This document shows, piece by piece, positions 1-64,000 of a DNA stretch of 64,000 bases. The first letter of the stretch is position 1. Each line of letters opens with the position of its first letter. The translations under genes and the position numbers were made by a program. Under the pieces are notes generated by a model. It saw only the letters and a list, made by a program, of their open reading frames with translations, was not told the DNA's origin and ran no database searches. Source of the DNA: Frondihabitans peucedani (GTDB lineage: Bacteria > Actinomycetota > Actinomycetes > Actinomycetales > Microbacteriaceae); NCBI RefSeq assembly GCF_039537585.1, contig NZ_BAABAU010000001.1, forward strand, positions 1,426,001-1,490,000. The letters are read 5' to 3'.

Positions 1-835
1 CGCCGTCTTCGTCGGGATCCCGGTCGTCCTCGCGGTCGGCTTCAGCCTCGGCCACACCGGCGGCCTCAACCAGACCATCGCCGACATCGGCACGGGCACC
101 CGCCGCGCCACGAGCTGGTGGGGCACCGGCCAGGCCTACGTCGACGTGTTCACCGACAGCCGGTTCCTCCGCGACCTCGGAGTGACGGTCGTCGTCACGG
201 TCGTCTCCACCCTGATCGTCCTGGCGATGTCGCTCGGCATCGCTCTGAACCTCCGCCTCCGCGGGGGCAGGATCGCGTCGGTGTTCGCCGGCCTCGCCGT
301 CGTCCCGCTGTTCATCCCCGTCGTCATCGCGTCGTGGGCGATCCTGACCTTCTACGCCGGCGACGGCTTCGTCCGCACCGCGTTCGCGCTCGTCGGCCTG
401 CAGGGGCCGATCTGGGGCTACACGACGACCGCCGTCGTCATCGGCTCGGTCTGGACGTCGCTGCCGTTCGCGACGCTCATGGCGACGTCCGGGATCCAGG
501 CGGTGCCCGACGCGATGATCGAGGCGGCCCGAGACGCCGGCGCCGGCACGGCCGCGATCGTGTCGCGGATCCTGGTGCCCATGGCGGGCGTCCCGATCGT
601 CATCGCCACGACGTTCACGGCGATCGGGATCCTCGGCCAGTTCACGGTGCCGTACTTCACGGGCCCGAACGCACCGAGTGTTCTCGGAGTCGACATCTCG
701 AAGTACTTCCAGTCGTTCAACCGGCCGCAGGAGTCTGTCGTGATGGCCGTCGTCGTCTTCGTGATGGCGTCGGGGATCGCGTTCTTCTACGTCCGCGCGA
801 ACTTCCGGACCGCGAAGAAGGAGGGCCGCATCTGA
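1..835 (+). CDS. ABC sugar/glycerophosphodiester transporter permease 1 (5' truncated)
   Basis: Inner-membrane permease of a binding-protein-dependent importer (MalF/UgpA type). Its reading frame (codons from base 2) is open to the window edge, so the start lies outside; about 277 codons are visible. Several hydrophobic segments are seen, and the EAA loop that docks the ATPase is at about 520-590 (EAARDAGAG, then PM). The stop TGA overlaps the ATG of the next permease (TGATG at 833-837), which shows translational coupling. The substrate-binding protein is not in the window and probably lies upstream. The GDPD-IMPase fusion at the end of the operon suggests a glycerophosphodiester substrate, but that is inference. 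Confidence 0.85.
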   Translation, partial: AVFVGIPVVLAVGFSLGHTGGLNQTIADIGTGTRRATSWWGTGQAYVDVFTDSRFLRDLGVTVVVTVVSTLIVLAMSLGIALNLRLRGGRIASVFAGLAVVPLFIPVVIASWAILTFYAGDGFVRTAFALVGLQGPIWGYTTTAVVIGSVWTSLPFATLMATSGIQAVPDAMIEAARDAGAGTAAIVSRILVPMAGVPIVIATTFTAIGILGQFTVPYFTGPNAPSVLGVDISKYFQSFNRPQESVVMAVVVFVMASGIAFFYVRANFRTAKKEGRI

Positions 836-1650
836 TGCGCACCGCACTCGTCGGACGCCGTGCGGTCACCGCCGCCCTCTTCGTCCTGGTGGCCGTCTTC
901 ATCCTGGGCCCGCTCCTCTGGCTCGCCGCCCACGCCTTCGCGACCCGCTGGGACTACCCCGACCTCCTGCCGGCGGGCCTCACGCTGCACTGGTGGTCGG
1001 TCGTGTTCCAGGACGCCCAGCTGGCGGCCTCGGTGAAGAACTCGCTGTACTTCTCGCCGCTGACCGTCCTGGTCTCGATGGTCGTCTGCCTGCCCGCCGC
1101 CTACGCGTTCTCGCGGTTCGAGTTCCCGGGGCGCAGGATCTTCCTGGTCGGCCTGTTCGCGACGAACGCGTTCCCGAAGATGGGCCTGTTCGTGTCGATG
1201 GCCTCGCTCTTCTACGGGCTCCACCTCATGAACACGATCGCGGGCATCGTCATCGTGCAGTTCATCGGGACGGTCGTCTTCATGACCTGGATCCCCGCGG
1301 CGGCGTTCTCGTCGGTGCCGCGGAGCCTCGAGGAGGCCGCGCGCGACGCGGGTGCCGGCCGCTTCCGGACCTTTCTGCACGTGACGCTGCCGCTGGCCCT
1401 CCCCGGGATCCTGGTGGCCGTCCTCATGTCGTTCCTCGCCTCGTTCGACGAGGCCCAGGGCACCTACCTCGTCGGGGCGCCGGTCTACATGACGATGCCG
1501 ACCGAGATGTACTCCCTGGTGCTCAACTACCCCAAGCAGGTCGCCGCGGTCTTCGCGATCCTGCTGTCGATCCCCTCCGTCGCCCTGCTCCTCGTCGCCC
1601 GGAAGTACGTCCTGGGCGGACGACTGGCCGAGGGCTTCCAGATCCGTTAG
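835..1650 (+). CDS. ABC transporter permease 2 (MalG/UgpE type)
   Basis: Second inner-membrane permease, 271 aa, the normal length for this family. The N-terminus has a membrane anchor (residues about 10-35), and an EAA loop is visible near 1330-1390 (EEAARDAGAG followed by LPLALP). It pairs with the preceding permease to form the translocation channel and docks the ATPase encoded 8 bases downstream. The start is the ATG overlapping the previous stop. A much longer frame open from base 118 is only read-through in the shadow of permease 1. Confidence 0.88.
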   Translation: MRTALVGRRAVTAALFVLVAVFILGPLLWLAAHAFATRWDYPDLLPAGLTLHWWSVVFQDAQLAASVKNSLYFSPLTVLVSMVVCLPAAYAFSRFEFPGRRIFLVGLFATNAFPKMGLFVSMASLFYGLHLMNTIAGIVIVQFIGTVVFMTWIPAAAFSSVPRSLEEAARDAGAGRFRTFLHVTLPLALPGILVAVLMSFLASFDEAQGTYLVGAPVYMTMPTEMYSLVLNYPKQVAAVFAILLSIPSVALLLVARKYVLGGRLAEGFQIR

Positions 1651-1657
1651 GCACGCC

Positions 1658-2743
1658 ATGACCCTCCAGACGACAGCACCCGAGACCCGCGCAGCAGCTG
1701 CGCCGGCCCTCGCCCCCGGCCTCGCGATCACCGGCCTCACCAAGGAGCTCGGCGGCCGGACGATCGTCGACTCGTTCGACCTCGTGCTCGAGCGCGGCGA
1801 GCTCGTCGCCCTCCTCGGCCCCTCCGGCTGCGGCAAGACGACGACGCTGCGGATGATCGCGGGCTTCCTCGAGCCCGACGCCGGCACGGTCGAGATCGAG
1901 GGCCGCGACGTCACCGACCTCGGCCCGGAGAAGCGGCCGAGCGCGATGGTGTTCCAGAACTACGCGCTCTGGCCGCACCTCACCGTGTTCAAGAACGTCG
2001 CGTTCCCGCTCACCCTGAAGCGCCTCTCGAAGGCCGAGATCAGCGCGCGCGTGATGACGGCGCTCGAGACGGTGGGTCTCACACACCATGCAGAATCGCG
2101 CCCGGCCCACATCTCCGGCGGCGAGCAGCAGCGCGCCGCCCTCGCGCGCGCGATCGTGCAGGAGCCGGGTCTGCTGCTGCTCGACGAGCCGCTGTCGAAC
2201 CTCGACGCGAAGCTCCGCGTGCGGGTCCGCGAGGAGATCCGGGAGATCCAGCAGCGCCTCGGGATCACGACGGTCATGGTGACGCACGACCAGGAGGAGG
2301 CGCTGGCGATCTCCGACCGAGTGGCGGTGATGAACGCCGGCAGGATCGAGCAGGTCGGGGCGCCGGCCGACCTCTACGCGAACCCCGCGACGACGTTCGT
2401 CGCCTCGTTCATCGGCAGCATGAACTGGCTGGCCGGGCCGACGGTCGCGGCAGCGCGGGCCGGTGCGGCTGCGGCTGCCGCTGCGGATAGGGCCGCCGAG
2501 AGCTGGGCCGTCCGCCCGGAGGACGTTCGCTTCGAGGCCGTGCCGGACGGCGAAGCGACGATCCTCCGCGTCCTCCCCCACGGCCACTTCTCGGAGCTCG
2601 TCATCGACGTCGCAGGCCTCGAGCTGCGCGCCGTCGCGTCGGGAGCGGGGCCCCGATCCGGCGACCGCGGCCGGGTGCTGCTCGACAACGTCCGCCACTA
2701 CCGGGACGGCCTCCTCGCCGGACGCGTCGAGGACGCCCGATGA
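1658..2743 (+). CDS. ABC transporter ATP-binding protein (UgpC/PotA-like)
   Basis: Cytoplasmic ATPase of the importer, 361 aa. It has Walker A GPSGCGKTT (residues about 54-62), Q-loop VFQN (Q about 100), a slightly unusual signature ISGGEQQR (about 152-159, normally LSGGQ), Walker B LLLLDEP (172-178), and the H-loop in VMVTHDQEEA. A C-terminal regulatory TOBE-like domain of about 120 residues contains an alanine-rich insertion (about 262-280). It is co-transcribed with the permeases, and its stop overlaps the ATG of the next gene (ATGA at 2740-2743). It could also energise the two ATPase-less importers elsewhere in the window, which is speculative. Confidence 0.9.
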   Translation: MTLQTTAPETRAAAAPALAPGLAITGLTKELGGRTIVDSFDLVLERGELVALLGPSGCGKTTTLRMIAGFLEPDAGTVEIEGRDVTDLGPEKRPSAMVFQNYALWPHLTVFKNVAFPLTLKRLSKAEISARVMTALETVGLTHHAESRPAHISGGEQQRAALARAIVQEPGLLLLDEPLSNLDAKLRVRVREEIREIQQRLGITTVMVTHDQEEALAISDRVAVMNAGRIEQVGAPADLYANPATTFVASFIGSMNWLAGPTVAAARAGAAAAAAADRAAESWAVRPEDVRFEAVPDGEATILRVLPHGHFSELVIDVAGLELRAVASGAGPRSGDRGRVLLDNVRHYRDGLLAGRVEDAR

Positions 2744-4269
2744 CGGCCGTCGCCGCGCACCGCGGCGACTCGTCGCGGTTCCGCGAGAACACCGCCCTCG
2801 CGATCCGCTCGGCGATCGACGCCGGGGCCGACACGGTCGAGATCGACGTCCGGCTGACCGCCGACGGCGAGGTCGTCGTCCTGCACGACCCGACCCTCGA
2901 GCGCCTCTGGGGCGACCCGCGGGCGGTCGCCGACGTGGGCTGGGCCGAGGTGCGGGAGCTCGGCGGCGGCGACCTCAGGGTCCCGCGGCTCTCCGAGATC
3001 CTGCCGCTCTTCGACGGCGTCGACGCCCTGCTTCTGATCGACATGGACTCGGCCGAGCCGGCAGCCAGCGCACACGCGGTGGTCCGGGAGCACGCAGGAT
3101 CGGCTCGCGTCGCCTGGTGCGGACACCTGGAGGGCATGCGCGTGGTCCGCTCCCTCGACGGGGCAGCCGAGATCTGGCTGCCCTGGTCGCGCGGCGCGGC
3201 GCCGACGGCCGGCGAGCTGGCCGACCTCGGCCCCGCGGTCGTCAACCTGCCCCACCACGTCGTGGGCCCCGACCTCGTCGAGGCCGTGCACGCACTCGGC
3301 GCGCGGGTGTCGTGCTGGACCGTCGACGACACCGTGCAGGCGCGCAGGCTCGCGTCGATCGGGGTGGACTCGATCACCACCAACCGGCTGGACGCTCTGC
3401 GCGAGGCGGTGACCGGGGATCCTGCGCCGCTCACCGCCGCGGAGGAGCGCGGCCGTCAGCGACTGATCGCGCGCGACCTCGCGGAGTGGGCGACGGCGTA
3501 CGTGCGGACGCACGCCGTCGGCCGGGTCGACACCAAGGCGAACCCCGCCGATCACGTCACGGCGATCGACCGCGGGATCGAGACGGGCGTCCGGGAGGTC
3601 GTCGCCGCGCAGTTCCCGGGGCACGTCTTCGTCGGCGAGGAGTTCGGCGGCACGGCCGTCGCCGGAGCACCGTGCTGGTACCTCGACCCGGTCGACGGCA
3701 CGGCCAACCTCGCCAACGGCGTCCCGTGGACCAGCTTCTCGCTCGCTCTCGTGGAGGGCGGCGTCCCCGTGGTCGGGGTCGTCGCCGACCCCTGGCGCGG
3801 CACGCTCGTCGAGGCTGCCGCGGGCGAGGGCGCCTGGGTCGGCGAGCGCCGCCTCCGGATGCCGTCGGCCGAGTGGGACCGCGCCGTCGACCCGCTGCGC
3901 GGCGCGATCGTGTCGACCGAGCTCGCCGGCCACCGGCCCTGGCCGGGGATGGTCGAGCTGGTCGACTCCCTCGCCGACCGCTACTGCACGACCAGGATCA
4001 TGGGGTCGGGCACCCTGACTCTCGCCGGCGTCGCCCTCGGCCACGGCTCGGGCGCCGTCATCGGGGCCTTCGGCGCGGTCGACCACCTCGCCGCGGTGCT
4101 GATCGTTCGCGAGGCGGGTGGCGTCGTCCTCGACGAGAACGGGCACGACACGCTCTTCCCCGCCTGGGGCGGGGTGCTGGCCGCGCCGGACCGGCGCACC
4201 GCCGAGGCGCTCTTCGCGCTGTGGCGGAACGGGGTCGCCTGCGCGGCTGCGCGTCCTCTGTCGGCCTGA
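2740..4269 (+). CDS. Fused glycerophosphodiester phosphodiesterase - inositol monophosphatase family protein
   Basis: Two-domain enzyme, 509 aa. Residues 1 to about 235 form a GDPD domain with HRG near the N-terminus, ENT, EIDVRLT and LHDPTLER, the usual metal/catalytic motifs. Residues about 245-505 form an inositol monophosphatase-type domain with GEEFGG (about 297) and the metal site DPVDGTANL (about 318-326). The IMPase WD motif is replaced by AVDH. GDPD splits glycerophosphodiesters to glycerol 3-phosphate plus an alcohol; IMPase removes phosphate from inositol phosphate or related esters. Together with the linked importer, uptake and complete dismantling of a glycerophosphodiester such as glycerophosphoinositol is a reasonable inference. 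No signal peptide, so cytoplasmic. Confidence 0.85.
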
Positions 4270-4288
4270 GCCCTGGCCGGCGCCGTGG

Positions 4289-4330
4289 GACGGCAGCGGC
4301 ACCAGTCCGCGGACTGGTGCCGCTGCCGTC
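4289..4330. terminator. 42-bp perfect palindrome, probable terminator hairpin (copy 1)
   Basis: Two 21-base arms meet with no loop at a central CCGCGG: left arm 4289-4309, right arm 4310-4330. It lies 20 bases after the importer/GDPD operon and before the kinase operon, where a terminator is expected, but there is no T-run. A second copy at 26708-26749 differs only by one swapped base pair in the stem (G-C here, C-G there). Confidence 0.75.
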
Positions 4331-4364
4331 GTGCCCCGCCGACCGCGCGATCCTGAGCCGCGGA

Positions 4365-4382
4365 TTCCTCGATCCTGTAGGA
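4365..4382. promoter_or_regulatory. Candidate GntR/FCD operator of the tetrulose kinase operon
   Basis: TTCCTCGATCCTGTAGGA, containing the inverted repeat GATCCT-GT-AGGATC (4371-4384). It lies 37 bases before the kinase start. An 18-base match with one difference is found at 10147-10164 before the divergent isomerase/dehydrogenase operon. The regulator encoded at 7436 is the obvious candidate to bind both; binding is inferred. Confidence 0.6.
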
Positions 4383-4418
4383 TCGTGTGCGACACATTGG
4401 TCCGATGGAGGAGCACAC

Positions 4419-6212
4419 GTGACGCGATTGTGGAACGACCCGCAGGAGTTCGTCGACGAGATGGTCGAGGGCTTCGTCCTGGCGAATCAGGGCTACGTCC
4501 GGCGGGTGCGAGGCGGGGTCACCCGCTCGACCGCCTCGCCCGAGCCCGAGGTGTCACTCGTCATCGGCGGCGGCTCCGGCCACTACCCCGCCTTCGCCGG
4601 GCTGGTCGGCCCGGGACTCGCTCACGGCGCAGCAATGGGGAACCTCTTCGCGTCCCCGTCGTCGACCCAGGTCGAGTCGGTCGTCCGTGCGAGCGACCGG
4701 GGCCGCGGGGTCCTGCTCAGCTACGGGAACTACGCGGGCGACGTCCTCAACTTCACGGCGGCGCAGGATGCGGTCCGGGCCGACGGCATCGACTGCCGCA
4801 CGGTCCTCGTCACCGACGACATCTTCAGTGCGGCGCCCGACTCCCGCGCCACGAGACGCGGCATCGCCGGCGACCTGACCGTCTTCAAGACGGCGGGTGC
4901 CGCCGCGGCTGCGGCCTACGACCTCGACGACGTCGAGCGCGTCGCGATCCTGACCAACGACCGCACCCGGTCGATGGGCGTCGCCTTCACCGGCTGCACC
5001 CTGCCCGGCGCCGACGAGCCGCTCTTCTCCGTCCCCGAGGGTCGGATGGCGATCGGACTCGGCATCCACGGCGAGCCCGGCATCGACGAGACGGACATCC
5101 CGAGCGCCGACGGCCTCGCGGAGCTCTTCGTCGAGCACCTCCTGGCCGACGCCGAGATCCCCGAGGGCGTCGATCCCGCCACCGCGCGCGTCGTCCCGAT
5201 CCTGAACGGGCTCGGCTCGGTGAAGACCGAGGAGCTGTTCGTCGTCTTCCGCTCCCTCGTGAAGCGGCTCGGCGAGAGAGGCGTGACGCTCGTCGATCCG
5301 CAGGTCGGCGAGTTCTGCACCAGCTTCGACATGGCCGGAGCGTCGCTGACGCTCCTCTGGCTCGACGACGAGCTCGAGCGGCTCTGGACTGCGCCCGCCG
5401 ACACCCCGGCGTTCCGGCGCGGGGTCGTGCCGACCGGCGCCGGCGTCTCGGCGAGCGATGCCCCGTCCGCCGCCGCAGCCGCCGCGATCACGGACCTCGA
5501 CGCCGAGGGCCAGCGCGACGACGCCGGCGCCGACGTGCCCGACTCGTCCGCCGAGTCCCGCCAGACCGCCACCCGCATCGCCGGGCTCCTCCGGCTCGTC
5601 TCCGACACCGTCTCCGAGAACGCCGCCGAATGGGGCCGACTCGACTCGGTCGCGGGCGACGGCGACCACGGCATCGGCATGCAGCGCGGCGCCACCGCCG
5701 CGCTCGAGGCCGCGGAGTCCGCCGAGCGGGCGGGAGCCGGGGCCCGGACACTCCTGACCCGGGCCGCCGCCGCGTGGGCCGACCGCGCCGGCGGCACCTC
5801 GGGGGCGCTGTGGGGCGTGATCCTGCGCTCGCTCGCCTCGGAGCTCTCCGACGAGACGGTCCCCTCGGCCGGCGACATCGTCGTCGGCGCCGTGCGCGGC
5901 CGCGACTCGGTGATGAGCGTCGGCGGCGCGGCCGTCGGCGACAAGACGATGATCGACGCCCTGGTCCCCTTCACGGAGGCCCTCGACGCCGCCGTCTCCG
6001 GCGGCGCGTCGCTGGCGGACGCCTGGCAGGACGCAGCGGACGCCGCCGAGCGCGGAGCCGAGTCGACGACCGGCCTCGTGGCGCGGCTCGGGCGAGCCAA
6101 GACCCACGGCGACAGGGCGGCAGGATCGCCGGACCCGGGGGCGGTCTCCTTCGCCGCCCTGGCACGGGCGGTCGCGAACACACTGAAGAACGACACGGAA
6201 GAGGAATCATGA
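4419..6212 (+). CDS. Dihydroxyacetone kinase family protein, probable L-erythrulose kinase
   Basis: Single-chain DhaK-DhaL kinase, 597 aa, ATP-dependent type. The DhaK half has GGGSGHYPA (H about 54) and GLGIHGEPG, whose His (about 218) holds the ketose substrate covalently in this family. The DhaL half has the Mg-ATP site GDGDHGIGM (about 411-419), GGTSGALWG and [12 protein letters not shown] start at 4419 was chosen for the strong GGAGGAG 5-11 bases upstream; frame open further upstream has no coding character. It is followed in overlapping order by RpiB-type and TIM-type isomerases. That trio matches the LerK-DerI-LerI set that turns L-erythrulose into D-erythrose 4-phosphate in mycobacterial tetritol catabolism, so erythrulose is preferred over dihydroxyacetone as substrate. 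Confidence 0.85.
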
Positions 6213-6667
6213 CGACCTGGCGACTGGTGATCGGCTCGGACGACGCGGGCTACGACTACAAGGAGGCGATCAAGCGCGACCTCGCGGACAACCCGCTGGT
6301 CGCCTCCGTGACCGACGTCGGCGTCGACGCCGACGGCGGGACCAACTACCCGACCGTCGCGACCCACGCGGCCGAGCTGGTCGCGAGCGGGGAGGCGGAC
6401 CGCGCCATCCTGTTCTGCGGCACCGGGCTCGGCGTCGCGATCGCCGCGAACAAGGTGCGGGGCATCCGGGCCGTCACGGCCCACGACTCGTACTCGGTCG
6501 AGCGGAGCATCCTCTCGAACGACGCCCAGGTGCTCTGCATGGGCCAGCGGGTCGTCGGCCTCGAGGTCGCGCGCCGCAACGTCCGCGAGTGGCTGACCTA
6601 CGAGTTCGACGAGACGAGCGCCTCGAACGACAAGGTCCAGGAGATCTGCGCCTACGAAGAGAAGTGA
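6209..6667 (+). CDS. RpiB/LacAB-family isomerase, probable D-erythrulose 4-phosphate isomerase
   Basis: 152 aa, typical RpiB length. Visible motifs are an N-terminal [11 protein letters not shown] (RpiB proper usually has SDHAG), NYPTVA, the phosphate/anion-hole loop [13 protein letters not shown] (about 71-83), and the C-terminal [10 protein letters not shown] and MGQRV. The catalytic loop Cys is present (FCGTG). The family converts aldose and ketose phosphates; next to the kinase and a TIM paralogue the best assignment is DerI (D-erythrulose 4-phosphate to D-erythrose 4-phosphate) rather than housekeeping ribose 5-phosphate isomerase. The ATG overlaps the kinase stop (ATGA). Confidence 0.82.
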
Positions 6668-6677
6668 CGGCCGCCCG

Positions 6678-7439
6678 GTGACCGTCGTCGGCGTGAGCCT
6701 CAAGATGTACTTCGGGCACGCCCGGACGACGGCCTGGTGCCGGGCGGTCCGCCGCATCGCCGACGAGCACGAGGCGGTCACCGATGGCCGGGCGTCGCTG
6801 TTCGTCCTGCCCACGTTCGTCTCGATCCCGGCCGCGCTCGAGATCCTGTCGCCGGTCGTGGCGGTGGGGGCGCAGGATCTCGCGACGCGCGACTCGGGCG
6901 CCTACACCGGCGAGGTCAGCGGTGCGGAGCTCGCCGAGCTCGGCTGCACGCTCGCCGAGGTCGGACACGCCGAGCGGAAGCGCCTCCAGGGCGAGACCCC
7001 GGAGACGGTCGGAGCGAAGACGGCCGCGGCCCTCCGCAACGGACTCACCCCGCTCCTCTGCGTCGGCGAGCCGGAGCAGGGGTCGCCGGACGCCGCCGTC
7101 CGCGCCTGCGTCGACCAGCTCGAGGCCGCCCTCCGCCCCGCCGACGAGGCCGGACTCGGCGGCGCGGTCACCCTGGCCTACGAGCCGGAGTGGGCGATCG
7201 GCAGGCGCGAGCCCGCCCCGCCGTCGTTCGTCCGCGACGTCGCCCGGGGGCTCCGCGAGCACCTCGACTCCCTTCCGGGGCGCGCAGGATCGCGGATCGT
7301 CTACGGCGGGAGCGCCGGCCCCGGCCTCCTCACCGAGCTCGGGTCTGCCGTCGACGGCCTGTTCCTCGGCCGATTCGCCCACGATCCGACGGCCCTCCGC
7401 AGCATCCTGGACGAGGTCAATAAGCTGTGGCGGACATGA
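6678..7439 (+). CDS. Triosephosphate isomerase paralogue, probable L-erythrulose 1-phosphate isomerase
   Basis: 253 aa TIM-barrel protein with all three catalytic positions: Lys in SLKMYF (about 9, normally NWK), His in VGHAERKR (about 95, normally GHSERR) and Glu in YEPEWAIG (about 174, normally YEPVWAIG). A GGSAGP phosphate loop lies near the C-terminus. The changed NWK motif argues against the glycolytic enzyme and for the LerI/EryH branch, which isomerises L-erythrulose 1-phosphate to D-erythrulose 4-phosphate. GTG start, 10 bases after the RpiB stop. The end overlaps the start of the GntR regulator. Confidence 0.82.
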   Translation: MTVVGVSLKMYFGHARTTAWCRAVRRIADEHEAVTDGRASLFVLPTFVSIPAALEILSPVVAVGAQDLATRDSGAYTGEVSGAELAELGCTLAEVGHAERKRLQGETPETVGAKTAAALRNGLTPLLCVGEPEQGSPDAAVRACVDQLEAALRPADEAGLGGAVTLAYEPEWAIGRREPAPPSFVRDVARGLREHLDSLPGRAGSRIVYGGSAGPGLLTELGSAVDGLFLGRFAHDPTALRSILDEVNKLWRT

Positions 7440-8149
7440 GCGACCTCCTCTTCCCCCCGACCGCCGTCGACTCGCTCGAGCGCCGGGGCCTCCGCGACCA
7501 CGTGTACGACCGCGTGCTCGACGTGCTCCTCGGCCCGGGCGTGGAGCCCGGCACGAGGCTCTCGATCGACGCCGTCGCGCGCGAGCTCGGGGTCTCGCCG
7601 ACGCCGGTCCGGGAGGCCCTCATCGAGCTGGAGCGCACCGGTCTCGTGACCCGGGTGGCCAACAAGGGCTACCGCGTCGCTCCCCCGCTCGCCGCAGAGC
7701 AGCTCGAGGCCCTGTTCGACGCCCGCAGCATCCTCGAGGGCGGTGCCGCCCGGCTGGCGGCCGCGCACGCCGACGCCCTCGTCCCGAAGCTCCGGGCCGC
7801 GCTCGAGCGGCACGAGCGGATCGCCGAGGAGCTTCGGCGAGCACCCGGAGGCGGCGACGCGTCCGTCGACCGCATCCGCGAGTACTTCGCCGTCGACTGG
7901 CACTTCCACCACGTCGTCTTCGAGGGGTCGGAGAACCCGTTCCTCCTCGACATGTCCGAGGCCATCTCGACGCGCGTGCACCGCATGCGGCAGACCGTCC
8001 GGACCGGGGTGCACGACGCCGACCAGGCCATCGCGGAGCACCGGTCGATCATCGACGCGTTCTCCTCCGGGCCGGACGCCGCCGAGGCCGCGATGCGCGA
8101 CCACGTCGAGCGAGTGCGCGAGCGCTCGCGCCAGGACTCCGAGGCCTGA
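7436..8149 (+). CDS. GntR-family regulator with FCD ligand domain
   Basis: Transcription factor, 237 aa from ATG 7436. An N-terminal winged helix (about 20-75) includes the recognition region ARELGVSPTPVREAL. The C-terminal all-helical FCD domain carries a metal-binding pattern: Asp and His in DWHFHHVVFEGSENPFL, His in EHRSI and His in RDHVERV. The ATG overlaps the TIM stop (ATGA at 7436-7439); a GTG at 7427 in frame is an alternative. As last gene of the kinase operon it is probably a local, sugar-acid- or sugar-phosphate-responsive repressor acting at the matching sites 4365-4382 and 10147-10164. Confidence 0.87.
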   Translation: MSDLLFPPTAVDSLERRGLRDHVYDRVLDVLLGPGVEPGTRLSIDAVARELGVSPTPVREALIELERTGLVTRVANKGYRVAPPLAAEQLEALFDARSILEGGAARLAAAHADALVPKLRAALERHERIAEELRRAPGGGDASVDRIREYFAVDWHFHHVVFEGSENPFLLDMSEAISTRVHRMRQTVRTGVHDADQAIAEHRSIIDAFSSGPDAAEAAMRDHVERVRERSRQDSEA

Positions 8150-8189
8150 CGCGAGCCGGCTTGTCACTCAGGCGAGCCGGGCGCCCGCC

Positions 8190-8207
8190 GAGCGGCGCGG
8201 GCCGCTC
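8190..8207. terminator. Bidirectional terminator-like hairpin
   Basis: GAGCGGC-GCGG-GCCGCTC: 7-bp perfect stem and 4-base loop between the convergent GntR and dehydrogenase genes, just reaching the dehydrogenase stop codon. No T-run. Confidence 0.5.
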
Positions 8208-9159
8208 AGCCGAGCGGCGCCGGCCCGAGCTCGTCGAGCATCTTCTGCATGGCGACGTACGCGCGGTTGCGGTAGGCGACCAGCTCCGGGGTGCGGTCGG
8301 CCGACACGTCGAGGTAGCCGGCGCCCGACTTCGTGCCGAACTTGCCCTCGGCGACGAGAGCCGCCAGCGACTCCGGCGTGGCGAAGCGCTCGGGCCAGCG
8401 GGTCTGGAGCGACTCGTAGCAGAACGCGTAGACGTCGAGCCCGGCCATGTCGGCGATCGCGAACGGACCGAAGACCGGCAGCCGGAAGCCGAACGTGGTG
8501 CGGACGATCGTGTCGATGTCCTCGGGGCTGGCGATGCCCTCCTCGGCGATCTGCGACGCCTCGGAGAAGAGCGCGTACTGGAGCCGGTTCAGCACGAAGC
8601 CGACGCTGTCCTTCACGCGGGCGGTCTGCTTGCCGGTGGCGCGGACGATGCGCTCGGCCACGGCGATCGCGTCCTCCGACGTCGTCTCGTGAGGGATGAT
8701 CTCGACGCCCGGGATGAACGGGGCCGGGTTCGAGAAGTGCACGCCGAGGAACCGCTCGGGCCCGGCGACGGCCTCGGCGAGGCGGCCGATCTGGATCGTG
8801 GACGTGTTCGAGCCGATGACGGCGTCGGGACGGGCGGCGGCGCTGATCCTGCGGAGGGTCTCGTGCTTGATCTCGATCTTCTCGGGCACGGCCTCCTCGA
8901 TGTAGTCGGCGGTGGCGACGGCCGCCTCGACCGACTCGGCGGGGGTGACCAGCGCCTCGATGCGCTCGACCGCGTCGGCCGGGAACAGGCCGTCGGCGAC
9001 GAACTGCCTCGCCTCGGCGACGAGGCGGGCGTGGTTGCTCGCGGCGATCTCGGCGCTGACGTCGGCGAGCGCGACCCGGGCTCCGGAGAGCGCGAGCATC
9101 TGCGCGATGCCGCCGCCCATGTAGCCGGAGCCGACGACGGCGGTGGTGAGGGGATTCAT
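8206..9159 (-). CDS. 3-hydroxyacyl-CoA/3-hydroxyacid dehydrogenase family protein (L-gulonate dehydrogenase-like)
   Basis: NAD-dependent dehydrogenase, 317 aa. An N-terminal Rossmann fold has the nucleotide loop VGSGYMGGGIA (residues about 9-19) and the acidic residue ADVS ending beta-2. The catalytic region follows, with SNTSTIQI, then HFSNPAPFIPGVEI and the active-site EVIIPHETT-type strand. The C-terminal helical domain has VLNRLQYALFSEA and FGPFAIADMAGLD. One-domain length with no hydratase fits the L-gulonate/L-carnitine/short sugar-acid dehydrogenase branch, not fatty acid oxidation. Translationally coupled (ATGA) to the upstream TIM-barrel protein. It could oxidise a sugar acid at C3 to a beta-keto acid. 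Confidence 0.8.
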   Translation of the reverse strand: MNPLTTAVVGSGYMGGGIAQMLALSGARVALADVSAEIAASNHARLVAEARQFVADGLFPADAVERIEALVTPAESVEAAVATADYIEEAVPEKIEIKHETLRRISAAARPDAVIGSNTSTIQIGRLAEAVAGPERFLGVHFSNPAPFIPGVEIIPHETTSEDAIAVAERIVRATGKQTARVKDSVGFVLNRLQYALFSEASQIAEEGIASPEDIDTIVRTTFGFRLPVFGPFAIADMAGLDVYAFCYESLQTRWPERFATPESLAALVAEGKFGTKSGAGYLDVSADRTPELVAYRNRAYVAMQKMLDELGPAPLG

Positions 9160-10124
9160 CGGGTTGCCTCCTCGGGCAGCAGGGAGCGGATGTAGGTCTG
9201 GTTGGTGGCGCACACGCCGAGGCTGTCGCCGCCGTACTGCTCGGCGAGGATGATGCCCCGGAAGCCGACGTCGACGGCCTCCTGGATCACCTGCCGGTAG
9301 TTGATGAGGCCGGTCTCCATGGTGGAGGGCACCGAGGTCGCCCACGAGCCGTCGCCGGCCTCGTCGCGCGTGTAGTTCTTGACGTGCAGGTAGTTGGCGT
9401 GCGGGAGGGTGGCGCTGAAGACCTCGCGCCAGTCCTCGACCGGGCGGTGCAGGCGGATCAGGTTCGCGACGTCGGGGTTGAGGCCGACGTTGTCGAGGCC
9501 GATCTCCTCGACGAGGCGGACGGCGCTCGACGCGGTCCCGAGGTAGGTGTCCTCGTACATCTCGAGGGCCATCGGCAGGCCGACGTCGGCCGCGTGCTTC
9601 CCGAGCTCGCGGAGGGAGCGGACGGCGAGGTCCCAGACCTCGGGGTCGTCGGGATCCTGCGGGCCCTCGGCGGTCCAGAACCACAGCGCCTTCTTCTGAG
9701 CGTCGCTGAAGGGCTGGTGGAGCCCGGTGGAGAACACCTGCATCTCCCACGCGGCGGCGGCGTCGATCGTGCGGTGGGCGTAGGCGAGGTTCTCGGCCTC
9801 GTGCCCCGGCATGACGACACTCCGCCGCTGCAGGTGGACGGACGGGATCTCGATGCCGCGGGCACGGGCGGCGGCGAGTAGCTCGTCACGCTTGCCCTCG
9901 TCGTAGTCGGCCGGCCGGATGTGGCTGTCGGCCATCTCGGCGAGCGAGAAGCCGACGCGCTCGATCTGCGCGAAGATTTCGTCCCACTCCTCGACGGGCG
10001 CGTCGTGCAGGGTCGAGCCGTCGCGGCGGACGGGCGGGAAGCCGTGGAGGCAGGTCGCGATGGGCCAGGTCTCGGCCGTCCAGCTCGCGGGATCCCAGTT
10101 CTGGGGTTCGGTCTGTCGACTCAC
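9156..10124 (-). CDS. Sugar phosphate isomerase/epimerase-like TIM barrel protein (AP-endonuclease-2 family)
   Basis: 322 aa. A xylose-isomerase-like TIM barrel with the expected metal ligand series Glu (LEMYED), Asp (NPDVANL), His (YLHVKNY) and Glu (ILAEQYGG). Members are isomerases, epimerases, dehydratases or, in the OiaC branch, beta-keto-acid decarboxylases. GTG start with GGAGG 5 bases upstream (complement of 10129-10133). It is the first gene of a two-gene operon with the dehydrogenase. Coupling of a 3-hydroxyacid dehydrogenase with this fold suggests decarboxylation of a 3-oxo acid to a tetrulose; exact function is open. Confidence 0.78.
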   Translation of the reverse strand: MSRQTEPQNWDPASWTAETWPIATCLHGFPPVRRDGSTLHDAPVEEWDEIFAQIERVGFSLAEMADSHIRPADYDEGKRDELLAAARARGIEIPSVHLQRRSVVMPGHEAENLAYAHRTIDAAAAWEMQVFSTGLHQPFSDAQKKALWFWTAEGPQDPDDPEVWDLAVRSLRELGKHAADVGLPMALEMYEDTYLGTASSAVRLVEEIGLDNVGLNPDVANLIRLHRPVEDWREVFSATLPHANYLHVKNYTRDEAGDGSWATSVPSTMETGLINYRQVIQEAVDVGFRGIILAEQYGGDSLGVCATNQTYIRSLLPEEATR

Positions 10125-10146
10125 GTGTCCTCCAACGACTCTGGTG

Positions 10147-10164
10147 TTCCTCGATCCTATAGGA
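10147..10164. promoter_or_regulatory. Candidate GntR/FCD operator of the isomerase/dehydrogenase operon
   Basis: TTCCTCGATCCTATAGGA, one base different from 4365-4382; the core CCTATAGG is fully palindromic. It is 23 bases upstream of the GTG start on the minus strand, so it would overlap the promoter or transcription start. Shared sequence suggests co-regulation with the kinase operon. Confidence 0.6.
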
Positions 10165-10253
10165 ATGCGAGTCGGGGTGCGCGGGTGCCGACAGCGCGTT
10201 GTCCCCCGTTGTGCCGTCTATCGGCCCGGGAGGGGCTCCGACAGGATGGGGGC

Positions 10254-10442
10254 GTGTTCGAACGCTCCCCCATGCGCCAGACCGTCGTCGCCGTCCTGGC
10301 GGCGGTCGCAGCGGTCGTGCTCGTCGTGGGGGTCGTCCGGTCGGTCGTGACGGGCGAGTCGCCGCTCTGGCTGATCGGCGACGCGGTCGTGCTCGTCGCC
10401 AGCCTCATGCTGATCGGGGCGTTCCGCCGCAGCCGCGGCTAG
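10254..10442 (+). CDS. Small membrane protein, unknown function
   Basis: 62 aa with two predicted membrane helices (VVAVLAAVAAVVLVVGVV and LIGDAVVLVASLMLIGAF) and a basic C-terminus (RRSRG). GTG start chosen because CAGGAT at 10242-10247 sits 6 bases before it, the same spacing as at other leaderless starts in this window; ATG 10272 is an alternative. No family recognised. It faces a convergent gene, with a hairpin between them. Confidence 0.6.
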   Translation: MFERSPMRQTVVAVLAAVAAVVLVVGVVRSVVTGESPLWLIGDAVVLVASLMLIGAFRRSRG

Positions 10443-10445
10443 CCG

Positions 10446-10462
10446 AGCGCTGCCGCAGCGCT
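10446..10462. terminator. Terminator-like hairpin
   Basis: AGCGCTG-CCG-CAGCGCT, a perfect 7-bp stem, directly after the stop of the small membrane protein and before the convergent gene ending at 10502. No T-run. Confidence 0.45.
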
Positions 10463-10501
10463 GAGAGCTCGAGGGCAGCGGCGGCGGCCTGAGAGCAGCG
10501 C

Positions 10502-11068
10502 CTAGCTCATCACCCGCGCGACGACCGGGGCCTTCTGACGCTTCTTGCGGCGCTGCTCGCTCGGCGAGTCGCCCAGCACGCGCTGGATCGACAGCGGGAG
10601 CATCGCGCGGCGGCGGCCGCCCGGCGTCTTCCAGGTCAGGACGGCGCGGGGCACGTCGACCTCGAGGCTGCGGTAGCGGTCGAGCGCGGCGTTCCACGAC
10701 CTGCGGGCGGCGATGACGGCGTGACCGCGCGGCGGGAGATCGGCGAGGCGGACGTGACCGGAGACGTCGTCGAGCCCGGCGGTCAGTTCGACGCGGAGGC
10801 CGCGGACAGGCCTCTCGGTCCGGTTCTCGACCCGGATGTCGTAGACCACGTAGCCCTTCTTGAAGGACGTCGGGTTGAGGTGCTCGTGCGTCCGCTTGTC
10901 GAGGTAGCTGCTGAAGACCGTGACGGCGACGGGCGACTCGTCGTCGACGACGACGGGGACGGCCGCATCCTCCTGCTTGCGGATCGACCGGGCGGTGAGG
11001 CCGAGGAGCACCGCGACGGGCGTGCCGACGACGACCGCGCCGAGCGCCTTCAGGATCGGGGCGACCAT
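10502..11068 (-). CDS. Membrane-anchored protein of unknown function
   Basis: 188 aa. One N-terminal hydrophobic segment (about 5-28: ILKALGAVVVGTPVAVLLG) suggests a membrane anchor. The rest is soluble and rich in beta-type sequence (VTVFSSYLDK, GYVVYDIRVENRTERPVRGL) and reads like a small immunoglobulin-like or arrestin-like domain. The C-terminus is strongly basic (EQRRKKRQK). ATG 11068 preferred because AAGGA lies 8 bases upstream. AT-rich AATATT near 11101-11106 could be its promoter. I do not recognise the family. Confidence 0.65.
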   Translation of the reverse strand: MVAPILKALGAVVVGTPVAVLLGLTARSIRKQEDAAVPVVVDDESPVAVTVFSSYLDKRTHEHLNPTSFKKGYVVYDIRVENRTERPVRGLRVELTAGLDDVSGHVRLADLPPRGHAVIAARRSWNAALDRYRSLEVDVPRAVLTWKTPGGRRRAMLPLSIQRVLGDSPSEQRRKKRQKAPVVARVMS

Positions 11069-11264
11069 CAGAGCATCCTTCGAGACGACGTGTCCATGTC
11101 GAATATTCTGCCCGCTTTTCCCGAGGAGCGTCCCAGAGCGCCGTGCGGCGTGACCCGGAGAGCACAAAACGCGCCGCGGATTCTTGGACGGTTCGACCCC
11201 GTGCGATCCTGCGCCCCCGTGTTGAACTGGTTGCGGCCCACGAGGACGACTCAAGGAGAACCCC

Positions 11265-12506
11265 ATGAAGCCCCTGCAGAACCGCCGCGTCGCCGTCACC
11301 GGGATCGGCGTCGTGACGCCCTTCGGGATCGGCGTCGACGCCTTCTGGAAGAGCCTCTTCGAGCCGGCCCCGGCCCTGAACGTCCGTCGCGTCGACGAGG
11401 ACGCCCTCGACGCCCGCCGCCTGATGAGCCACAAGAACGCGAAGAACTCCGACACCGTGACCAGGATGGCCGTCGTCGCCGCCGACGAGGCCCTCCGCGA
11501 CGCGGGTCTCCTCGAGGTCGACCCCGACGCCCCGTACCCGTCGGTGAGCGACACGGGCACGCTCGTCGAGGGCATCGACCACGACCGCGTGGCCGTCTCG
11601 CTCGGCACCGGCATGGGCGGCGTCCAGACGCTCGCCGAGCAGATCCTGATCCTCGACCGGAAGGGCGAGCGGCTCGTGTCGCCGCACCTGGTGCCGATGG
11701 TGATGCCGAACGCGCCGGCCGGCGCCCTCAGCATCCGCTACGGCCTCCGCGGCGTCGCCACCACCATCAGCACGGCCTGCGCCGCGGGCACCGACGGCAT
11801 CGCGGCCGGAGCGCGGATGATCGCCCAGGGCACTGCCGACATCGTCGTCGCCGGAGGCACCGACTCGAGCCTCACGCCGGTCTGCATCGCCGGGTTCGCC
11901 AACATGCGCGCCCTGTCGAAGTCGGGCGTCTCGCGTCCCTTCGACCGCGACCGCGACGGACTGGCCGCGTCCGAGGCGGCGGGCATGCTGATCCTCGAGG
12001 CCTACGACGACGCCGTCGCCCGCGGCGCCCGCATCTACATGACGATCGACGGCGCGGCCTCGACCGCCGACGCCTATCACGTGACGGCACCGGCGCCCCA
12101 CGGCACGGGTGCCGAGCGGACCATGCGCCTCGCGCTCGACGACGCCGGCCTCGCCCCGGAGGAGATCACCCACATCAATGCCCACGGCACCTCCACCGGC
12201 CTGAACGACGCGGCCGAGAGCGAGGCCGTCTCGCGCGTCTTCACGTCGAACCGGCCCGTCGTCACCAGCATCAAGGGCGTCACCGGCCACTCCTTCGGGG
12301 CCGCCGGGGCCGTCGAGGCGGTCGCCGTCGCCCTGACCATCGCCAACCGGACGATCCCGCCGACTGCCAACCTCGAGAACCGCGACGAGGCGATCGACCT
12401 CGACATCCCGACCGAGGCGCGCCCGTGGGAGCCGGGGCCGGTCCTGTCGAACAGCTTCGGGTTCGGCGGCCACAACGGGAGCATCGTCTTCTCGCCGGTC
12501 GTCTGA
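11265..12506 (+). CDS. fabF: Beta-ketoacyl-[ACP] synthase II-like protein
   Basis: 413 aa condensing enzyme (thiolase fold). The catalytic Cys-His-His triad is intact: Cys in STACAAGTDG (about residue 168), His in NAHGTSTGLND (about 307) and His in KGVTGHSFGAAG (about 344). C-terminal GFGGHNGSIVF is typical. It would elongate acyl-ACP by decarboxylative Claisen condensation with malonyl-ACP. Start ATG with AAGGAG 8 bases upstream. Unusual in standing alone: no acyl carrier protein, malonyl transferase or reductase next to it, so it may be an accessory KAS for special lipids. The gene symbol is tentative. Confidence 0.85.
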   Translation: MKPLQNRRVAVTGIGVVTPFGIGVDAFWKSLFEPAPALNVRRVDEDALDARRLMSHKNAKNSDTVTRMAVVAADEALRDAGLLEVDPDAPYPSVSDTGTLVEGIDHDRVAVSLGTGMGGVQTLAEQILILDRKGERLVSPHLVPMVMPNAPAGALSIRYGLRGVATTISTACAAGTDGIAAGARMIAQGTADIVVAGGTDSSLTPVCIAGFANMRALSKSGVSRPFDRDRDGLAASEAAGMLILEAYDDAVARGARIYMTIDGAASTADAYHVTAPAPHGTGAERTMRLALDDAGLAPEEITHINAHGTSTGLNDAAESEAVSRVFTSNRPVVTSIKGVTGHSFGAAGAVEAVAVALTIANRTIPPTANLENRDEAIDLDIPTEARPWEPGPVLSNSFGFGGHNGSIVFSPVV

Positions 12507-12601
12507 GGGGCGCGCTGCACTGCTGATCCGGCCGCTGCGGGCGACGGCCCGGGGCGCTGCGCCTCCCGGCCCGGCACGGTCGGGGCCCGAGGCGAGCGCC
12601 C

Positions 12602-12607
12602 TACACT
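12602..12607 (+). promoter_or_regulatory. -10 element TACACT for a leaderless transcript
   Basis: TACACT ends 7 bases before the GTG at 12615, so transcription should start at or next to the start codon. No ribosome binding site is present. Confidence 0.55.
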
Positions 12608-12614
12608 GACGGAC

Positions 12615-13268
12615 GTGAGCACCAGTCAGCGTCGAATGCGGTCGGAGGGCCGCATCCCGGTCCTGGTGGCTCAGCTGGTGGCCTTCGCGCTGATCCTGTC
12701 GCTGCCCGGCGCCGTCCTCCCCCTCCTCGTGCGCTGCGTCGCGGTCGTCATCGCCGCGTCCGTCCTGCTGCCGCTCCTGATCGTCGACCCGAGCAGGCTC
12801 CGTCACTCCTCGCGCCGCACGCGCCGACTCGGCGTGAGCCAGGCGGGCTTCCTCGCCGTCGTCGCACTCGCGGCCGTCGCCCTCACCGTGGTGCAGCTCG
12901 TCACCGCGTCGTACGCGCTCGTGCCGCGGGTGCTCGTCGGAGCCGTCGGGGCATGGCTCCTCCAGGTGATCGCCGCGTCGCTCGTGCTCTGGCAGCTCGA
13001 CCGGGGCGGCCCGGTGGCGCGTCGGGGGATCCGGTCGGGCCCGCACCCCGACCCCGACCTGCGCTTTCCGCAGGAGGACCTCGAGGAGCGCTGGATGCCC
13101 TCCTACCTCGACTACGTCACCACCGCCCTCACGAACGCGATGGCCGTCGTCCCCGCGCGGACGCTGGCGCTCCGGCCGCGGACGAAGATCCTCACGAGCA
13201 TCTGGTCGTTCACGTCGTTCGCCCTGCTCGGCGTGGTCGTGGCCAGGATCATCGCGTTCGTCGCCTGA
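12615..13268 (+). CDS. DUF1345-like integral membrane protein
   Basis: 217 aa, about five membrane helices: residues about 17-60 (two), 75-105, 110-132 and the C-terminal 190-215. A loop contains PDPDLRFPQED, and WMPSYLDYVTTALTNAMA resembles the DYxxxSFT region of DUF1345 proteins. Function unknown. GTG start, apparently leaderless. It precedes a MarR-ABC exporter operon but has its own promoter. Confidence 0.65.
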   Translation: MSTSQRRMRSEGRIPVLVAQLVAFALILSLPGAVLPLLVRCVAVVIAASVLLPLLIVDPSRLRHSSRRTRRLGVSQAGFLAVVALAAVALTVVQLVTASYALVPRVLVGAVGAWLLQVIAASLVLWQLDRGGPVARRGIRSGPHPDPDLRFPQEDLEERWMPSYLDYVTTALTNAMAVVPARTLALRPRTKILTSIWSFTSFALLGVVVARIIAFVA

Positions 13269-13280
13269 TCCCGCCCCAAG

Positions 13281-13299
13281 TGGTTCGAGAGGCGAACCA
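13281..13299. promoter_or_regulatory. Candidate MarR operator
   Basis: TGGTTCG-AGAGG-CGAACCA: 7-bp perfect inverted repeat with 5-bp spacer. It covers the position of the -35 box relative to TAGAGT at 13306-13311, so a bound regulator would block the marR-exporter promoter. Autorepression is inferred. Confidence 0.6.
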
Positions 13300-13305
13300 T
13301 CGGCG

Positions 13306-13311
13306 TAGAGT
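13306..13311 (+). promoter_or_regulatory. -10 element TAGAGT for leaderless marR transcript
   Basis: TAGAGT ends 6 bases before the GTG at 13318; no ribosome binding site lies between. Confidence 0.55.
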
Positions 13312-13317
13312 GAGCCC

Positions 13318-13755
13318 GTGACCGATCCGACCCCCCTCACCGACGCCGTCCGGGCCCTCGCCCGCGCGTCCCGCATCGTCGAGCGCGCCTCCGACGGCCT
13401 GAGCTTCGCCGACTACCGCGTCCTCGCCGCGATCTCGACGGGCGAGGAGCGCGCCTCGCGGCTCGCCGACCGCCTGGCGGTGGGGAAGCCGGCCATCAGC
13501 GCGACGGTCGATTCGCTGGCGAGGAGGGGGCTGATCCTCCGCGGCGCTGTCGAGGGCGATGCCCGGGGCACGTCGCTCGCCCTCAGCGAGGAGGGCGCCG
13601 AGCTGTTCGCGCGGATGGAGGCCCGGATGACGCGCCAGCTCGAACTGCTGGCGGCGCGCACCGACGACCCGGCGGGGGTGGTCCGGTCGCTGGCGGCGCT
13701 CGGCGACGCCGTCGAGCAGGCCGTCCAGGAGCGTCGGCAGAAGGCCGACGCGTGA
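13318..13755 (+). CDS. MarR-family transcriptional regulator
   Basis: 145 aa winged-helix regulator. The recognition region is ASRLADRLAVGKPAISATVDSL (about residues 43-64), followed by a wing with RGAVEGDARGTSLALSEEG; a C-terminal dimerisation helix completes the MarR layout. GTG start is leaderless. Its stop overlaps the exporter GTG (GTGA at 13752-13755), so it is co-transcribed with and very probably controls the drug exporter, with the inverted repeat at 13281-13299 as likely operator. Confidence 0.87.
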   Translation: MTDPTPLTDAVRALARASRIVERASDGLSFADYRVLAAISTGEERASRLADRLAVGKPAISATVDSLARRGLILRGAVEGDARGTSLALSEEGAELFARMEARMTRQLELLAARTDDPAGVVRSLAALGDAVEQAVQERRQKADA

Positions 13756-16700
13756 GCGCCGTCGAGCGCGACGCGGAGCAGCCGGCCCCGACCGAGCAGC
13801 ACGCCCCGGTCGAGGGCTGGATCCGCCGCCTCTGGCGCTACATGCTCCACCACCGCACGAGCGTCGTCATCTCGCTCGCCGCAGCCCTCGCCGGCAGCCT
13901 CTGCCAGGTGTTCGTGCCCCTGATCGCCCGGCAGATCGTCGACGGCGTGATCGTCGAGAAGTCGTCGCCGCTCGCTCCGTGGCTGATCCTGCTGATCGCC
14001 CTCGCCGGGGCGACCTTCGGCTTCACCTACCTCCGGCGCTACCGCGGCGGCCGCGTCGCTCTCGAGGTGCAGAACGACCTCCGCAACGACATGCACGACC
14101 ACCTGCAGCGGATGGACGCCGCCTCGCTCGACAGGATGTCGACCGGGCAGCTCGTCAGCCGCGCGAACTCCGACTCCGCCCTCGTCCAGGGTCTGCTCAA
14201 CATGCTGCCGATCATGAGCGGCAACGTGATCCTGATGGTGCTGTCGGTCGTCGTCATGTTCACGCTGTCGCCGATGCTCGCCGTCGTCAGCCTGGTGATG
14301 GTGCCGGCGCTCGTGTTCGTGTCGTACCGGATGCGGGCCCGCGTCTTCCCCGCGACCTGGGACGCCCAGCAGAAGGAGGGCGAGGTCGCCCAGATGGTCG
14401 ACGAGGACGTCTCCGGCGTGCGGGTCGTCAAGGCCTTCGGCCGCGAGCGCCGCGAGGTCGAGCAGATGGCCCGGGTCGCCACGGCCGTGTACGGGTCGCA
14501 GATGCGCAGCGTCCGGATCCAGTCGCGCTTCCAGCCGCTCCTCGAGGCGATCCCGACGCTCGGGCAGGTCGCGATCCTGGCCCTCGGCGGCTGGCTGGCC
14601 CTGCACGGCAGCATCACGATCGGCACCTTCCTGGCGTTCACCTCCTACGTCGCCGCGCTCATGGCCCCAGCCCGTCAGCTCGCCGGCGTCATCGCCATCG
14701 GCCAGCAGGCGCAGGTCGGTATCGAGCGGATCTTCCAGCTCATCGACCGTCCGCCGGAGATCCGGGACGCGCAGGATGCCACCGACCTCGTCTCGATCCG
14801 CGGCGACGTGGCCTTCGAGCAGGTCGACTTCGGCTACGGGTCCGACCATCTCGCCCTCGACGGGCTCGACCTGCACATCCGCGCCGGGGAGCGCGTCGCC
14901 CTCGTCGGACCGAGCGGGAGCGGCAAGTCGACCGTCGCGCAGCTGGTGGCGCGGTTCGCCGATCCTGCCGGGGGCCGCGTGCTGGTCGACGGGCACGACC
15001 TCCGCGACGTCACCCTGCGGTCGCTGCGGGGCGGCATCGGCATGGTCTTCGAAGACAGCTTCCTGTTCTCCGACACGGTCGGGGCGAACATCGCCTACGG
15101 GCGCCCGGAGGCGACGCGGGCCGAGATCGAGCATGCGGCGGCCGTCGCCTCGGCGACCGGCTTCATCGAGGCCCTCCCCCTCGGCTACGACACCGTCGTC
15201 GGGGAGCGGGGCCTCAGCCTCTCGGGCGGGCAGCGGCAGCGGATCGCGCTGGCGCGGGCGATCCTGTCGGATCCGCAGATCCTGATCCTCGACGACGCGA
15301 CCAGTGCCATCGACGCCTCGACGGAGCAGTCGATCCACGAGGCGCTCCGCGGCGAGCTCGAGGGCCGGACCGTCCTGCTCATCGCCCACCGGGAGTCGAC
15401 CCTCCACCTGGCCGACCGGATCGTCGTCCTCGAGCACGGGCGGGTGGTCGACGAGGGCACGCACGACGACCTCGTCGAGTCGAGCCCCACCTACCGGGCC
15501 CTGATCACGGGCCTCGACGACGACGAGACCGACGACGCCCTCGCCCTCCGCGCGGCGGGCGACATCGATGCTCTCGCCAAGGCGTCGGGCACCACGGCGT
15601 CGGCGTGGTCCGGCGACGCCGACTCGCGCCCCGCCGGCGGCTCAGCCGCTCCGGCTCCCGGCCTCGGCATGGGGCTCGGCGGCGGCGGCGGTCGGGGCGG
15701 CGGCCGCGGCATGGCGTCGTTCCTGGCTGCGACGCCCGAGCTCCTGGCGCAGGTGGAGGCGCTCGGCCCGATCCGCGACGAGCCGACCCTCGACCTCGAC
15801 CGGGAGACCCGGCAGGATCGCGACTTCTCGCTCGGGACGCTCCTGCGCGAGTTCCGCGCGCCCCTCCTCCTGGCCCTCGTCTTCGTGATCATCGACGCGG
15901 TGGCCGGGCTCCTCGGCCCGTCGCTCGTCAAGACCGGCATCGACGGCGGCGTGCAGAAGGGCTCCGAGACGGTCCTGTTCGTCGCCGCCGGAGCGTTCCT
16001 GCTCGTCACCCTCGCCGACCTCGCCGACGGCATGGCCGAGACGTTCGTCACGGGCCGCGCGGCGCAGAGGATCATGCTGAGCCTCCGCATCCGGATCTTC
16101 GCCCAGCTGCAGCGCCTGTCGCTCGACTTCTACGAGCGCGAGATGGCCGGCCGGGTCATGACCCGCATGACGACCGACGTCGACCAGTTCGAGGCGCTCA
16201 TCCAGAACGGCCTGCTGTCGGCGCTGGTGTCGATCGTCACCTTCGTCGGGGTCGGGGTCGCGCTGGTCCTGATCGATCCGGAGCTCGGTCTCCTGACACT
16301 CTCGGTCGTGGTGCCGCTGGCGGCGGCGACGGTGTGGTTCCGGAGCCGGTCGTCGCGGCTCTACGACGAGGCCCGCGACCGGATCGCCGTCGTCAACGCC
16401 GACTTCCAGGAGAGCCTCTCCGGCGTCCGCGAGTCGCAGGCCTTCGTCCACGAGCCCCTCACGATGACCCGCTTCCACGGGCTCGGACGCAGCTACGTCG
16501 AGTCGCGCGTCGCCGCCCAGCGGCTGGTGGCGCTGTACTTCCCGTTCGTGCAGTTCCTGTCGGGCATCGCCGACGTCATCGTCCTGGGCGTCGGCGCGAC
16601 CCTGATCGCGCAGGGGCACCTCACCTCCGGCGCGCTGATCGCCTTCCTGCTCTACATCGACATGTTCTTCTCGCCGATCCAGCAGCTCTCGCAGGTCTTC

Positions 16701-17627
16701 GACTCGTGGCAGCAGACCCGGGTGTCGGTGTCGCGGATCAGCCAGCTGATGGCGCTCGAGACTCTGACGCCCGAGGCGCAGGATGCCACGCGGCCGGGCC
16801 GGCTCACCGGCGCGCTCCACGTGTCGGGCGTGCGCTTCTCGTACCCGGAGGCCCCGACGGCCGCGGCCGGTCCCGAGCTCCGCGGCCCCTCGGACGTCCG
16901 CTCGCTCGTCGCCCACGATCCCCGCGCGCAGAAGCCGCCGGAGGCGCTGCACGACATCGACCTGCGCATCGCCCCGGGCGAGACCGTCGCGCTCGTCGGC
17001 GAGACCGGCGCCGGCAAGTCGACGATCATGAAGCTGCTCGCCCGCTTCTACGACCCCGACGAGGGCGCGGTCCTGGTCGACGGACACGACCTGCGGTCTC
17101 TCGACCTGCCCGCCTTCCGGTCGCAGCTCGGCTACGTGCCGCAGGAGGCGTTCCTCTTCACCGGGACGGTCCGCGACAACATCGCCTACGGGCGGCCGTC
17201 GGCCAGCGACGCCGAGGTCGAGGCCGCGGCCCGCGCGGTCGGAGCCCACGAGTTCGTCAGCGAGCTGCCGGGCGGCTACCTGCACCGGCTCTCCGAGCGC
17301 GGCCGGTCGCTGTCGGCGGGGCACCGGCAGCTCATCGCGCTGGCTCGGGCCGAGCTGGTGGATCCTGCGATCCTGCTCCTCGACGAGGCGACCTCGAACC
17401 TCGACCTCGTCACCGAGGCGCGCGTGACCGAGGCCATGCAGAGCGTGGCATCGGGGCGCACCACCGTCGTCATCGCCCACCGCCTGCAGACAGCCCGCGC
17501 GGCCGACCGCATCGGGGTGCTCGCGGGCGGGCGGCTCGCCGAGATCGGCACGCACGACGAGCTGCTGGAGGCCGGCGGGCGCTACGCGGCGATGTGGGCG
17601 GCGTACGAGGCGGTCGACGCGCGCTGA
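13752..17627 (+). CDS. Fused two-half ABC multidrug exporter (Rv0194-like)
   Basis: 1291 aa with two complete TMD-NBD halves in one chain. Half 1: six membrane helices (about 30-330), Walker A GPSGSGKST, signature LSGGQRQR, Walker B ILILDDATSAID and H-loop IAHRE. A glycine-rich linker (about 630-655, GLGMGLGGGGGRGGGRG) leads to half 2: six helices, Walker A GETGAGKST, signature LSAGHRQ, Walker B ILLLDEATSNLD and IAHRLQT. The catalytic Glu is Asp in NBD1 and the signature is degenerate in NBD2, so one site is consensus (NBD2 Walker motifs with NBD1 LSGGQ) and one degenerate, as in heterodimeric exporters such as BmrCD/TM287-288. Exports drugs or lipids outward; substrate unknown. Confidence 0.92.
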   Translation: MSAVERDAEQPAPTEQHAPVEGWIRRLWRYMLHHRTSVVISLAAALAGSLCQVFVPLIARQIVDGVIVEKSSPLAPWLILLIALAGATFGFTYLRRYRGGRVALEVQNDLRNDMHDHLQRMDAASLDRMSTGQLVSRANSDSALVQGLLNMLPIMSGNVILMVLSVVVMFTLSPMLAVVSLVMVPALVFVSYRMRARVFPATWDAQQKEGEVAQMVDEDVSGVRVVKAFGRERREVEQMARVATAVYGSQMRSVRIQSRFQPLLEAIPTLGQVAILALGGWLALHGSITIGTFLAFTSYVAALMAPARQLAGVIAIGQQAQVGIERIFQLIDRPPEIRDAQDATDLVSIRGDVAFEQVDFGYGSDHLALDGLDLHIRAGERVALVGPSGSGKSTVAQLVARFADPAGGRVLVDGHDLRDVTLRSLRGGIGMVFEDSFLFSDTVGANIAYGRPEATRAEIEHAAAVASATGFIEALPLGYDTVVGERGLSLSGGQRQRIALARAILSDPQILILDDATSAIDASTEQSIHEALRGELEGRTVLLIAHRESTLHLADRIVVLEHGRVVDEGTHDDLVESSPTYRALITGLDDDETDDALALRAAGDIDALAKASGTTASAWSGDADSRPAGGSAAPAPGLGMGLGGGGGRGGGRGMASFLAATPELLAQVEALGPIRDEPTLDLDRETRQDRDFSLGTLLREFRAPLLLALVFVIIDAVAGLLGPSLVKTGIDGGVQKGSETVLFVAAGAFLLVTLADLADGMAETFVTGRAAQRIMLSLRIRIFAQLQRLSLDFYEREMAGRVMTRMTTDVDQFEALIQNGLLSALVSIVTFVGVGVALVLIDPELGLLTLSVVVPLAAATVWFRSRSSRLYDEARDRIAVVNADFQESLSGVRESQAFVHEPLTMTRFHGLGRSYVESRVAAQRLVALYFPFVQFLSGIADVIVLGVGATLIAQGHLTSGALIAFLLYIDMFFSPIQQLSQVFDSWQQTRVSVSRISQLMALETLTPEAQDATRPGRLTGALHVSGVRFSYPEAPTAAAGPELRGPSDVRSLVAHDPRAQKPPEALHDIDLRIAPGETVALVGETGAGKSTIMKLLARFYDPDEGAVLVDGHDLRSLDLPAFRSQLGYVPQEAFLFTGTVRDNIAYGRPSASDAEVEAAARAVGAHEFVSELPGGYLHRLSERGRSLSAGHRQLIALARAELVDPAILLLDEATSNLDLVTEARVTEAMQSVASGRTTVVIAHRLQTARAADRIGVLAGGRLAEIGTHDELLEAGGRYAAMWAAYEAVDAR

Positions 17628-17659
17628 CGCGGTTGTCCTCCCGGCCTCCGAGGACGCTC

Positions 17660-17726
17660 GTGACACGCAGTTCGGCCCACGACGCGGGACATGTCACGTG
17701 TCGCGGGCCGCAATGCGTGTCGTGAC
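17660..17726. repeat. Palindromic repeat with GACACGCA ends (copy 1)
   Basis: Imperfect hairpin. It opens with GTGACACGCAG and closes with ATGCGTGTCGTGAC; inner arms pair through CGGCCC/GGGCCG. It lies between the ABC exporter and the monooxygenase, both on the plus strand. Related copies are at 18818-18883 and 32305-32370. Confidence 0.6.
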
Positions 17727-17787
17727 CTATCGATGCGAATGCATGGAAAAAGGGAATGGGCGACCGGAGCGCGAGGTTGGAGGCAGC

Positions 17788-18804
17788 ATGAAGCGCATCG
17801 GATTCCTCTCGTTCGGCCACTGGCAGGATGTCGGAGGATCGCGCACGCGCACCGCCGGCGACGTGCTCACCCAGACCATCGACCTGGCCGTCGCCGCCGA
17901 GGAGATCGGCATCGCCGGCGCCTACATCCGCGTGCACCACTTCGCGCGCCAGCTCGCGAGCCCGTTCCCGCTCCTGGCCGCGATGGGCGCCCGGACGAAG
18001 ACCATCGAGCTCGGCACCGGCGTCATCGACATGCGGTACGAGAACCCGCTCTACATGGCCGAGGAGGCAGCCGCCGCCGACCTGATCTCCGGTGGCAGGC
18101 TCCAGCTCGGCGTGAGCCGGGGATCACCCGAGACCGCGCTCCGCGGCTACGAGTCGTTCGGCTACGCGCCCGCCGAGGGCGAGACCGACGCCGACCTCGC
18201 GCGGAGCCACGCAGCCGTCTTCCTGCAGGCGATCCAGGGCGCGGGCGTCGCGCCCGCGAACCCCCAGATGACCGGCACCACGGGGTACCTGCCGATCCTG
18301 CCCCAGTCCCCCGGCCTCCGCGACCGGATCTGGTGGGGCTCCGGCACCCGCGCCACGGCCGAGTGGGTCGCCGAGCAGGGCATGAACCTGCAGTCGTCGA
18401 CGCTCCTCGTCGAAGATACGGGCGTGCCGTTCGACCAGCTGCAGGCCGAGCAGATCGACCGCTACCGGCAGGCGTGGAAGCGGGCCGGCTGGGAGCGCGA
18501 GCCGCGCGTGTCGGTGAGCCGGAGCATCCTGCCCATCGTCGACGACGAGTCGCGCCACTACTTCGGCCTCCGCGCGCAGGCCGACTCGCACGACCAGGTC
18601 GGCCTGATCGACGGCCCGAATCCGGCGCGCTTCGGCCGCTCCTACATCGGCGAGCCGGAGAAGATCGCCGAGGAGCTCGCGCAGGATGCCGCCGTCGCCT
18701 CGGCCGACACCGTGCTCGTGACGGTCCCGAACCAGCTCGGGGTCGACTTCAACGCGCGGCTGCTCGCCGGAGTGCACGCGATCGGGGCCGAGCTCGGCTG
18801 GTGA
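17788..18804 (+). CDS. LLM-class flavin-dependent oxidoreductase (luciferase-like)
   Basis: 338 aa bacterial-luciferase-like TIM barrel. N-terminal IGFLSFGHWQ strand; IRVHHFARQLASPFPLL matches the family substrate/flavin pocket; GTGVIDMRYENPLYMAEEAAAADL and the GRLQLGVSRGSPE phosphate-binding loop are characteristic. It uses FMNH2 or F420H2 to oxidise an unidentified substrate in the cytoplasm. ATG 17788 follows TTGGAGG (about 5 bases spacing); frame upstream is open but has no coding look. It is a single gene flanked on both sides by related palindromic elements. Confidence 0.82.
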   Translation: MKRIGFLSFGHWQDVGGSRTRTAGDVLTQTIDLAVAAEEIGIAGAYIRVHHFARQLASPFPLLAAMGARTKTIELGTGVIDMRYENPLYMAEEAAAADLISGGRLQLGVSRGSPETALRGYESFGYAPAEGETDADLARSHAAVFLQAIQGAGVAPANPQMTGTTGYLPILPQSPGLRDRIWWGSGTRATAEWVAEQGMNLQSSTLLVEDTGVPFDQLQAEQIDRYRQAWKRAGWEREPRVSVSRSILPIVDDESRHYFGLRAQADSHDQVGLIDGPNPARFGRSYIGEPEKIAEELAQDAAVASADTVLVTVPNQLGVDFNARLLAGVHAIGAELGW

Positions 18805-18817
18805 GCGCCCGTCGCCC

Positions 18818-18883
18818 TGACACGCAGAACGGCCCGCGACACGCGAGACGACGCGTGGCTCGTGCCGTTCTGCGTGTGGTGAC
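18818..18883. repeat. Palindromic repeat with GACACGCA ends (copy 2)
   Basis: Opens with TGACACGCAGAACGGC and closes with GCCGTTCTGCGTGTGGTGAC; the outer 14 bases ACACGCAGAACGGC pair perfectly, and inner CACGCG/CGCGTG also pair. It lies between convergent genes ending at 18804 and 18890, so it may also terminate both transcripts. Confidence 0.65.
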
Positions 18884-18889
18884 TCCCGA

Positions 18890-19957
18890 CTAGCCGGCAG
18901 CGACCGACGCCACGTCGACCGTCGCGCCCGTCCGCACCGACTCCTGCGCCGCGAGCACGACCCCGAGGGTCCGCAGGCCCACGGCGATGTCGGGCTGCGG
19001 ACGCGTGCCGGAGCGCACCGCGTCGATGAACGTCTCGAGCATCGCGGCGTCGAAGTCCGGACCGTAGGGCAGGATCCGCGCCGCGCCCGACGACGCGGCG
19101 ATCCCGCGCACGCTGGGGCCGAAGAAGTCGATGTCGACGGTGCCGCGGGTGCCTGCGACCGACAGCTTCAGGCCGCCCCAGATCGGCGACGTGTCGGGCT
19201 GGCTCCAGGAGCAGTCGATGGCGGCGATCACGCCGTCCGCGTAGGTCATCGTGACGAGCCCCGCCGTCTCGGCCTTCGCGCGGCCCGCGTGCAGGACGCC
19301 GTTCGCCACGGCCGTGACGCTCGCCACCGGCACCCCGCGGAGGGCCTCGAGGAGGTCGGCGATGTGGACGACGTGGTCGACGAGGGCGCCGCCCCCGGAC
19401 AGCTCCGGTTCGGTGAACCAGTCGCGGGTCAGCGGGAGCATGCCGTTGTTGCTGCCGCGGATCGAGAAGACCTCGCCGAGCGCGCCCGCCTCGTGGGCTG
19501 CCCGGAGCCGGTCGAAGGTGCTCGCGAACCGGACGGGGAAGGCCATCATCAGCAGGACGCCGGCCCGCTCGACCGCGTCGCGCATGGCGAGGCCGTCCGC
19601 CCAGGTCGTCGCCAGCGGCTTCTCGCAGAGGATCGCCGCGCCGGCCGCGGCAGCCAGCTCGACGAGCTCGCGGTGCCTCGCGTTCTCGCTCGTCACGACG
19701 ACGGCGTCGGGCTGCCAGGCGAGGAGCTCGTCGTAGGTGTCGACGTAGCCGACGTCGAGGGCGTCGGCGAGCGCCCGGCCGCGGAGGTCGACGATCGACG
19801 TGCCGCTCGCTGCGGCTGCATCAGGGGCCGGCGCGTCAGGATCCGCCCCGCGCACCTCGACGCCCGGCATCGCACGGAGCGCCGACAGGTAGCCGATGGC
19901 GTGCGTGTGCGCGAACGAGAGGACGCCGACGCGCAGGGGACGCTCCGCGGCGCTCAT
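18890..19957 (-). CDS. Gfo/Idh/MocA-family oxidoreductase
   Basis: 355 aa NAD(P)-dependent sugar or inositol oxidoreductase. N-terminal Rossmann fold (VGVLSFAHTHAIGYL, with an unusual FAHTHA in place of GxGxxG). CEKPLA carries the family Lys-Pro (about 122). GGGALVDHVVHIADLL contains the conserved acidic/His pair (about 195-205). Last gene of a four-gene minus operon; its ATG overlaps the stop of the preceding paralogue (ATGA). Likely works on the sugar imported by the divergent ABC transporter. Substrate unknown. Confidence 0.85.
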   Translation of the reverse strand: MSAAERPLRVGVLSFAHTHAIGYLSALRAMPGVEVRGADPDAPAPDAAAASGTSIVDLRGRALADALDVGYVDTYDELLAWQPDAVVVTSENARHRELVELAAAAGAAILCEKPLATTWADGLAMRDAVERAGVLLMMAFPVRFASTFDRLRAAHEAGALGEVFSIRGSNNGMLPLTRDWFTEPELSGGGALVDHVVHIADLLEALRGVPVASVTAVANGVLHAGRAKAETAGLVTMTYADGVIAAIDCSWSQPDTSPIWGGLKLSVAGTRGTVDIDFFGPSVRGIAASSGAARILPYGPDFDAAMLETFIDAVRSGTRPQPDIAVGLRTLGVVLAAQESVRTGATVDVASVAAG

Positions 19958-20970
19958 CGGGAGACCCCCTCGTCCGACCCGGTCGAAGACGCCGCCAGGT
20001 CGACCGGCTGGCCGGTCTCGAGGGAGGCCAGCGCCGCGTTGGCGATCGCGACCGCGATCCTGCCGTCCTCCGCGCTGACGCGGGGCGTCTCGCCGCCCGC
20101 GAACGCCGACGCGTAGGAGCGCAGCTCGAGGTAGTAGGGGTCCTCTCGAGGATCGACCTCGGGCATGAGCCCGTTCGCCGCCTCGGTGACCTCGAGGTCG
20201 GCGGTGTAGTTGCGCTCGGCCAGCGACGAGTGCGACAGGGTGCCGAGAGTGCCCGTGACGGAGTACTCGGTCGAGAAGGTCAGGTGCGCGGGGCCCCAGA
20301 TGCCGGCCACGTGGCTGATGGCCCCGGACGCGTGGGTGAGCAGGACGTGGGCCGCCTCGACGGGGTGCTCCGCGTCGCCGCGCCGGGTCGAGACGGCCGA
20401 CACCCGCACCACCTCGCCCGCGACCCAGCGCGCGATGTCGAGGTCGTGGATCATCTGGTCCATGATGATGCCGCCCGAGAGGGCTCGATCGCCGAACCAC
20501 GGCGTCCGGGTCGGGAAGGCGCCCGAGCGGGAGAAGCGCAGGACCGCGAGGTCTCCGAGCGCGCCCGCATCCACGGCCGACTTGAGGGCCGCGTACTCCG
20601 GGAAGTACCGCACGACGTGCGCGGGATAGAGCTGCACGCCGGCGCCCCGCGCCGCCTCGACGAGGTCTCGCGCGTCGTCGTCGGTCCGGGCGAGGGGCTT
20701 CTCGGAGACGACGTCCTTGCCTGCCTCGATGACGCGCTTCACGACGGCGTGATGCGTGTAGGTCGGGGTCGCGACGTCGACGAAGTCGGCCTGCTCGAGG
20801 AGCTCCTCGAGGCTCGCCACGACCTCGCCGCCGTAGAGCGCCACGAGCTCGTCGGCCCCGACCTCGGAGAAGACGACGACGCGGCCGGCGATGCGCAGGA
20901 GGTTCGGCAGGTGGGCGTGGGCGATGCCGCCGGCACCCACCAGGCCGATGGTCAGGTCGTCGTCGATCAT
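19954..20970 (-). CDS. Gfo/Idh/MocA-family oxidoreductase (paralogue)
   Basis: 338 aa. Classical nucleotide loop VGAGGIAHAHLPNL (about 10-23); catalytic SEKPLARTDDDA (about 92-103); GGIIMDQMIHDLDIARW with the conserved Asp/His (about 172-190). Similar to inositol 2-dehydrogenase and other sugar dehydrogenases. Coupled by 4-base overlaps to the ROK kinase upstream and the second oxidoreductase downstream. Two adjacent paralogues suggest successive oxidation/reduction of one sugar, as in inositol or scyllo-inositol pathways. Confidence 0.87.
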   Translation of the reverse strand: MIDDDLTIGLVGAGGIAHAHLPNLLRIAGRVVVFSEVGADELVALYGGEVVASLEELLEQADFVDVATPTYTHHAVVKRVIEAGKDVVSEKPLARTDDDARDLVEAARGAGVQLYPAHVVRYFPEYAALKSAVDAGALGDLAVLRFSRSGAFPTRTPWFGDRALSGGIIMDQMIHDLDIARWVAGEVVRVSAVSTRRGDAEHPVEAAHVLLTHASGAISHVAGIWGPAHLTFSTEYSVTGTLGTLSHSSLAERNYTADLEVTEAANGLMPEVDPREDPYYLELRSYASAFAGGETPRVSAEDGRIAVAIANAALASLETGQPVDLAASSTGSDEGVSR

Positions 20971-21968
20971 GAGGGCTCCTTCGAGGGGACGGGGACAGGG
21001 GCGGGCGGCGTGACCGTGTCGCCGGGGACGAGAGGCGACTCGAGCAGCAGGGAGGCGCCGATCAGCCCGGCGCCGGCACCGACGAGGGACTGCTCGACGC
21101 GCGGTGCCGACCGCCAGGCCAGCCGCCTGGCGACGCCCTCGCGGAGCGGCACCAGGAGACGGTCGCCGGCCTCGCCGAGACCGCCGCCGATCACCAGCGC
21201 ACTCGGGTCGAGGACCGCCGCGAGCCCCGTGAGGCCGACGGCGAGCGCGTCGACGGCGTCGGCCCAGACCGAGGCTGCGACAGGATCGGTCGAGGCGGCG
21301 GCCGTGATCTCGCGGGCTCCACCGGGCAGGGTGCCGCCGGCCGCGCGGTAGCGGCGGACGATCGCACTGGCGGAGGCGTAGACCTCGACGCAGCCGCGCT
21401 GGCCGCAGGTGCAGAGCTCGCCGTCGGGGACGACGGGGACGTGCCCGAACTCCCCCGCGCCGCCGGTCGCGCCGGTGACGACCACGCCGCCCGTGACGAT
21501 CGCGGCCGAGATGCCCGTGCCGATCGGGACGAAGACGAACTCGTCGCCGTCGCGCCCGGCGGCGATCCTGGCGACCCTCTCGGCTCGAGCGGCAGCCCGG
21601 CCGTCGTGCTCGAGGGCGACCGGCACGCCGAAGCGCTCGGTGAGGAGGTCGACGATCGCCATGTCGGTCCAGCCGAGGTTCGCGGCGAAGGTCACCGTCC
21701 CCCGGACGCTGTCGACGAGGCCGGGCGACGCGACACCGATGCCGGTGAGTCGGCGCCCGCCGGCACGGATCGCGGCGTCGAGCTGCGCGATGAGGCCGGA
21801 GGTCGCCTCGAGGGGCGAGCCGGCGGGGCCGAAGGTGGGCACGGTGGCGCGCTCCAGGACGGAGCCGTGCGGGGCGAAGGCCGCGCCCTTGATGGTCGTG
21901 CCGCCGATGTCGACGGCCACGACGGCCGAGTCGTCGTGCGACGGCGGGTACGCGGAGCGCTCCGCCAC
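20967..21968 (-). CDS. ROK-family sugar kinase
   Basis: 333 aa. ATP loop DIGGTTIKGA (about 20-29), second phosphate loop PIGTGISAAIV, and ROK zinc site GEFGHVPV plus CTCGQRGCVE (about 168-177). The catalytic Asp is in EHDGRAAA. It phosphorylates a hexose or related sugar after import. GTG start 2 bases after the ROK regulator stop, so the two are co-translated. The proline-rich C-terminus (TPPAPVPVPSK) is an extra tail. Confidence 0.87.
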   Translation of the reverse strand: MAERSAYPPSHDDSAVVAVDIGGTTIKGAAFAPHGSVLERATVPTFGPAGSPLEATSGLIAQLDAAIRAGGRRLTGIGVASPGLVDSVRGTVTFAANLGWTDMAIVDLLTERFGVPVALEHDGRAAARAERVARIAAGRDGDEFVFVPIGTGISAAIVTGGVVVTGATGGAGEFGHVPVVPDGELCTCGQRGCVEVYASASAIVRRYRAAGGTLPGGAREITAAASTDPVAASVWADAVDALAVGLTGLAAVLDPSALVIGGGLGEAGDRLLVPLREGVARRLAWRSAPRVEQSLVGAGAGLIGASLLLESPLVPGDTVTPPAPVPVPSKEPS

Positions 21969-21970
21969 CG

Positions 21971-23197
21971 TCAGGCCGTCCGCAGATCGTCGGCGACGTC
22001 TTTGACGAGGGCGTCGATGCGAGCGGGGGCCAGGACCTCGTCGAGCGCGAGCAGCGTCGCGCCGCGGATCCCTGCGACGAAGGGGTCTCGGGTGGCCCGG
22101 ACCTCCAGGTCGTGTGCGGCGAGCGGCAGGCACTTCTGGAACAGCTCGGCCCGGATCGCCGCGACGAGGGGCAGCGACGCCGACATGGAGCCGGCCAGCA
22201 CCACCTCGCGCGGGTTGAAGAAGTTGACGATCCCCGCGAGCGACTCGCCGATGCGGGCTCCGGCCTCGCGGATCGCCTCGAGAGCGAGCGGCTCGCCGCG
22301 GGCGCCGAGGGCGACGACGTCGCTCGCGGTCTCGGCGTCGAGCCCCTGCGCGCGCAGCTTCGCGACGAGAGCACCGCCGCTCACGACCGAGTCGAGGCAG
22401 TTCGGCACCCCGCAGGTGCACGGGATCACCGAGACGCCCTTGACCTCCATGTGGCTGATCTCGCCGGCGGCGCCGCCGATGCCCCGGTGGAGTCGACCGC
22501 TGGCCAGGATCCCGCAGCCGATCCGGGTGCCGAGCTTGACGGCGAGCAGCTGGTTCTCGTCGGTCCGGCCGCGCTCCGTGCTCTCGAAGAGGGCGATGAG
22601 GTTCGCGTCGTTCTCGACCAGGACCGGGCTGTCGGTGTGCGCGGCGAAGAGGCCGGGGAGGTCGGCCTCGTGCCAGGTCGGCATGAACGACGGGGTGACG
22701 ATGCGCCCGCTCGGGTACTCGATGGGCGCGGGGATGCTGATGGCGACGCCGCGGAAGTCCGCCTCGGCGAGGCCGGTGGAGTCGGCGAGCGCGATGATCC
22801 TGCGCCAGAGGGCCTCGACGGTCTCTTCGGGGTCGTCGCTCACCGGAACTCCCGCGTGCCCGGTCTCGTCGCTGTCGACCAGGGAGCGGCCGGTGAGGTC
22901 GCTCAGGACGACGCGGACGTGGTTCGCCCCGATGTCGACGGCTGCGACGAAGCCCTGGTCGCCGGCCAGCTCGAGCCGTCGGGCCCGGCGGCCGCCGCGG
23001 CTCTCCTCTGCCCCGCTCTCGCGGACGAGCCCCAGCGAGATCAGCGACTCGACGCGCAGGGAGACGGTCGACGGCGCCAGCCCGGTGACGCGGGCCAGCG
23101 TCGATCGCGACATCGCGTCGCTGCCCCGGATGAGACGCAGGATGTCGCCGGCGGACCCGGCGGCATGGTCGGCGTCCTGCAGGTGGCGGTGGTTCAT
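21971..23197 (-). CDS. ROK-family transcriptional regulator (NagC/XylR type)
   Basis: 408 aa. N-terminal winged helix (about 15-75) with SRSTLARVTGLAPSTVSLRV, then a ROK sugar-binding domain with DIGANHVRVVL, ENDANLIA, KLGTRIGCGI and the zinc cluster CTCGVPNCLD. DNA binding is probably relieved by the imported sugar or its phosphate. First gene of the minus operon and divergent from the importer at 23378. The AT-rich 180-bp gap with a palindrome at 23244-23255 is the likely control region for both. Confidence 0.88.
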   Translation of the reverse strand: MNHRHLQDADHAAGSAGDILRLIRGSDAMSRSTLARVTGLAPSTVSLRVESLISLGLVRESGAEESRGGRRARRLELAGDQGFVAAVDIGANHVRVVLSDLTGRSLVDSDETGHAGVPVSDDPEETVEALWRRIIALADSTGLAEADFRGVAISIPAPIEYPSGRIVTPSFMPTWHEADLPGLFAAHTDSPVLVENDANLIALFESTERGRTDENQLLAVKLGTRIGCGILASGRLHRGIGGAAGEISHMEVKGVSVIPCTCGVPNCLDSVVSGGALVAKLRAQGLDAETASDVVALGARGEPLALEAIREAGARIGESLAGIVNFFNPREVVLAGSMSASLPLVAAIRAELFQKCLPLAAHDLEVRATRDPFVAGIRGATLLALDEVLAPARIDALVKDVADDLRTA

Positions 23198-23243
23198 GGG
23201 GCAACCCTAACCTCAGAAATCGAACGAAGTGAAGCGAAAAACG

Positions 23244-23276
23244 AATGTTTACATTTGGTGATCGAACGGCAATGAT
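23244..23276 (+). promoter_or_regulatory. Promoter and candidate ROK operator in AT-rich divergent region
   Basis: AATGTTTACATT (23244-23255) is a perfect AATGT-TT-ACATT palindrome. It overlaps a possible -35 TTTACA (23248-23253), which is 17 bp from a possible -10 AATGAT (23271-23276) directed toward the importer. The 23215-23330 stretch is far richer in A+T than its surroundings. Confidence 0.5.
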
Positions 23277-23377
23277 CTAGAAACAAATCAAAACTAGCTT
23301 TCAACGAATAGATCCGGACAACGACGTCACGAGCAATTCGCGATGCAGCCGGGTCCCCTCACCTCAAGGAGCCCCGA

Positions 23378-24340
23378 TTGCCGAGCGCCATCGACAGCAC
23401 CCAGGCCCGGCCGGCCCGTGCGGCCGCGCCGCCCCGCCCCGCGGGCAGACGACGCACGACCGAGCAGATCGAGGGGCGGTCCGGCTACGCGCTGATCGCA
23501 CCGACGACGATCCTGCTCGCCCTCTTCTATCTCTACCCGCTGGTCCAGACCGTCGGGTACAGCTTCACGAACTGGAACCCGGCCACCGGCCAGACCGGCG
23601 CCTTCGTCGGGGGCGCGAACTTCGCGGGGCTGTTCCAGAACGCCGAGTTCTTGAAGACGGCGGGCAACACCGGCATCTACGTCGTGGTCGTGGTGCCGGT
23701 GACGATGGCCATCGGCCTCTTCTTCGCAGCCCTGCTGGCCCAGCCGTTCCGCGGCCGCGGCCTCTACCGGGCGCTGCTCTTCGTGCCGTACATCGCGCCC
23801 ATCGTCGGCAGCTCGCTCATCTTCAGCTTCATCCTGTCGCCGCTCGGCGGCATCGTGAACGGCACGCTCGGCGCGCTCGGCTTCGCCCCCATCGGGTTTC
23901 TCAACTCCACGCCGTGGGCGCTGATCAGCGTCATCGTCTTCTCGATCTGGCAGGGCGTCGGCTACCAGATGATCATCTTCTCGGCGGCCCTGTCGAACAT
24001 CCCGCAGAGCTACCACGAGGCCGCGACCCTCGACGGCGCCGGGCCGATCCGGCGGTTCTTCTCCATCTCGCTGCCGCTCGTCGTGCCCACCCTCGGATTC
24101 CTCGCGATCACCGGGATCATCGGCGCCCTGCAGGTGTTCACGCAGGTCTACATCCTCACCGGCGGCGGACCGCTCCGGTCGACCGAGACGATCCTCTACT
24201 TCATCTACCAGCAGGGCTTCGTCTACTTCCACGGCGGCACGGCCAGCGCGGCCGCCGTCCTGCTGCTGGCGCTCGGCATCATCGTGTCGGTCGTCCAGCT
24301 CCGCATCCTCGGCCGCCGCGACACCATCGAACTGACCTAG
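23378..24340 (+). CDS. ABC sugar transporter permease 1
   Basis: 320 aa, MalF-type inner-membrane permease with six predicted helices after a basic, alanine/proline-rich N-terminal tail of about 30 residues. EAA loop: YHEAATLDGAGPIRRF followed by PLVVPT (about 212-236). TTG start chosen because AAGGAG lies 7 bases upstream. First gene of permease-permease-binding protein operon, divergent from the ROK operon. No ATPase gene follows. Confidence 0.88.
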   Translation: MPSAIDSTQARPARAAAPPRPAGRRRTTEQIEGRSGYALIAPTTILLALFYLYPLVQTVGYSFTNWNPATGQTGAFVGGANFAGLFQNAEFLKTAGNTGIYVVVVVPVTMAIGLFFAALLAQPFRGRGLYRALLFVPYIAPIVGSSLIFSFILSPLGGIVNGTLGALGFAPIGFLNSTPWALISVIVFSIWQGVGYQMIIFSAALSNIPQSYHEAATLDGAGPIRRFFSISLPLVVPTLGFLAITGIIGALQVFTQVYILTGGGPLRSTETILYFIYQQGFVYFHGGTASAAAVLLLALGIIVSVVQLRILGRRDTIELT

Positions 24341-24349
24341 GGGCTCACC

Positions 24350-25261
24350 GTGACCGAACTCTCCGTCCCCGGGACCACCCGGGCCACAGCACCAGCAGCC
24401 CCGCACGCCGTCGCCCGCCGCAAGCGGCCGCTCGGCACGCGCCTCCGGAGGCTGTCGCCCGCGGCGCTCCGCCACGTCATCCTGATCGTCGCGGTGATCG
24501 TGTTCTTCGGACCCTTCGTGTGGATGGTGCTGACGAGCTTCAAGTCGTCGGCCGAGGCGCTGTCGTTCCCGCCGACGTTCCTCCCGAAGGTCTGGCACTT
24601 CGACAACTACAGCCAGATCTTCACGGTGGCGCCGTTCGGCACCTACTACCTGAACTCGACGATCGTCGCGGTGGCCACCACGGCCGGGCAGATCGTCACG
24701 AGCCTCGCGGCCGGCTTCGCGTTCTCGAGGCTGAGGTTCCGCGGCTCGACGATCATCTTCGTCGTCCTGCTCGCGGCGCTCCTCGTGCCGTTCGAGGTCG
24801 TCTTCACACCGCTGATCAGCCTGCTGTCGCAGCTCGGCTGGCTGAACTCCTACCAGGGCCTCATCGTGCCGAACGTGCCGTCGATCCTGGGCGTGTTCCT
24901 GTTCAAGCAGTTCTTCGAGTCGTTCCCCACCGAGATCGAGGACGCCTCGCGCGTCGACGGCGCCGGCGTCTGGCGCAGGATGTGGTCGGTCGTGACACCC
25001 ATGGCCACCCCCATGATCGGCGCCTTCGCCGTCCTGTCGTTCGTCTACAACTGGAACAACTTCTTCTTCCAGTTCCTGGCCGTCACGAAGACCGAGTTCT
25101 TCACGGTCTCGGTGGGCCTCACGCAGCTGCAGTCGACCAACGCCGCCGACAGCTTCAACCTGCTCATGGCCGGTTCGACGCTCGCGATCCTGCCGGTCTT
25201 CCTCGTCTACATCGTCTTCCAGAAGCAGATCATCTCCGCCATGTCCGGCGGTCTGCGCTAG
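24350..25261 (+). CDS. ABC sugar transporter permease 2
   Basis: 303 aa, MalG-type permease. Long basic N-terminal tail, then six helices; EAA loop is IEDASRVDGAGVWRRM followed by TPMATPM (about 200-222). GTG start 9 bases after the first permease stop. It completes the channel; energy must come from an ATPase encoded elsewhere. Confidence 0.88.
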   Translation: MTELSVPGTTRATAPAAPHAVARRKRPLGTRLRRLSPAALRHVILIVAVIVFFGPFVWMVLTSFKSSAEALSFPPTFLPKVWHFDNYSQIFTVAPFGTYYLNSTIVAVATTAGQIVTSLAAGFAFSRLRFRGSTIIFVVLLAALLVPFEVVFTPLISLLSQLGWLNSYQGLIVPNVPSILGVFLFKQFFESFPTEIEDASRVDGAGVWRRMWSVVTPMATPMIGAFAVLSFVYNWNNFFFQFLAVTKTEFFTVSVGLTQLQSTNAADSFNLLMAGSTLAILPVFLVYIVFQKQIISAMSGGLR

Positions 25262-25315
25262 CCCCACAGCACCCTCCCATCCCGCATCACTCCCCCACCG
25301 GTCGAGAGGACCACC

Positions 25316-26659
25316 ATGCAGCTCCCGAAGTCGTCGTTCATCCGCCCCGGCAGGAGGCGCGCCATCACGGCACTCGCCATCACGGCCACCGCCGCGCTCG
25401 CCCTCACCGGCTGCTCCGGCGGCTCCGTCACCGGCAATACCGGCGGCGGCGGAGGCGGGAAGACCGACATCACCGTCTGGTACAACTACACCGGCCCGAA
25501 CGTCACCAGCGCGAAGAAGCTGATCGACAAGTTCAACTCGTCGCAGGACAAGTACACGGTCACGCCCCAGTACGCGGCCAACAGCGACCAGTTCGACGCC
25601 AAGCTGATCAACGCGCTGAAGAACGGCACCGGCCCGAACATGGTGCTCGGCGACTCGACGCCGCAGAACATCGGCCAGGTGGTCCAGACGGGCAAGGTGC
25701 TGCCGCTCGACTCACTGCTGTCCGACTCGTCGTCGAGCATCACGAAGGACACCTTCACCGAGGGCATGCTCTCGACCGGCAGCTTCAACGGCAAGCAGTA
25801 CACGCTGCCCACCGACGTCGGCGACTACGCCGTCGTCTACAACAAGCAGATGTTCAAGGAGGCGGGGATCACCGACACCCCCACCACCTGGACCGAGTTC
25901 GCGGCCGACGCCAAGAAGCTCACCAAGGGCACCACGCAGTACGGCGCCTACCTCCCCATCGGCACCGGCGAGTGGCCCGTCTTCACCTGGCAGGCGATGC
26001 TGTGGAGCGCCGGCGGCGAGTTCCTGAACGAGGACAACACGAAGGTCGAGTTCAACAGCCCCGAGGGTGTCGCGGCACTCACGGCCTGGACCGACATGAT
26101 CAAGGACGGCTCCGCCTACCCGCAGAGCCTCCAGACCGCCAGCGACAACAACGGCACGCCCGGCATGACGGCGAAGAAGGTCGCCATGCAGATCAACGGC
26201 GCCTACAACCTGTCGGTGCTCGACGAGGGGCTCGGCGACGGCAACGTCGGAGTCTTCCCGCTGCCCGCCCTCAAGGAGCCCGCCATGAACCTCGGGACGA
26301 ACAACTCGTACCTGATCAAGGGGACGAAGGCGCAGGAGGCCGGGTCGTGGGCGTTCCTGCAGTACTGGCTCAAGCCGTCGACGCAGGCCGTCTGGGACAG
26401 CGAGAACGGGTTCCTGCCGTCGAACAAGGCGACCGCCGACAACGCGACCTGGACCGCCTACCTCGACAAGAACCCGCGGATCGCGACCTTCGCCAAGGAG
26501 CTCGACTACGCCAAGGCCCGCCCGTCGATCACTCAGTACGCCGAGGTGAGCGACGCCCTGTCGCAGGAGCTGCAGAAGGCGATGCTGCTGAAGGAGAGCC
26601 CGTCCGACGCGCTCGCTGCCGCCGAGAAGGGGGCGCAGGCCGCGCTCGACAAGCAGTAG
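25316..26659 (+). CDS. ABC transporter substrate-binding lipoprotein
   Basis: 447 aa extracellular solute-binding protein (family 1). Basic signal peptide, hydrophobic core and lipobox LTGC (Cys about 31), then a serine/glycine-rich linker. The mature part begins DITVWYNYTGP, a usual first strand of the fold. It delivers a mono- or oligosaccharide to the permeases encoded just upstream. Placed last in the operon, the reverse of the common order. A 42-bp palindrome follows 48 bases after the stop. Confidence 0.9.
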   Translation: MQLPKSSFIRPGRRRAITALAITATAALALTGCSGGSVTGNTGGGGGGKTDITVWYNYTGPNVTSAKKLIDKFNSSQDKYTVTPQYAANSDQFDAKLINALKNGTGPNMVLGDSTPQNIGQVVQTGKVLPLDSLLSDSSSSITKDTFTEGMLSTGSFNGKQYTLPTDVGDYAVVYNKQMFKEAGITDTPTTWTEFAADAKKLTKGTTQYGAYLPIGTGEWPVFTWQAMLWSAGGEFLNEDNTKVEFNSPEGVAALTAWTDMIKDGSAYPQSLQTASDNNGTPGMTAKKVAMQINGAYNLSVLDEGLGDGNVGVFPLPALKEPAMNLGTNNSYLIKGTKAQEAGSWAFLQYWLKPSTQAVWDSENGFLPSNKATADNATWTAYLDKNPRIATFAKELDYAKARPSITQYAEVSDALSQELQKAMLLKESPSDALAAAEKGAQAALDKQ

Positions 26660-26707
26660 GCGTGGTCTGCTGCTGCTGCTGCCGCCTCGGGGGCCGCGGC
26701 GGCGTGT

Positions 26708-26749
26708 GACGGCACCGGCACCAGTCCGCGGACTGGTGCCGGTGCCGTC
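26708..26749. terminator. 42-bp perfect palindrome, probable bidirectional terminator (copy 2)
   Basis: Arms 26708-26728 and 26729-26749 are exact reverse complements meeting at CCGCGG. The gap lies between convergent genes (binding protein, monooxygenase). It equals copy 1 (4289-4330) except that stem base 8 and its partner are both swapped, which preserves pairing. Confidence 0.78.
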
Positions 26750-26773
26750 CTGCCGCGCCGTAGGCGAGCGGAG

Positions 26774-27769
26774 CTAGACGCGCGCACCGCGGAACGCGTC
26801 GGCGGTCAGCTCGACCGAACGCAGCCGCTCGGCGATGAAGGGGCTCTGGTGCGCGATGATCAGCTCGTCGGCGTGGGCCTCCTCGGCGAAGCGCGCGAGG
26901 TAGGCGGCGACCTCGTCGGGGTCGCCGACCGCGGCGTACTTCATCATGTTGGCGATCTGACGACCGTTCGGGGTCGTCAGGAAGATGTCGATCTGCTGGT
27001 CCGTGTACTCGGGCGACCCGGGGGTGCGCGAGATCATGCCGCGCACCCGCGTCCGGCGCATCGCGTCGAACTGCGCCTGCGCGTCGTCGTGCGATTCGGC
27101 CGCGACCGCGTTGACGCCGACGATCACGTACGGCTCGGCGAGCTGCGCGGAGGGCGTGAACTCGCGGCGGTAGAACTCGACGGCCTGGTGCAGGGCATCG
27201 GGGGCGAAGTGCGAGGCGAACGCGTAGGGCAGGCCGTACGCGGCGGCCAGCTGGGCGCCGAACATCGACGAGCCCAGGATGTAGAGCGGGACGTTCGTTC
27301 CGCGACCGGGCGTGGCCTGGACTCCTGCGACCCGCGACTCGTCGCCGAGGTAGGCCTGGAGCTCGAGGACGTCTTGAGGGAACGACTCGGCCGACATCGG
27401 GTCGCGACGCATCGCGTGCATCGTGACCTGGTCGCTGCCGGGCGCCCGCCCGAGGCCGAGATCGATGCGGCCAGGGTAGAGGGTCGCGAGGGTGCCGAAC
27501 TGCTCGGCGATGGTGAGCGGCGCGTGGTTCGGCAGCATGATGCCGCCGGAGCCGAGCCGGATGGTGGAGGTCTTGCCGGCGACGTGGCCGATCAGGACGC
27601 TGGTGGCGCTCGACGCGATGGTCGCCATGTTGTGGTGCTCGGCGTACCAGACGCGTTCGTAGCCGTTCGCCTCGGCCGCCTGAGCCAGCGCGACGCTGTT
27701 CTCGAAGCTCTGCGCGACGGTTTCGCCGGGAGCGATGGGTGCGAGGTCGAGGATCGAGAGAGCAGTCAT
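26774..27769 (-). CDS. LLM-class flavin oxidoreductase (MsnO8-like)
   Basis: 331 aa luciferase-like monooxygenase. The start [23 protein letters not shown] and [17 protein letters not shown] are typical of the MsnO8 subgroup; [20 protein letters not shown] and [14 protein letters not shown] form the flavin/phosphate region. Not close to the paralogue at 17788. ATG 27769 is preferred because it matches the family N-terminus; the frame extends 23 codons upstream without support. Single gene; substrate unknown. Confidence 0.83.
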
Positions 27770-27854
27770 GCGGGGTGCAACACGGGAGGGCGCGGGAGTG
27801 TTCCCGCTTCGGCGGATGACCGGGGGCTGATCCTGCACCCCCGGCCCGCCCGCG

Positions 27855-30083
27855 TCAGCGGTTGTCGATGCGGTAGATCCGCGTGCCGTCGTGGTCGTAG
27901 GCGAGCTTCGACTCCGCGGCGACCGTCGCCTCGAGCTGGCGGACGTCGGCCTTCGTGAAGGCGCCGCTCAGGATCGCGGTGTGCTCCTGGTTCTCCGAGA
28001 ACGCGACCCAGGTGCGACCGCCCGGGATCGTCGAGTAGCCGTGCAGGATGAAGTCCTCGATGTCGGCGTTCGTCACGTCCGGTCGGAGCGTGAGGAGACC
28101 GTCGAGCGAGTAGACCTGCGTGTACCGGAGCGTGTACTTCGGGTAGTTCGGCCCGATCAGTAGGGGGAACGAGTCGCTGAGAGTGGCGGCCGTGTCGTTC
28201 TTCTCGAAGTGCTCGTCCAGCCAGGTGGCTGCGGTGACGTCGCTCTTCGAGATGCGGAGGCTCGCCTCCGGCTGGTAGTAGGTGCCGACGAAGAGGACGA
28301 GCAGCACCGAGAGGGTCGCGATCAGCCCCGTCTTCTGCAGGCGCGGCAGCCCCTTCCCGCTCCAGAACAGCCAGGCGACCCCCATCGCGTAGAAGGGCAG
28401 GCCGAACAGGAAGACGCGGAACTTCCCCTCCCCGCCGTACGACTGACCGAACACCGTCAGGATCGGCGCAGCGGCGAACCACGCGACGACGAGCGTCATG
28501 CGGACGTGCCCGTTGAGGAGGTGCCGCACGAAGCCCGCGAGCGCGAGCAGGACGGCGAGGCCGGTGAGCAGCATGACGCCGTGACTCTGGAGAGAGGCGG
28601 CCTGCGACACCCCGACGGCCGAGACCGACGCGGTCGTGGCGTTGGCCACCGGGTTGAACGACGAGAACAGGCCGAAGTGCTTCTCGATGTAGCCGAAGTT
28701 CGGCACCAGGTACGCCAGCGGGAGCGCCACCACCGCGAGTCCGACCCAGAACGGCCGCAGGTAGCCGAGGACGAACAGCGGGAACAGCGTCAGGATCGCC
28801 ATGTACGGGGTCAGCTGGTGGCTCGCGGCGATGACGCCCTGCAGCGCGAGCAGCGCGACGATCGCGACGACGCGCGCCCTCGACGACTGCGAGATGCCGA
28901 GGGTCTCGGTGTTGATCGCGCGGCCGAGGCGGCGGGCGGGTCGGGCGAGCTGGCCCTCGATCCTGGACATGATCCGTCGCGGCTCTCCGCCGAGCGCCAT
29001 CATCGCGACCAGCGCCGCGGTCAGGTAGAGCATGAAGGCGAAGGCCTGCGGCGAGTAGTAGTTCTGCCCGACCCAGTTGCCGAACGTGAAGACGAGGACG
29101 GCGGTCCAGGCCCAGCGGCGGTGCCGCGAGATCGTGCGGGCGATGGCGAGCACCAGGACGCCGTCGACGAGCGCGAAGAAGACCTCGGCGAGCGACGCGT
29201 ACGAGACGGCATCGTGCAGGCCGATGGCGGCGCCGAGCGAGGCGCTGAACGAGAACAGGCCGGGCCAGCGGTTGTAGAGGTCGATCGACGTGTCGACGTG
29301 CCCTGACGAGAAGAGGTAGTTCGTGACCGCGATGTGCTTGTAGACCCAGGGCAGGCGGGGCGCGCTCTCGACGAGGTTCGGCGTCGCGTACAGGATCACG
29401 GTCAGCAGCCCGATGGACGCGGCGAGGAGGCCGTGCGAGCGCCTCGTCGTGAAGAGGCCGAGCATCGCCACGACGAAGCAGATCGCGACCGCGAGATACC
29501 AGAACACGGGCAGGGCGGGCAGGAGGCCGAACTGGCCCAGATCGCCGGAGTTCGTGAGGGCCACGCCGACGCCGAAGAGGACAGCGGCGACGGCGAGCGC
29601 GACGAAGGGCCACACGGCGGTGCCCCGCTCCCGGTCGCGCCGACGCCGGGGTGCCGCGCTGACGACGCGGCTGTGCGAGTGGACGGTCGCCAGAGGGGCG
29701 AGCGGCCTCCGCAGGATCAGCGCCGCGCCGGCGAGCAGGACGACGACGGCGACCGCTCTCGGATGCCAGAGCCCCGTCCAGGCCATGACGAGCGAGAGCA
29801 GCGTGAAGACGACGATGCTCCCGACCGCGGTGAAGACCAGTCGCGCCGCCGGCTCGATCGCCGGGAACCTCCGGAGGACGGCCCAGCCGGGCACGAGGAG
29901 CATCGCCACGAAGTCGACGACGGCACGGACGACGCCGGGGGCGTCGACGGCGACGAGGACGGCCGCGACCACGCCGAACGCGGCGAGGGCGAGCTCGGCG
30001 GTGCGGAGCGGCGAGCGGCGGTCAGGAGCGGAGGTGTCGGCGGGCGAGCCGGGACTGTCGAGGGTGGCGCTGGCGGAGGTCAT
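27855..30083 (-). CDS. Large polytopic membrane protein, possibly glycosyltransferase-like
   Basis: 742 aa with about 15-17 hydrophobic segments from residue 28 to about 600, and a soluble C-terminal domain of about 140 residues (from about [19 protein letters not shown] to the end). N-terminal [17 protein letters not shown] resembles the DUF1616-type start of large actinobacterial membrane proteins. A periplasmic loop around [20 protein letters not shown] and the YSPQAFAF region resemble GT-C-like multi-pass enzymes, but no firm catalytic motif is visible. Linked to a flippase, so a role in cell-surface polysaccharide or glycolipid assembly is plausible. Its ATG overlaps the stop of a 26-codon ORF. 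Confidence 0.75.
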
Positions 30084-30160
30084 CGGGCGGTGGCTCCGGT
30101 CGTGCTCGCGGGGGCGCGGCGCGCGCCGGATCCCGACTCGGCGGGGGCACTGCTGGTCAT
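30080..30160 (-). CDS. 26-codon ORF bridging flippase and membrane protein genes
   Basis: Encodes MTSSAPAESGSGARRAPA then STTGATAR, low-complexity Ser/Ala/Arg-rich, with no known fold. Its ATG overlaps the flippase stop (ATGA at 30157-30160) and its own TGA overlaps the ATG of the next gene (ATGA at 30080-30083). The double 4-base coupling suggests ribosomes can pass from one large gene to the other through this ORF. It may be a translational relay rather than a functional peptide; chance is not excluded. Confidence 0.4.
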   Translation of the reverse strand: MTSSAPAESGSGARRAPASTTGATAR

Positions 30161-31974
30161 CGCGCTGCTCTCTCGTGGTCTGCGGTGGGGTGGTCCGCGG
30201 CGGGGTGGTCCGCTGCGGGGTGGCCTACGTGCTGGTGGGGGTGGGCGCGGTCGCGCTCGGGCGGCTCGGGCCGCGGGTCCGGGGCGTCCGTGTCGTCGAA
30301 GTCGAGCGGCACGGTGCCGAAGAGGCTCGCGAAGGCGGCGAGGTCGTCCTGCTCACCGGGCTCCGGGTCGCGGCGGTGCGACGGGGCGGACGCGCGGACG
30401 GGGGCAGGATCGGAGCGGGGTGCGGGATCCTGCGCGGCCTGCTGCACACGATCCTGGGCGGCCCGCTGCTCAGCGTCCTGCTCCTCGGGCAGCTCCTCGA
30501 CGGCGCCTCGCCGGGCGTCTCGCAGCCGCAGGAGGAACCAGGGCAGGCAGGCGAAGGCGACGACGGCGCGGCCGATGTTCCACGGCAGCGACTGGGGCAG
30601 CAGGATCGAGCCCGCGGCGAGCGCGACGGTCACGGCGATCATCAGCACGAGACGCCGCGGGGCGCCGTGCCAGCGCGAGCGGTCGGGCAGGAAGCGGAGC
30701 TGCAGGAACGACAGCAGCATGTACGACAGGAGTGTCGCGATGGCGGCCCCCGCGATCCCGAGGGGCTCGACGAGGATCAGGTTGACGACCACGTTGACGA
30801 GCGCGGCGACCCCGGCGATGGCGCCGACGGTCTTGCCTCGTCGGGCGATGACGAGCAGGCGTCCGGCCGCTCCGGAGGCGGCGACCGGGAACGCCGCCAG
30901 CGCGACGAGCAGTACGACGACCGCGAGTCCCTCGGGCCGGAACGAGGCGGGGGCCAGGATCCGGAGAGCCAGCGGCGCGATCAGCGTGACGGCGAGGACG
31001 ATGGGCACCAGCAGGCGGAAGAGCTCGTCCCGCGACTTCAGGGCCAGCGCGTACCGGGCGCGGTCGTCGCGGAGGGAGGCGAAGTGGGGCGTCCAGGCGC
31101 CGTTGGTGAACGTGAGCAGCAGGATCACGGCCGAGCCGATCACGTAGGCGACCTGGTAGCGGCCGACCTCGGCGGCGCCGAGCTCCCGCTGGATGATGAT
31201 GCGGTCGCCGGCGTTGAGGACGAAGTAGGCCAGGCTGCCGAGGGCCAGCGGGATCCCGAGGCGGACGGCCCGGCGCGCGATGTCGAGGTTCTTGAACGCC
31301 TGGAGGTTCGGCCGGACGATGAGGAGGCCGAGCCCCATGGCGAGGAACTGCGAGAAGACGCCGCCCCACGCGTAGACCGAGGCCGAGCGCTGGACGGTGA
31401 GCAGCAGCACGAGCCCGACCATCGACCCGCCGATCGCCGAGATGAGACCGACCACCGTGAACGGCTTGAGCCGGTCCTCGGCCACCAGGAGCGCGAGCAT
31501 CACCGTGACGGCGGCGGAGGGGGCGGTCCACAGGATCACGGCCACCACGAGCAGCGGGTAGCCCGAGAACCCGAGCGGACCCGACCACAGCGGGATCGTC
31601 GCCATCGCGAGCCCCGACACGACGAACGAGATGCAGATGGCGATGGTGACGAGCCCGCGGGCAGAGCGGGAGTCGCGGTCCTCTGATCGCTGGAGGACGA
31701 CGGCCTCGTCGATGCCGAGGAGAGCCGCGACGCTCAGGACCTGGTAGACCGCCAGCGCGCTCGAGAGGGCGCCGAACTCGGACGGGCCGAGCAGGTGTGT
31801 CAGGAACGGCGAGATGAGTGTCGAGACCAGCAGCTGCAGCGACCAGACGACGACATAGAGGAGACCTCGACCGAAGAGGGTCGAGGTGCCCGCCTCGGGC
31901 GTCTCGTGCGTGTCGGGGACGGCTGTCACGTTCTCCTCGGTGGGGGCTCCCTGGTCGGCGATGGCCTGACTCAC
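30157..31974 (-). CDS. Polysaccharide flippase (MOP/Wzx-like membrane protein)
   Basis: 605 aa with about 14 membrane helices from residue 18 to about 485 (LLYVVVWSLQLLVSTLISPFLTHLLGPSEFGALSS at the start is typical of the oligosaccharidyl-lipid flippase family). The C-terminal ~110 residues are soluble, charged and low-complexity, ending in HPAADHPAADHPTADH, which comes from short DNA repeats at about 30183-30228. GTG 31974 chosen because GGAGAA lies about 6 bases upstream; the frame stays open to 32232 but the extra residues are Pro/Arg-rich and look non-coding. Probably moves lipid-linked sugars across the membrane with the partner at 27855. Confidence 0.82.
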   Translation of the reverse strand: MSQAIADQGAPTEENVTAVPDTHETPEAGTSTLFGRGLLYVVVWSLQLLVSTLISPFLTHLLGPSEFGALSSALAVYQVLSVAALLGIDEAVVLQRSEDRDSRSARGLVTIAICISFVVSGLAMATIPLWSGPLGFSGYPLLVVAVILWTAPSAAVTVMLALLVAEDRLKPFTVVGLISAIGGSMVGLVLLLTVQRSASVYAWGGVFSQFLAMGLGLLIVRPNLQAFKNLDIARRAVRLGIPLALGSLAYFVLNAGDRIIIQRELGAAEVGRYQVAYVIGSAVILLLTFTNGAWTPHFASLRDDRARYALALKSRDELFRLLVPIVLAVTLIAPLALRILAPASFRPEGLAVVVLLVALAAFPVAASGAAGRLLVIARRGKTVGAIAGVAALVNVVVNLILVEPLGIAGAAIATLLSYMLLSFLQLRFLPDRSRWHGAPRRLVLMIAVTVALAAGSILLPQSLPWNIGRAVVAFACLPWFLLRLRDARRGAVEELPEEQDAEQRAAQDRVQQAAQDPAPRSDPAPVRASAPSHRRDPEPGEQDDLAAFASLFGTVPLDFDDTDAPDPRPEPPERDRAHPHQHVGHPAADHPAADHPTADHERAAR

Positions 31975-32448
31975 GCATTCTCCCCGAGGGGGCGCGGGGC
32001 GGGGAAGACTCCCGTGAGGGGGCGGGCGGCGGATGCGGAGTCGCGGGACGCGGGGTCGGAGAGCGCAGGGCGTCGCTTCGAAGACCGCATGGGCGGATGG
32101 TCCTGTCGGGTTCGGGTCCGAGTCGGAGGATCTCGACCGGCGCAGGGGCGTGCCGGCAGGGCGGACCGGGGCATGGGCCGCTTCAGGGGGTGTCTCCCAC
32201 GGTATGGGATGCGACTGGGAGATCACAATCACGTGTTGGGGTGACAGAACGGTGTGTCTACTTCTGTACCCCGAGTGTGCGTCGTCGAGCGGACCGGTTC
32301 GCTCGCGACACGCACTCCTGCTCGAGTCACGCGTCGCGTCGCGTGGGTCGAGCCGGGATGCGTGTCACGACGACGTCATCCTGCAGTCGACCGCACGGGG
32401 GCCGCCCGACGGACGCCGGGGCAGAGGGTCGTCCGGGAGGCTGGGAGC
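31975..32448. other. Gene-free divergent region
   Basis: 474 bases between the flippase start and the DUF2809 gene, both reading outward. The only structure seen is the palindromic repeat at 32305-32370; the rest holds short open frames without coding character. Promoters for both genes must lie here but none is convincing. Confidence 0.5.
32305..32370. repeat. Palindromic repeat with GACACGCA ends (copy 3)
   Basis: Opens with GCGACACGCA and closes with TGCGTGTCACGA; inner GCTCGA/TCGAGC and CACGCG/CGCGTG also pair. It lies between divergent genes, so it is not simply a terminator. Same outer word and layout as 17660-17726 and 18818-18883. Confidence 0.6.
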
Positions 32449-32916
32449 ATGAGCACCGCGATCGACAGAGCGACGGCCCCTGAACGCAGCCGCAGCCGCG
32501 ACCGCGCGGCGCTGGCAGGGACCGCGGCAGCCGTGGTCGCTGCCGGAGTCGCCGTGAAGCTGGGCGTGCCGGGCCTCGCCGGAGACATCGCAGGATCGGC
32601 CCTCTACACGGGGCTCCTCTTCGTCCTGGGGGCGTTCGTCGCGCCGCGAGCGCGCGGTGCCGTCCTGGCGGCCGCAGCGTTCGGGATCTCGGCGGCCGTC
32701 GAGATCCTGCAGCTCACGCCTCTGCCTGCGGCGGTCGACGCGGTCGTCCCGGCGGCGCACTGGGTGCTGGGCAGCACCTTCGCCGCGACCGACCTCGTCG
32801 GATACGCCGTCGGCGCCGCCCTTGCCCTGGGCGCGGACGTCGTCGTCGCCCGGGCCCGCCTCCACAGCCGTCGCCACCGCCGTCACGGCACCCGCCGTCC
32901 CGCCCGCCACGGCTAG
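32449..32916 (+). CDS. DUF2809-family membrane protein
   Basis: 155 aa, four predicted helices. GDIAGSALYTGLLFVLGAF, a run of alanine-rich helix, AVEILQLTPLPAA and LGSTFAATDLVGYAVGA match the DUF2809 pattern (small actinobacterial membrane proteins of unknown function). ATG with GGGAGG about 8 bases upstream. The C-terminus is very basic (RRHRRHGTRR). The TAG stop is also the first half of the -10 element of the next gene. Confidence 0.78.
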   Translation: MSTAIDRATAPERSRSRDRAALAGTAAAVVAAGVAVKLGVPGLAGDIAGSALYTGLLFVLGAFVAPRARGAVLAAAAFGISAAVEILQLTPLPAAVDAVVPAAHWVLGSTFAATDLVGYAVGAALALGADVVVARARLHSRRHRRHGTRRPARHG

Positions 32917-32919
32917 GGT
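32914..32919 (+). promoter_or_regulatory. -10 element TAGGGT for leaderless SDR gene
   Basis: TAGGGT begins on the TAG stop codon of the DUF2809 gene and ends 6 bases before the ATG at 32926. Confidence 0.55.
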
Positions 32920-32925
32920 GAGGCG

Positions 32926-33735
32926 ATGCCGACCCCGACCCCGACGCCCTCCCCCGCGACCGCCCTCGTGACCGGCGCCGGCAGCCCCGGAGGCATCGGC
33001 TTCGCCGCCGCCCGAGCGCTCGGCGCGACCGGTTGCCGCGTCGTCATCACCTCGACGACCGAGCGGATCCACGAGCGGGTCGACGAGCTCCGCGCGGAGG
33101 GCGTCGACGCCACCGGACACATCGCCCGGCTGGACGACGAGCGGGCGGTCGACCTCCTGTTCGAGGCTCTCGGCGCCGACGACCGCCTCCCCTCGATCGT
33201 CGTCAACAACGCCGGCATGATCACGGTCGGCGACGCCGACATGGAGTCGGGCGACGCCCTCGTCCCGCTCGACTCGTGGAACAGGTCGCTCGCGGTCAAC
33301 CTCACGACGGCCTTCCTGACGACCCGCGCCGCTCTGCCGGCGATGAGGGCCGCAGGATGGGGCCGCATCGTCAACGTCTCGAGCGTCACCGGGCCCGTGA
33401 TGGCCTCCCTCGCGGACGTCGGCTACGCCGCGGCCAAGGCGGGCATGGTCGGCTTCACCCGGGCGGTCGCGGTCGACGAGGCCCGCCGCGGGATCACCTC
33501 GAACGCCGTCGCCCCCGGCTGGATCGCCACCCCGTCGCAGCTTGCGAGCGAGGAGGTCGAGGGCCGCATCGTCCCCCTCGGCAGGAGCGGCACCGCCGAC
33601 GAGGTCGCCTCGGCGATCGCCTGGCTGGCGTCGCCCGGCGCCTCCTACGTCACGGGTCAGGTGATCGTGGTCGACGGCGGCAACAGCATCGGCGAGGAGC
33701 GCAGGATCAGCCTGCACGACGCACCCCCGACGTGA
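32926..33735 (+). CDS. Short-chain dehydrogenase/reductase
   Basis: 269 aa classical SDR. TGAGSPGGIG cofactor loop (about 16-25), NNAG (about 92-95), catalytic Ser in VNVSSVTG, and YAAAK active-site pair (about 167-171), with PGWIATP after it. C-terminal VTGQVIVVDGG is typical of 3-oxoacyl-ACP reductase-like enzymes. The proline/threonine N-terminus MPTPTPTPSP is unusual. NAD(P)-dependent reduction of an unknown carbonyl. Overlaps the exporter by a GTGA. Confidence 0.87.
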   Translation: MPTPTPTPSPATALVTGAGSPGGIGFAAARALGATGCRVVITSTTERIHERVDELRAEGVDATGHIARLDDERAVDLLFEALGADDRLPSIVVNNAGMITVGDADMESGDALVPLDSWNRSLAVNLTTAFLTTRAALPAMRAAGWGRIVNVSSVTGPVMASLADVGYAAAKAGMVGFTRAVAVDEARRGITSNAVAPGWIATPSQLASEEVEGRIVPLGRSGTADEVASAIAWLASPGASYVTGQVIVVDGGNSIGEERRISLHDAPPT

Positions 33736-34484
33736 CGACGCCCCTCCTCCTGCTCCTCGCGGGCGCCCTGGCCGGCGTCATCGGCACCGCCGGCGGCATC
33801 ACCTCCCTCGTCGCCTACCCGGCGCTCCTGGCCGTCGGGATCCCGCCACTCGCCGCGAACGTGACCAACTCGGTCGCGCTGCTCGGCAGCGGGGCGAGCG
33901 CCGCACTCCGGGCCCGACCCGATCTGGAGGATCACGCCGCGACCCTCCGCCGCTGGCTCCCTGTGACCGTGACCGTCTCGGCCGTCGGAGCCGGACTCCT
34001 CCTCGTCACGCCGAGCGACCTGTTCGACCGCATCGTGCCGTTCCTCGTCGCGGCGGGAGCGGTCCTGCTGCTCGCCCAGCCCCTGATCGACCGGCGACGG
34101 GCTCCCGCCGCGAGCGGCATCCCGGCGCGGCGCACGGCCGGGGCCACGGCCGGCATGGCGGGCGTGTCGCTGTACAACGGCTACTTCGGCGCAGGATCGG
34201 GCGTCCTCCTGATCGCGGTCCTGCTCCTGAACGGCGAGCCCGTGCTCCACCGGGCGAACGCGCTGAAGAACGTTCTGCTCCTGGCCGCCGACCTCCTCCC
34301 CGCGGTGCTCTTCGCCGTCTTCGGGACCGTCGTCTGGTCGGCGGCGCTGCCGCTCGGAGCCGGGGCCGTGGTGGGCGGGCTGATCGGGCCGAGCGTCGCG
34401 CGGAGGGTGCCGACCGCGATCCTGCGCGTCGCGATCGCCCTCTGCGGCTTCGCGCTCGCGGTGTACCTCTTCGTCGCCGCGTGA
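33732..34484 (+). CDS. TauE/SafE (TSUP) family membrane exporter
   Basis: 250 aa, about eight helices. Two repeats of the TSUP signature are visible: GVIGTAGGITSLVAYPALL with PPLAANVTNSV at the N-terminus and YNGYFGAGSGVLL with RANALKN in the second half. The family exports sulfite, sulfoacetate or similar small anions. GTG start overlaps the SDR stop, so the SDR may act on the same compound or its precursor. Confidence 0.85.
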   Translation: MTTPLLLLLAGALAGVIGTAGGITSLVAYPALLAVGIPPLAANVTNSVALLGSGASAALRARPDLEDHAATLRRWLPVTVTVSAVGAGLLLVTPSDLFDRIVPFLVAAGAVLLLAQPLIDRRRAPAASGIPARRTAGATAGMAGVSLYNGYFGAGSGVLLIAVLLLNGEPVLHRANALKNVLLLAADLLPAVLFAVFGTVVWSAALPLGAGAVVGGLIGPSVARRVPTAILRVAIALCGFALAVYLFVAA

Positions 34485-34535
34485 GGAAGGCCGCGGCTGG
34501 AGGCCGACGGAACTGCTCAGGTCGACCGCCCGTGT

Positions 34536-34551
34536 GAGTGTACGATCACTC
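34536..34551. promoter_or_regulatory. TetR operator overlapping -10 TACGAT of its own gene
   Basis: GAGTG-TACGAT-CACTC. The 6-base spacer is itself the -10 element (34541-34546), 7 bases before the ATG at 34554 (leaderless). A matching GAGTG-N6-CACTC lies at 36675-36690 before the MFS gene. Confidence 0.65.
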
Positions 34552-34553
34552 GC

Positions 34554-35111
34554 ATGTCGACGATCACCCTCTCCACCGCCGAACGGCGCCGCCCCGTGGT
34601 CGCCGACGCCGCCCTGACGGCCTTCGCGCGGGGCGGGTACCACGGCACGACGATCGCGGATGTCGCGGCCGAGGCCGGGATCTCGCCCGCGTACGTCTTC
34701 AAGCTCTTCTCCGGCAAGGACGCCCTCTTCGTCACGGCCCTCGAGCTGTGCTTCGAGCAGATCGGTGCGGCGCTGGCGCGCGGAGCCGACGGCGCAGCCG
34801 ACCAGTCGCCGACGGGCGTCCTCGACGCGATGGGCGGCGCCTACGCCGATCTCGTGCGCGACCGGACGCTCCTCCTCCTGCAGGTGCACGCCCAGTCCGT
34901 CGCCGAGATCCCCGAGATCGGCCAGGCCCTCAGGACGGGGATCGGTGCCGTGACCTCGTTCGCCAAACGACGCTCCGGCGGCGACGACGAAGCCGTGCAG
35001 CGCTTCATGGCCTACGGCCAGCTCTGCCACCTGCTCGTCACGGCGGGTATCGACGACCAGGCGGGAGACTGGGCCGCGATCCTGAGTCGCGGCATCCGCC
35101 ACCCGGACTGA
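34554..35111 (+). CDS. TetR-family transcriptional regulator
   Basis: 185 aa. N-terminal three-helix HTH (about 12-58): DAALTAFARGGYHGTTIADVAAEAGISPAYVFKLFSGKDALF-type sequence. The C-terminal ligand domain has no assignable pocket. Convergent with the MFS transporter, and both promoters carry the same GAGTG-N6-CACTC site, so it probably represses itself and the transporter until a drug-like ligand binds. Confidence 0.88.
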   Translation: MSTITLSTAERRRPVVADAALTAFARGGYHGTTIADVAAEAGISPAYVFKLFSGKDALFVTALELCFEQIGAALARGADGAADQSPTGVLDAMGGAYADLVRDRTLLLLQVHAQSVAEIPEIGQALRTGIGAVTSFAKRRSGGDDEAVQRFMAYGQLCHLLVTAGIDDQAGDWAAILSRGIRHPD

Positions 35112-35171
35112 TCGGCGGAGCCGGACCGCCGCGCCGCCCGGCCCGAAGAACCGATCGCCGACGCACGGAAG

Positions 35172-35214
35172 CGCAGGATCGCCCGGACGCGGTGTGCGTC
35201 CGGGCGATCCTGCG
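35172..35214. terminator. Bidirectional terminator, 19-bp perfect stem
   Basis: CGCAGGATCGCCCGGACGC, loop GGTGT, then the exact reverse complement. It sits between the convergent TetR and MFS genes. No U-tract. Both ends carry the frequent word GCAGGATC/GATCCTGC. Confidence 0.75.
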
Positions 35215-35223
35215 TTGTCCGGG

Positions 35224-36657
35224 TCAGTGGCGCTCCCCCGCTGCGAAGCCGGCCACGACCGCGGCCACGAGCGCGATGCCCGCGGCGCCCAGGAAGAGCC
35301 ACGAGAAGCCGCCGGTGAGGGCCACGGGAGTCGCTGCTCCCGCGTGCACCAGGGCCTCGGTGCGGGCGGCTGCGATGCTCGAGAGGACGGCCAGGCCGAG
35401 CGCACCGCCGATCTGCTGACTGGTGTTCACCAGGCCTCCGGCGAGCCCCGACTCCCCGCCCTCGACGCCGTCGACCGACAGCTGGGTCGTCGTGACGAAA
35501 GCGCCGCCCATGCCGATGCCGATGAGCAGGCTGGGGCCGAGCAGCTGCGCGACGAAGGTCGCGTCGGACGGTGCGGCCGCGAGCCAGACGAGCCCTGCGG
35601 CGAGCAGGACGAGGGATCCGATCAGCGTCGCCTTCGCCCCGAGACGTCCGATGAGAGCCGGAGCGAGACCCGCCACCACGACCAGGGCTCCCGCGAGCGG
35701 CAGCTGGGTCAGCCCCGTCGTCAGAGCGTCGTAGCCGAGGACGGCCTGCATGAACACCGACAGCGCGAAGAAGAGGGCGACCATCGCCGCGCCGAGGAGC
35801 AGCACCACGATGTTGCCGATGCTGAGGTTGCGGTTCGCGAACACGGTCAGCGGAACGAGCGGCTCGGCGGTCCGTCGCTCGATGACGACGAAGGACACGG
35901 CGAACGCGACGGCAGCAGCGGTGAGCACGAGGGTGAGAGGAGCGGACGCGCCGGCCTGCTGGACCGCGCTGAGGGCACCCACGGCCGAGACGAGTGCGCC
36001 GGTGATCGTCGCGGCGCCCGGCATGTCGAGTCGGCCGCTCGTGCGCGTCTCGTCGCGGCTGATGAGGAACGGGATCGTCGCCAGGACGAGGAGACCGATC
36101 GGCACGTTGACGAAGAACACCGACTGCCATCCGAGGGTCGCGGTCAGGACGCCGCCGAGGAGCACTCCGGCCGCGGAGCCGATCCCGGCGACCCCGCCCC
36201 ACACCCCCAGCGCCTTCGTCCTGTCGCCGCTCTCCGGGAAGAGATGGGTCAGCAGCGCGAGCGCCGCCGGGGCGAGGAGCGCCGCCGAAGCGCCCTGGAC
36301 CGCACGAGCACCCAGCAGCATCCCGCTGCTGGCGGAGAGTCCGGCGAGCGCCGACGCGCTGATGAAGCCCACGACACCGAGGAGGAACACCCGGCGGTGC
36401 CCGTAGCGGTCGGCCAGACGACCGCCGAGGAGGAGAAGACCTCCGAAGGGGAGGACGTAGGCGGTGATGACCCAGGCGAGGGCCGCCGTCGACATCCGCA
36501 GCTGGTCGCCGAGCACCGGAAGTGCGATGTTCACGATCGAGGCGTCGAGGACGACGAGGAACTGAGCGAGAGCGAGGACGCCGAGGGCGAGCCAGCGGCG
36601 AGAGCTCCGGGGAGGCGCAGGCGAGACGGGAGAGGAGAGCGGTGCGGTCGTGGTCAT
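35224..36657 (-). CDS. MFS drug exporter, DHA2 (EmrB/QacA) family
   Basis: 477 aa, 14 helices. DHA2 motifs: LDASIVNIALPVLGDQL in helix 1, GGRLADRYGHRRVFLLG (loop 2-3, motif A) and the motif C region GARAVQGASAALLAPAALALL. Proton-driven efflux of lipophilic compounds. Strong AGAAGGAG 6-7 bases before the ATG. Palindromes at 36675-36690 and 36744-36761 mark the control region; the TetR gene downstream is convergent. Confidence 0.9.
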   Translation of the reverse strand: MTTTAPLSSPVSPAPPRSSRRWLALGVLALAQFLVVLDASIVNIALPVLGDQLRMSTAALAWVITAYVLPFGGLLLLGGRLADRYGHRRVFLLGVVGFISASALAGLSASSGMLLGARAVQGASAALLAPAALALLTHLFPESGDRTKALGVWGGVAGIGSAAGVLLGGVLTATLGWQSVFFVNVPIGLLVLATIPFLISRDETRTSGRLDMPGAATITGALVSAVGALSAVQQAGASAPLTLVLTAAAVAFAVSFVVIERRTAEPLVPLTVFANRNLSIGNIVVLLLGAAMVALFFALSVFMQAVLGYDALTTGLTQLPLAGALVVVAGLAPALIGRLGAKATLIGSLVLLAAGLVWLAAAPSDATFVAQLLGPSLLIGIGMGGAFVTTTQLSVDGVEGGESGLAGGLVNTSQQIGGALGLAVLSSIAAARTEALVHAGAATPVALTGGFSWLFLGAAGIALVAAVVAGFAAGERH

Positions 36658-36674
36658 GGGAGGCTCCTTCTAAA

Positions 36675-36690
36675 GAGTGTTCAGTCACTC
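36675..36690. promoter_or_regulatory. TetR operator site 1 before the MFS exporter
   Basis: GAGTG-TTCAGT-CACTC, the same half-sites and spacing as the TetR gene operator at 34536-34551. It lies in the 5' untranslated region, 18 bases before the MFS ATG. Confidence 0.55.
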
Positions 36691-36743
36691 ACTTGCGGGA
36701 AGAGAAAGGATTTTTTTGGTCGTCGAGCTCTGGTCGGGCTATG

Positions 36744-36761
36744 AGTGACTGTACAGTCACT
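36744..36761. promoter_or_regulatory. Perfect 18-bp palindrome, TetR operator site 2
   Basis: AGTGACTGTACAGTCACT. On the minus strand its centre TGTACA could be a -10 box, with TTGCAT 16 bp upstream. It shares CAGTCACT with site 1. Confidence 0.55.
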
Positions 36762-36879
36762 AACCCACGTCATGCAAGGGGAAGAAGAAAAGGCCGGTAC
36801 TCGCAGCAGCGGGCGGGACTCCGGAGACCCGCCCACGGCTGCGAGCACCCGCCCACAGAGGCCGGCAGAGCTCAGCCGT

Positions 36880-37932
36880 TCAGTTCAGGTAGCGCCCGAG
36901 GAGGCTCAGGTCGGCAGCGCTCGAGCGGCCGTCGGCCGTGTTGGCCTGGTGCCAGTACGGGTAGGGCAGCGGCGTCTCGCTGACCTCGTCGAGTCGCGCG
37001 ATCTCGGCCTCGGTCAGGACGAGCTCCGACGCGCCGAGGCTGTCGGTGAGCTGCTCCTCCGTGCGCGCACCGACGATCACCGAGGTGACGCCGGGCTTCG
37101 CGAGGGTCCAGGCGAGGCCGACCTGCGTGGCCGAGGCGTCGTGATCCTGCGCGATCTGGACCAGCACCTCGACGGTGTCGTAGAGGCGGTCCTCGTCGTA
37201 GATGGGAGGCTCGGTCCAGCCCTCGAAGCGGCGCGAGCCCTCGGGGACGTCCTGGCCGCGACGGTACTTGCCGGTGAGGAGGCCGCCCGCGAGCGGGCTC
37301 CAGACCAGGATCCCGAGGCCCTGGTCGAGCGTGACCGGGACGAGCTCCTTCTCGGCGTCGCGCGACTGGAGCGAGTAGTAGATCTGCTGGCTGGCGAACT
37401 GCTCGAGGCCGCGCTTGTCGGAGGCCCAGAGCGCCTTCATGAGGTGCCAGCCGGAGAAGTTCGAGGCTCCGATGTAGCGGACCTTGCCCGAGCGGACGAG
37501 GTCGTCGAGCGCGGCCAGAGTCTCTTCGAGGGGGGTCGAGCCGTCCCAGCCGTGGAGCTGGTAGAGGTCGATGTAGTCGGTGCCGAGGCGGCGCAGGCTG
37601 TCCTCGGCCGCACGCACGATGTGGTGGCGCGAGAGGCCGCCGTCGTTGGGGCCCTCCCCCATGCCGCCGCGCACCTTCGTCGCGATCAGCATCTCGTCGC
37701 GCTTCGAGCCGAGGGCCTTGCCCAGGATCTCCTCCGAGGCGCCCTCCGAGTAGACGTCGGCGGTGTCGATGAGGTTCACGCCGGCCGCCTGGGCGATGTC
37801 GATCTGGCGGCGGGCGCCGTCGACGTCGATGTGGCCGATCGGGCTGGCCCAGCCGGTTCCGGCGAAGCCCATCGTTCCGAGGCTGACAGTGGAGACCTTG
37901 AGGCCGGTCTTGCCGAGTTGACGATATTCCAT
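36880..37932 (-). CDS. Aldo/keto reductase
   Basis: 350 aa NADPH-dependent oxidoreductase, TIM barrel. Catalytic tetrad visible: Asp and Tyr in DTADVYSEG (about 50-58), Lys in LIATKVRG (about 84) and His in YQLHGWD (about 125). C-terminal IVGARTEEQL is the cofactor phosphate-binding segment. Resembles the YajO/general stress group. Divergent from the dehydrogenase at 38037; no convincing ribosome binding site upstream. Confidence 0.88.
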   Translation of the reverse strand: MEYRQLGKTGLKVSTVSLGTMGFAGTGWASPIGHIDVDGARRQIDIAQAAGVNLIDTADVYSEGASEEILGKALGSKRDEMLIATKVRGGMGEGPNDGGLSRHHIVRAAEDSLRRLGTDYIDLYQLHGWDGSTPLEETLAALDDLVRSGKVRYIGASNFSGWHLMKALWASDKRGLEQFASQQIYYSLQSRDAEKELVPVTLDQGLGILVWSPLAGGLLTGKYRRGQDVPEGSRRFEGWTEPPIYDEDRLYDTVEVLVQIAQDHDASATQVGLAWTLAKPGVTSVIVGARTEEQLTDSLGASELVLTEAEIARLDEVSETPLPYPYWHQANTADGRSSAADLSLLGRYLN

Positions 37933-38024
37933 AGTCCGAATCCAACCACTCGGGGCACGGGAGGGCCGGGCGTGGCGGGTCGACCGGGCCGGGCCGACCG
38001 GGGCTCCTGCGCGGACGACGGCTG

Positions 38025-38030
38025 TAGCCT
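38025..38030 (+). promoter_or_regulatory. -10 element TAGCCT for leaderless dehydrogenase gene
   Basis: TAGCCT ends 6 bases before ATG 38037; no ribosome binding site between. Confidence 0.5.
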
Positions 38031-38036
38031 GGGCGG

Positions 38037-38987
38037 ATGGCCGCCACGCTGACGATCCTCGACGACTACCAGTCGGTCGCCCTCTCCTCCGCCGACTGGA
38101 GCGAGGTGCAGAAGACCCACGACATCGACGTGGTGACCGAGCACATCGACGACGTCGACGCGCTGGTCGAGCGGCTCCGCGGCAGCGAGATCGTCGTCGC
38201 CATGCGCGAGCGCACAGCCTTCCCGGCCGCGGTGCTGGAACGACTGCCGAATCTCAAGCTGCTCGTCACCACGGGCATGGCCAATGCCGCGATCGACCTC
38301 GAGGCCGCGAAGGCGCAGGGCGTCGTCGTGTCGGGGACAGAGGGGTCGGGGCGGGAGGTCGCCGAGCTGACGATGGCGATGATCCTGAGCCTCGCCCGCC
38401 ACATCGTGGCCGAGGACCGCTCGATGCACGAGGGCGGCTGGCAGCACACCGTCGGGGTGCGGCTCGAGGGCAAGACGCTCGGACTCGTCGGGCTCGGCAA
38501 GCAGGGCGCCTGGGTCGCCGAGCTGGCGAACGCCTTCAGGATGCACGTGGTCGCCTGGAGCCCGAGCCTCACACCCGAGCGGGCGGCCGAGCACGGCGTC
38601 GCCTCGGTCGGCAAAGAGGAGCTGTTCGAGACCTCCGACTTCATCTCGGTGCACGTGCCGCTGAACGACGGCACCCGCGGCCTGATCGGCGCCGAGGAAC
38701 TCGCCCTCGTGAAAGACGGGGCCTTCTTCGTCAACACCTCCCGCGGCCCGGTCGTCGACGCCGAGGCGCTGCTCATGGCGCTCATGGTCGACACGCTCGC
38801 CGGCGCCGCGCTCGACGTGTTCGACGTGGAGCCGCTGCCCGCCGCCGACCCGCTGCGGAAGCTGTCGAACGTGATCCTGCTCCCCCACATCGGCTACGTG
38901 ACCCGCGAGGTCTACGAGATCTTCTTCGGGCAGAGCGTGGAGGACGTCCTCGCGTTCGTCGCCGGATCCCCCGTCCGCACCCTCTGA
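38037..38987 (+). CDS. D-isomer-specific 2-hydroxyacid dehydrogenase
   Basis: 316 aa. NAD-binding GLVGLGKQGAWVA (about 148-160, usual GxGxxG with a Lys). Catalytic residues: Arg in NTSRGPVVD (about 238), Glu in DVFDVEPLP (about 267) and His in LLPHIGYVT (about 286). Reduces a 2-oxoacid or oxidises a D-2-hydroxyacid such as D-glycerate or a phosphoglycerate-like acid. Followed 10 bases later by an FAH-family gene, which hints at breakdown of an aromatic or sugar acid. Confidence 0.87.
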   Translation: MAATLTILDDYQSVALSSADWSEVQKTHDIDVVTEHIDDVDALVERLRGSEIVVAMRERTAFPAAVLERLPNLKLLVTTGMANAAIDLEAAKAQGVVVSGTEGSGREVAELTMAMILSLARHIVAEDRSMHEGGWQHTVGVRLEGKTLGLVGLGKQGAWVAELANAFRMHVVAWSPSLTPERAAEHGVASVGKEELFETSDFISVHVPLNDGTRGLIGAEELALVKDGAFFVNTSRGPVVDAEALLMALMVDTLAGAALDVFDVEPLPAADPLRKLSNVILLPHIGYVTREVYEIFFGQSVEDVLAFVAGSPVRTL

Positions 38988-38997
38988 GAGGCTCGTC

Positions 38998-39702
38998 GTG
39001 TCGTTCGTACTCCCCTCCCCCGCCGTGCCGAGCGTCGCGGTGGCGGCGAGCGACGACCGCTTTCCGGTGCGCAGGATCCTCTGCGTCGGCCGCAACTACG
39101 CCGATCACGCTCGTGAGATGGGTGCCGATCCCGATCGCGAGCCGCCCTTCTTCTTCGCCAAGCCCGGCGACGCCGCTGTCGCTGCGGCCGGCACCGTGCC
39201 GTACCCGACGGGCACGCACCGGCTGGAGCACGAGATCGAGCTCGTCGTGGCGATCGGCGTCGGTGGCTCGTCCATCTCGGCGGCGTCGGCGCTCGACCAC
39301 GTCTGGGGCTACGGCGTCGGCGTCGACCTGACCCGGCGGGACCTGCAGCAGGAGGCGAAGGACGCCCGGCGCCCCTGGGACGTCGCCAAGGGGTTCGACG
39401 CCTCGGCACCCGTGTCGCCCCTCGTGCCGGCCCGATCGGCCTTCGGAGGCGGAGCGCCGGATCACGGGAGGGTCTGGCTCGCGGTCGACGGCGAGACCCG
39501 GCAGGACGGCGACCTCCGCGACCTGATCTGGCCGGTGGCCGACGTCGTCGCCGCCGCCTCCGAGTGGTGGCGGCTCGCCCCGGGAGACCTGATCTTCACC
39601 GGCACGCCCGCGGGCGTCGGGCCGCTGGAGCCGGGAGCCGTCGTGACCGGCGGGGTCGACGGGGTGGGCGGGTTCTCGTTCGTGGTGGGTGACGCGCGGT
39701 AG
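38998..39702 (+). CDS. Fumarylacetoacetate hydrolase family protein
   Basis: 234 aa, YcgM/FAHD1-like. ILCVGRNYADHAREMG (about 27-42), EPPFFFAKPGDA, and the metal site HRLEHEIELVVAIG (Glu-x-Glu, about 77-90) with a later Asp in GVGVDLTRRDLQ. DLIFTGTPAGVGPL closes the active site. The family hydrolyses C-C bonds of beta-diketo acids or decarboxylates oxaloacetate, Mg-dependent, in the cytoplasm. GTG start; probably in an operon with the dehydrogenase. Confidence 0.87.
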   Translation: MSFVLPSPAVPSVAVAASDDRFPVRRILCVGRNYADHAREMGADPDREPPFFFAKPGDAAVAAAGTVPYPTGTHRLEHEIELVVAIGVGGSSISAASALDHVWGYGVGVDLTRRDLQQEAKDARRPWDVAKGFDASAPVSPLVPARSAFGGGAPDHGRVWLAVDGETRQDGDLRDLIWPVADVVAAASEWWRLAPGDLIFTGTPAGVGPLEPGAVVTGGVDGVGGFSFVVGDAR

Positions 39703-39795
39703 GCGCCTCCGATCACCCGACGCCGCCGCTGTCAAGGCCCGACGCCCAGAGCCCAGGCGGCGTACCGCTGGATGTTCCCAACGAAAGGAACACCC

Positions 39796-40335
39796 ATGTC
39801 ACGACGCAACACGCTCGTCCGCTCCCTCCACGACCTCGGAGCCGCCGCCTGGTTCGGCGGCAACCTCATGGGCGCCGTCGGCCTGAACGGTGCTGCGGCC
39901 GCTGCGAGCGACCCCTCGGAGCGCCTGCGTCTCGCCAGCGTCGGCTGGGCCAAGTGGGCGCCGCTGCAGTGGGCCGGGATCATCTCGCACGGGATCGGCG
40001 GCATCGGGCTCATCCTCGGCAACCGGCAGCGCCTCGCCGGCCAGAAGGAGGGCCGGTCGAACACCGTGATCAAGAGCGTGATCACGCTCGCCGCGGTCGG
40101 TACCACCATCGGCTCGGGCCTCGCCGGTGCAGCTCAGGCGAAGCACTCCGACGAGCCCGCGAGCGGCGCCACCGAGCCGAGCAGCGAGTCGTCCGAGACG
40201 CTGAAGAAGGCGCAGGCGCTGCAGAAGCGCCTGCAGTGGGTGACTCCCGTGCTCGTCGGGATCGTCCTCATCCTGGGCGCTCAGCAGGGCGAGCAGCAGC
40301 GCCCTGTCGCCGGGCTCGCCGCGAAGAAGAAGTAG
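39796..40335 (+). CDS. Membrane protein of unknown function
   Basis: 179 aa, three to four hydrophobic segments: LGAAAWFGGNLMGAVGL (about 10-27), WAGIISHGIGGIGLIL (about 56-72), SVITLAAVGTTIGSGLAG (about 88-106) and LQWVTPVLVGIVLILGA (about 144-161). A Ser/Glu-rich hydrophilic stretch precedes the last helix and the end is basic (AAKKK). ATG 39796 has AAAGGA 7 bases upstream; an ATG at 39772 lacks this. Looks like a conserved actinobacterial membrane protein but I cannot name a function. Confidence 0.72.
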   Translation: MSRRNTLVRSLHDLGAAAWFGGNLMGAVGLNGAAAAASDPSERLRLASVGWAKWAPLQWAGIISHGIGGIGLILGNRQRLAGQKEGRSNTVIKSVITLAAVGTTIGSGLAGAAQAKHSDEPASGATEPSSESSETLKKAQALQKRLQWVTPVLVGIVLILGAQQGEQQRPVAGLAAKKK

Positions 40336-40765
40336 CGCGGGGTCGCGCCGCGAGCTGCCGCGGGTCGCGTGTCGTGGGCGTGGGCTCGGGCCCGGGCTCG
40401 GTGGCGTCCCGGGGTGCCCGTCGCGTGCATACGGACGGAGATCCTGCCCCGGCGTACATATGGACGGAGATCCTGCCCTCGCGTACATATGGACGGAGAT
40501 TGTGCCCCGCTGTGCACATATGGACGGAGATTCTCGGGCGATACCCTTCCGATTCGCATGAAGTCGACGACGAACCGCGGATCTCCGTCCTTATGTACCT
40601 GAAAGTCACGGACGACAAAGAATCTCCGTCCATATGCACCGAGAAACCGCACACGGGCGAGGATCTCCGTCCATATGCATGGAGAAACCGCACAGGGGCG
40701 AGGATCTCCGTCCATATGCACCAGGAGGCCAGGCACACGCAGAAGGAGGAGCGCCAGCACGGAGC
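40336..40765. other. Gene-free convergent gap holding an inverted repeat array
   Basis: 430 bases between convergent stops. Frames that stay open here translate the repeats into changing, low-quality peptides and are not supported as genes. The main content is the array at 40428-40718. Confidence 0.7.
40428..40718. repeat. Inverted array of eight copies of a 16-bp word (4 + 4)
   Basis: Four copies of CATATGGACGGAGATC on the plus strand start at 40428, 40457, 40486 and 40517 (period 29, 29, 31). After a 47-bp centre come four reverse-complement copies, GATCTCCGTCCATATG, starting at 40580, 40621, 40662 and 40703 (period exactly 41). Cores differ by at most one or two bases. The spacers of the right half are almost identical to each other (GAGAAACCGCACA then GGGCGAG); left-half spacers resemble them with about 12 bases missing. 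Function unknown; not a CRISPR (no unique spacers). Confidence 0.85.
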
Positions 40766-42910
40766 TCAGCGCTCGCGGGGCACCGCCGTCAGCTCGACCA
40801 CAGCCGCACTCGCCGGCAGCAGCACCGGCAGCTCGATGCCTGCGGTCGCGAGCATCCTGCCGGTCAGGCGCACCGGACGCTCGAGCCAGGCGAGCGGCGA
40901 CTGGCCCGGGCCGTCGGCTGTGCCGGGCGAGAGCAGCGCGAGCTCGTAGAGCACGTCGGGATCGAGACCCGGCAGGATCACCCGCCCCACCGGCAGCGTG
41001 ACGCTCGCCGTGCGCTGGGTCAGGACGAACACGGCCTCCGACGCATCGCGCGCGACGATCCCGCGGATGTCGACCGACGGGTCGATCACGTCGGCGCGGA
41101 CACTGCGGCCGGTGTGGAAGAGACCGCGCTTGCGCTTGTACGTGGCGACCCAGGCGGCGAGCTCGTCGAGGTCGGCCTGCGACAGAGCGGTGAGGTCGGC
41201 CTCGATGCCGAGGTGACCGAACAGGGCGACGGCGGCCTGGAACGCGACGGGCGCCGTGCGCCCGGTGGAGTGCGACCGGAGCGACCCGATGTGCTGCCCC
41301 ATCAGCTCATAGGGCACCAGGAGGTTCGTGTAGGCCTGGTTGTCGAGCCGCTCGAGCGGGTCGATGCAGTCGCTCACCCAGATGCGGTCGGTCCGGTCGA
41401 GGATCCCGAGGTCGACCCGCGCTCCTCCCGAGGCGCAGCTCTCGATCTCCACGCCGGGGTGCCTGCGGCGGAGCTCGTCGAGCAGGGCGTAGAGGGCGAG
41501 CGTCGACTCGTGCGTGGCGGGACGACCGGTGAGCGGGTGGGCGGCCTCGAGGAGGTCGCGGTTGTGGTCCCACTTGAGGTACGCGATGTCGTTCTCGGCG
41601 AGCAGGGAGTCGAGGCGCTCGAGCAGGTACGCGGCGCAGTCCGGGTTCGCCAGGTCGAGGACGTGCTGCTGCCGACCCGACACGGGGAACCGCGGCGCAG
41701 GATGCAGGATCCAGTCCGGGTGCGCCCGGGCGAGGTCGCTGTCGAGGTTGACCATCTCGGGCTCCACCCAAAGCCCGAACTCGAGGCCGAGGGCTCGCAC
41801 CCGGTCGATGATCGGCGCGAGTCCGTCGGGCCAGACGCCCTCGTCGACGTACCAGTCGCCGAGGCCGGCCGTGTCGTCGCGGCGGTGCCGGAACCAGCCG
41901 TCGTCGAGCACGAACCGCTCGACGCCGACCGACGCGGCGACGTCGGCCAGCGCCGAGAGGCGGTCGAGGTCGTGGTCGAAGTAGACGGCCTCCCAGGTGT
42001 TGAGCGTGACCGGCCGGGGCGACGCAGGATGCTGCGGGCGCGCCCTCAGCTCGTCGTGGATCCGCCCCGCGGCCTCGTCGAGCCCCTCGCCCCAGGTGCC
42101 GACGATCCACGGCGTCTCGTAGGTCTGCCCGGGCTCGAGGAGCCCCTCGCCGGGAGCGAGGAGCTCGCCCGCGGTCAGGACCGCGTCGGCCGAAGCGGTG
42201 CGGACCGCCGAGATGCGGTGGTCGCCGCTCCAGGCGGGGTGGATCCCGTGGACGGTGCCCGACCGGAATCCGAAGCCGGGCGTGCCCGCCCACAGCAGCA
42301 GCGTGGCGTCGGCCCCGGGGCGCCCCCGGCGGGTCGAACGCACGTGCTCCCCCACCGTGAAGGCGTGCCGCTGCGGGCTCCGCTCCTTCAGGTGCCGGCC
42401 GGTGGCGTCCAGGATCTCGCGCGCGGTCGCGGGCAGCGGGAACGTCGCCTGGAGAGACGCCACCTGGTAGTCGTCGGCGCCCGTGTTCGTGAGCGCGAGG
42501 CGCTGCCGCAGCACGCCGCTCGCACCCAGGGCGACGTCGACCGCGATGCGGAGGCCGGCCGCCGCATCCTGCGCCTCGACGCGGAGCGAGGTGTCGGAGA
42601 TCTGCGTGCCGGTCACGGAGAAGGCCGGGGTGAAGTCGACGCCGCCGCGCCGCGAGCCGGAGAGGCCGGGCTCGTGCTGCCAGCCCTCGGACTCGAGCGG
42701 CAGGGCGGTGGCGCGGGTCGGGAGGTCGATCGCTCCCGAGACCCGCTGCGGCAGGGCCGCCGTGGCGAGAGAGGCGAGCTCGTCGGTGGAGGCCTCGCCG
42801 AGGTCGGCGCCCCAGTGCACGATCTTCGGCAGGCTGTCGTCGCTGCTCGAGAGGACGACGCTCGTGCCGCCCGCTCGGAGGTGGACGATTCGGCTGGCGG
42901 CGACGGTCAT
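40766..42910 (-). CDS. Alpha-galactosidase, GH36
   Basis: 714 aa, full GH36 length: N-terminal beta-supersandwich (about 1-290), central TIM barrel, C-terminal beta domain. Active-site motifs: nucleophile Asp in YLKWDHNR and acid/base Asp in IWVSDCIDP; ESCASGGAR and the FVLDDGWF barrel strand are also present. Cuts terminal alpha-galactose from raffinose/melibiose-type sugars; no signal peptide, so intracellular after import. ATG 42910 follows GAGGAG by 8 bases. Last gene of the LacI-controlled operon. Confidence 0.92.
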   Translation of the reverse strand: MTVAASRIVHLRAGGTSVVLSSSDDSLPKIVHWGADLGEASTDELASLATAALPQRVSGAIDLPTRATALPLESEGWQHEPGLSGSRRGGVDFTPAFSVTGTQISDTSLRVEAQDAAAGLRIAVDVALGASGVLRQRLALTNTGADDYQVASLQATFPLPATAREILDATGRHLKERSPQRHAFTVGEHVRSTRRGRPGADATLLLWAGTPGFGFRSGTVHGIHPAWSGDHRISAVRTASADAVLTAGELLAPGEGLLEPGQTYETPWIVGTWGEGLDEAAGRIHDELRARPQHPASPRPVTLNTWEAVYFDHDLDRLSALADVAASVGVERFVLDDGWFRHRRDDTAGLGDWYVDEGVWPDGLAPIIDRVRALGLEFGLWVEPEMVNLDSDLARAHPDWILHPAPRFPVSGRQQHVLDLANPDCAAYLLERLDSLLAENDIAYLKWDHNRDLLEAAHPLTGRPATHESTLALYALLDELRRRHPGVEIESCASGGARVDLGILDRTDRIWVSDCIDPLERLDNQAYTNLLVPYELMGQHIGSLRSHSTGRTAPVAFQAAVALFGHLGIEADLTALSQADLDELAAWVATYKRKRGLFHTGRSVRADVIDPSVDIRGIVARDASEAVFVLTQRTASVTLPVGRVILPGLDPDVLYELALLSPGTADGPGQSPLAWLERPVRLTGRMLATAGIELPVLLPASAAVVELTAVPRER

Positions 42911-43003
42911 CAGGGCTGCTCCTCGGAAGGGGTGGTCGGGTGACACGGCAGCGGCCGCCCCGGAAGGTTCCCGGTGCGGCCGCCGACTCGTGCGGTGCTG
43001 GTG

Positions 43004-44350
43004 CTACTTGACGGCGATCGACTGCGCCTTGAGGGCGGCGATCGTCTTGGTCTGGCCGGACTTCAGCGCATCGAGAAGGGTACCGTTCCCGCTGATCGCC
43101 GAGCCGAAGCCGTCCGACACGTCGGAGTAGGTCTGGGTCATGGTCGGGCCCCAGGTGAACGGCTTGATGTTCTCGGCCGCGGTGGCGAACTCCTTGTAGA
43201 TGGCCTGGTTGCCGTAGAACTCGACGCCCGAGGTCAGAGCCGGGAGGTCGGCGCCGGTGCTGGAGGCCGGGTACAGGTTGGCCTCCTTGTTGAGAGCGGA
43301 GAGCGCCTCGGTGGAGGTGTTCAGCCAGATCAGGAACTTCGACGCCTCGGCGGGGTGCTTGCTGCCCTTGAAGACGACGTTCGACGATCCGCCCCAGGCG
43401 GCTGCCGCGTTGTCGCCGGCATTCCACTGCGGCATCGGAGCGACGGCCCAGTCACCGGAGGTCTTGGGAGCACCGCTCGAGATGGTGTTGGCGCCCCAGA
43501 CGGCCGAGACCCAGGTCCAGTCCTGGCCGGTGTTGTAGGCGTTGTTCCACTGGTCGGTGAAGCTCGGCAGGGTGTTGACGAGCTTCTTCGAGATGAGGTC
43601 CTGCCAGTAGTCGGCGACCTTCTTCGAGGCGCCGCTGGTCATGTTGACGTCCCAGGTCCCATTGTCGGTGTTGAACCACTGGCCACCGGCCTGCGAGACG
43701 AGACCGGCGAACTGGTTCACGTCGCCCTTGGCGAAGTTGGTGATGTTGCCGCCCTTGGCCTTGATCTTCACGGCCGCGTCGGCGTACTCGGCCCACGTGG
43801 TCGGGACGGGGATGCCCGCCGCCTTGAAGAGGTCCTTGCGGTAGTAGAGGGCCATGGGGCCGGAGTCCTGCGGGACCGCGTAGACCGACTTGCCCTCGCC
43901 GAAGGTGACCTGGTTCCAGAGGCCGTCAGAGAAGTCGGACTTCGCCTTCGAGATACCGGAGCACGAGCCGATGTCGGCGAGGCCGTCCTGCACGCGGAAC
44001 GCGGGGAGCGTGTCGTACTCGACCTGCCCGATGTCGGGGGCGTTGCCGGCCTTCAGCTGGTTGAAGAAGTTCTGGTAGGTGCCGCTGTTGCCGTTGGCGA
44101 CGATCGAGACCTTCACCTGGATGTCCGGGTTCTCCTTGTTCCAGAGAGCGACGACCTTGTCCATGTTCGGGACCCAGGTGGTGAAGTTCAGGGTGACCTT
44201 GCCGGAGGAGGCCTTGCAGGCCGCCGCGCTGGTGCCCGAGCCGGAGCCCGAGCCCGAGCCGTTGGAGCTGCTGCCGGAGCTGCAGCCCGCGAGGGCGACG
44301 GTCGCCGCCACGGCGACAGCCGCGAGGCCGAGGAGCTTCGATTTCTTCAT
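43004..44350 (-). CDS. ABC transporter substrate-binding lipoprotein (galactoside operon)
   Basis: 448 aa. Lys-rich signal peptide and lipobox LAGC (Cys about 23), then a Ser/Gly linker; mature start KVTLNFTTWVPNMDKVV. Family 1 solute-binding fold for oligosaccharides. It captures galactosides for the permeases encoded at 44463-46312. AT-usage is slightly higher than in the neighbours, as usual for lysine-rich binding proteins. Confidence 0.9.
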   Translation of the reverse strand: MKKSKLLGLAAVAVAATVALAGCSSGSSSNGSGSGSGSGTSAAACKASSGKVTLNFTTWVPNMDKVVALWNKENPDIQVKVSIVANGNSGTYQNFFNQLKAGNAPDIGQVEYDTLPAFRVQDGLADIGSCSGISKAKSDFSDGLWNQVTFGEGKSVYAVPQDSGPMALYYRKDLFKAAGIPVPTTWAEYADAAVKIKAKGGNITNFAKGDVNQFAGLVSQAGGQWFNTDNGTWDVNMTSGASKKVADYWQDLISKKLVNTLPSFTDQWNNAYNTGQDWTWVSAVWGANTISSGAPKTSGDWAVAPMPQWNAGDNAAAAWGGSSNVVFKGSKHPAEASKFLIWLNTSTEALSALNKEANLYPASSTGADLPALTSGVEFYGNQAIYKEFATAAENIKPFTWGPTMTQTYSDVSDGFGSAISGNGTLLDALKSGQTKTIAALKAQSIAVK

Positions 44351-44462
44351 GTGATTTCCAATCGGGATGCTGCGACCGGGCGAACGCCCGGGCGCGAGGA
44401 GGGAACGACTCTGTTGCCTTGCTGGTGAGGGGTGGTGCGGGATGGGGGTGGGGCCGGCCGGC

Positions 44463-45389
44463 CTACTTGAGGCCCCCCGCTCCGAGTCCGCTCCGCCAGA
44501 ACCGCTGCAGGCTGAGGAACGCGACCAGGAGGGGGATGATCGACACGAACGCGCCGACCAGGACGAGGGTGCGGAGCTCGGGGTACTGGCTCACGTTCGA
44601 GTTCCACGTGTAGAGACCGAGGGTCACCGGGAACAGCGTCTGCGTGCGGAGCATCACGAGCGGCAGGAAGAAGTTGTTCCAGATCGCCACGAACTGGAAC
44701 AGGAACACCGTGACGAGGGCCGGCGACATCAGGCGGATCGCGACCGTGAAGAAGGTGCGCACCTCGCCCGACCCGTCGATCCTGGCTGCTTCGATGATCT
44801 CGTCGGGGACGCTCGAGGCCGCGTAGATCCGGCTGAGGTAGACGCCGAACGGGCTCACGATGCTCGGGAGGAACACCGCCCAGAACGAGTCGGTCAGCTG
44901 CACCTTGCTGAAGATGAGGAACAGCGGCAGGGCCAGCGCGGTGGCCGGGACCAGGACACCGCCGAGGAAGATGTTGAACAGCGCCTCGCGGCCCCAGAAG
45001 CGGTACTTCGCCAGGGCGTAGCCGCACATCGCGGACAGGATCGTGCCGAGACCGCCGGCGACGGTGGCGTACACGATGCTGTTGAGCATCCAGCGCGGGA
45101 AGATCCCGTCGTTGTAGGTGAAGAGGCGCCCGACGTTGGCGATGCCGTCTTGAAGCGACGTGGCCGTGAACCAGAGCGAGAAGCTCGAGTTGAAGTTGTC
45201 GAGCGTCTTGGTCGACGAGACGAGCAGCCAGAAGATCGGGATCAGGAAGTAGAGCGTGAAGACGCCCATGATGATCATCGCGGCGGATCGCGACATGACG
45301 CTCTCGCGGGGTCCGCGGCCGCGCTTGCGGGCCGGGGTGGTCTTGTCGTCGAACGACTGCGCCGGACGAAGGGGTGCGTCGACGGTCAC
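44463..45389 (-). CDS. ABC sugar transporter permease (MalG type)
   Basis: 308 aa, six helices after a hydrophilic N-terminal tail of about 30 residues. EAA loop: IIEAARIDGSGEVRTF (about 198-213). GTG start overlaps the stop of the other permease (GTGA at 45386-45389). Forms the import channel with the gene at 45386. Confidence 0.88.
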   Translation of the reverse strand: MTVDAPLRPAQSFDDKTTPARKRGRGPRESVMSRSAAMIIMGVFTLYFLIPIFWLLVSSTKTLDNFNSSFSLWFTATSLQDGIANVGRLFTYNDGIFPRWMLNSIVYATVAGGLGTILSAMCGYALAKYRFWGREALFNIFLGGVLVPATALALPLFLIFSKVQLTDSFWAVFLPSIVSPFGVYLSRIYAASSVPDEIIEAARIDGSGEVRTFFTVAIRLMSPALVTVFLFQFVAIWNNFFLPLVMLRTQTLFPVTLGLYTWNSNVSQYPELRTLVLVGAFVSIIPLLVAFLSLQRFWRSGLGAGGLK

Positions 45390-46312
45390 TGGTCGGCCTT
45401 CCGCTGGGTCAACCGGAGGAACCCGATCGACAGGATGAACGTGGCAACCGCGAGGACGACGCTGAACGCGGCCGCGAGGTTGAAGTTGGGGACCGACGAC
45501 GTCGAGTAGACGAGCATGTTCGGCGTGAAGGTCGACGAGATCGTCGAGGTGAACTGGCGGAAGACGAGCGGCTCGGTGAGGAGCTGCAGGGTCCCGATCA
45601 CACTGAAGACCGCGGTGAGGATGATCGCCGGCACGACGAGCGGGATCTTGATCGACACGGCGATGCGCCACTGCGATGCCCCGTCGAGGCGTGCGGCCTC
45701 GTAGATCTCGGTCGGGATCGCCAGGAGCGACGAGTAGATGATCAGCATGTTGTAGCCGACGTAGACCCAGGTGACGACGTTCGCGATCGCCCAGAGCACC
45801 GTGCCGCCGCCCAGCAGGTTGATGTTCGAGGTGACGAACTTGAACGGCGAGAGGCTCGGCGAGTAGAGGTAGCCCCACATGATCGCCGCGATGACGCCGG
45901 GCACGGCGTACGGGGCGAAGAAGGCCAGCCGGAAGAAGCGCTTGCCGCGCAGCAGCGGCGAGTCGAGCAGCAGCGCGAACAGGAGCGCCAGCGCGAGCAT
46001 CACCGGGACCTGCACGATGCCGAAGAGCAGCACGCGCAGGATCGACGACCAGAACTCGGTGTCCTGGAACACCAGGGCGTACTGGCTGAGCCCGCCGAAG
46101 ACCTGCGTGGGAGCCCCGAAGGTGCCCACGCGCTGGATCTTCAGCAGCGACTGGAACACGGCGTAGAGGATCGGCGCCAGATAGAAGGCGGCGAACAGCA
46201 CGCCGAAGGGCACGATGAAGATCGCGATCGCCTTCCGGTACCGGAAGCCCCCCTTCGGCTTCGGGGCGGCCGCTTCGCGGGTGCCCCGTCGGCGGGCGGT
46301 GGTGACGGTCAT
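45386..46312 (-). CDS. ABC sugar transporter permease (MalF type)
   Basis: 308 aa, basic N-terminal tail, six helices; EAA loop YEAARLDGASQWRIAV followed by PLVVPA (about 205-228). ATG overlaps the beta-galactosidase stop (ATGA at 46309-46312). No ATPase is encoded in this operon. Confidence 0.88.
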   Translation of the reverse strand: MTVTTARRRGTREAAAPKPKGGFRYRKAIAIFIVPFGVLFAAFYLAPILYAVFQSLLKIQRVGTFGAPTQVFGGLSQYALVFQDTEFWSSILRVLLFGIVQVPVMLALALLFALLLDSPLLRGKRFFRLAFFAPYAVPGVIAAIMWGYLYSPSLSPFKFVTSNINLLGGGTVLWAIANVVTWVYVGYNMLIIYSSLLAIPTEIYEAARLDGASQWRIAVSIKIPLVVPAIILTAVFSVIGTLQLLTEPLVFRQFTSTISSTFTPNMLVYSTSSVPNFNLAAAFSVVLAVATFILSIGFLRLTQRKADQ

Positions 46313-48339
46313 GATGCCTTCCTGTCCTGGCGGATGATGTGGGTCCCGCCCGCCTCGAGCTCGACGGCCCCGGAGACCCGCTGCTCGGAGACGAGGTCGA
46401 AGCCCTCGAAGTGGTGCACGACTGTCGCGTCGGAGTGGTTGAGGACGAAGACCCAGTCGCTCTGCTCTCCGATCCTGCGCACGATCTCGACCCCGCCCCG
46501 GGCGAGCGCAGGATCGACGGCGACTCCCGACTCGGTGACGGCCCGCTCCACCACGGAGGCGAGCGCCTCCGGCTCGAGCTGCGTGGAGACGTACCAGCCG
46601 AGGCCCTGGCCGTGGCGCTTGCTGGTCACGGCGGGGCGGCCGGCGAGGGCGCCGGAGGCGTAGTCGACGACGCTCTCGGCGCCGACGAGGTCGAGCGGCT
46701 CCGACCAGAGCGAGCCGGTGGTGCCGTCCGACAGCGCGACGGAGCCGCCCACAGGGAGCGGGGCGAACTCGTCGGCCCGGACCCCGAGCATCCTGCGGAA
46801 GGCGCCCGGGTAGCCGCCGAGGCGGACGCGGTCGGTCTCGTCGACGATGCCGCTGAAGAAGGTGACGAGCGCGGAGCCGCCGGCCTCGACGAACTCGTCG
46901 ACGACGCGGGCGTGCTCGTCGCGGACGAGGTAGAGGCTCGGCACGACGACCATCGCGTAGCCGTCGAGAGACGCGCCGGGCGCGACGACGTCGACGGTCA
47001 CGCCGAGGTCCCAGAGCGCGCCGTAGAGGCGGTGCACCTGCTCGATGTACGAGAAGTCGGAGGAGGGGTGCGCCTCGAGGTCGGCGGCCCACCAGTTCTC
47101 CCAGCTGAAGACGAGGGCGACGTCGGCGACGACGCGCGATCCGCGGACCTCGCCGAGGCGGGCGGTGAGGGCGCCGAGCCGGATCGACTCGTCCCAGACC
47201 CGCGAGTCGGTGCCGGCGTGCGGGAGGAGGGCGGAGTGGAACTTCTCGGTGCCCTTGACGGAGGCGCGCCACTGGAAGAAGCAGACACCGTCCGCGCCGC
47301 GGGCGATGTGGGCGGCGGTGTTGCGCATCATCTCGCCGGGCGTCTTGGCGATGTTCCGCGGCTGCCAGTTGACGGCGCTGGTGGAGTGCTCCATCAGGAT
47401 CCACGGCTCGCGCCTGGCGAGGCCGCGCGTCGTGTCGGCGGCGAACGACAGCTCGACCGCGGGGCGCTCGAGGCGGTTGTCGAGGTAGTGGTCGTTCGCG
47501 ATGACGGCCATGTCGTCGGCCCAGGTCCAGTAGTCCTGGTTCTGGATGTGGGCGGCGACCATGAAGTTCGTCGTCACCGGGATGGCGCTGGTCTCGCGGA
47601 CGACCGCGGCCTCGGCCCGGTACTGCTCGAGCAGCTCGTCGGAGCTGAAGCGGTGGAAGTCGATCGTCTGCGCCGGGTTGATGAACGACAGGGTCGCGCG
47701 GGGCGGCAGGATCTCGGCGAACGCGGAGTAGCGCTGGCTCCAGAACGCGGTCCCCCAGGCGTCGTTCAGCGCCTGGATGTCGCCGTACCGGGCCTCGAGC
47801 CAGCGCCGGAACGAGGCTGCGGAGACGTCGCAGTAGCAGAGGGCGTTGTGGCAGCCGAGCTCGTTGGAGACGTGCCAGAGGCGGACGGCCGGGTGGGCGC
47901 CGTACCGCGTCGCGGTCTCGCGGACCAGCTCGAGGGCGAGCTGCCGGAAGACCGGGGAGCTCGGGCAGTAGGCCTGACGGCCGCCCGGCCAGCGCCTCGT
48001 GCCGTCGGCGGCCTCGGGCAGGACCTCGGGGTGGAGGGTCGTCAGCCACGGGGGCGGCGACGAGGTGCCGGTGCCGAGGTTGACGCCGATGCCGTTCTGG
48101 TGGAGCAGGTCGATGATCGTGTCGAGGTCGCCGAACTCGAAGCGGCCGGGCTCGGGCTCGACGTGCGACCAGCCGAAGATGTTGATGGCGACGAGGTTGA
48201 CCCCGGCCTCGCGCATCAGGGCGACGTCCTCGCGCCAGACCTCGGGCGACCACTGCTCGGGGTTGTAGTCGCAGCCGAAGACGAGACCGTCGAGTCCGAG
48301 CCCCAGGGCGGTGGGCTGGGCGAGAGTCTGGGTGAGCAC
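46309..48339 (-). CDS. Beta-galactosidase, GH42
   Basis: 676 aa, the usual GH42 length with TIM barrel, trimerisation and small C-terminal beta domain. FGCDYNPEQWS (about 22-32) is the family hallmark; acid/base Glu in HVSNELG (about 157) and nucleophile Glu in WILMEHSTS (about 315). Cys residues in CHNALCYCD form the structural metal site. Hydrolyses beta-galactosides inside the cell. GTG 48339 follows GAGGA; the open frame upstream is not supported. First gene of the operon, read from a canonical promoter (TTGACA at 48504-48509 and TTAGCT at 48481-48486, complement, 17 bp apart). Confidence 0.92.
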   Translation of the reverse strand: MLTQTLAQPTALGLGLDGLVFGCDYNPEQWSPEVWREDVALMREAGVNLVAINIFGWSHVEPEPGRFEFGDLDTIIDLLHQNGIGVNLGTGTSSPPPWLTTLHPEVLPEAADGTRRWPGGRQAYCPSSPVFRQLALELVRETATRYGAHPAVRLWHVSNELGCHNALCYCDVSAASFRRWLEARYGDIQALNDAWGTAFWSQRYSAFAEILPPRATLSFINPAQTIDFHRFSSDELLEQYRAEAAVVRETSAIPVTTNFMVAAHIQNQDYWTWADDMAVIANDHYLDNRLERPAVELSFAADTTRGLARREPWILMEHSTSAVNWQPRNIAKTPGEMMRNTAAHIARGADGVCFFQWRASVKGTEKFHSALLPHAGTDSRVWDESIRLGALTARLGEVRGSRVVADVALVFSWENWWAADLEAHPSSDFSYIEQVHRLYGALWDLGVTVDVVAPGASLDGYAMVVVPSLYLVRDEHARVVDEFVEAGGSALVTFFSGIVDETDRVRLGGYPGAFRRMLGVRADEFAPLPVGGSVALSDGTTGSLWSEPLDLVGAESVVDYASGALAGRPAVTSKRHGQGLGWYVSTQLEPEALASVVERAVTESGVAVDPALARGGVEIVRRIGEQSDWVFVLNHSDATVVHHFEGFDLVSEQRVSGAVELEAGGTHIIRQDRKAS

Positions 48340-48395
48340 TGGTCCTCGGCTTCGTCGTCGGTGACCCTGCCGGACGAGGGCCGAGGCTCTTCGTC

Positions 48396-48409
48396 TGTGA
48401 AGGTTCACA
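48396..48409. promoter_or_regulatory. LacI operator box 1
   Basis: TGTGAAGGTTCACA, a near-perfect palindrome in the 5' leader of the beta-galactosidase operon. Confidence 0.55.
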
Positions 48410-48419
48410 CATGGAAATC

Positions 48420-48433
48420 TGTGATCGTTCCCA
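48420..48433. promoter_or_regulatory. LacI operator box 2
   Basis: TGTGATCGTTCCCA, same family with weaker symmetry; 24 bp from box 1. Confidence 0.45.
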
Positions 48434-48465
48434 GTTGCCGCGGACTGTCATCCGGGAGGAGTGTG

Positions 48466-48479
48466 TGGGAACGTTCACA
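48466..48479. promoter_or_regulatory. LacI operator box 3 at the transcription start of the beta-galactosidase operon
   Basis: TGGGAACGTTCACA, directly next to the minus-strand -10 (48481-48486), a position where a repressor blocks initiation. Confidence 0.65.
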
Positions 48480-48480
48480 G

Positions 48481-48509
48481 AGCTAATCCCATGTCGGCGG
48501 ATTTGTCAA
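48481..48509 (-). promoter_or_regulatory. Sigma-70-type promoter of the galactoside operon
   Basis: On the minus strand, TTGACA (48504-48509), 17-bp spacer, TTAGCT (48481-48486). The best -35/-10 pair seen in the window. Confidence 0.65.
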
Positions 48510-48531
48510 AGGCGAATTCGGGACGGCCCCG

Positions 48532-48545
48532 CGGGAGCGCTCCCA
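48532..48545. promoter_or_regulatory. LacI operator box 4 before the lacI gene
   Basis: CGGGAGCGCTCCCA; GGGAGCGCTCCC is a perfect palindrome. It overlaps the expected -35 region of the leaderless lacI promoter (-10 TAAGGT at 48554-48559), so autorepression is likely. Confidence 0.6.
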
Positions 48546-48553
48546 GGCTCGGC

Positions 48554-48559
48554 TAAGGT
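48554..48559 (+). promoter_or_regulatory. -10 element TAAGGT for leaderless lacI-type gene
   Basis: TAAGGT ends 6 bases before ATG 48566; no ribosome binding site. Confidence 0.55.
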
Positions 48560-48565
48560 GACGAC

Positions 48566-49588
48566 ATGTCCACTCCGAGAACGGCGCGACGACGGGCCAC
48601 GATCCACGACGTGGCAGCGGAGGCCGGCATCTCGAGGGGCACCGTCTCGCGGGTGCTCAACAACGAGCCGTACGTGTCCGAGACCGCCCGGCGGGCCGTC
48701 GAGGCCGCCGTGGCGAAGGTCGGCTATGTGCGGAACGCCGCGGCTCGCAACCTCGTCACGCAGAGGTCCAGGGCGATCGCGCTCATCGTGCACGAGCCGC
48801 ACTCGGTCGTGCTCGACGACCCCAACATCGGCAACATCCTGATCGGCACCAACGCCGTCCTGTCGGACGCCGACCACCAGCTCGTCACCCTCATGATCGA
48901 CTCGCAGCGCGACAGCGACCGGGTCATCGAGTACCTCCGCGGCGGATTCGTCGACGGGGCGATCATCCTGTCCGCCCGCACCGGCGACCCGATCTCCGAG
49001 GCGATCGCCGAGCTGGGCCTGCCGGCGTCGTTCGTGGGGCACCCGCCGGACGCCCCCGCGATCCCGTTCATCGGCATCGACAACCGGGCCGCCGCGGAGG
49101 CCATCGTCGAGAGGCTGGTCGCGACCGGCCGGCGCAGGATCGGGATGCTCGCCTCGGGCCTCGACCGCGACTCCGGCCAGGACCGCCTGGCCGGCTTCCA
49201 GGCGGCGCTCGGCGACCTGTTCGATCCTGCGCTCGTGGTCCGGCACCCGTTCTACAGCTACGCCGCCGGCGCCGAGGGGATGGCGGAGCTCCTGGAGCGC
49301 GACCCGCACATCGACGGGGTCTTCGCGGCCTCCGACGCCGTGGCGGCCGGGGCGATGGACGTCCTGCACCGGCAGGGGATCTCGATCCCCGAGCAGGTCG
49401 GGATCGTCGGCTTCGACGACAGCTCGTGGGCGATCCGCTGCACGCCGCTCCTGTCGACCGTGCGGCAGCCGGCCGAGACGCTCGGGCGGCGGGCCGCGCA
49501 GCAGGTGCTCGACCAGCTGCTCGACGGGGGCGAGGCGCCGGACGGCGTGATCCTGCCGACCGAGATCGTCTGGAGGGCGAGCGCGTAG
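48566..49588 (+). CDS. LacI-family transcriptional regulator
   Basis: 340 aa. N-terminal HTH with hinge (TIHDVAAEAGISRGTVSRVLN, about 12-32, and VRNAAARNL), then a periplasmic-binding-protein-like domain with FIGIDNRAAA and the C-terminal VGFDDSSWA loop. Divergent from the beta-galactosidase/importer/alpha-galactosidase operon. The four operator-like boxes in the shared 226-bp gap fit an autoregulated repressor induced by galactose or a galactoside. Confidence 0.9.
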   Translation: MSTPRTARRRATIHDVAAEAGISRGTVSRVLNNEPYVSETARRAVEAAVAKVGYVRNAAARNLVTQRSRAIALIVHEPHSVVLDDPNIGNILIGTNAVLSDADHQLVTLMIDSQRDSDRVIEYLRGGFVDGAIILSARTGDPISEAIAELGLPASFVGHPPDAPAIPFIGIDNRAAAEAIVERLVATGRRRIGMLASGLDRDSGQDRLAGFQAALGDLFDPALVVRHPFYSYAAGAEGMAELLERDPHIDGVFAASDAVAAGAMDVLHRQGISIPEQVGIVGFDDSSWAIRCTPLLSTVRQPAETLGRRAAQQVLDQLLDGGEAPDGVILPTEIVWRASA

Positions 49589-49606
49589 CCCGGCGCCTCT
49601 GCGCTA

Positions 49607-49683
49607 GTGCATGAGATTCTCGCGACCCGGCGCCGTTCATGCGGATCCGGGGCCCTCGTTGCGAAGAATTCCTGCATCAGCAC
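49607..49683. repeat. Imperfect inverted repeat between convergent genes
   Basis: GTGCATGAGATTCTCGC at the left partly pairs with GCGAAGAATTCCTGCATCAGCAC-type sequence at the right (several mismatches and bulges). It may be a weak bidirectional terminator. Confidence 0.35.
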
Positions 49684-49722
49684 CGGCGACCTCGGCTGCC
49701 GAAGGCGCGGCACGGGTGGGCG

Positions 49723-50346
49723 TCAGCGGATGGTCGTCGTCACGTCGACGAGGGTGGGCGCCGCCGGAGCGGAACCGAAGCCGAAGCGGACCGGCGGCCA
49801 GAGACGCTCGAGCGAGCCGAGGTCGCGGCCCTCGAAAGCGGCCGTCAGCCCGGTGATGTGCCGCGCCAGCGTCACGCCGTAGTACTCCCGGCGACCGCCG
49901 CCGGCTGTGCCCGCCGTGGCCGAGCCCGGCACGATGAGCCGCGCGACGGGGTTGATCAGCCCCAGCCAGCCGGGCCGCGTCGCGAAGGCCTTCGGGACGA
50001 GCCGCAGCAGCATCCCGAGCCCCGACACCGGGCCGATGTCGAGGCGAAGGCGGAGCGTGTCGTCGCCGAGGGCGGAGTCGGTGCTCCCGACGGTCACGGC
50101 GATGCCGCCGTCGACCTTCCGCCACGAGACGGGCAGCACGCGCACCTCGTCGAACGTGTAGGTGCCGGCGATGAAGTCGGCGACCTCGCGCGAGGGGGCG
50201 AGCAGGATCCGGCGCCCCTCGCCCGTCTCCACCATGACGTCGGCGAAGCTCCCGAGCGGCGACCGGGCCCACATGCCGACGACCAGGCGGGTTCCGGAGG
50301 TGGTGCCGACGCCGACGATGCGGCCCTCGAAGCGGAGATCTGTCAC
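49723..50346 (-). CDS. Conserved hypothetical protein
   Basis: 207 aa, no signal peptide or clear membrane helix. The sequence is strand-rich: RFEGRIVGVGTTSGTRLVVGMWARSPLG near the start, then FADVMVE, RRILLAPSREVADFIAGTYTFDEV and WRKVDGGIAVTVG. It resembles small beta-barrel actinobacterial proteins of unknown role. GTG 50346 chosen because the minus-strand -10 TACGGT (50353-50358) ends 6 bases before it, making the transcript leaderless; GTG 50352 is the alternative. Confidence 0.65.
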   Translation of the reverse strand: MTDLRFEGRIVGVGTTSGTRLVVGMWARSPLGSFADVMVETGEGRRILLAPSREVADFIAGTYTFDEVRVLPVSWRKVDGGIAVTVGSTDSALGDDTLRLRLDIGPVSGLGMLLRLVPKAFATRPGWLGLINPVARLIVPGSATAGTAGGGRREYYGVTLARHITGLTAAFEGRDLGSLERLWPPVRFGFGSAPAAPTLVDVTTTIR

Positions 50347-50352
50347 GGGCAC

Positions 50353-50358
50353 ACCGTA
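50353..50358 (-). promoter_or_regulatory. -10 element TACGGT for a leaderless transcript
   Basis: Minus-strand TACGGT followed by 6 bases and then GTG 50346. Confidence 0.5.
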
Positions 50359-50415
50359 CGCCGGGCGCCTGCGCGGCCCGTGCATTTGCCCGGTCGAGAA
50401 CGACCCGATGTGGGA

Positions 50416-50443
50416 CTTTCTGCTTTTGTCTTGTTCTTTCTGC
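50416..50443 (+). promoter_or_regulatory. Direct repeats, candidate DeoR/FruR operator
   Basis: CTTTCTGC at 50416-50423 and again at 50436-50443, exactly 20 bp apart (about two helical turns), in a T-rich patch upstream of the deoR-type gene. DeoR regulators often bind spaced direct repeats; binding is inferred. Confidence 0.45.
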
Positions 50444-50511
50444 GAATGCGGCCTACAGTCATCGCAAAGCACAGGCACCACCACACGAGCAGGCGACGCG
50501 GAGGTCACCGG

Positions 50512-51300
50512 ATGTACGCACTGGAGCGACACGACTCGATCGGCGAGCTGCTGCGCACCGAGGGCCGCGTGGTCGTGGCCGAGCTCGCGGAGCGGTTCGA
50601 CGTCACCACCGAGACCATCCGCCGCGACCTCGACGCCCTCGAGTCGGCCGGGCTCCTGCAGCGGGTCCACGGCGGCGCGGTCGCGGCAGGCCACTCGAGC
50701 GTCACCGAGCTCAGCCTCGACGAGCGCGAGCAGCAGCAGACCCCGAGCAAGTCGGCCATCGCCAAGGCGGCCGCCCGACTCGTTCCCTCCACCTTCGTCG
50801 GCTCGATCGCCCTCGACGCCGGCACCACGACGGCCGAGATCGCCGCCGAGCTCGCCTCCTGGACCCCGGCCCGGGAGGGCACGCTCCTCACCGTGGTGAC
50901 GAACGCCGTCCCGATCGCAGCGCTCCTCCAGCACAGCCCCCACATCGACCTGCGACTCCTCGGCGGCCGGGTCCGCGGGCTCACCAGCGCCGCTGTCGGC
51001 ACCGCGACCGTCGAGCAGATCACGGCCCTCCGCCCCGACATCGCCTTCGTCGGCACGAACGGCATCAGCGCCGGCTTCGGCCTCTCCACCCCGGACGAGC
51101 TGGAGGGTGCCGTCAAGACGGCCTACATCCGCGCCGCCCGCCGCGTGGTCGCCGTCGCCGACGCGACCAAGCACGGCGACGAGGCCCTCACCCGGTTCGC
51201 CCGACTCGACGAGCTCGACACCGTCATCACCGACGCCGCTCCCCCGGTCGACCTGCAGGTCGCCCTCGACGAGGCCGGCGTGGAGGTGATCGTCGCGTGA
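50512..51300 (+). CDS. fruR: DeoR-family regulator of fructose utilisation
   Basis: 262 aa. N-terminal HTH (ELAERFDVTTETIRRDLDALESAGLLQRVHGGA, about 24-56) is the DeoR hallmark. C-terminal sugar-phosphate sensor has DAGTTTAEIA, TNAVPIA, GGRVRG and FVGTNGI. ATG follows GGAGG by 7 bases. Overlaps fruK by GTGA and is followed by fruA, so it probably represses the operon and responds to fructose 1-phosphate. Confidence 0.88.
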   Translation: MYALERHDSIGELLRTEGRVVVAELAERFDVTTETIRRDLDALESAGLLQRVHGGAVAAGHSSVTELSLDEREQQQTPSKSAIAKAAARLVPSTFVGSIALDAGTTTAEIAAELASWTPAREGTLLTVVTNAVPIAALLQHSPHIDLRLLGGRVRGLTSAAVGTATVEQITALRPDIAFVGTNGISAGFGLSTPDELEGAVKTAYIRAARRVVAVADATKHGDEALTRFARLDELDTVITDAAPPVDLQVALDEAGVEVIVA

Positions 51301-52265
51301 TCATCACCGTCACCCCCAACCCGTCGCTCGACCGGACGATCGCCCTCGACGCGCCTCTGGCCCGCGGAGCCGTGCAGCGCTCCGTCACGACCACCGACGA
51401 GCCGGGCGGCAAGGGCGTCAATGTCTCGCGGGCGCTCGCTGCCTCCGGGGCCGACACCGTCGCGATCCTGCCCGGCGCCCTCGACGACCCCGTGCTGGTC
51501 GCCCTCCGCGCGCGCGGCGTCTCGACGGTCAACCTCCCGATCGAGAGCCGCCTGCGCTCGAACGTCACGATCACCGAGCCCGACGGCACGACGACCAAGA
51601 TCAACGAGCCCGGCCCCGATCTCGGCGGCCACGCGATCGCCCTCCTCGACCTCGTCGTGGAGCACTCCCGCTCGGCCGACTGGCTGGTGCTCGCAGGATC
51701 CCTCCCTCCCGGGCTCCCCGACGACTTCCTCGCCGGGGTGGTCCACGCGGTCCGTCTCGTCGCCGGAGACGCCGCGCCGCGCATCGCCGTCGACTCGTCG
51801 GGCGCGCCGTTCCGCGCGCTGATCGACTCGGGCGTGCGGGTCGACCTGGTCAAGCCGAACGCCGAGGAGTTGGCCGAGGTCGTCGGCGGCGACCCGGCCG
51901 TCTACGAGGCCGACCGCTCGGCCGCGGTGGCCGGGGCGCGCCTCCTGCTCGACCGCGGCGTCGGAGCCGTCCTCCTGACCCTCGGCAGCGCCGGGGCCGT
52001 GCTCGTCGACGCCGAGGGGGCCTGGTCCGCCGACTCCCCGCGGATCGTCGCCCTGTCGACCGTCGGCGCGGGCGACTCCGCCCTCTCGGGCTACCTGCTC
52101 GCCGAGACGTCAGGCGCGACGGCCCCCCGCCGTCTCGCCCAGGCCGTCGCCTCCGGCGCCGCCGCCGCCTCCCTCCCGGGCAGCATCGTGCCCACCCTCT
52201 CGCAGACCTCCCCCGACGACGTCCTCGTCGTCCCGGTCGCTCGCACTGCCGCCGGGCAGTTCTAG
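51297..52265 (+). CDS. fruK: 1-phosphofructokinase
   Basis: 322 aa PfkB-family kinase. VTPNPSLDRT at the start, GGKGVNVSRAL (substrate site, about 38-48), LTLGSAGAVL and the anion-hole/catalytic VGAGDSALSGYLLA (Asp about 260). Phosphorylates fructose 1-phosphate, delivered by the PTS encoded next, to fructose 1,6-bisphosphate. GTG start overlapping the regulator. Confidence 0.92.
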   Translation: MIITVTPNPSLDRTIALDAPLARGAVQRSVTTTDEPGGKGVNVSRALAASGADTVAILPGALDDPVLVALRARGVSTVNLPIESRLRSNVTITEPDGTTTKINEPGPDLGGHAIALLDLVVEHSRSADWLVLAGSLPPGLPDDFLAGVVHAVRLVAGDAAPRIAVDSSGAPFRALIDSGVRVDLVKPNAEELAEVVGGDPAVYEADRSAAVAGARLLLDRGVGAVLLTLGSAGAVLVDAEGAWSADSPRIVALSTVGAGDSALSGYLLAETSGATAPRRLAQAVASGAAAASLPGSIVPTLSQTSPDDVLVVPVARTAAGQF

Positions 52266-52312
52266 CGCCGACCCCTCTCGCACACACGTCCGCAGCAAAG
52301 GAGCTCACCCCC

Positions 52313-54406
52313 ATGTCAACCCTCATCAGCACCGACCTCGTCGGCCTCGACGAGAACCTCGGAGACACGTCGTCCGACGTCATCCGGGCGCTCGCCCGTC
52401 GCGTGGCCTCCGTCGGACGCGCAGGATCCGCCGACTCCCTGGCGGCCGACGCCATCAAGCGCGAGGCGTCCGTCGGCACCGGCGTCCCGGGCGGCATCGC
52501 GATCCCGCACGCCCGCTCGTCGTCGGTCACCGAGCCGACCCTCGCGATGACGCGGCTCGCCCGGAAGGTGCCGTTCGGCGCTCCGGACGGCGACGCCGAC
52601 ATCGTCTTCATGATCGCGGTGCCCGAGGGCGCCGACGCCGACCACATGACGGTGCTGTCGACGCTCGCCCGGGCCCTCATCCGCGAGGACTTCACCGCGG
52701 CGCTCCGTGCCGCGAAGACGCCGGCCGACATCGTGAAGCTGGTCGACGACGAGGTCGGCGGCGAGGTCGACCAGGCGCGCGGCGTCACCGGCACGAGCAC
52801 CGCTGCCGCCGCGGGTGCCTCCGCAGGCGCCGACACCGCCGCCAGGAGCGGACGCCGCCTGAAGCTCGTCGGCGTGACCGCGTGCCCGACCGGAATCGCG
52901 CACACCTACATGGCGGCCGACGCCCTCGTCGCCGCGGCCACGAAGCTCGGGGCCGACCTGCAGATCGAGACGCAGGGCTCCGGCCAGGTGACCCCCCTCG
53001 ATCCTGCTGTCATCGCGGCCGCCGACGCCGTCATCTTCGCCGTCGACGTCGACGTCCGCGACCGCTCGCGCTTCGCCGGCAAGCCGCTCGTGCAGGGCCC
53101 CGTGAAACGCGGCGTCGACGAGCCCGCCCGCATGGTGCAGGAGGCCATCGCCGCAGCGTCCGACCCGCGAGCCGCCCGGGTGCCGGGCGACGCGAGTGCT
53201 GCGTCCGGCCCGGCGATGAGCCAGGGCCGCCGCGGCTTCGGCTCGTCGCTCAAGACCTGGCTGCTGACCGGCGTCTCGTACATGATCCCGTTCGTCGCCG
53301 GCGGCGGCCTGCTGATCGCGCTCGGCTTCCTGCTCGGCGGCGACGCGCTCGCCCTCACCGCCAAGGGCCACACCGTCAACAACGCGGTCTACGCGCTGAC
53401 CAACTACTCCCTGGTGAACCTGCCGCCGGAGGGCCTCGTCTACTACCTCGGCGCCGCCGCGTTCCAGATCGGCGGGCTCTCGCTCGGGTTCCTCGTCGCT
53501 GCCCTGGCCGGCTACATCGCCTATGCGATCGCCGACCGGCCCGGCATCGCCCCCGGCTTCGTCGCCGGTGCCGTCGCCGTCTTCCTCGGCGCGGGCTTCC
53601 TCGGCGGACTCGTCGGCGGTCTCCTCGCCGGCTTCGCCGCCTACTGGATCGGCCGCCTGCGGGTGCCCCGCTTCGTCCGCGGCCTGATGCCCGTCGTGAT
53701 CATCCCGCTCGTCGCGTCGATCTTCGCCTCCGGCCTGCTGCTGCTCGTGCTGGGCGGCCCGATCGCCTGGCTGACCAAGGAGCTGTCGCTCTGGCTCAAC
53801 TCGCTCACCGGGTCGGGCGCGGTCCTGCTCGGCGTGATCCTGGGCCTCATGATGTGCTTCGACCTCGGCGGACCGGTCAACAAGGTCGCCTACGCCTTCG
53901 CGGTCGCCGGCCTCTCGGCGGGGTCGCTGTCGAACCCCGCACCGCTCGAGATCATGGCCGCCGTCATGGGCGCCGGCATGGTCCCGCCGCTCGCCATGGC
54001 GCTCGCCTCGACCGTGCTGTACCGCAAGGGCTTCTCGCAGGTCGAGCGCAACAACGGCGCGGCCGCCTGGCTCCTCGGCGCCTCGTTCATCTCGGAGGGC
54101 GCGATCCCCTTCGCCGCCGCCGACCCGCTGCGCGTGATCCCCGCCTCGATGGTCGGCGGTGCCCTCACCGGCGCGATCTCGATGGGCGCCGGAGTCACTT
54201 CGCAGGCCCCGCACGGAGGCATCTTCGTCTTCTTCGCGATCGGCAACATCGGGATGTGGGTCGTCGCGATCCTGGCCGGCACGGTCGTCTCGGCGCTGGT
54301 GCTCGTCGCGCTCAAGCGCTTCGTCCGCCGCGGCGACCCGGTCGACACGCTCGCCGAGGCGGACGCGACCGCGCTCGTCGGGCAGCAGGCGCCGGTCGCC
54401 GTCTAG
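52313..54406 (+). CDS. fruA: PTS fructose transporter, fused EIIA-EIIB-EIIC
   Basis: 697 aa. EIIA (about 1-150) with phospho-His in GGIAIPHARSS (about 66); EIIB (about 180-285) with phospho-Cys in VTACPTGIAHTY (about 191); EIIC from about 310 to the end with roughly ten helices. Takes up fructose as fructose 1-phosphate, using phosphate from HPr. 47-bp gap after fruK with AAGGAG before the ATG. No HPr gene follows, unlike many fru operons. Confidence 0.93.
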   Translation: MSTLISTDLVGLDENLGDTSSDVIRALARRVASVGRAGSADSLAADAIKREASVGTGVPGGIAIPHARSSSVTEPTLAMTRLARKVPFGAPDGDADIVFMIAVPEGADADHMTVLSTLARALIREDFTAALRAAKTPADIVKLVDDEVGGEVDQARGVTGTSTAAAAGASAGADTAARSGRRLKLVGVTACPTGIAHTYMAADALVAAATKLGADLQIETQGSGQVTPLDPAVIAAADAVIFAVDVDVRDRSRFAGKPLVQGPVKRGVDEPARMVQEAIAAASDPRAARVPGDASAASGPAMSQGRRGFGSSLKTWLLTGVSYMIPFVAGGGLLIALGFLLGGDALALTAKGHTVNNAVYALTNYSLVNLPPEGLVYYLGAAAFQIGGLSLGFLVAALAGYIAYAIADRPGIAPGFVAGAVAVFLGAGFLGGLVGGLLAGFAAYWIGRLRVPRFVRGLMPVVIIPLVASIFASGLLLLVLGGPIAWLTKELSLWLNSLTGSGAVLLGVILGLMMCFDLGGPVNKVAYAFAVAGLSAGSLSNPAPLEIMAAVMGAGMVPPLAMALASTVLYRKGFSQVERNNGAAAWLLGASFISEGAIPFAAADPLRVIPASMVGGALTGAISMGAGVTSQAPHGGIFVFFAIGNIGMWVVAILAGTVVSALVLVALKRFVRRGDPVDTLAEADATALVGQQAPVAV

Positions 54407-54432
54407 CCCGGGAGCTGCCCGGGAGCTGCGTC

Positions 54433-54487
54433 GAGATCGCAGTTCGACACGGTCGCGGAGGTCGCGAGCGTGTCGGGCTGCGATCTC
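54433..54487. terminator. Imperfect hairpin between convergent genes
   Basis: GAGATCGCAG...CGACACG pairs with CGTGTCG...CTGCGATCTC (ten outer pairs, then two mismatches, then seven more). It lies between fruA and the convergent cysteine desulfurase. Confidence 0.55.
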
Positions 54488-54511
54488 GGCGTCTGCAAGC
54501 GTGGGCGCAGA

Positions 54512-54559
54512 GCTGAGTCAGCGCAGGGCTGAGTCAGCGCAGGGCTGAGTCAGCGCAGG
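54512..54559. repeat. Tandem repeat, 3 x 16 bp
   Basis: GCTGAGTCAGCGCAGG three times in perfect tandem. Each unit contains the palindrome GCTGAGTCAGC. The third unit includes the stop codon of the minus-strand cysteine desulfurase gene. Confidence 0.8.
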
Positions 54560-55692
54560 ATCGCGGCCACCGCGGCGACCGAGTCCCGCACCGCCGTCGC
54601 CACCGGCACGAGCTCGGCCGCGGTCACGTCGGCCTGCCAGGTGAAGCGGACGGCGGTCTGGGCGACGTCGTCCGGGTAGCCGAGCGCCGTGAGCACGTGC
54701 GAGGGCCCGTCGTCGCCGGCCGCGCAGGCCGAGCCGCTCGACGACACGACGCCCCGGCGTTCGAGCTCGAGCAGGATCGCCTCGCCGTTCGTCCCCGGGA
54801 ACACGAACGACGCGTTCGCGGGCAGCCGCGAGACGGGCGCCCCGGTGAACTCCGCCCCCGGAACGAGCTCCAGCACGGCGCCGACGAACGCGTCGCGCGC
54901 CTCGACCGCGGCGGCGGCTCGCGCCTCGCGGGAGGCCTCCGCCAGGCCGACGGCCACCCCGAGGGCGACGGCCCCGGCGACGTTCTCGGTGCCGGAGCGC
55001 CGGCCGCGCTCCTGCCCGCCGCCGTGGACGAGCGGCTCGATCGGCAGGCGGCCGGCGAGGTACAGGGCCCCGACTCCCTTGGGCGCGCCGACCTTGTGGC
55101 CGGAGATCGACAGGGCATCGACGCCGAGGTCGCCGACGCGGGTGGGGAGCCAGCCGGCGGTCTGCACGGCGTCGGAGTGGAACGGGACGCCCGCCCAGCG
55201 GCACACCTCGGCGAGCGCCCGGAGATCCTGCGTGGTCCCGATCTCGTTGTTCGCGTGCGCGACGCTGACGAGCGCGGTGTCGTCGCGCACGACGGCCGCG
55301 AGCGCCTCCGGGCTGACGACGCCGTGCCGGTCGAGGTCGACGTACGACACCTCGAAGCCGTGCAGGCGCTCGAGGTGGTCGACGGAGGCGAGGACGGCCT
55401 CGTGCTCGATCCGCGTGGTGACGAGGTGGCGGCGGCGCGGGTCGCCGAGGGCGATCCCCTTGACGGCGAGGTTGGCCGCCTCGGTGCCGCCGGCCGTGAA
55501 GACGACCTCGCCGGGCCGGCACCCGAAGAACGCGGCGACCTGCGCCCGGGCTGCCGTCAGGGCTCGGGCCGCGGACTCCCCCACGGTGTGACGGCTCGAG
55601 GGGTTGCCGAAGTCGCTCGTCAGGTACGGCCACATGGCCTCGAGGGCCTCGCGGCGGACGGGCGACGTGGCGGCGGCGTCGAGGTAGAGCAC
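54550..55692 (-). CDS. nadS: Cysteine desulfurase (NifS/IscS family), NAD operon type
   Basis: 380 aa PLP enzyme. YLDAAATSP start, HEAVLAS, AHANNEIGT, PLP Lys in SISGHKVGAPKG (about 196) and the sulfur-accepting Cys in SSSGSACAAGDD (about 320). Supplies sulfur, here most likely for the 4Fe-4S cluster of NadA encoded in the same operon. ATG 55692, 22 bases after nadC. The 3' end runs into a tandem DNA repeat. Confidence 0.88.
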   Translation of the reverse strand: MLYLDAAATSPVRREALEAMWPYLTSDFGNPSSRHTVGESAARALTAARAQVAAFFGCRPGEVVFTAGGTEAANLAVKGIALGDPRRRHLVTTRIEHEAVLASVDHLERLHGFEVSYVDLDRHGVVSPEALAAVVRDDTALVSVAHANNEIGTTQDLRALAEVCRWAGVPFHSDAVQTAGWLPTRVGDLGVDALSISGHKVGAPKGVGALYLAGRLPIEPLVHGGGQERGRRSGTENVAGAVALGVAVGLAEASREARAAAAVEARDAFVGAVLELVPGAEFTGAPVSRLPANASFVFPGTNGEAILLELERRGVVSSSGSACAAGDDGPSHVLTALGYPDDVAQTAVRFTWQADVTAAELVPVATAVRDSVAAVAAILR

Positions 55693-55714
55693 GGCGGTGG
55701 TCGGCGGGCCGGGC

Positions 55715-56611
55715 TCAGACGGCGGCGAAGCCGGTCGCGAACCCGCGGCCTCGCGAGGCGACGTCGATGGCCACGTCGAGGCCGAGGTCGAGGGCGCGGA
55801 CGCTGTGCGTGAGAGCGCCGACCGAGATCAGGTCGACTCCCGACCTCGCGATCGCGGCGACGGTGTCGAGGCTCACCCCGCCCGACGCCTCGACCAGGGC
55901 CCGCCCGGCGACCTGCTCGACGCCGCGCACGAGGTCGTCGGGCGAGAAGTTGTCGAGCATGATCGTGTCGACCCCGGCGGCCAGGACGTCCTCGATCTGG
56001 TCGAGCCGGTCGACCTCCACCTCGACGTGGGTAGTGTGCGACAGCCTCGCCTTCATGGCCAGCAGGGCCTCGGTCGTCGAGAACCCCTGCGCGAGCAGGA
56101 TCGCCAGGTGGTTGTCCTTCACGAGGACCGCGTCCGACAGCGAGAACCGGTGGTTGCGCCCGCCGCCGGCGACGACCGCGTCGCGCTCGAGCGCCCGGAG
56201 GCCGGGCGTGGTCTTGCGAGTGTCGACGATCTGCGCGCTGGTCCCGTCGGTGAGGGCGACGTAGCGAGCGGTCAGCGTGGCGATGCCCGAGAGCCGCTGC
56301 ACGAGGTTGAGCGCGATGCGCTCGGCCCGCAGGATCGACCGCGCCGACCCCCGCAGCGCGGCGAGCGTCTGCCCCGCGGCGAAGCGGTCGCCGTCGGCTG
56401 CCAGCACGTCGACCTCGACGAGCGGGTCGACCTCGCGGGCGACGGCACGCAGCACGCGGACCCCGCTCAGCACGCCCTCCTCGCGGGCGACGATCGAGGC
56501 GGTGGCCGTGGCTTCCTCCGGGATCAGGGCCTCGCTCGTGACGTCGCCCCAGGGCGCGTCCTCTCGGAGTGCCAGGCGGACGACCTCGGTGATCGCGTCA
56601 TCGGTGAGCAT
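55715..56611 (-). CDS. nadC: Nicotinate-nucleotide pyrophosphorylase (quinolinate phosphoribosyltransferase)
   Basis: 298 aa. EDAPWGDVTSEAL near the N-terminus, NLVQRLSGIAT, the PRPP/quinolinate site DTRKTTPGLR (about 138-147), GGGRNHRFSLSD and KDNH. Converts quinolinate and PRPP to nicotinate mononucleotide. Its ATG lies 14 bases inside the nadB 3' end, so the operon is tightly coupled. Confidence 0.94.
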   Translation of the reverse strand: MLTDDAITEVVRLALREDAPWGDVTSEALIPEEATATASIVAREEGVLSGVRVLRAVAREVDPLVEVDVLAADGDRFAAGQTLAALRGSARSILRAERIALNLVQRLSGIATLTARYVALTDGTSAQIVDTRKTTPGLRALERDAVVAGGGRNHRFSLSDAVLVKDNHLAILLAQGFSTTEALLAMKARLSHTTHVEVEVDRLDQIEDVLAAGVDTIMLDNFSPDDLVRGVEQVAGRALVEASGGVSLDTVAAIARSGVDLISVGALTHSVRALDLGLDVAIDVASRGRGFATGFAAV

Positions 56612-58163
56612 GCTCGGGAACCTCTCGTGCCCACGTCAGAGCGTGGGCCGTCTCGTCTCGGGTGTCGGGGAAGTCGGATCGGAAGTGCGCGCCGCGCGAC
56701 TCCTCGCGGGCGAGGGCGGCGGTGACGACGAGCCGGGCCACGTCGAGGAGGTTCGCGGCCTCGCGCCCCTCGGCCGACCCGTCGTCGGGAGCGGACGCCT
56801 CCGCGAGCGTCTGCGCCGCGGCCAGGAGGTCTCTGCCGTTCCGCTCGACTCCGGCGGCATCCCACATCAGGCGCTGGAGATCGCCGCGCAGGATCACGGA
56901 ACCTCCGCCTCCCGAGGCCGGCGGCGTCTCGACCGCGGCCCCGGCGAGCACGCCGCGCTCGGCCGTCTCGTCGGCGTCGAGCGCGGCGACGGCCCGCCAG
57001 CCGAAGACGGCGGCCTCGAGCAGCGAGTTCGACGCCAGGCGGTTCGCTCCGTGAACGCCGGTGACGGCGACCTCGCCGACGGCGGAGAGACCGGGGAGCG
57101 ACGTGCGGCCCCACAGGTCGGTGCGGACGCCGCCCATGAAGTAGTGCGCCGCCGGAGTGACCGGGACGGGCTCGCTCGCCCAGTCGAGCCCCGCGGCCCG
57201 CGTCGCCGCGGTGATCGTCGGGAAGCGCGCCTCGAGGGTCGCCCGTCCGAGGTGGGTCGCGTCGAGGAGCACGGGGAGTCCTGCCTGGCGCTTCATCTGC
57301 TCGGCGATGGCGCGAGCGACGATGTCGCGGGGGGCGAGCTCGGCCCGGCGATCGACGCCGGCGAGGAACCGGCGGCCGCCCGCGTCGAGCAGCACGGCGC
57401 CCTCGCCGCGGACGGCCTCCGACACCAGGAAGCTCCCGGGCACGGCCAGCGCGGTGGGGTGGAACTGGTAGAACTCCAGATCGGCGACCTCGGCGCCGGC
57501 GCGCCAGGCGGCGGCGAGCCCGTCGCCGGTGGCGCCCTCGGGGTTCGTGGTGAACTCGTAGAGCTGACCGGCACCGCCGGTCGCCAGGATCACGGCGTCG
57601 GCGAGGAGCGTCTCGCGGTGGCCGTCGCGCAGGATCTCGGCCCCCGCGACCCGGCGCTCGCCCGTGACGGTGAGGACGAGGTCGGTGAGCACCGCGTGCT
57701 CGACGACGCGGACGCGGGAGGCCCGGAGCCGCTCGACGAGGGCGACGACGATGGCCCGCCCGGTGGCGTCGCCGCCCGCGTGCAGGACCCGCGCTCGACC
57801 GTGCGCGGCCTCGAGGCCGCGGGCCCAGCCCTCGGGGTTCGCTGCGGACGGCTCCGTCTCGTCGAAGACGACGCCCCAGCGCACCAGGTCGCGGATGCGG
57901 TCGGGGCCGTCGGAGCAGAGCGCGTCGACGGCCGCGTCGAGCGACAGCCCGGCCCCCGCTGCGACGGTGTCGGCGGCGTGCAGGGCCGGCGAGTCGTCGG
58001 GGAAGACGGCCGCGGCGATGCCGCCCTGGGCCCACCGCGAGTTGCTGTCGTCGAGGGCGCCCTTGGTGACGAGCGTGACGGCGTGGCCCAGGGCGTCGGC
58101 GCGGAGGGCCGCGGTCAGGCCGCCGAGCCCCGAGCCGACGACGAGGAGGTCGCGCCCGGTCAC
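56598..58163 (-). CDS. nadB: L-aspartate oxidase
   Basis: 521 aa flavoprotein. FAD loop VVGSGLGGLTAAL (about 8-20), SNSRWAQGGIAAAV, ATGGAGQLYE, the active-site region EFYQFHPTAL, and APRDIVARAI; the C-terminus is the fumarate-reductase-type helical domain. Oxidises aspartate to iminoaspartate for NadA. GTG start overlapping the nadA stop (GTGA at 58160-58163). Confidence 0.94.
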   Translation of the reverse strand: MTGRDLLVVGSGLGGLTAALRADALGHAVTLVTKGALDDSNSRWAQGGIAAAVFPDDSPALHAADTVAAGAGLSLDAAVDALCSDGPDRIRDLVRWGVVFDETEPSAANPEGWARGLEAAHGRARVLHAGGDATGRAIVVALVERLRASRVRVVEHAVLTDLVLTVTGERRVAGAEILRDGHRETLLADAVILATGGAGQLYEFTTNPEGATGDGLAAAWRAGAEVADLEFYQFHPTALAVPGSFLVSEAVRGEGAVLLDAGGRRFLAGVDRRAELAPRDIVARAIAEQMKRQAGLPVLLDATHLGRATLEARFPTITAATRAAGLDWASEPVPVTPAAHYFMGGVRTDLWGRTSLPGLSAVGEVAVTGVHGANRLASNSLLEAAVFGWRAVAALDADETAERGVLAGAAVETPPASGGGGSVILRGDLQRLMWDAAGVERNGRDLLAAAQTLAEASAPDDGSAEGREAANLLDVARLVVTAALAREESRGAHFRSDFPDTRDETAHALTWAREVPEHAHR

Positions 58164-59470
58164 ACCGACACCGTGTGGTTCGGCTTCGCGGCGAGCATCC
58201 GCTCGAGCGCGACGCGGGCCGGCTCGGCGACGTCGTCGGAGACGGTGATGCGGTTGAGCACCTCGGCAGGACGGTCGGCGGTGCCGATGAGCGCCTCGAG
58301 CGCCCAGGCGATGTAGCCGGGGTGGATCCGGTACATCGTCGAGCAGGGGCAGACGACCGAGTCGAGGCAGAAGATCGTGTGCTGCGGGTACTCGGCCGCC
58401 AGGCGGTTGACGAGGTTGATCTCGGTCCCGATGGCGAACGTCGATCCTGCCGGGGCCGCCTGGATGGCCTTGACGATGAAGTCGGTCGAGCCGTACGAGT
58501 CGGCCGCGTCGACCACCGGCATCGGGCACTCGGGGTGGACGATCACCTGGACGCCGGGGTGCTCGGCCCGGGCGGCCGCGATCTGGTCGACGGTGAAGCG
58601 CTTGTGCACCGAGCAGAAGCCGTACCAGAGGATGACCTGCGCGTCGTCCAGCTGCTCGGGCGTGGAGCCGCCGAGGGCCTTCCGCGGGTTCCACATCGGC
58701 ATGCGGTCGAGCGGGACGCCCATCGCCTTCGCCGTGTTGCGGCCGAGGTGCTGGTCGGGGAAGAACAGCACGCGGCGCCCTCGGGCGAACGCCCACTCGA
58801 GCACGGTCTCGGCGTTCGACGAGGTGCAGACGATGCCGCCGTGGCGCCCGCAGAAGCCCTTGAGGTCGGCGGCGGAGTTCATGTAGGTGACCGGGATCAC
58901 CGGCACGCGGCCGTCGGCGTCGACCGCGGTCAGGTCGCCGTAGAGGCCTTCGAGCTGCTCCCAGGCCGCCTCGACGCTGTCGATGTCGGCCATGTCGGCC
59001 ATCGAGCATCCTGCGGCGAGGTTCGGCAGGATCACGGCCTGCTCCGGCGTCGAGAGCAGGTCGGCGGTCTCGGCCATGAAGTGCACGCCGCAGAAGACGA
59101 TCGCCTCGGCCGCGGGCGAGGCCTTCGCCTTCACCGCGAGCTGGAACGAGTCGCCCACGTAGTCGGCGTACTGCACGACCTCGTCGCGCTGGTAGAAGTG
59201 CCCGAGTATCAGCACCCGGTCGCCGAGGATCGCCTTCGCGGCCAGGATGCGGCGGTGCAGCTCGTCGGCCGACGCCTCGCGGTACTCGAGCGGGATCTCG
59301 CCCTGCAGCGGCGCCCGCGGCGGGATCACGTCGAACATCGACGAGCCCGGGCCGTACGAGGGCACGCCGGTGTCGAAGGCCCAGGGCGCCTCGCGGAGGT
59401 CGGTGGTGCAGACCTCGCCCGGGGCCCGGCCGTTCGTGATGTGCTGGATCGTGGTGTCGACGCTGGTCAT
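58160..59470 (-). CDS. nadA: Quinolinate synthase
   Basis: 436 aa, the long actinobacterial type. HFYQRDEVVQYADYVGDSFQLA (about 92-113) and cluster Cys candidates in VFCGVHFMAETAD, PECPMP and DSVVCPCSTMY; TSSNAE for substrate binding. Condenses iminoaspartate with dihydroxyacetone phosphate. Needs a 4Fe-4S cluster, which explains the cysteine desulfurase in the operon. Confidence 0.94.
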   Translation of the reverse strand: MTSVDTTIQHITNGRAPGEVCTTDLREAPWAFDTGVPSYGPGSSMFDVIPPRAPLQGEIPLEYREASADELHRRILAAKAILGDRVLILGHFYQRDEVVQYADYVGDSFQLAVKAKASPAAEAIVFCGVHFMAETADLLSTPEQAVILPNLAAGCSMADMADIDSVEAAWEQLEGLYGDLTAVDADGRVPVIPVTYMNSAADLKGFCGRHGGIVCTSSNAETVLEWAFARGRRVLFFPDQHLGRNTAKAMGVPLDRMPMWNPRKALGGSTPEQLDDAQVILWYGFCSVHKRFTVDQIAAARAEHPGVQVIVHPECPMPVVDAADSYGSTDFIVKAIQAAPAGSTFAIGTEINLVNRLAAEYPQHTIFCLDSVVCPCSTMYRIHPGYIAWALEALIGTADRPAEVLNRITVSDDVAEPARVALERMLAAKPNHTVSV

Positions 59471-59522
59471 CGTCTGCGCCTTTCGCAGGGAGAGGGACGC
59501 AGGATCACGCCCGGGGTGAGGA

Positions 59523-60245
59523 TCACGACCGGCCCAGCGGGCTCGGGTCGAGGTCGATGGGGCTGTTGTAGCGGTAGAGGCGCGGCGGCCGGTGCTTGGT
59601 GCCGGTGAGGTACTCGCCGGTGGGCACGACGGCGTCGCTCGCCTCGACCATCCGGCGGAAGTTCGCCGGATCGAGGTCGCGGCCGAGGACGGCCTCGTGC
59701 ACCTCGCGGAGCTGGCTGAGGGTGAAGGTCGAGCCGACGAACGCGCCCGCGATCCTGCTGTACTCCATCTTCGTGCGGAGCCGCCAGAGCGCGTAGTCGA
59801 CGATCGTTCGGTGGTCGAAGGCGAGCGCGGGGAGGTCGTCGGCGTCGAACCAGCAGACGTTGGGATCGCCCTGCACGAGGGCTGCGGCCGGGCCCGCTGC
59901 GGCGTTCTCGCGCGAGACGAGGGCCCAGTAGACGATCGACACGACGCGCTCGGCGGCGCTCCTCGACCTCGACCCGAACGCGTAGAGCTGCTCCAGGTAG
60001 CTCGGAGAGAGGGCGGTCGTGTCGAGCAGGTGCCGCCTGGCCGCGTCGGAGAGGTCTTCGTCGGCTCCGAGCGGGCCGCCGGGGAGCGCCCACAGGCCGC
60101 GGTAGGGCTCGCGGATGCGTCGCACGAGCGGGATGTGCAGGGCCGTCCGGCCGGTCTCGCCCTGCGGCAGGAGCGAGAAGATGACCGTCGACACCGCGAG
60201 CGCGGGCGTCGCGCCCGGCGCATCTCCGGTGCTGGAATCGGTCAT
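59523..60245 (-). CDS. nrtR: NrtR-type NAD biosynthesis regulator (Nudix-like)
   Basis: 240 aa. N-terminal Nudix-fold domain (about 15-150), but the catalytic Nudix box is decayed: ARRHLLDTTAL replaces the REUxEExGU core, so it should bind rather than hydrolyse ADP-ribose. C-terminal winged helix (about 165-225) with YSRIAGAFVGSTFTLSQLREVHEAV. First gene of the nad operon. Two tandem box-like sites at 60261-60304 lie just upstream, as expected for autoregulation by ADP-ribose or NAD status. Confidence 0.88.
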   Translation of the reverse strand: MTDSSTGDAPGATPALAVSTVIFSLLPQGETGRTALHIPLVRRIREPYRGLWALPGGPLGADEDLSDAARRHLLDTTALSPSYLEQLYAFGSRSRSAAERVVSIVYWALVSRENAAAGPAAALVQGDPNVCWFDADDLPALAFDHRTIVDYALWRLRTKMEYSRIAGAFVGSTFTLSQLREVHEAVLGRDLDPANFRRMVEASDAVVPTGEYLTGTKHRPPRLYRYNSPIDLDPSPLGRS

Positions 60246-60260
60246 GACGGGCTTCTCTCG

Positions 60261-60304
60261 TTAAGGTCAGAGTGACTCTAACCCTTAAAGTCAGTTTGAC
60301 CTAG
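60261..60304. promoter_or_regulatory. Two tandem NrtR boxes
   Basis: Site A (60261-60281): TTAAGGTCA-GAG-TGACTCTAA half-sites in inverted orientation. Site B (60285-60304): TTAAAGTCA-GTT-TGACCTAG. Centres are about 24 bp apart. They lie 16-59 bases before the nrtR ATG and also between nrtR and the divergent esterase gene. Confidence 0.7.
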
Positions 60305-60335
60305 TGGATTCTCCGAAGCCGGGAGGACGCGGCGC

Positions 60336-60341
60336 TAGGGT
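60336..60341 (+). promoter_or_regulatory. -10 element TAGGGT for leaderless esterase gene
   Basis: TAGGGT ends 6 bases before ATG 60348. Confidence 0.55.
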
Positions 60342-60347
60342 CGGGTC

Positions 60348-61229
60348 ATGTCCCTGCTCCTGACCGCGACCCGGCGCCTCCTCGTCCTGCGCCCGCGCAC
60401 GACGACGACGGAGCAGACCCTCGATCGCGCCATCGCCCGACGAGGCGGTCCGGCTCCGGTCAGCCGGGCGGTGAAGCGCGTCGCCGTGGTCGACGAGCGG
60501 ATCGTCGACGGCCGCCGCGTCGTGCGGCTGACGCCCCGACAGAAACCCCGCGGAGGCCACCTGATCTACACGCACGGCGGCTGCTACACGTTCCCGCTGA
60601 TCGGCGCGCACTGGGGCATCCTGGCCACCCTCGTCCGGCGGGCGGGCATCACGATCGACGTGCCCCTCTACGGCCTGGCGCCCGAGCACACGGCGACCGA
60701 GGCGGCCGACTGGCTCGAGACGATCTACGACGACGCCGTCGCCGAGTTCGGACCGGTCGTGTCGCTCGCGGGCGACAGCGCCGGCGGCGGCCTCGCCCTC
60801 GCCCAGGCCGTCCGCTACCGCGACTCCGGTCGACCGGCGCCCCGCCACGTCATCCTGATCTCGCCCTGGCTCGACGCCACGCTGATCAACCCGGGCGCCG
60901 CCGCCGTCGCCCCGCTCGACCACATGCTGGCCGTCCCGGGCCTCGTCCGGGCCGGTCGCCTCTGGGCAGGAGACCTCGACCCAAGCGACCCGCTCGTCAG
61001 CCCGCTGTCGTCCGACCTCGCCGGGCTCCCTCCCATCCACATCGAGCAGGGCGACCACGACCTCTTCTACGCCGACGCCGAGGAGCTCCACCGCAGGATC
61101 ACGCGCGCGGGCGGGCGGAGCGACTTCCGGCTCACGCGGGGCGGGTTCCACGTCTTCGTCGGCGCCCCGTGGATCCCGGAGGCGCGGGCGGCCCTCGCCC
61201 GCATCGCCGCGGTGCTCCGACAGGGGTGA
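60348..61229 (+). CDS. Alpha/beta hydrolase, hormone-sensitive lipase family
   Basis: 293 aa. Oxyanion hole YTHGGCY (about 75-81), nucleophile Ser in GDSAGGG (about 144-150), acidic residue in EQGDHDLFY and His in GGFHVF (about 268). Esterase of small acyl esters; cytoplasmic. Start is leaderless. Divergent from nrtR; the NrtR sites are within its upstream region, but a link to NAD is not evident. Confidence 0.87.
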   Translation: MSLLLTATRRLLVLRPRTTTTEQTLDRAIARRGGPAPVSRAVKRVAVVDERIVDGRRVVRLTPRQKPRGGHLIYTHGGCYTFPLIGAHWGILATLVRRAGITIDVPLYGLAPEHTATEAADWLETIYDDAVAEFGPVVSLAGDSAGGGLALAQAVRYRDSGRPAPRHVILISPWLDATLINPGAAAVAPLDHMLAVPGLVRAGRLWAGDLDPSDPLVSPLSSDLAGLPPIHIEQGDHDLFYADAEELHRRITRAGGRSDFRLTRGGFHVFVGAPWIPEARAALARIAAVLRQG

Positions 61230-61252
61230 CCCTGATCCTGCGCGCCTCTCAG

Positions 61253-61258
61253 TAGGGT
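61253..61258 (+). promoter_or_regulatory. -10 element TAGGGT for leaderless aroE
   Basis: TAGGGT ends 6 bases before GTG 61265. Confidence 0.55.
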
Positions 61259-61264
61259 GAGACG

Positions 61265-62110
61265 GTGAAGCGTCTCGCCGTCCTCGGCTCCCCCATCGCC
61301 CACTCGCTGTCGCCCGCGCTGCACACGGCGGCCTACCGCGTGCTCGGGCTCGACTGGGAGTACGGCCTCGCCGACGTAGCGACCGGAGGCCTCGCCGCGT
61401 TCCTCGAGAACCTCGACGACTCCTGGGTCGGGCTGAGCCTGACGATGCCGCTCAAGCGCGAGGTCATCGCGCTGCTCGACGAGGCGTCGCCGCTCGTCGA
61501 GGAGCTCGGCGTCGCCAACACGCTGCTGCTCGCGCGCGACGGAGCCGAGCTGCGTCTCGCGGGGTTCAACACCGACGTCGACGGGATCGTCCGCGCGATC
61601 GAGTGGCGGGCCGGGCGGTCTGCGGGCATCGCGGCTCACGCGGCGATCCTCGGCGGCGGTGCCACGGCGAGCTCGGCGCTGGCGGCGGCCGTCCGGCTCG
61701 GCGCGACGCGCATCGCGCTGTACCTCCGCGACCCCGCGAGGGCGAGCACCCAGACCGAGCTCGCCGCGCGGCTCGGCGTCCCGCTCGAGGTGCGACCCCT
61801 CGACGAGCTGGCGGAGTCCGGCCCCCTCGGCCTCGTGCTCAGCACCCTGCCCGGCGGCGTCGAGCTGCCGCCGGTCCTCCCGAGCGGCCCCGACGCGATC
61901 CTGCTCGACGTCGCCTACGACCCGTGGCCGAGCCGGCTCGCCGAGGCGTGGGAGTCCGCCGGCGGCGTGGCGGTCAGCGGCCTCGACATGCTCCTCGAGC
62001 AGGCGGTCGGCCAGATCCGGCTCTTCACCGGTGGAGCGCAGGATCAGCCGCTCGCCGACGAGGCCGACGTCAGGGCGGCCATGCGCGCCGCCGTCGACCT
62101 CCCCGCCTGA
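61265..62110 (+). CDS. aroE: Shikimate dehydrogenase
   Basis: 281 aa. Substrate site SPIAHSLSP (about 9-17), catalytic Lys in LTMPLKRE (about 64), Asn/Asp in NTDVDG (about 101-106); the nucleotide loop is GGGATASSA. Reversibly reduces 3-dehydroshikimate. Next to a type I dehydroquinate dehydratase, giving two consecutive steps of the shikimate (or quinate/shikimate degradation) pathway. It may be a paralogue of a housekeeping copy. Confidence 0.88.
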   Translation: MKRLAVLGSPIAHSLSPALHTAAYRVLGLDWEYGLADVATGGLAAFLENLDDSWVGLSLTMPLKREVIALLDEASPLVEELGVANTLLLARDGAELRLAGFNTDVDGIVRAIEWRAGRSAGIAAHAAILGGGATASSALAAAVRLGATRIALYLRDPARASTQTELAARLGVPLEVRPLDELAESGPLGLVLSTLPGGVELPPVLPSGPDAILLDVAYDPWPSRLAEAWESAGGVAVSGLDMLLEQAVGQIRLFTGGAQDQPLADEADVRAAMRAAVDLPA

Positions 62111-62120
62111 CCGGGTCGAG

Positions 62121-62126
62121 TAACCT
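62121..62126 (+). promoter_or_regulatory. -10 element TAACCT for leaderless aroD
   Basis: TAACCT ends 7 bases before GTG 62134. Confidence 0.5.
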
Positions 62127-62133
62127 CGCACTC

Positions 62134-62913
62134 GTGACCGAGACCTTCCGCCCCGCCGTGATCCGAGGCGTCGAGTTCGGCCCCGGGCGCCCGAAGATCT
62201 GCGTCCCGCTGACCGGCAGCACCGTCGAGGAGCTCCGCGACGGCGTCGCCGCCCTCGACGGCTCGTTCGTCGACCTCGTCGAGCTGCGCGCCGACCACTT
62301 CGACGACGTCGACGACATCGACGAGGTGCTCCGCGCCACCGAGACGGTCCGCGAGAGCCTGCCCGACGAGATCCCGCTGCTCTTCACGTTCCGCTCGAAG
62401 CCCGAGGGCGGCCAGCGCGACATCGACCCGGTCGCGTACGAGCGGCTGCTCCTCACCACCGTGCGCTCGGGCGCGATCGACGCCGTCGACGTCGAGATGT
62501 TCACCGAGCTGGCCTCCCTCGAGCGGCTCGTCAACGGCGCACACGAGCGCGGCGTCGCCGTGATCATGTCGTCGCACGACTTCCAGCACACGCCGCCGCT
62601 CGAGCAGATCGTCGCGCGGCTCCGCCTCCAGCAGGATCTCGGCGCCGACATCGTCAAGATCGCCGTCATGCCGGAGGCGCCCTCCGACGTGCTCACCCTG
62701 CTGCAGGCGACCGGGGTGTTCGCCGAGAAGGCGACGAGACCCGCCATGACGATGTCGATGGGCCCGCTGGGCGTGGTGACGCGCCTGGCCGGCGAGACCT
62801 TCGGATCCTGCGCGACCTTCGGCTCCGTCGGCGAGGCCAGCGCCCCCGGCCAGGTCGAGGCGAGGTCGCTGCGGGTCACCCTCGACCTGCTGCACGACGC
62901 ACAGGTCGGCTGA
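62134..62913 (+). CDS. aroD: 3-Dehydroquinate dehydratase, type I
   Basis: 259 aa, class I (Schiff-base) enzyme. Visible are VDLVELRADHF with Glu/Arg, FTFRSKPEGG, His in SSHDFQHTP (about 150) and the Schiff-base Lys in IVKIAVMP (about 175). Ends with SVGEASAPGQ. Dehydrates 3-dehydroquinate. Most actinobacteria rely on the unrelated type II enzyme, so a type I gene beside aroE is notable. Stop overlaps the next ATG (TGATG). Confidence 0.92.
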   Translation: MTETFRPAVIRGVEFGPGRPKICVPLTGSTVEELRDGVAALDGSFVDLVELRADHFDDVDDIDEVLRATETVRESLPDEIPLLFTFRSKPEGGQRDIDPVAYERLLLTTVRSGAIDAVDVEMFTELASLERLVNGAHERGVAVIMSSHDFQHTPPLEQIVARLRLQQDLGADIVKIAVMPEAPSDVLTLLQATGVFAEKATRPAMTMSMGPLGVVTRLAGETFGSCATFGSVGEASAPGQVEARSLRVTLDLLHDAQVG

Positions 62914-63821
62914 TGTCGCACGACCACGCGGGCCCCGGAACCTCGACGGCGCGGCTCGGCATCGCCCTCGGGATCACCACCGCCATCCTGATCGCGGAGG
63001 TCGTCGGCGCCGCGGTGACCGACAGCCTCTCGCTGCTCGTCGACGCCGGCCACATGCTGACCGACGTCGCCGGCCTCACCGCCGCGCTGGTCGCCGCCTC
63101 GCTGATCCGTCGGCCCGCGACGTCCGCCCGAACCTGGGGGTTCCGTCGCGCGGAGGTGCTCGCAGCCCTCGGGCAGGCGGCCGTGCTGCTGGCCGTCGGC
63201 ATCTACGCGTTCGTCGAGGGCGTGCAGCGGCTGTTCGCGCCGCCCGACGTGCCGTCCGGGTCGCTGCTGGTCTTCGGTGTCATCGGCCTGGTGGGCAACA
63301 TCGCGTCGATCGCCGTGCTGGCGTCCGCACGCGGCGCGAACCTCAACCTGCGGGCGGCGTTCCTCGAGGTCGTCAACGACGCGCTCGGTTCGGTGGCCGT
63401 CATCGCGGGCGCACTCGTCATCGCCGCCACCGGCTGGCTCCAGGCCGACGCCCTCGCCGGCATGCTGATCTCGGTGCTGATCGTGCCCCGGACCCTCGCC
63501 CTCCTCCGCGAGACGACCGGCGTGCTCCTGGAGTCGACGCCGAAGGGGCTCGACCTCGACGCCGTGCGCGAGCACATGCTCGAGCTCCCCCACGTGCGCG
63601 GCATCCACGACCTGCACGCGTCGCAGATCGCCACCGGGCTGCCCGTCATCAGCGCGCACATCGTCGTCGAGCAGGGCTGCTTCGAGGACGGCCACGCGCC
63701 GCGGATCCTCGACGACCTCCAGGCGTGCGTCCTGGAGCACTTCGCCGTGCAGATCGAGCACTCGACCTTCCAGCTGGAGCCTGAGACGCACCAGCAGCAC
63801 GAGCACGTCGACCACGCCTGA
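62913..63821 (+). CDS. Cation diffusion facilitator (zinc/cobalt efflux)
   Basis: 302 aa, six helices plus cytoplasmic C-terminal domain. Metal site in helix 2, DAGHMLTD (about 43-50), and in helix 5, VNDALGS (Asn replaces the usual His, seen in the ZitB/CzcD group as HxxxD variants). A C-terminal domain (about 200-290) and His-rich end HQQHEHVDHA are typical. Proton-coupled export of Zn2+ or Co2+. Shares the transcript with aroD by overlap. Confidence 0.88.
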   Translation: MSHDHAGPGTSTARLGIALGITTAILIAEVVGAAVTDSLSLLVDAGHMLTDVAGLTAALVAASLIRRPATSARTWGFRRAEVLAALGQAAVLLAVGIYAFVEGVQRLFAPPDVPSGSLLVFGVIGLVGNIASIAVLASARGANLNLRAAFLEVVNDALGSVAVIAGALVIAATGWLQADALAGMLISVLIVPRTLALLRETTGVLLESTPKGLDLDAVREHMLELPHVRGIHDLHASQIATGLPVISAHIVVEQGCFEDGHAPRILDDLQACVLEHFAVQIEHSTFQLEPETHQQHEHVDHA

Positions 63822-63885
63822 GCTTCGGCCTCTGCCCTCGGCTGCTGCGTGTGCCGCTGCTGCGTCGGCGACTGTCTACATCTCT

Positions 63886-63913
63886 GTGTATCGTGTGTGA
63901 AACACGAATACAC
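63886..63913. promoter_or_regulatory. Inverted repeat before the last gene
   Basis: GTGTAT-CGTGT, five-base centre, ACACG-A-ATACAC: arms pair with one bulged base. It ends 12 bases before ATG 63926, so it would sit at the promoter or the 5' leader. Operator-like. Confidence 0.5.
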
Positions 63914-63925
63914 AATGGAGTGGAA

Positions 63926-64000
63926 ATGATGCGATCTCGAACTGCTGCACCCGTTCTGACACTGGCCCTCGTAGCGGCGAGCTTGACGTGCACCACAGAA
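63926..64000 (+). CDS. Secreted protein or lipoprotein, 3' truncated
   Basis: Only 25 codons are inside the window. They read as a signal peptide: basic start MMRSR, hydrophobic core APVLTLALVAA, then SLTC, which resembles a weak lipobox (Cys 22). ATG 63926 follows GGAGTGG by about 3 bases; ATG 63929 is an alternative. Function cannot be told. Confidence 0.55.
   Translation, partial: MMRSRTAAPVLTLALVAASLTCTTE

Follow-up and report, generated by a model that had tools for sequence, protein, structure and literature searches.

Paired DNA sites with helical phasing at gene ends in Microbacteriaceae

The window analyzed in this study is a stretch of 64,000 nucleotides from Frondihabitans peucedani (NCBI RefSeq assembly GCF_039537585.1, contig NZ_BAABAU010000001.1, positions 1,426,001 to 1,490,000). 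It contains a 430-bp gap (40336-40765) between two convergent genes. The first gene (39772-40335, + strand) encodes a protein of 187 amino acids with no Pfam match, and the second (40766-42946, - strand) encodes a GH36 α-galactosidase (Melibiase). The gap is occupied by eight copies of a 16-bp word, all within one mismatch of CATATGGACGGAGATC. Four copies are on the + strand, at 40428-40443 (CATACGGACGGAGATC), 40457-40472 (exact word), 40486-40501 (CATATGGACGGAGATT), and 40517-40532 (CATATGGACGGAGATT, one mismatch), with start-to-start spacings of 29, 29, and 31 bp. Four copies are on the - strand, at 40580-40595 (CATAAGGACGGAGATC, one mismatch), 40621-40636 (CATATGGACGGAGATT), 40662-40677 (exact word), and 40703-40718 (exact word), with spacings of 41, 41, and 41 bp. 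The innermost copies are separated by 47 bp. The window contains 10 matches to the word at up to three mismatches, against 0.32 expected from shuffled sequences, and none of 100 shuffles reached 10. Thus, the symmetric 4 + 4 array described in the original prediction is present exactly as it was reported.

To determine whether the array was a local duplication, the word was searched in the whole genome (designated G000) with up to two mismatches. A single occurrence in the genome had been named in advance as the result that would point to a tandem duplication without function. In contrast, 100 copies were detected (47 forward and 53 reverse), with no hit for the reversed control pattern. All copies fell into 17 intergenic clusters. 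Sixteen of these are built on one or more copies of a 79-bp core, consisting of two inverted arms at a start-to-start spacing of 63 bp around a 39-bp middle. The spacing between + and - words was 63 bp in 23 core pairs and 64 bp in one pair. The seventeenth cluster (locus L039, 2282-2329) is a short 48-bp palindrome of two words 32 bp apart, without a phased middle. In the window, the core extends from 40517 to 40595 (+; contig C1, 1466517-1466595) and was matched by each of the three models described below (R1, R2, and R3). Its middle (40537-40575) contains at its center the Frondihabitans motif CCGATtCGCATGA.

Additional words are located outward from the cores, facing the center, at 28-31 bp (12 cases) or 40-42 bp (40 cases), corresponding to 3 or 4 helical turns. 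The existence of these two spacing classes explains the earlier remark that the left-half unit of the array looks like the right-half unit with about 12 bp removed. The numbers of left and right words need not match, since clusters range from 1 + 1 and 3 + 1 to 1 + 5. The symmetric 4 + 4 arrangement is therefore not the rule, and the essential unit is the central 1 + 1 core. Array units were near-identical within loci. A different route of expansion was observed in L046 (2136-2655) and L044 (2164-2486), in which five and three whole cores, respectively, are repeated in tandem at ~101-122 bp. Some half-sites are back to back, sharing CATATG or CATAAC with a reversed half-site offset by 10 bp (GATCTCCGTCCATAACGACGGAGATC), as observed in L033 (2598-2623), in L041 (2353-2419), and in the window (40621-40646 and 40662-40687). 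The outer words can therefore themselves be dyads. The genes flanking the clusters are diverse metabolic, transport, and helicase genes, unrelated to one another. According to our own heuristic gene caller, based on codon usage, 10 of the 17 clusters are located between converging genes, 6 between tandem genes, and 1 in a divergent gap.

A search for the exact word in 98 other relatives returned one single chance-like hit, and the family became visible only with models of the whole core. A model of the Frondihabitans cores (R1) detected elements in four of six congeners, with other arm sequences but the same length and center: GAAATCGAAGGGGATTTTCG in G006, taken to be Frondihabitans sucicola (NZ_AP027732.1), GAATTTGAAGGAGAT in G005, GAAATTCAAGGAGATT in G003, and CAATTGCGAGGAGATT in G002. 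An orthologue of the gene upstream from the array was found in only one congener, the downstream side of which was not examined, so that conservation of this very array at its locus was not assessed. A second arm subfamily, composed of single elements, is present in the genome of the window. One member is located in the window itself at 49604-49680 (-; contig C1, 1475603-1475681, E = 2.1e-14 with R2), about 15 bp after a TAG stop codon, with arms CTAGTGCATGAGATTCT...AGAATTCCTGCATCAG. At least six more are present in the genome (C1:787022, C4:528785, C1:1260485, C1:1698862, C3:393228, and C1:94775). A broader model (R2) detected elements in 31 of 150 sampled Microbacteriaceae genomes, representing 24 of 85 genera, and a third model (R3) added, more weakly, two genomes of one other family of the order. 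A pattern scan of named genomes returned at least Cryobacterium species, F. sucicola, Compostimonas, Arenivirga, and a further Microbacteriaceae genome. Depending on the genome, dozens to about 130 copies are present. The length of the element is 79-80 bp. Since R2 and R3 favor 79-bp elements, hits of about 90-94, 68, and 71 bp (L098, L259, L269, L252, L256, and L116) are only leads, although 68 and 90 bp are one helical turn (11 bp) away from 79 bp, which would fit a phase rule. Searches of phage and plasmid collections returned no match.

The arms, of about 20 bp, follow roughly (G/C)AAA(A/T)(C/T)GNNGGAGATT. GGAGAT is nearly invariant, whereas the outer half differs between lineages, both arms differing together. 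To avoid imposing the spacing, scans were performed with the gap left free from 34 to 64 bp. Nearly all Cryobacterium pairs examined were found at one spacing, with 119, 116, and 54 exact pairs in three genomes and none for the control. The same peak was obtained in genomes G000, G042, and G175. In a test devoid of the selection bias of pair searches, one exact arm was used alone in a Cryobacterium genome. Eighteen of 20 apparently single arms had a partner with 1-4 mismatches, located at exactly 63 bp (17 arms) or 64 bp (1 arm). In the Cryobacterium breve genome (G195; e.g., L277, L283, L286, and L287), one-sided arm changes recurred at one position (ATCTCC to ATCACC), perhaps a tolerated or hypermutable base.

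In Cryobacterium, the middles of different copies are largely unrelated. Orthologous elements from two species, with flanks 83-95% identical, retained 98% of the arm bases but only 64% of the middle bases, without indels. The arm identity and the length were partly fixed by the manner in which the loci were found, but the middle was not. In spite of this divergence, A/T content rose and fell with a period of 10.05 bp in the middle and 10.2 bp over the whole element. The phase was the same in 104 of 104 Cryobacterium elements, in comparison to 187 of 405 control stretches. A separate shuffle test of the phasing gave p ≤ 0.001. Phasing stopped at the arms, and the flanks were flat. The same phase was observed in 24 of 24 cores of the genome of the window, 17 of 19 of F. 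sucicola, and 35 of 37 from other genera, and the core of the window displays the A/T trough at the center found in the rest of the family. No base pairing was detected in the Cryobacterium middles. This is the signature of DNA bent or wrapped on a protein surface, although A/T phasing does not prove bending. Cryobacterium middles are slightly more alike than predicted by column composition, and part of the shared phasing could therefore reflect common descent. In Frondihabitans, the middle is partly conserved in sequence, which wrapping alone does not explain. It carries one of two directional motifs, CGATCCGCATGA or CGATCCGCCTCACTTTCG, which are shared across arm subfamilies, CGATCCGCATGA-like sequences being also present in two other genera (see also L089 and L091). 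This could be a second contact or an internal cleavage or binding motif. Elements from several genera (L080, L092, L104, L109, L255, L260, and L263) carry an inner motif, CACGCCG, in several cases facing a reversed CGGCGTG copy inside the arms.

The position of the elements relative to genes was analyzed in Cryobacterium. Forty-three elements were located between converging, 47 between tandem, and 5 between diverging genes. The corresponding numbers for neighboring gaps of at least 80 bp without an element were 17, 128, and 74 (Fisher p = 1e-13 for convergent gaps and 7e-9 for avoidance of divergent gaps). The median distance to a stop codon was 55 bp. Gene ends with an element were not depleted of short hairpins, and the comparison was therefore uninformative as to whether the element replaces terminators. 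At one locus followed without selection, five of nine Cryobacterium species had the element between the same converging genes, three had only a short gap, and one, Cryobacterium algoricola (L247), had an ordinary perfect hairpin after the stop codon (ATGACCGCCCGGCTGC..GCAGCCGGGCGGTCAT). Thus, sites come and go on the scale of species, and single sites are dispensable.

The explanation that we favor, with moderate confidence, is that the array is an expanded copy of a dispersed double-stranded binding site. The site itself, its spacing, its phasing, and its position are established by the sequence comparisons. In contrast, the existence of the protein and its wrapping of DNA are deduced from anatomy, no binding protein having been identified and no experiment performed, and the function is a weaker deduction from position. 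In this view, a sequence-specific protein, as a dimer or higher oligomer, binds both arms on one face of the helix, six turns apart, and wraps or tightly bends the ~80 bp between and including them, the extra half-sites further out extending the same complex in Frondihabitans. The likely role would be a boundary, stopping or separating converging RNA polymerases and/or absorbing or insulating the positive supercoils that gather between converging genes, as suggested by position and by what is known of such gaps in E. coli. The fact that arms differ between lineages but match within a genome suggests that the specificity of the protein and its sites evolve together. The original interpretation was partly supported. 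Among the possibilities it offered, a protein-binding array fits best, given the invariant arms, the drifting middle, the fixed length, and the A/T phasing. A large cruciform is weakened by the lack of pairing in the Cryobacterium middle and by arm changes that are not compensated within a genome. The trace of a mobile short repeat stays possible as an origin, since species differ in the presence of the element at one locus, but no transposase or long element with these ends was found. A bolder reading, which is possible but tentative, is that these elements form a family of sequence-specific, nucleosome-like wrapping sites in actinobacteria, marking the ends of transcription units genome-wide through a dedicated protein that changes specificity together with dozens of sites in each lineage. 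If our explanation is correct, these bacteria possess a genome-wide set of marked gene ends bound by an unknown DNA-wrapping protein, which would be a hard-wired counterpart to the supercoil- or gyrase-rich zones between converging genes of E. coli. This would provide a direct test of whether bacteria build sequence-specific topological or transcription boundaries, and the concerted change of all sites in each lineage would offer a natural experiment in the co-evolution of a protein and its sites.

Other explanations were considered less likely. An RNA hairpin at mRNA 3' ends, acting as a bidirectional terminator or as a guard against exonucleases, is unlikely but has support from the location of the elements, from the ordinary hairpin of C. 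algoricola, from members outside Cryobacterium that pair almost along their whole length, and from strong co-variation of the arms across lineages (94% of cells paired and 14 of 18 pairs with changes on both sides; similarly in A2). However, two facing sites for one protein would co-vary in the same manner. Within one genome, where the two ideas differ, 31 departures from the word affected one arm only and 1 was matched on both arms, and Cryobacterium partner arms with 1-4 mismatches persist. Compensatory changes were therefore observed between lineages but not within a genome, which leaves this criterion undecided taken alone, although the latter result argues for double-stranded half-sites. 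A hairpin loop requires neither a fixed length of 39 nt nor 10-bp phasing. In addition, no U tract and no terminator-like site were detected in the array, half-site numbers often differ between left and right, and the orientation of the loop in the six tandem cases of the genome follows no gene direction. A search of positions 40200-40900 with cmscan against Rfam returned only sub-threshold matches, mostly to microRNA families.

A non-autonomous mobile element (MITE- or REP-like) with arms recognized by a transposase, the bias for 3' ends resulting from selection against insertion into genes and promoters, is about as unlikely. It would account for the many dispersed copies, the presence or absence of the element between species at one locus, the species-specific arm variants homogeneous within a genome, and the local tandem expansion. 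However, middles unrelated between most copies yet constant in length are unlike recent MITE copies, and orthologous positions are shared between species. An improbable alternative is a DNA gyrase site, the phased middle being the wrap signal that draws gyrase to positive supercoils, as BIME-2 does in E. coli. BIME-2 elements are over-represented among gyrase cleavage sites, which are enriched downstream of transcribed operons (PMC6379681), but strong, lineage-variable sequence arms are not a property of gyrase. Finally, a local duplication without function, or neutral repeats kept alike by template switching between the arms, is very unlikely. It is consistent with the near-identity of units within loci and with one Cryobacterium element (strain HLT2-28) carrying the same unusual change, GGAGAT to GGACAT, on both arms, indicating that occasional copying between arms is possible. 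It is contradicted by the family-wide distribution, the fixed spacing, the freely drifting middle, and the constant phasing across genera.

We found no published description of these sites in searches for intergenic palindromes of Microbacteriaceae, Cryobacterium, or actinobacteria, although the restriction of these searches to open-licence papers makes this absence weak evidence. Searches for the arm words in papers returned only unrelated hits, which look like primer sequences, and a survey of REP elements (PMC12306157) contains no mention of Microbacteriaceae or Cryobacterium. The REP and BIME elements of enterobacteria and pseudomonads are likewise dispersed, intergenic, inverted units near gene 3' ends, also found in arrays of alternating direction. 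REPs bind DNA polymerase I and facilitate Rho-dependent termination, and BIME-2 binds DNA gyrase (PMC2817692); binding of gyrase, IHF, or DNA polymerase I was not assayed here. The present elements differ by arms that are far apart around a phased middle of fixed length, by half-sites that tolerate one-sided changes, and by the absence of a GTAG-type REP palindrome from the aligned arms and middles. No IS200-type (RAYT) Y1 transposase was detected in the genome of the window with PF01797, which matched in five named control genomes. MITEs are also short, non-coding, intergenic, and multi-copy, with inverted ends. No related long element or transposase was found here, since all words of the genome of the window lie in clusters and apparently single arms have their partner nearby in the one Cryobacterium genome sampled, arms of other lineages not having been examined. 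No clean target duplication was seen at the locus with five filled and four empty species, where the intergenic sequence was too diverged to define the target and the comparison favors neither outcome. A CRISPR array is excluded, as the original prediction had stated, since the repeats face each other and the spacers are similar within loci.

The E. coli gyrase motif shares the ~10-bp phased A/T-G/C content read as wrapping and the activity near ends of transcription units, but it is degenerate in sequence, 130 bp long, with a period of 10.75 bp and an aperiodic center from -16 to +19 around the cut (PMC6379681). In contrast, phasing in the present element runs through the center at ~10.1-10.2 bp and is limited to 79 bp. 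Regions bound by GapR are, like these elements, concentrated between convergent genes, where positive supercoils gather (PMC8360656), but GapR-seq marks a DNA topology, whereas the site described here is itself sequence-specific, with paired arms. Nucleosome-positioning DNA displays A/T-G/C phasing at ~10.2 bp. The period and pattern are similar to those found here, with a comparable ~80 bp per turn, but the present sites are bacterial and have fixed sequence-specific ends.
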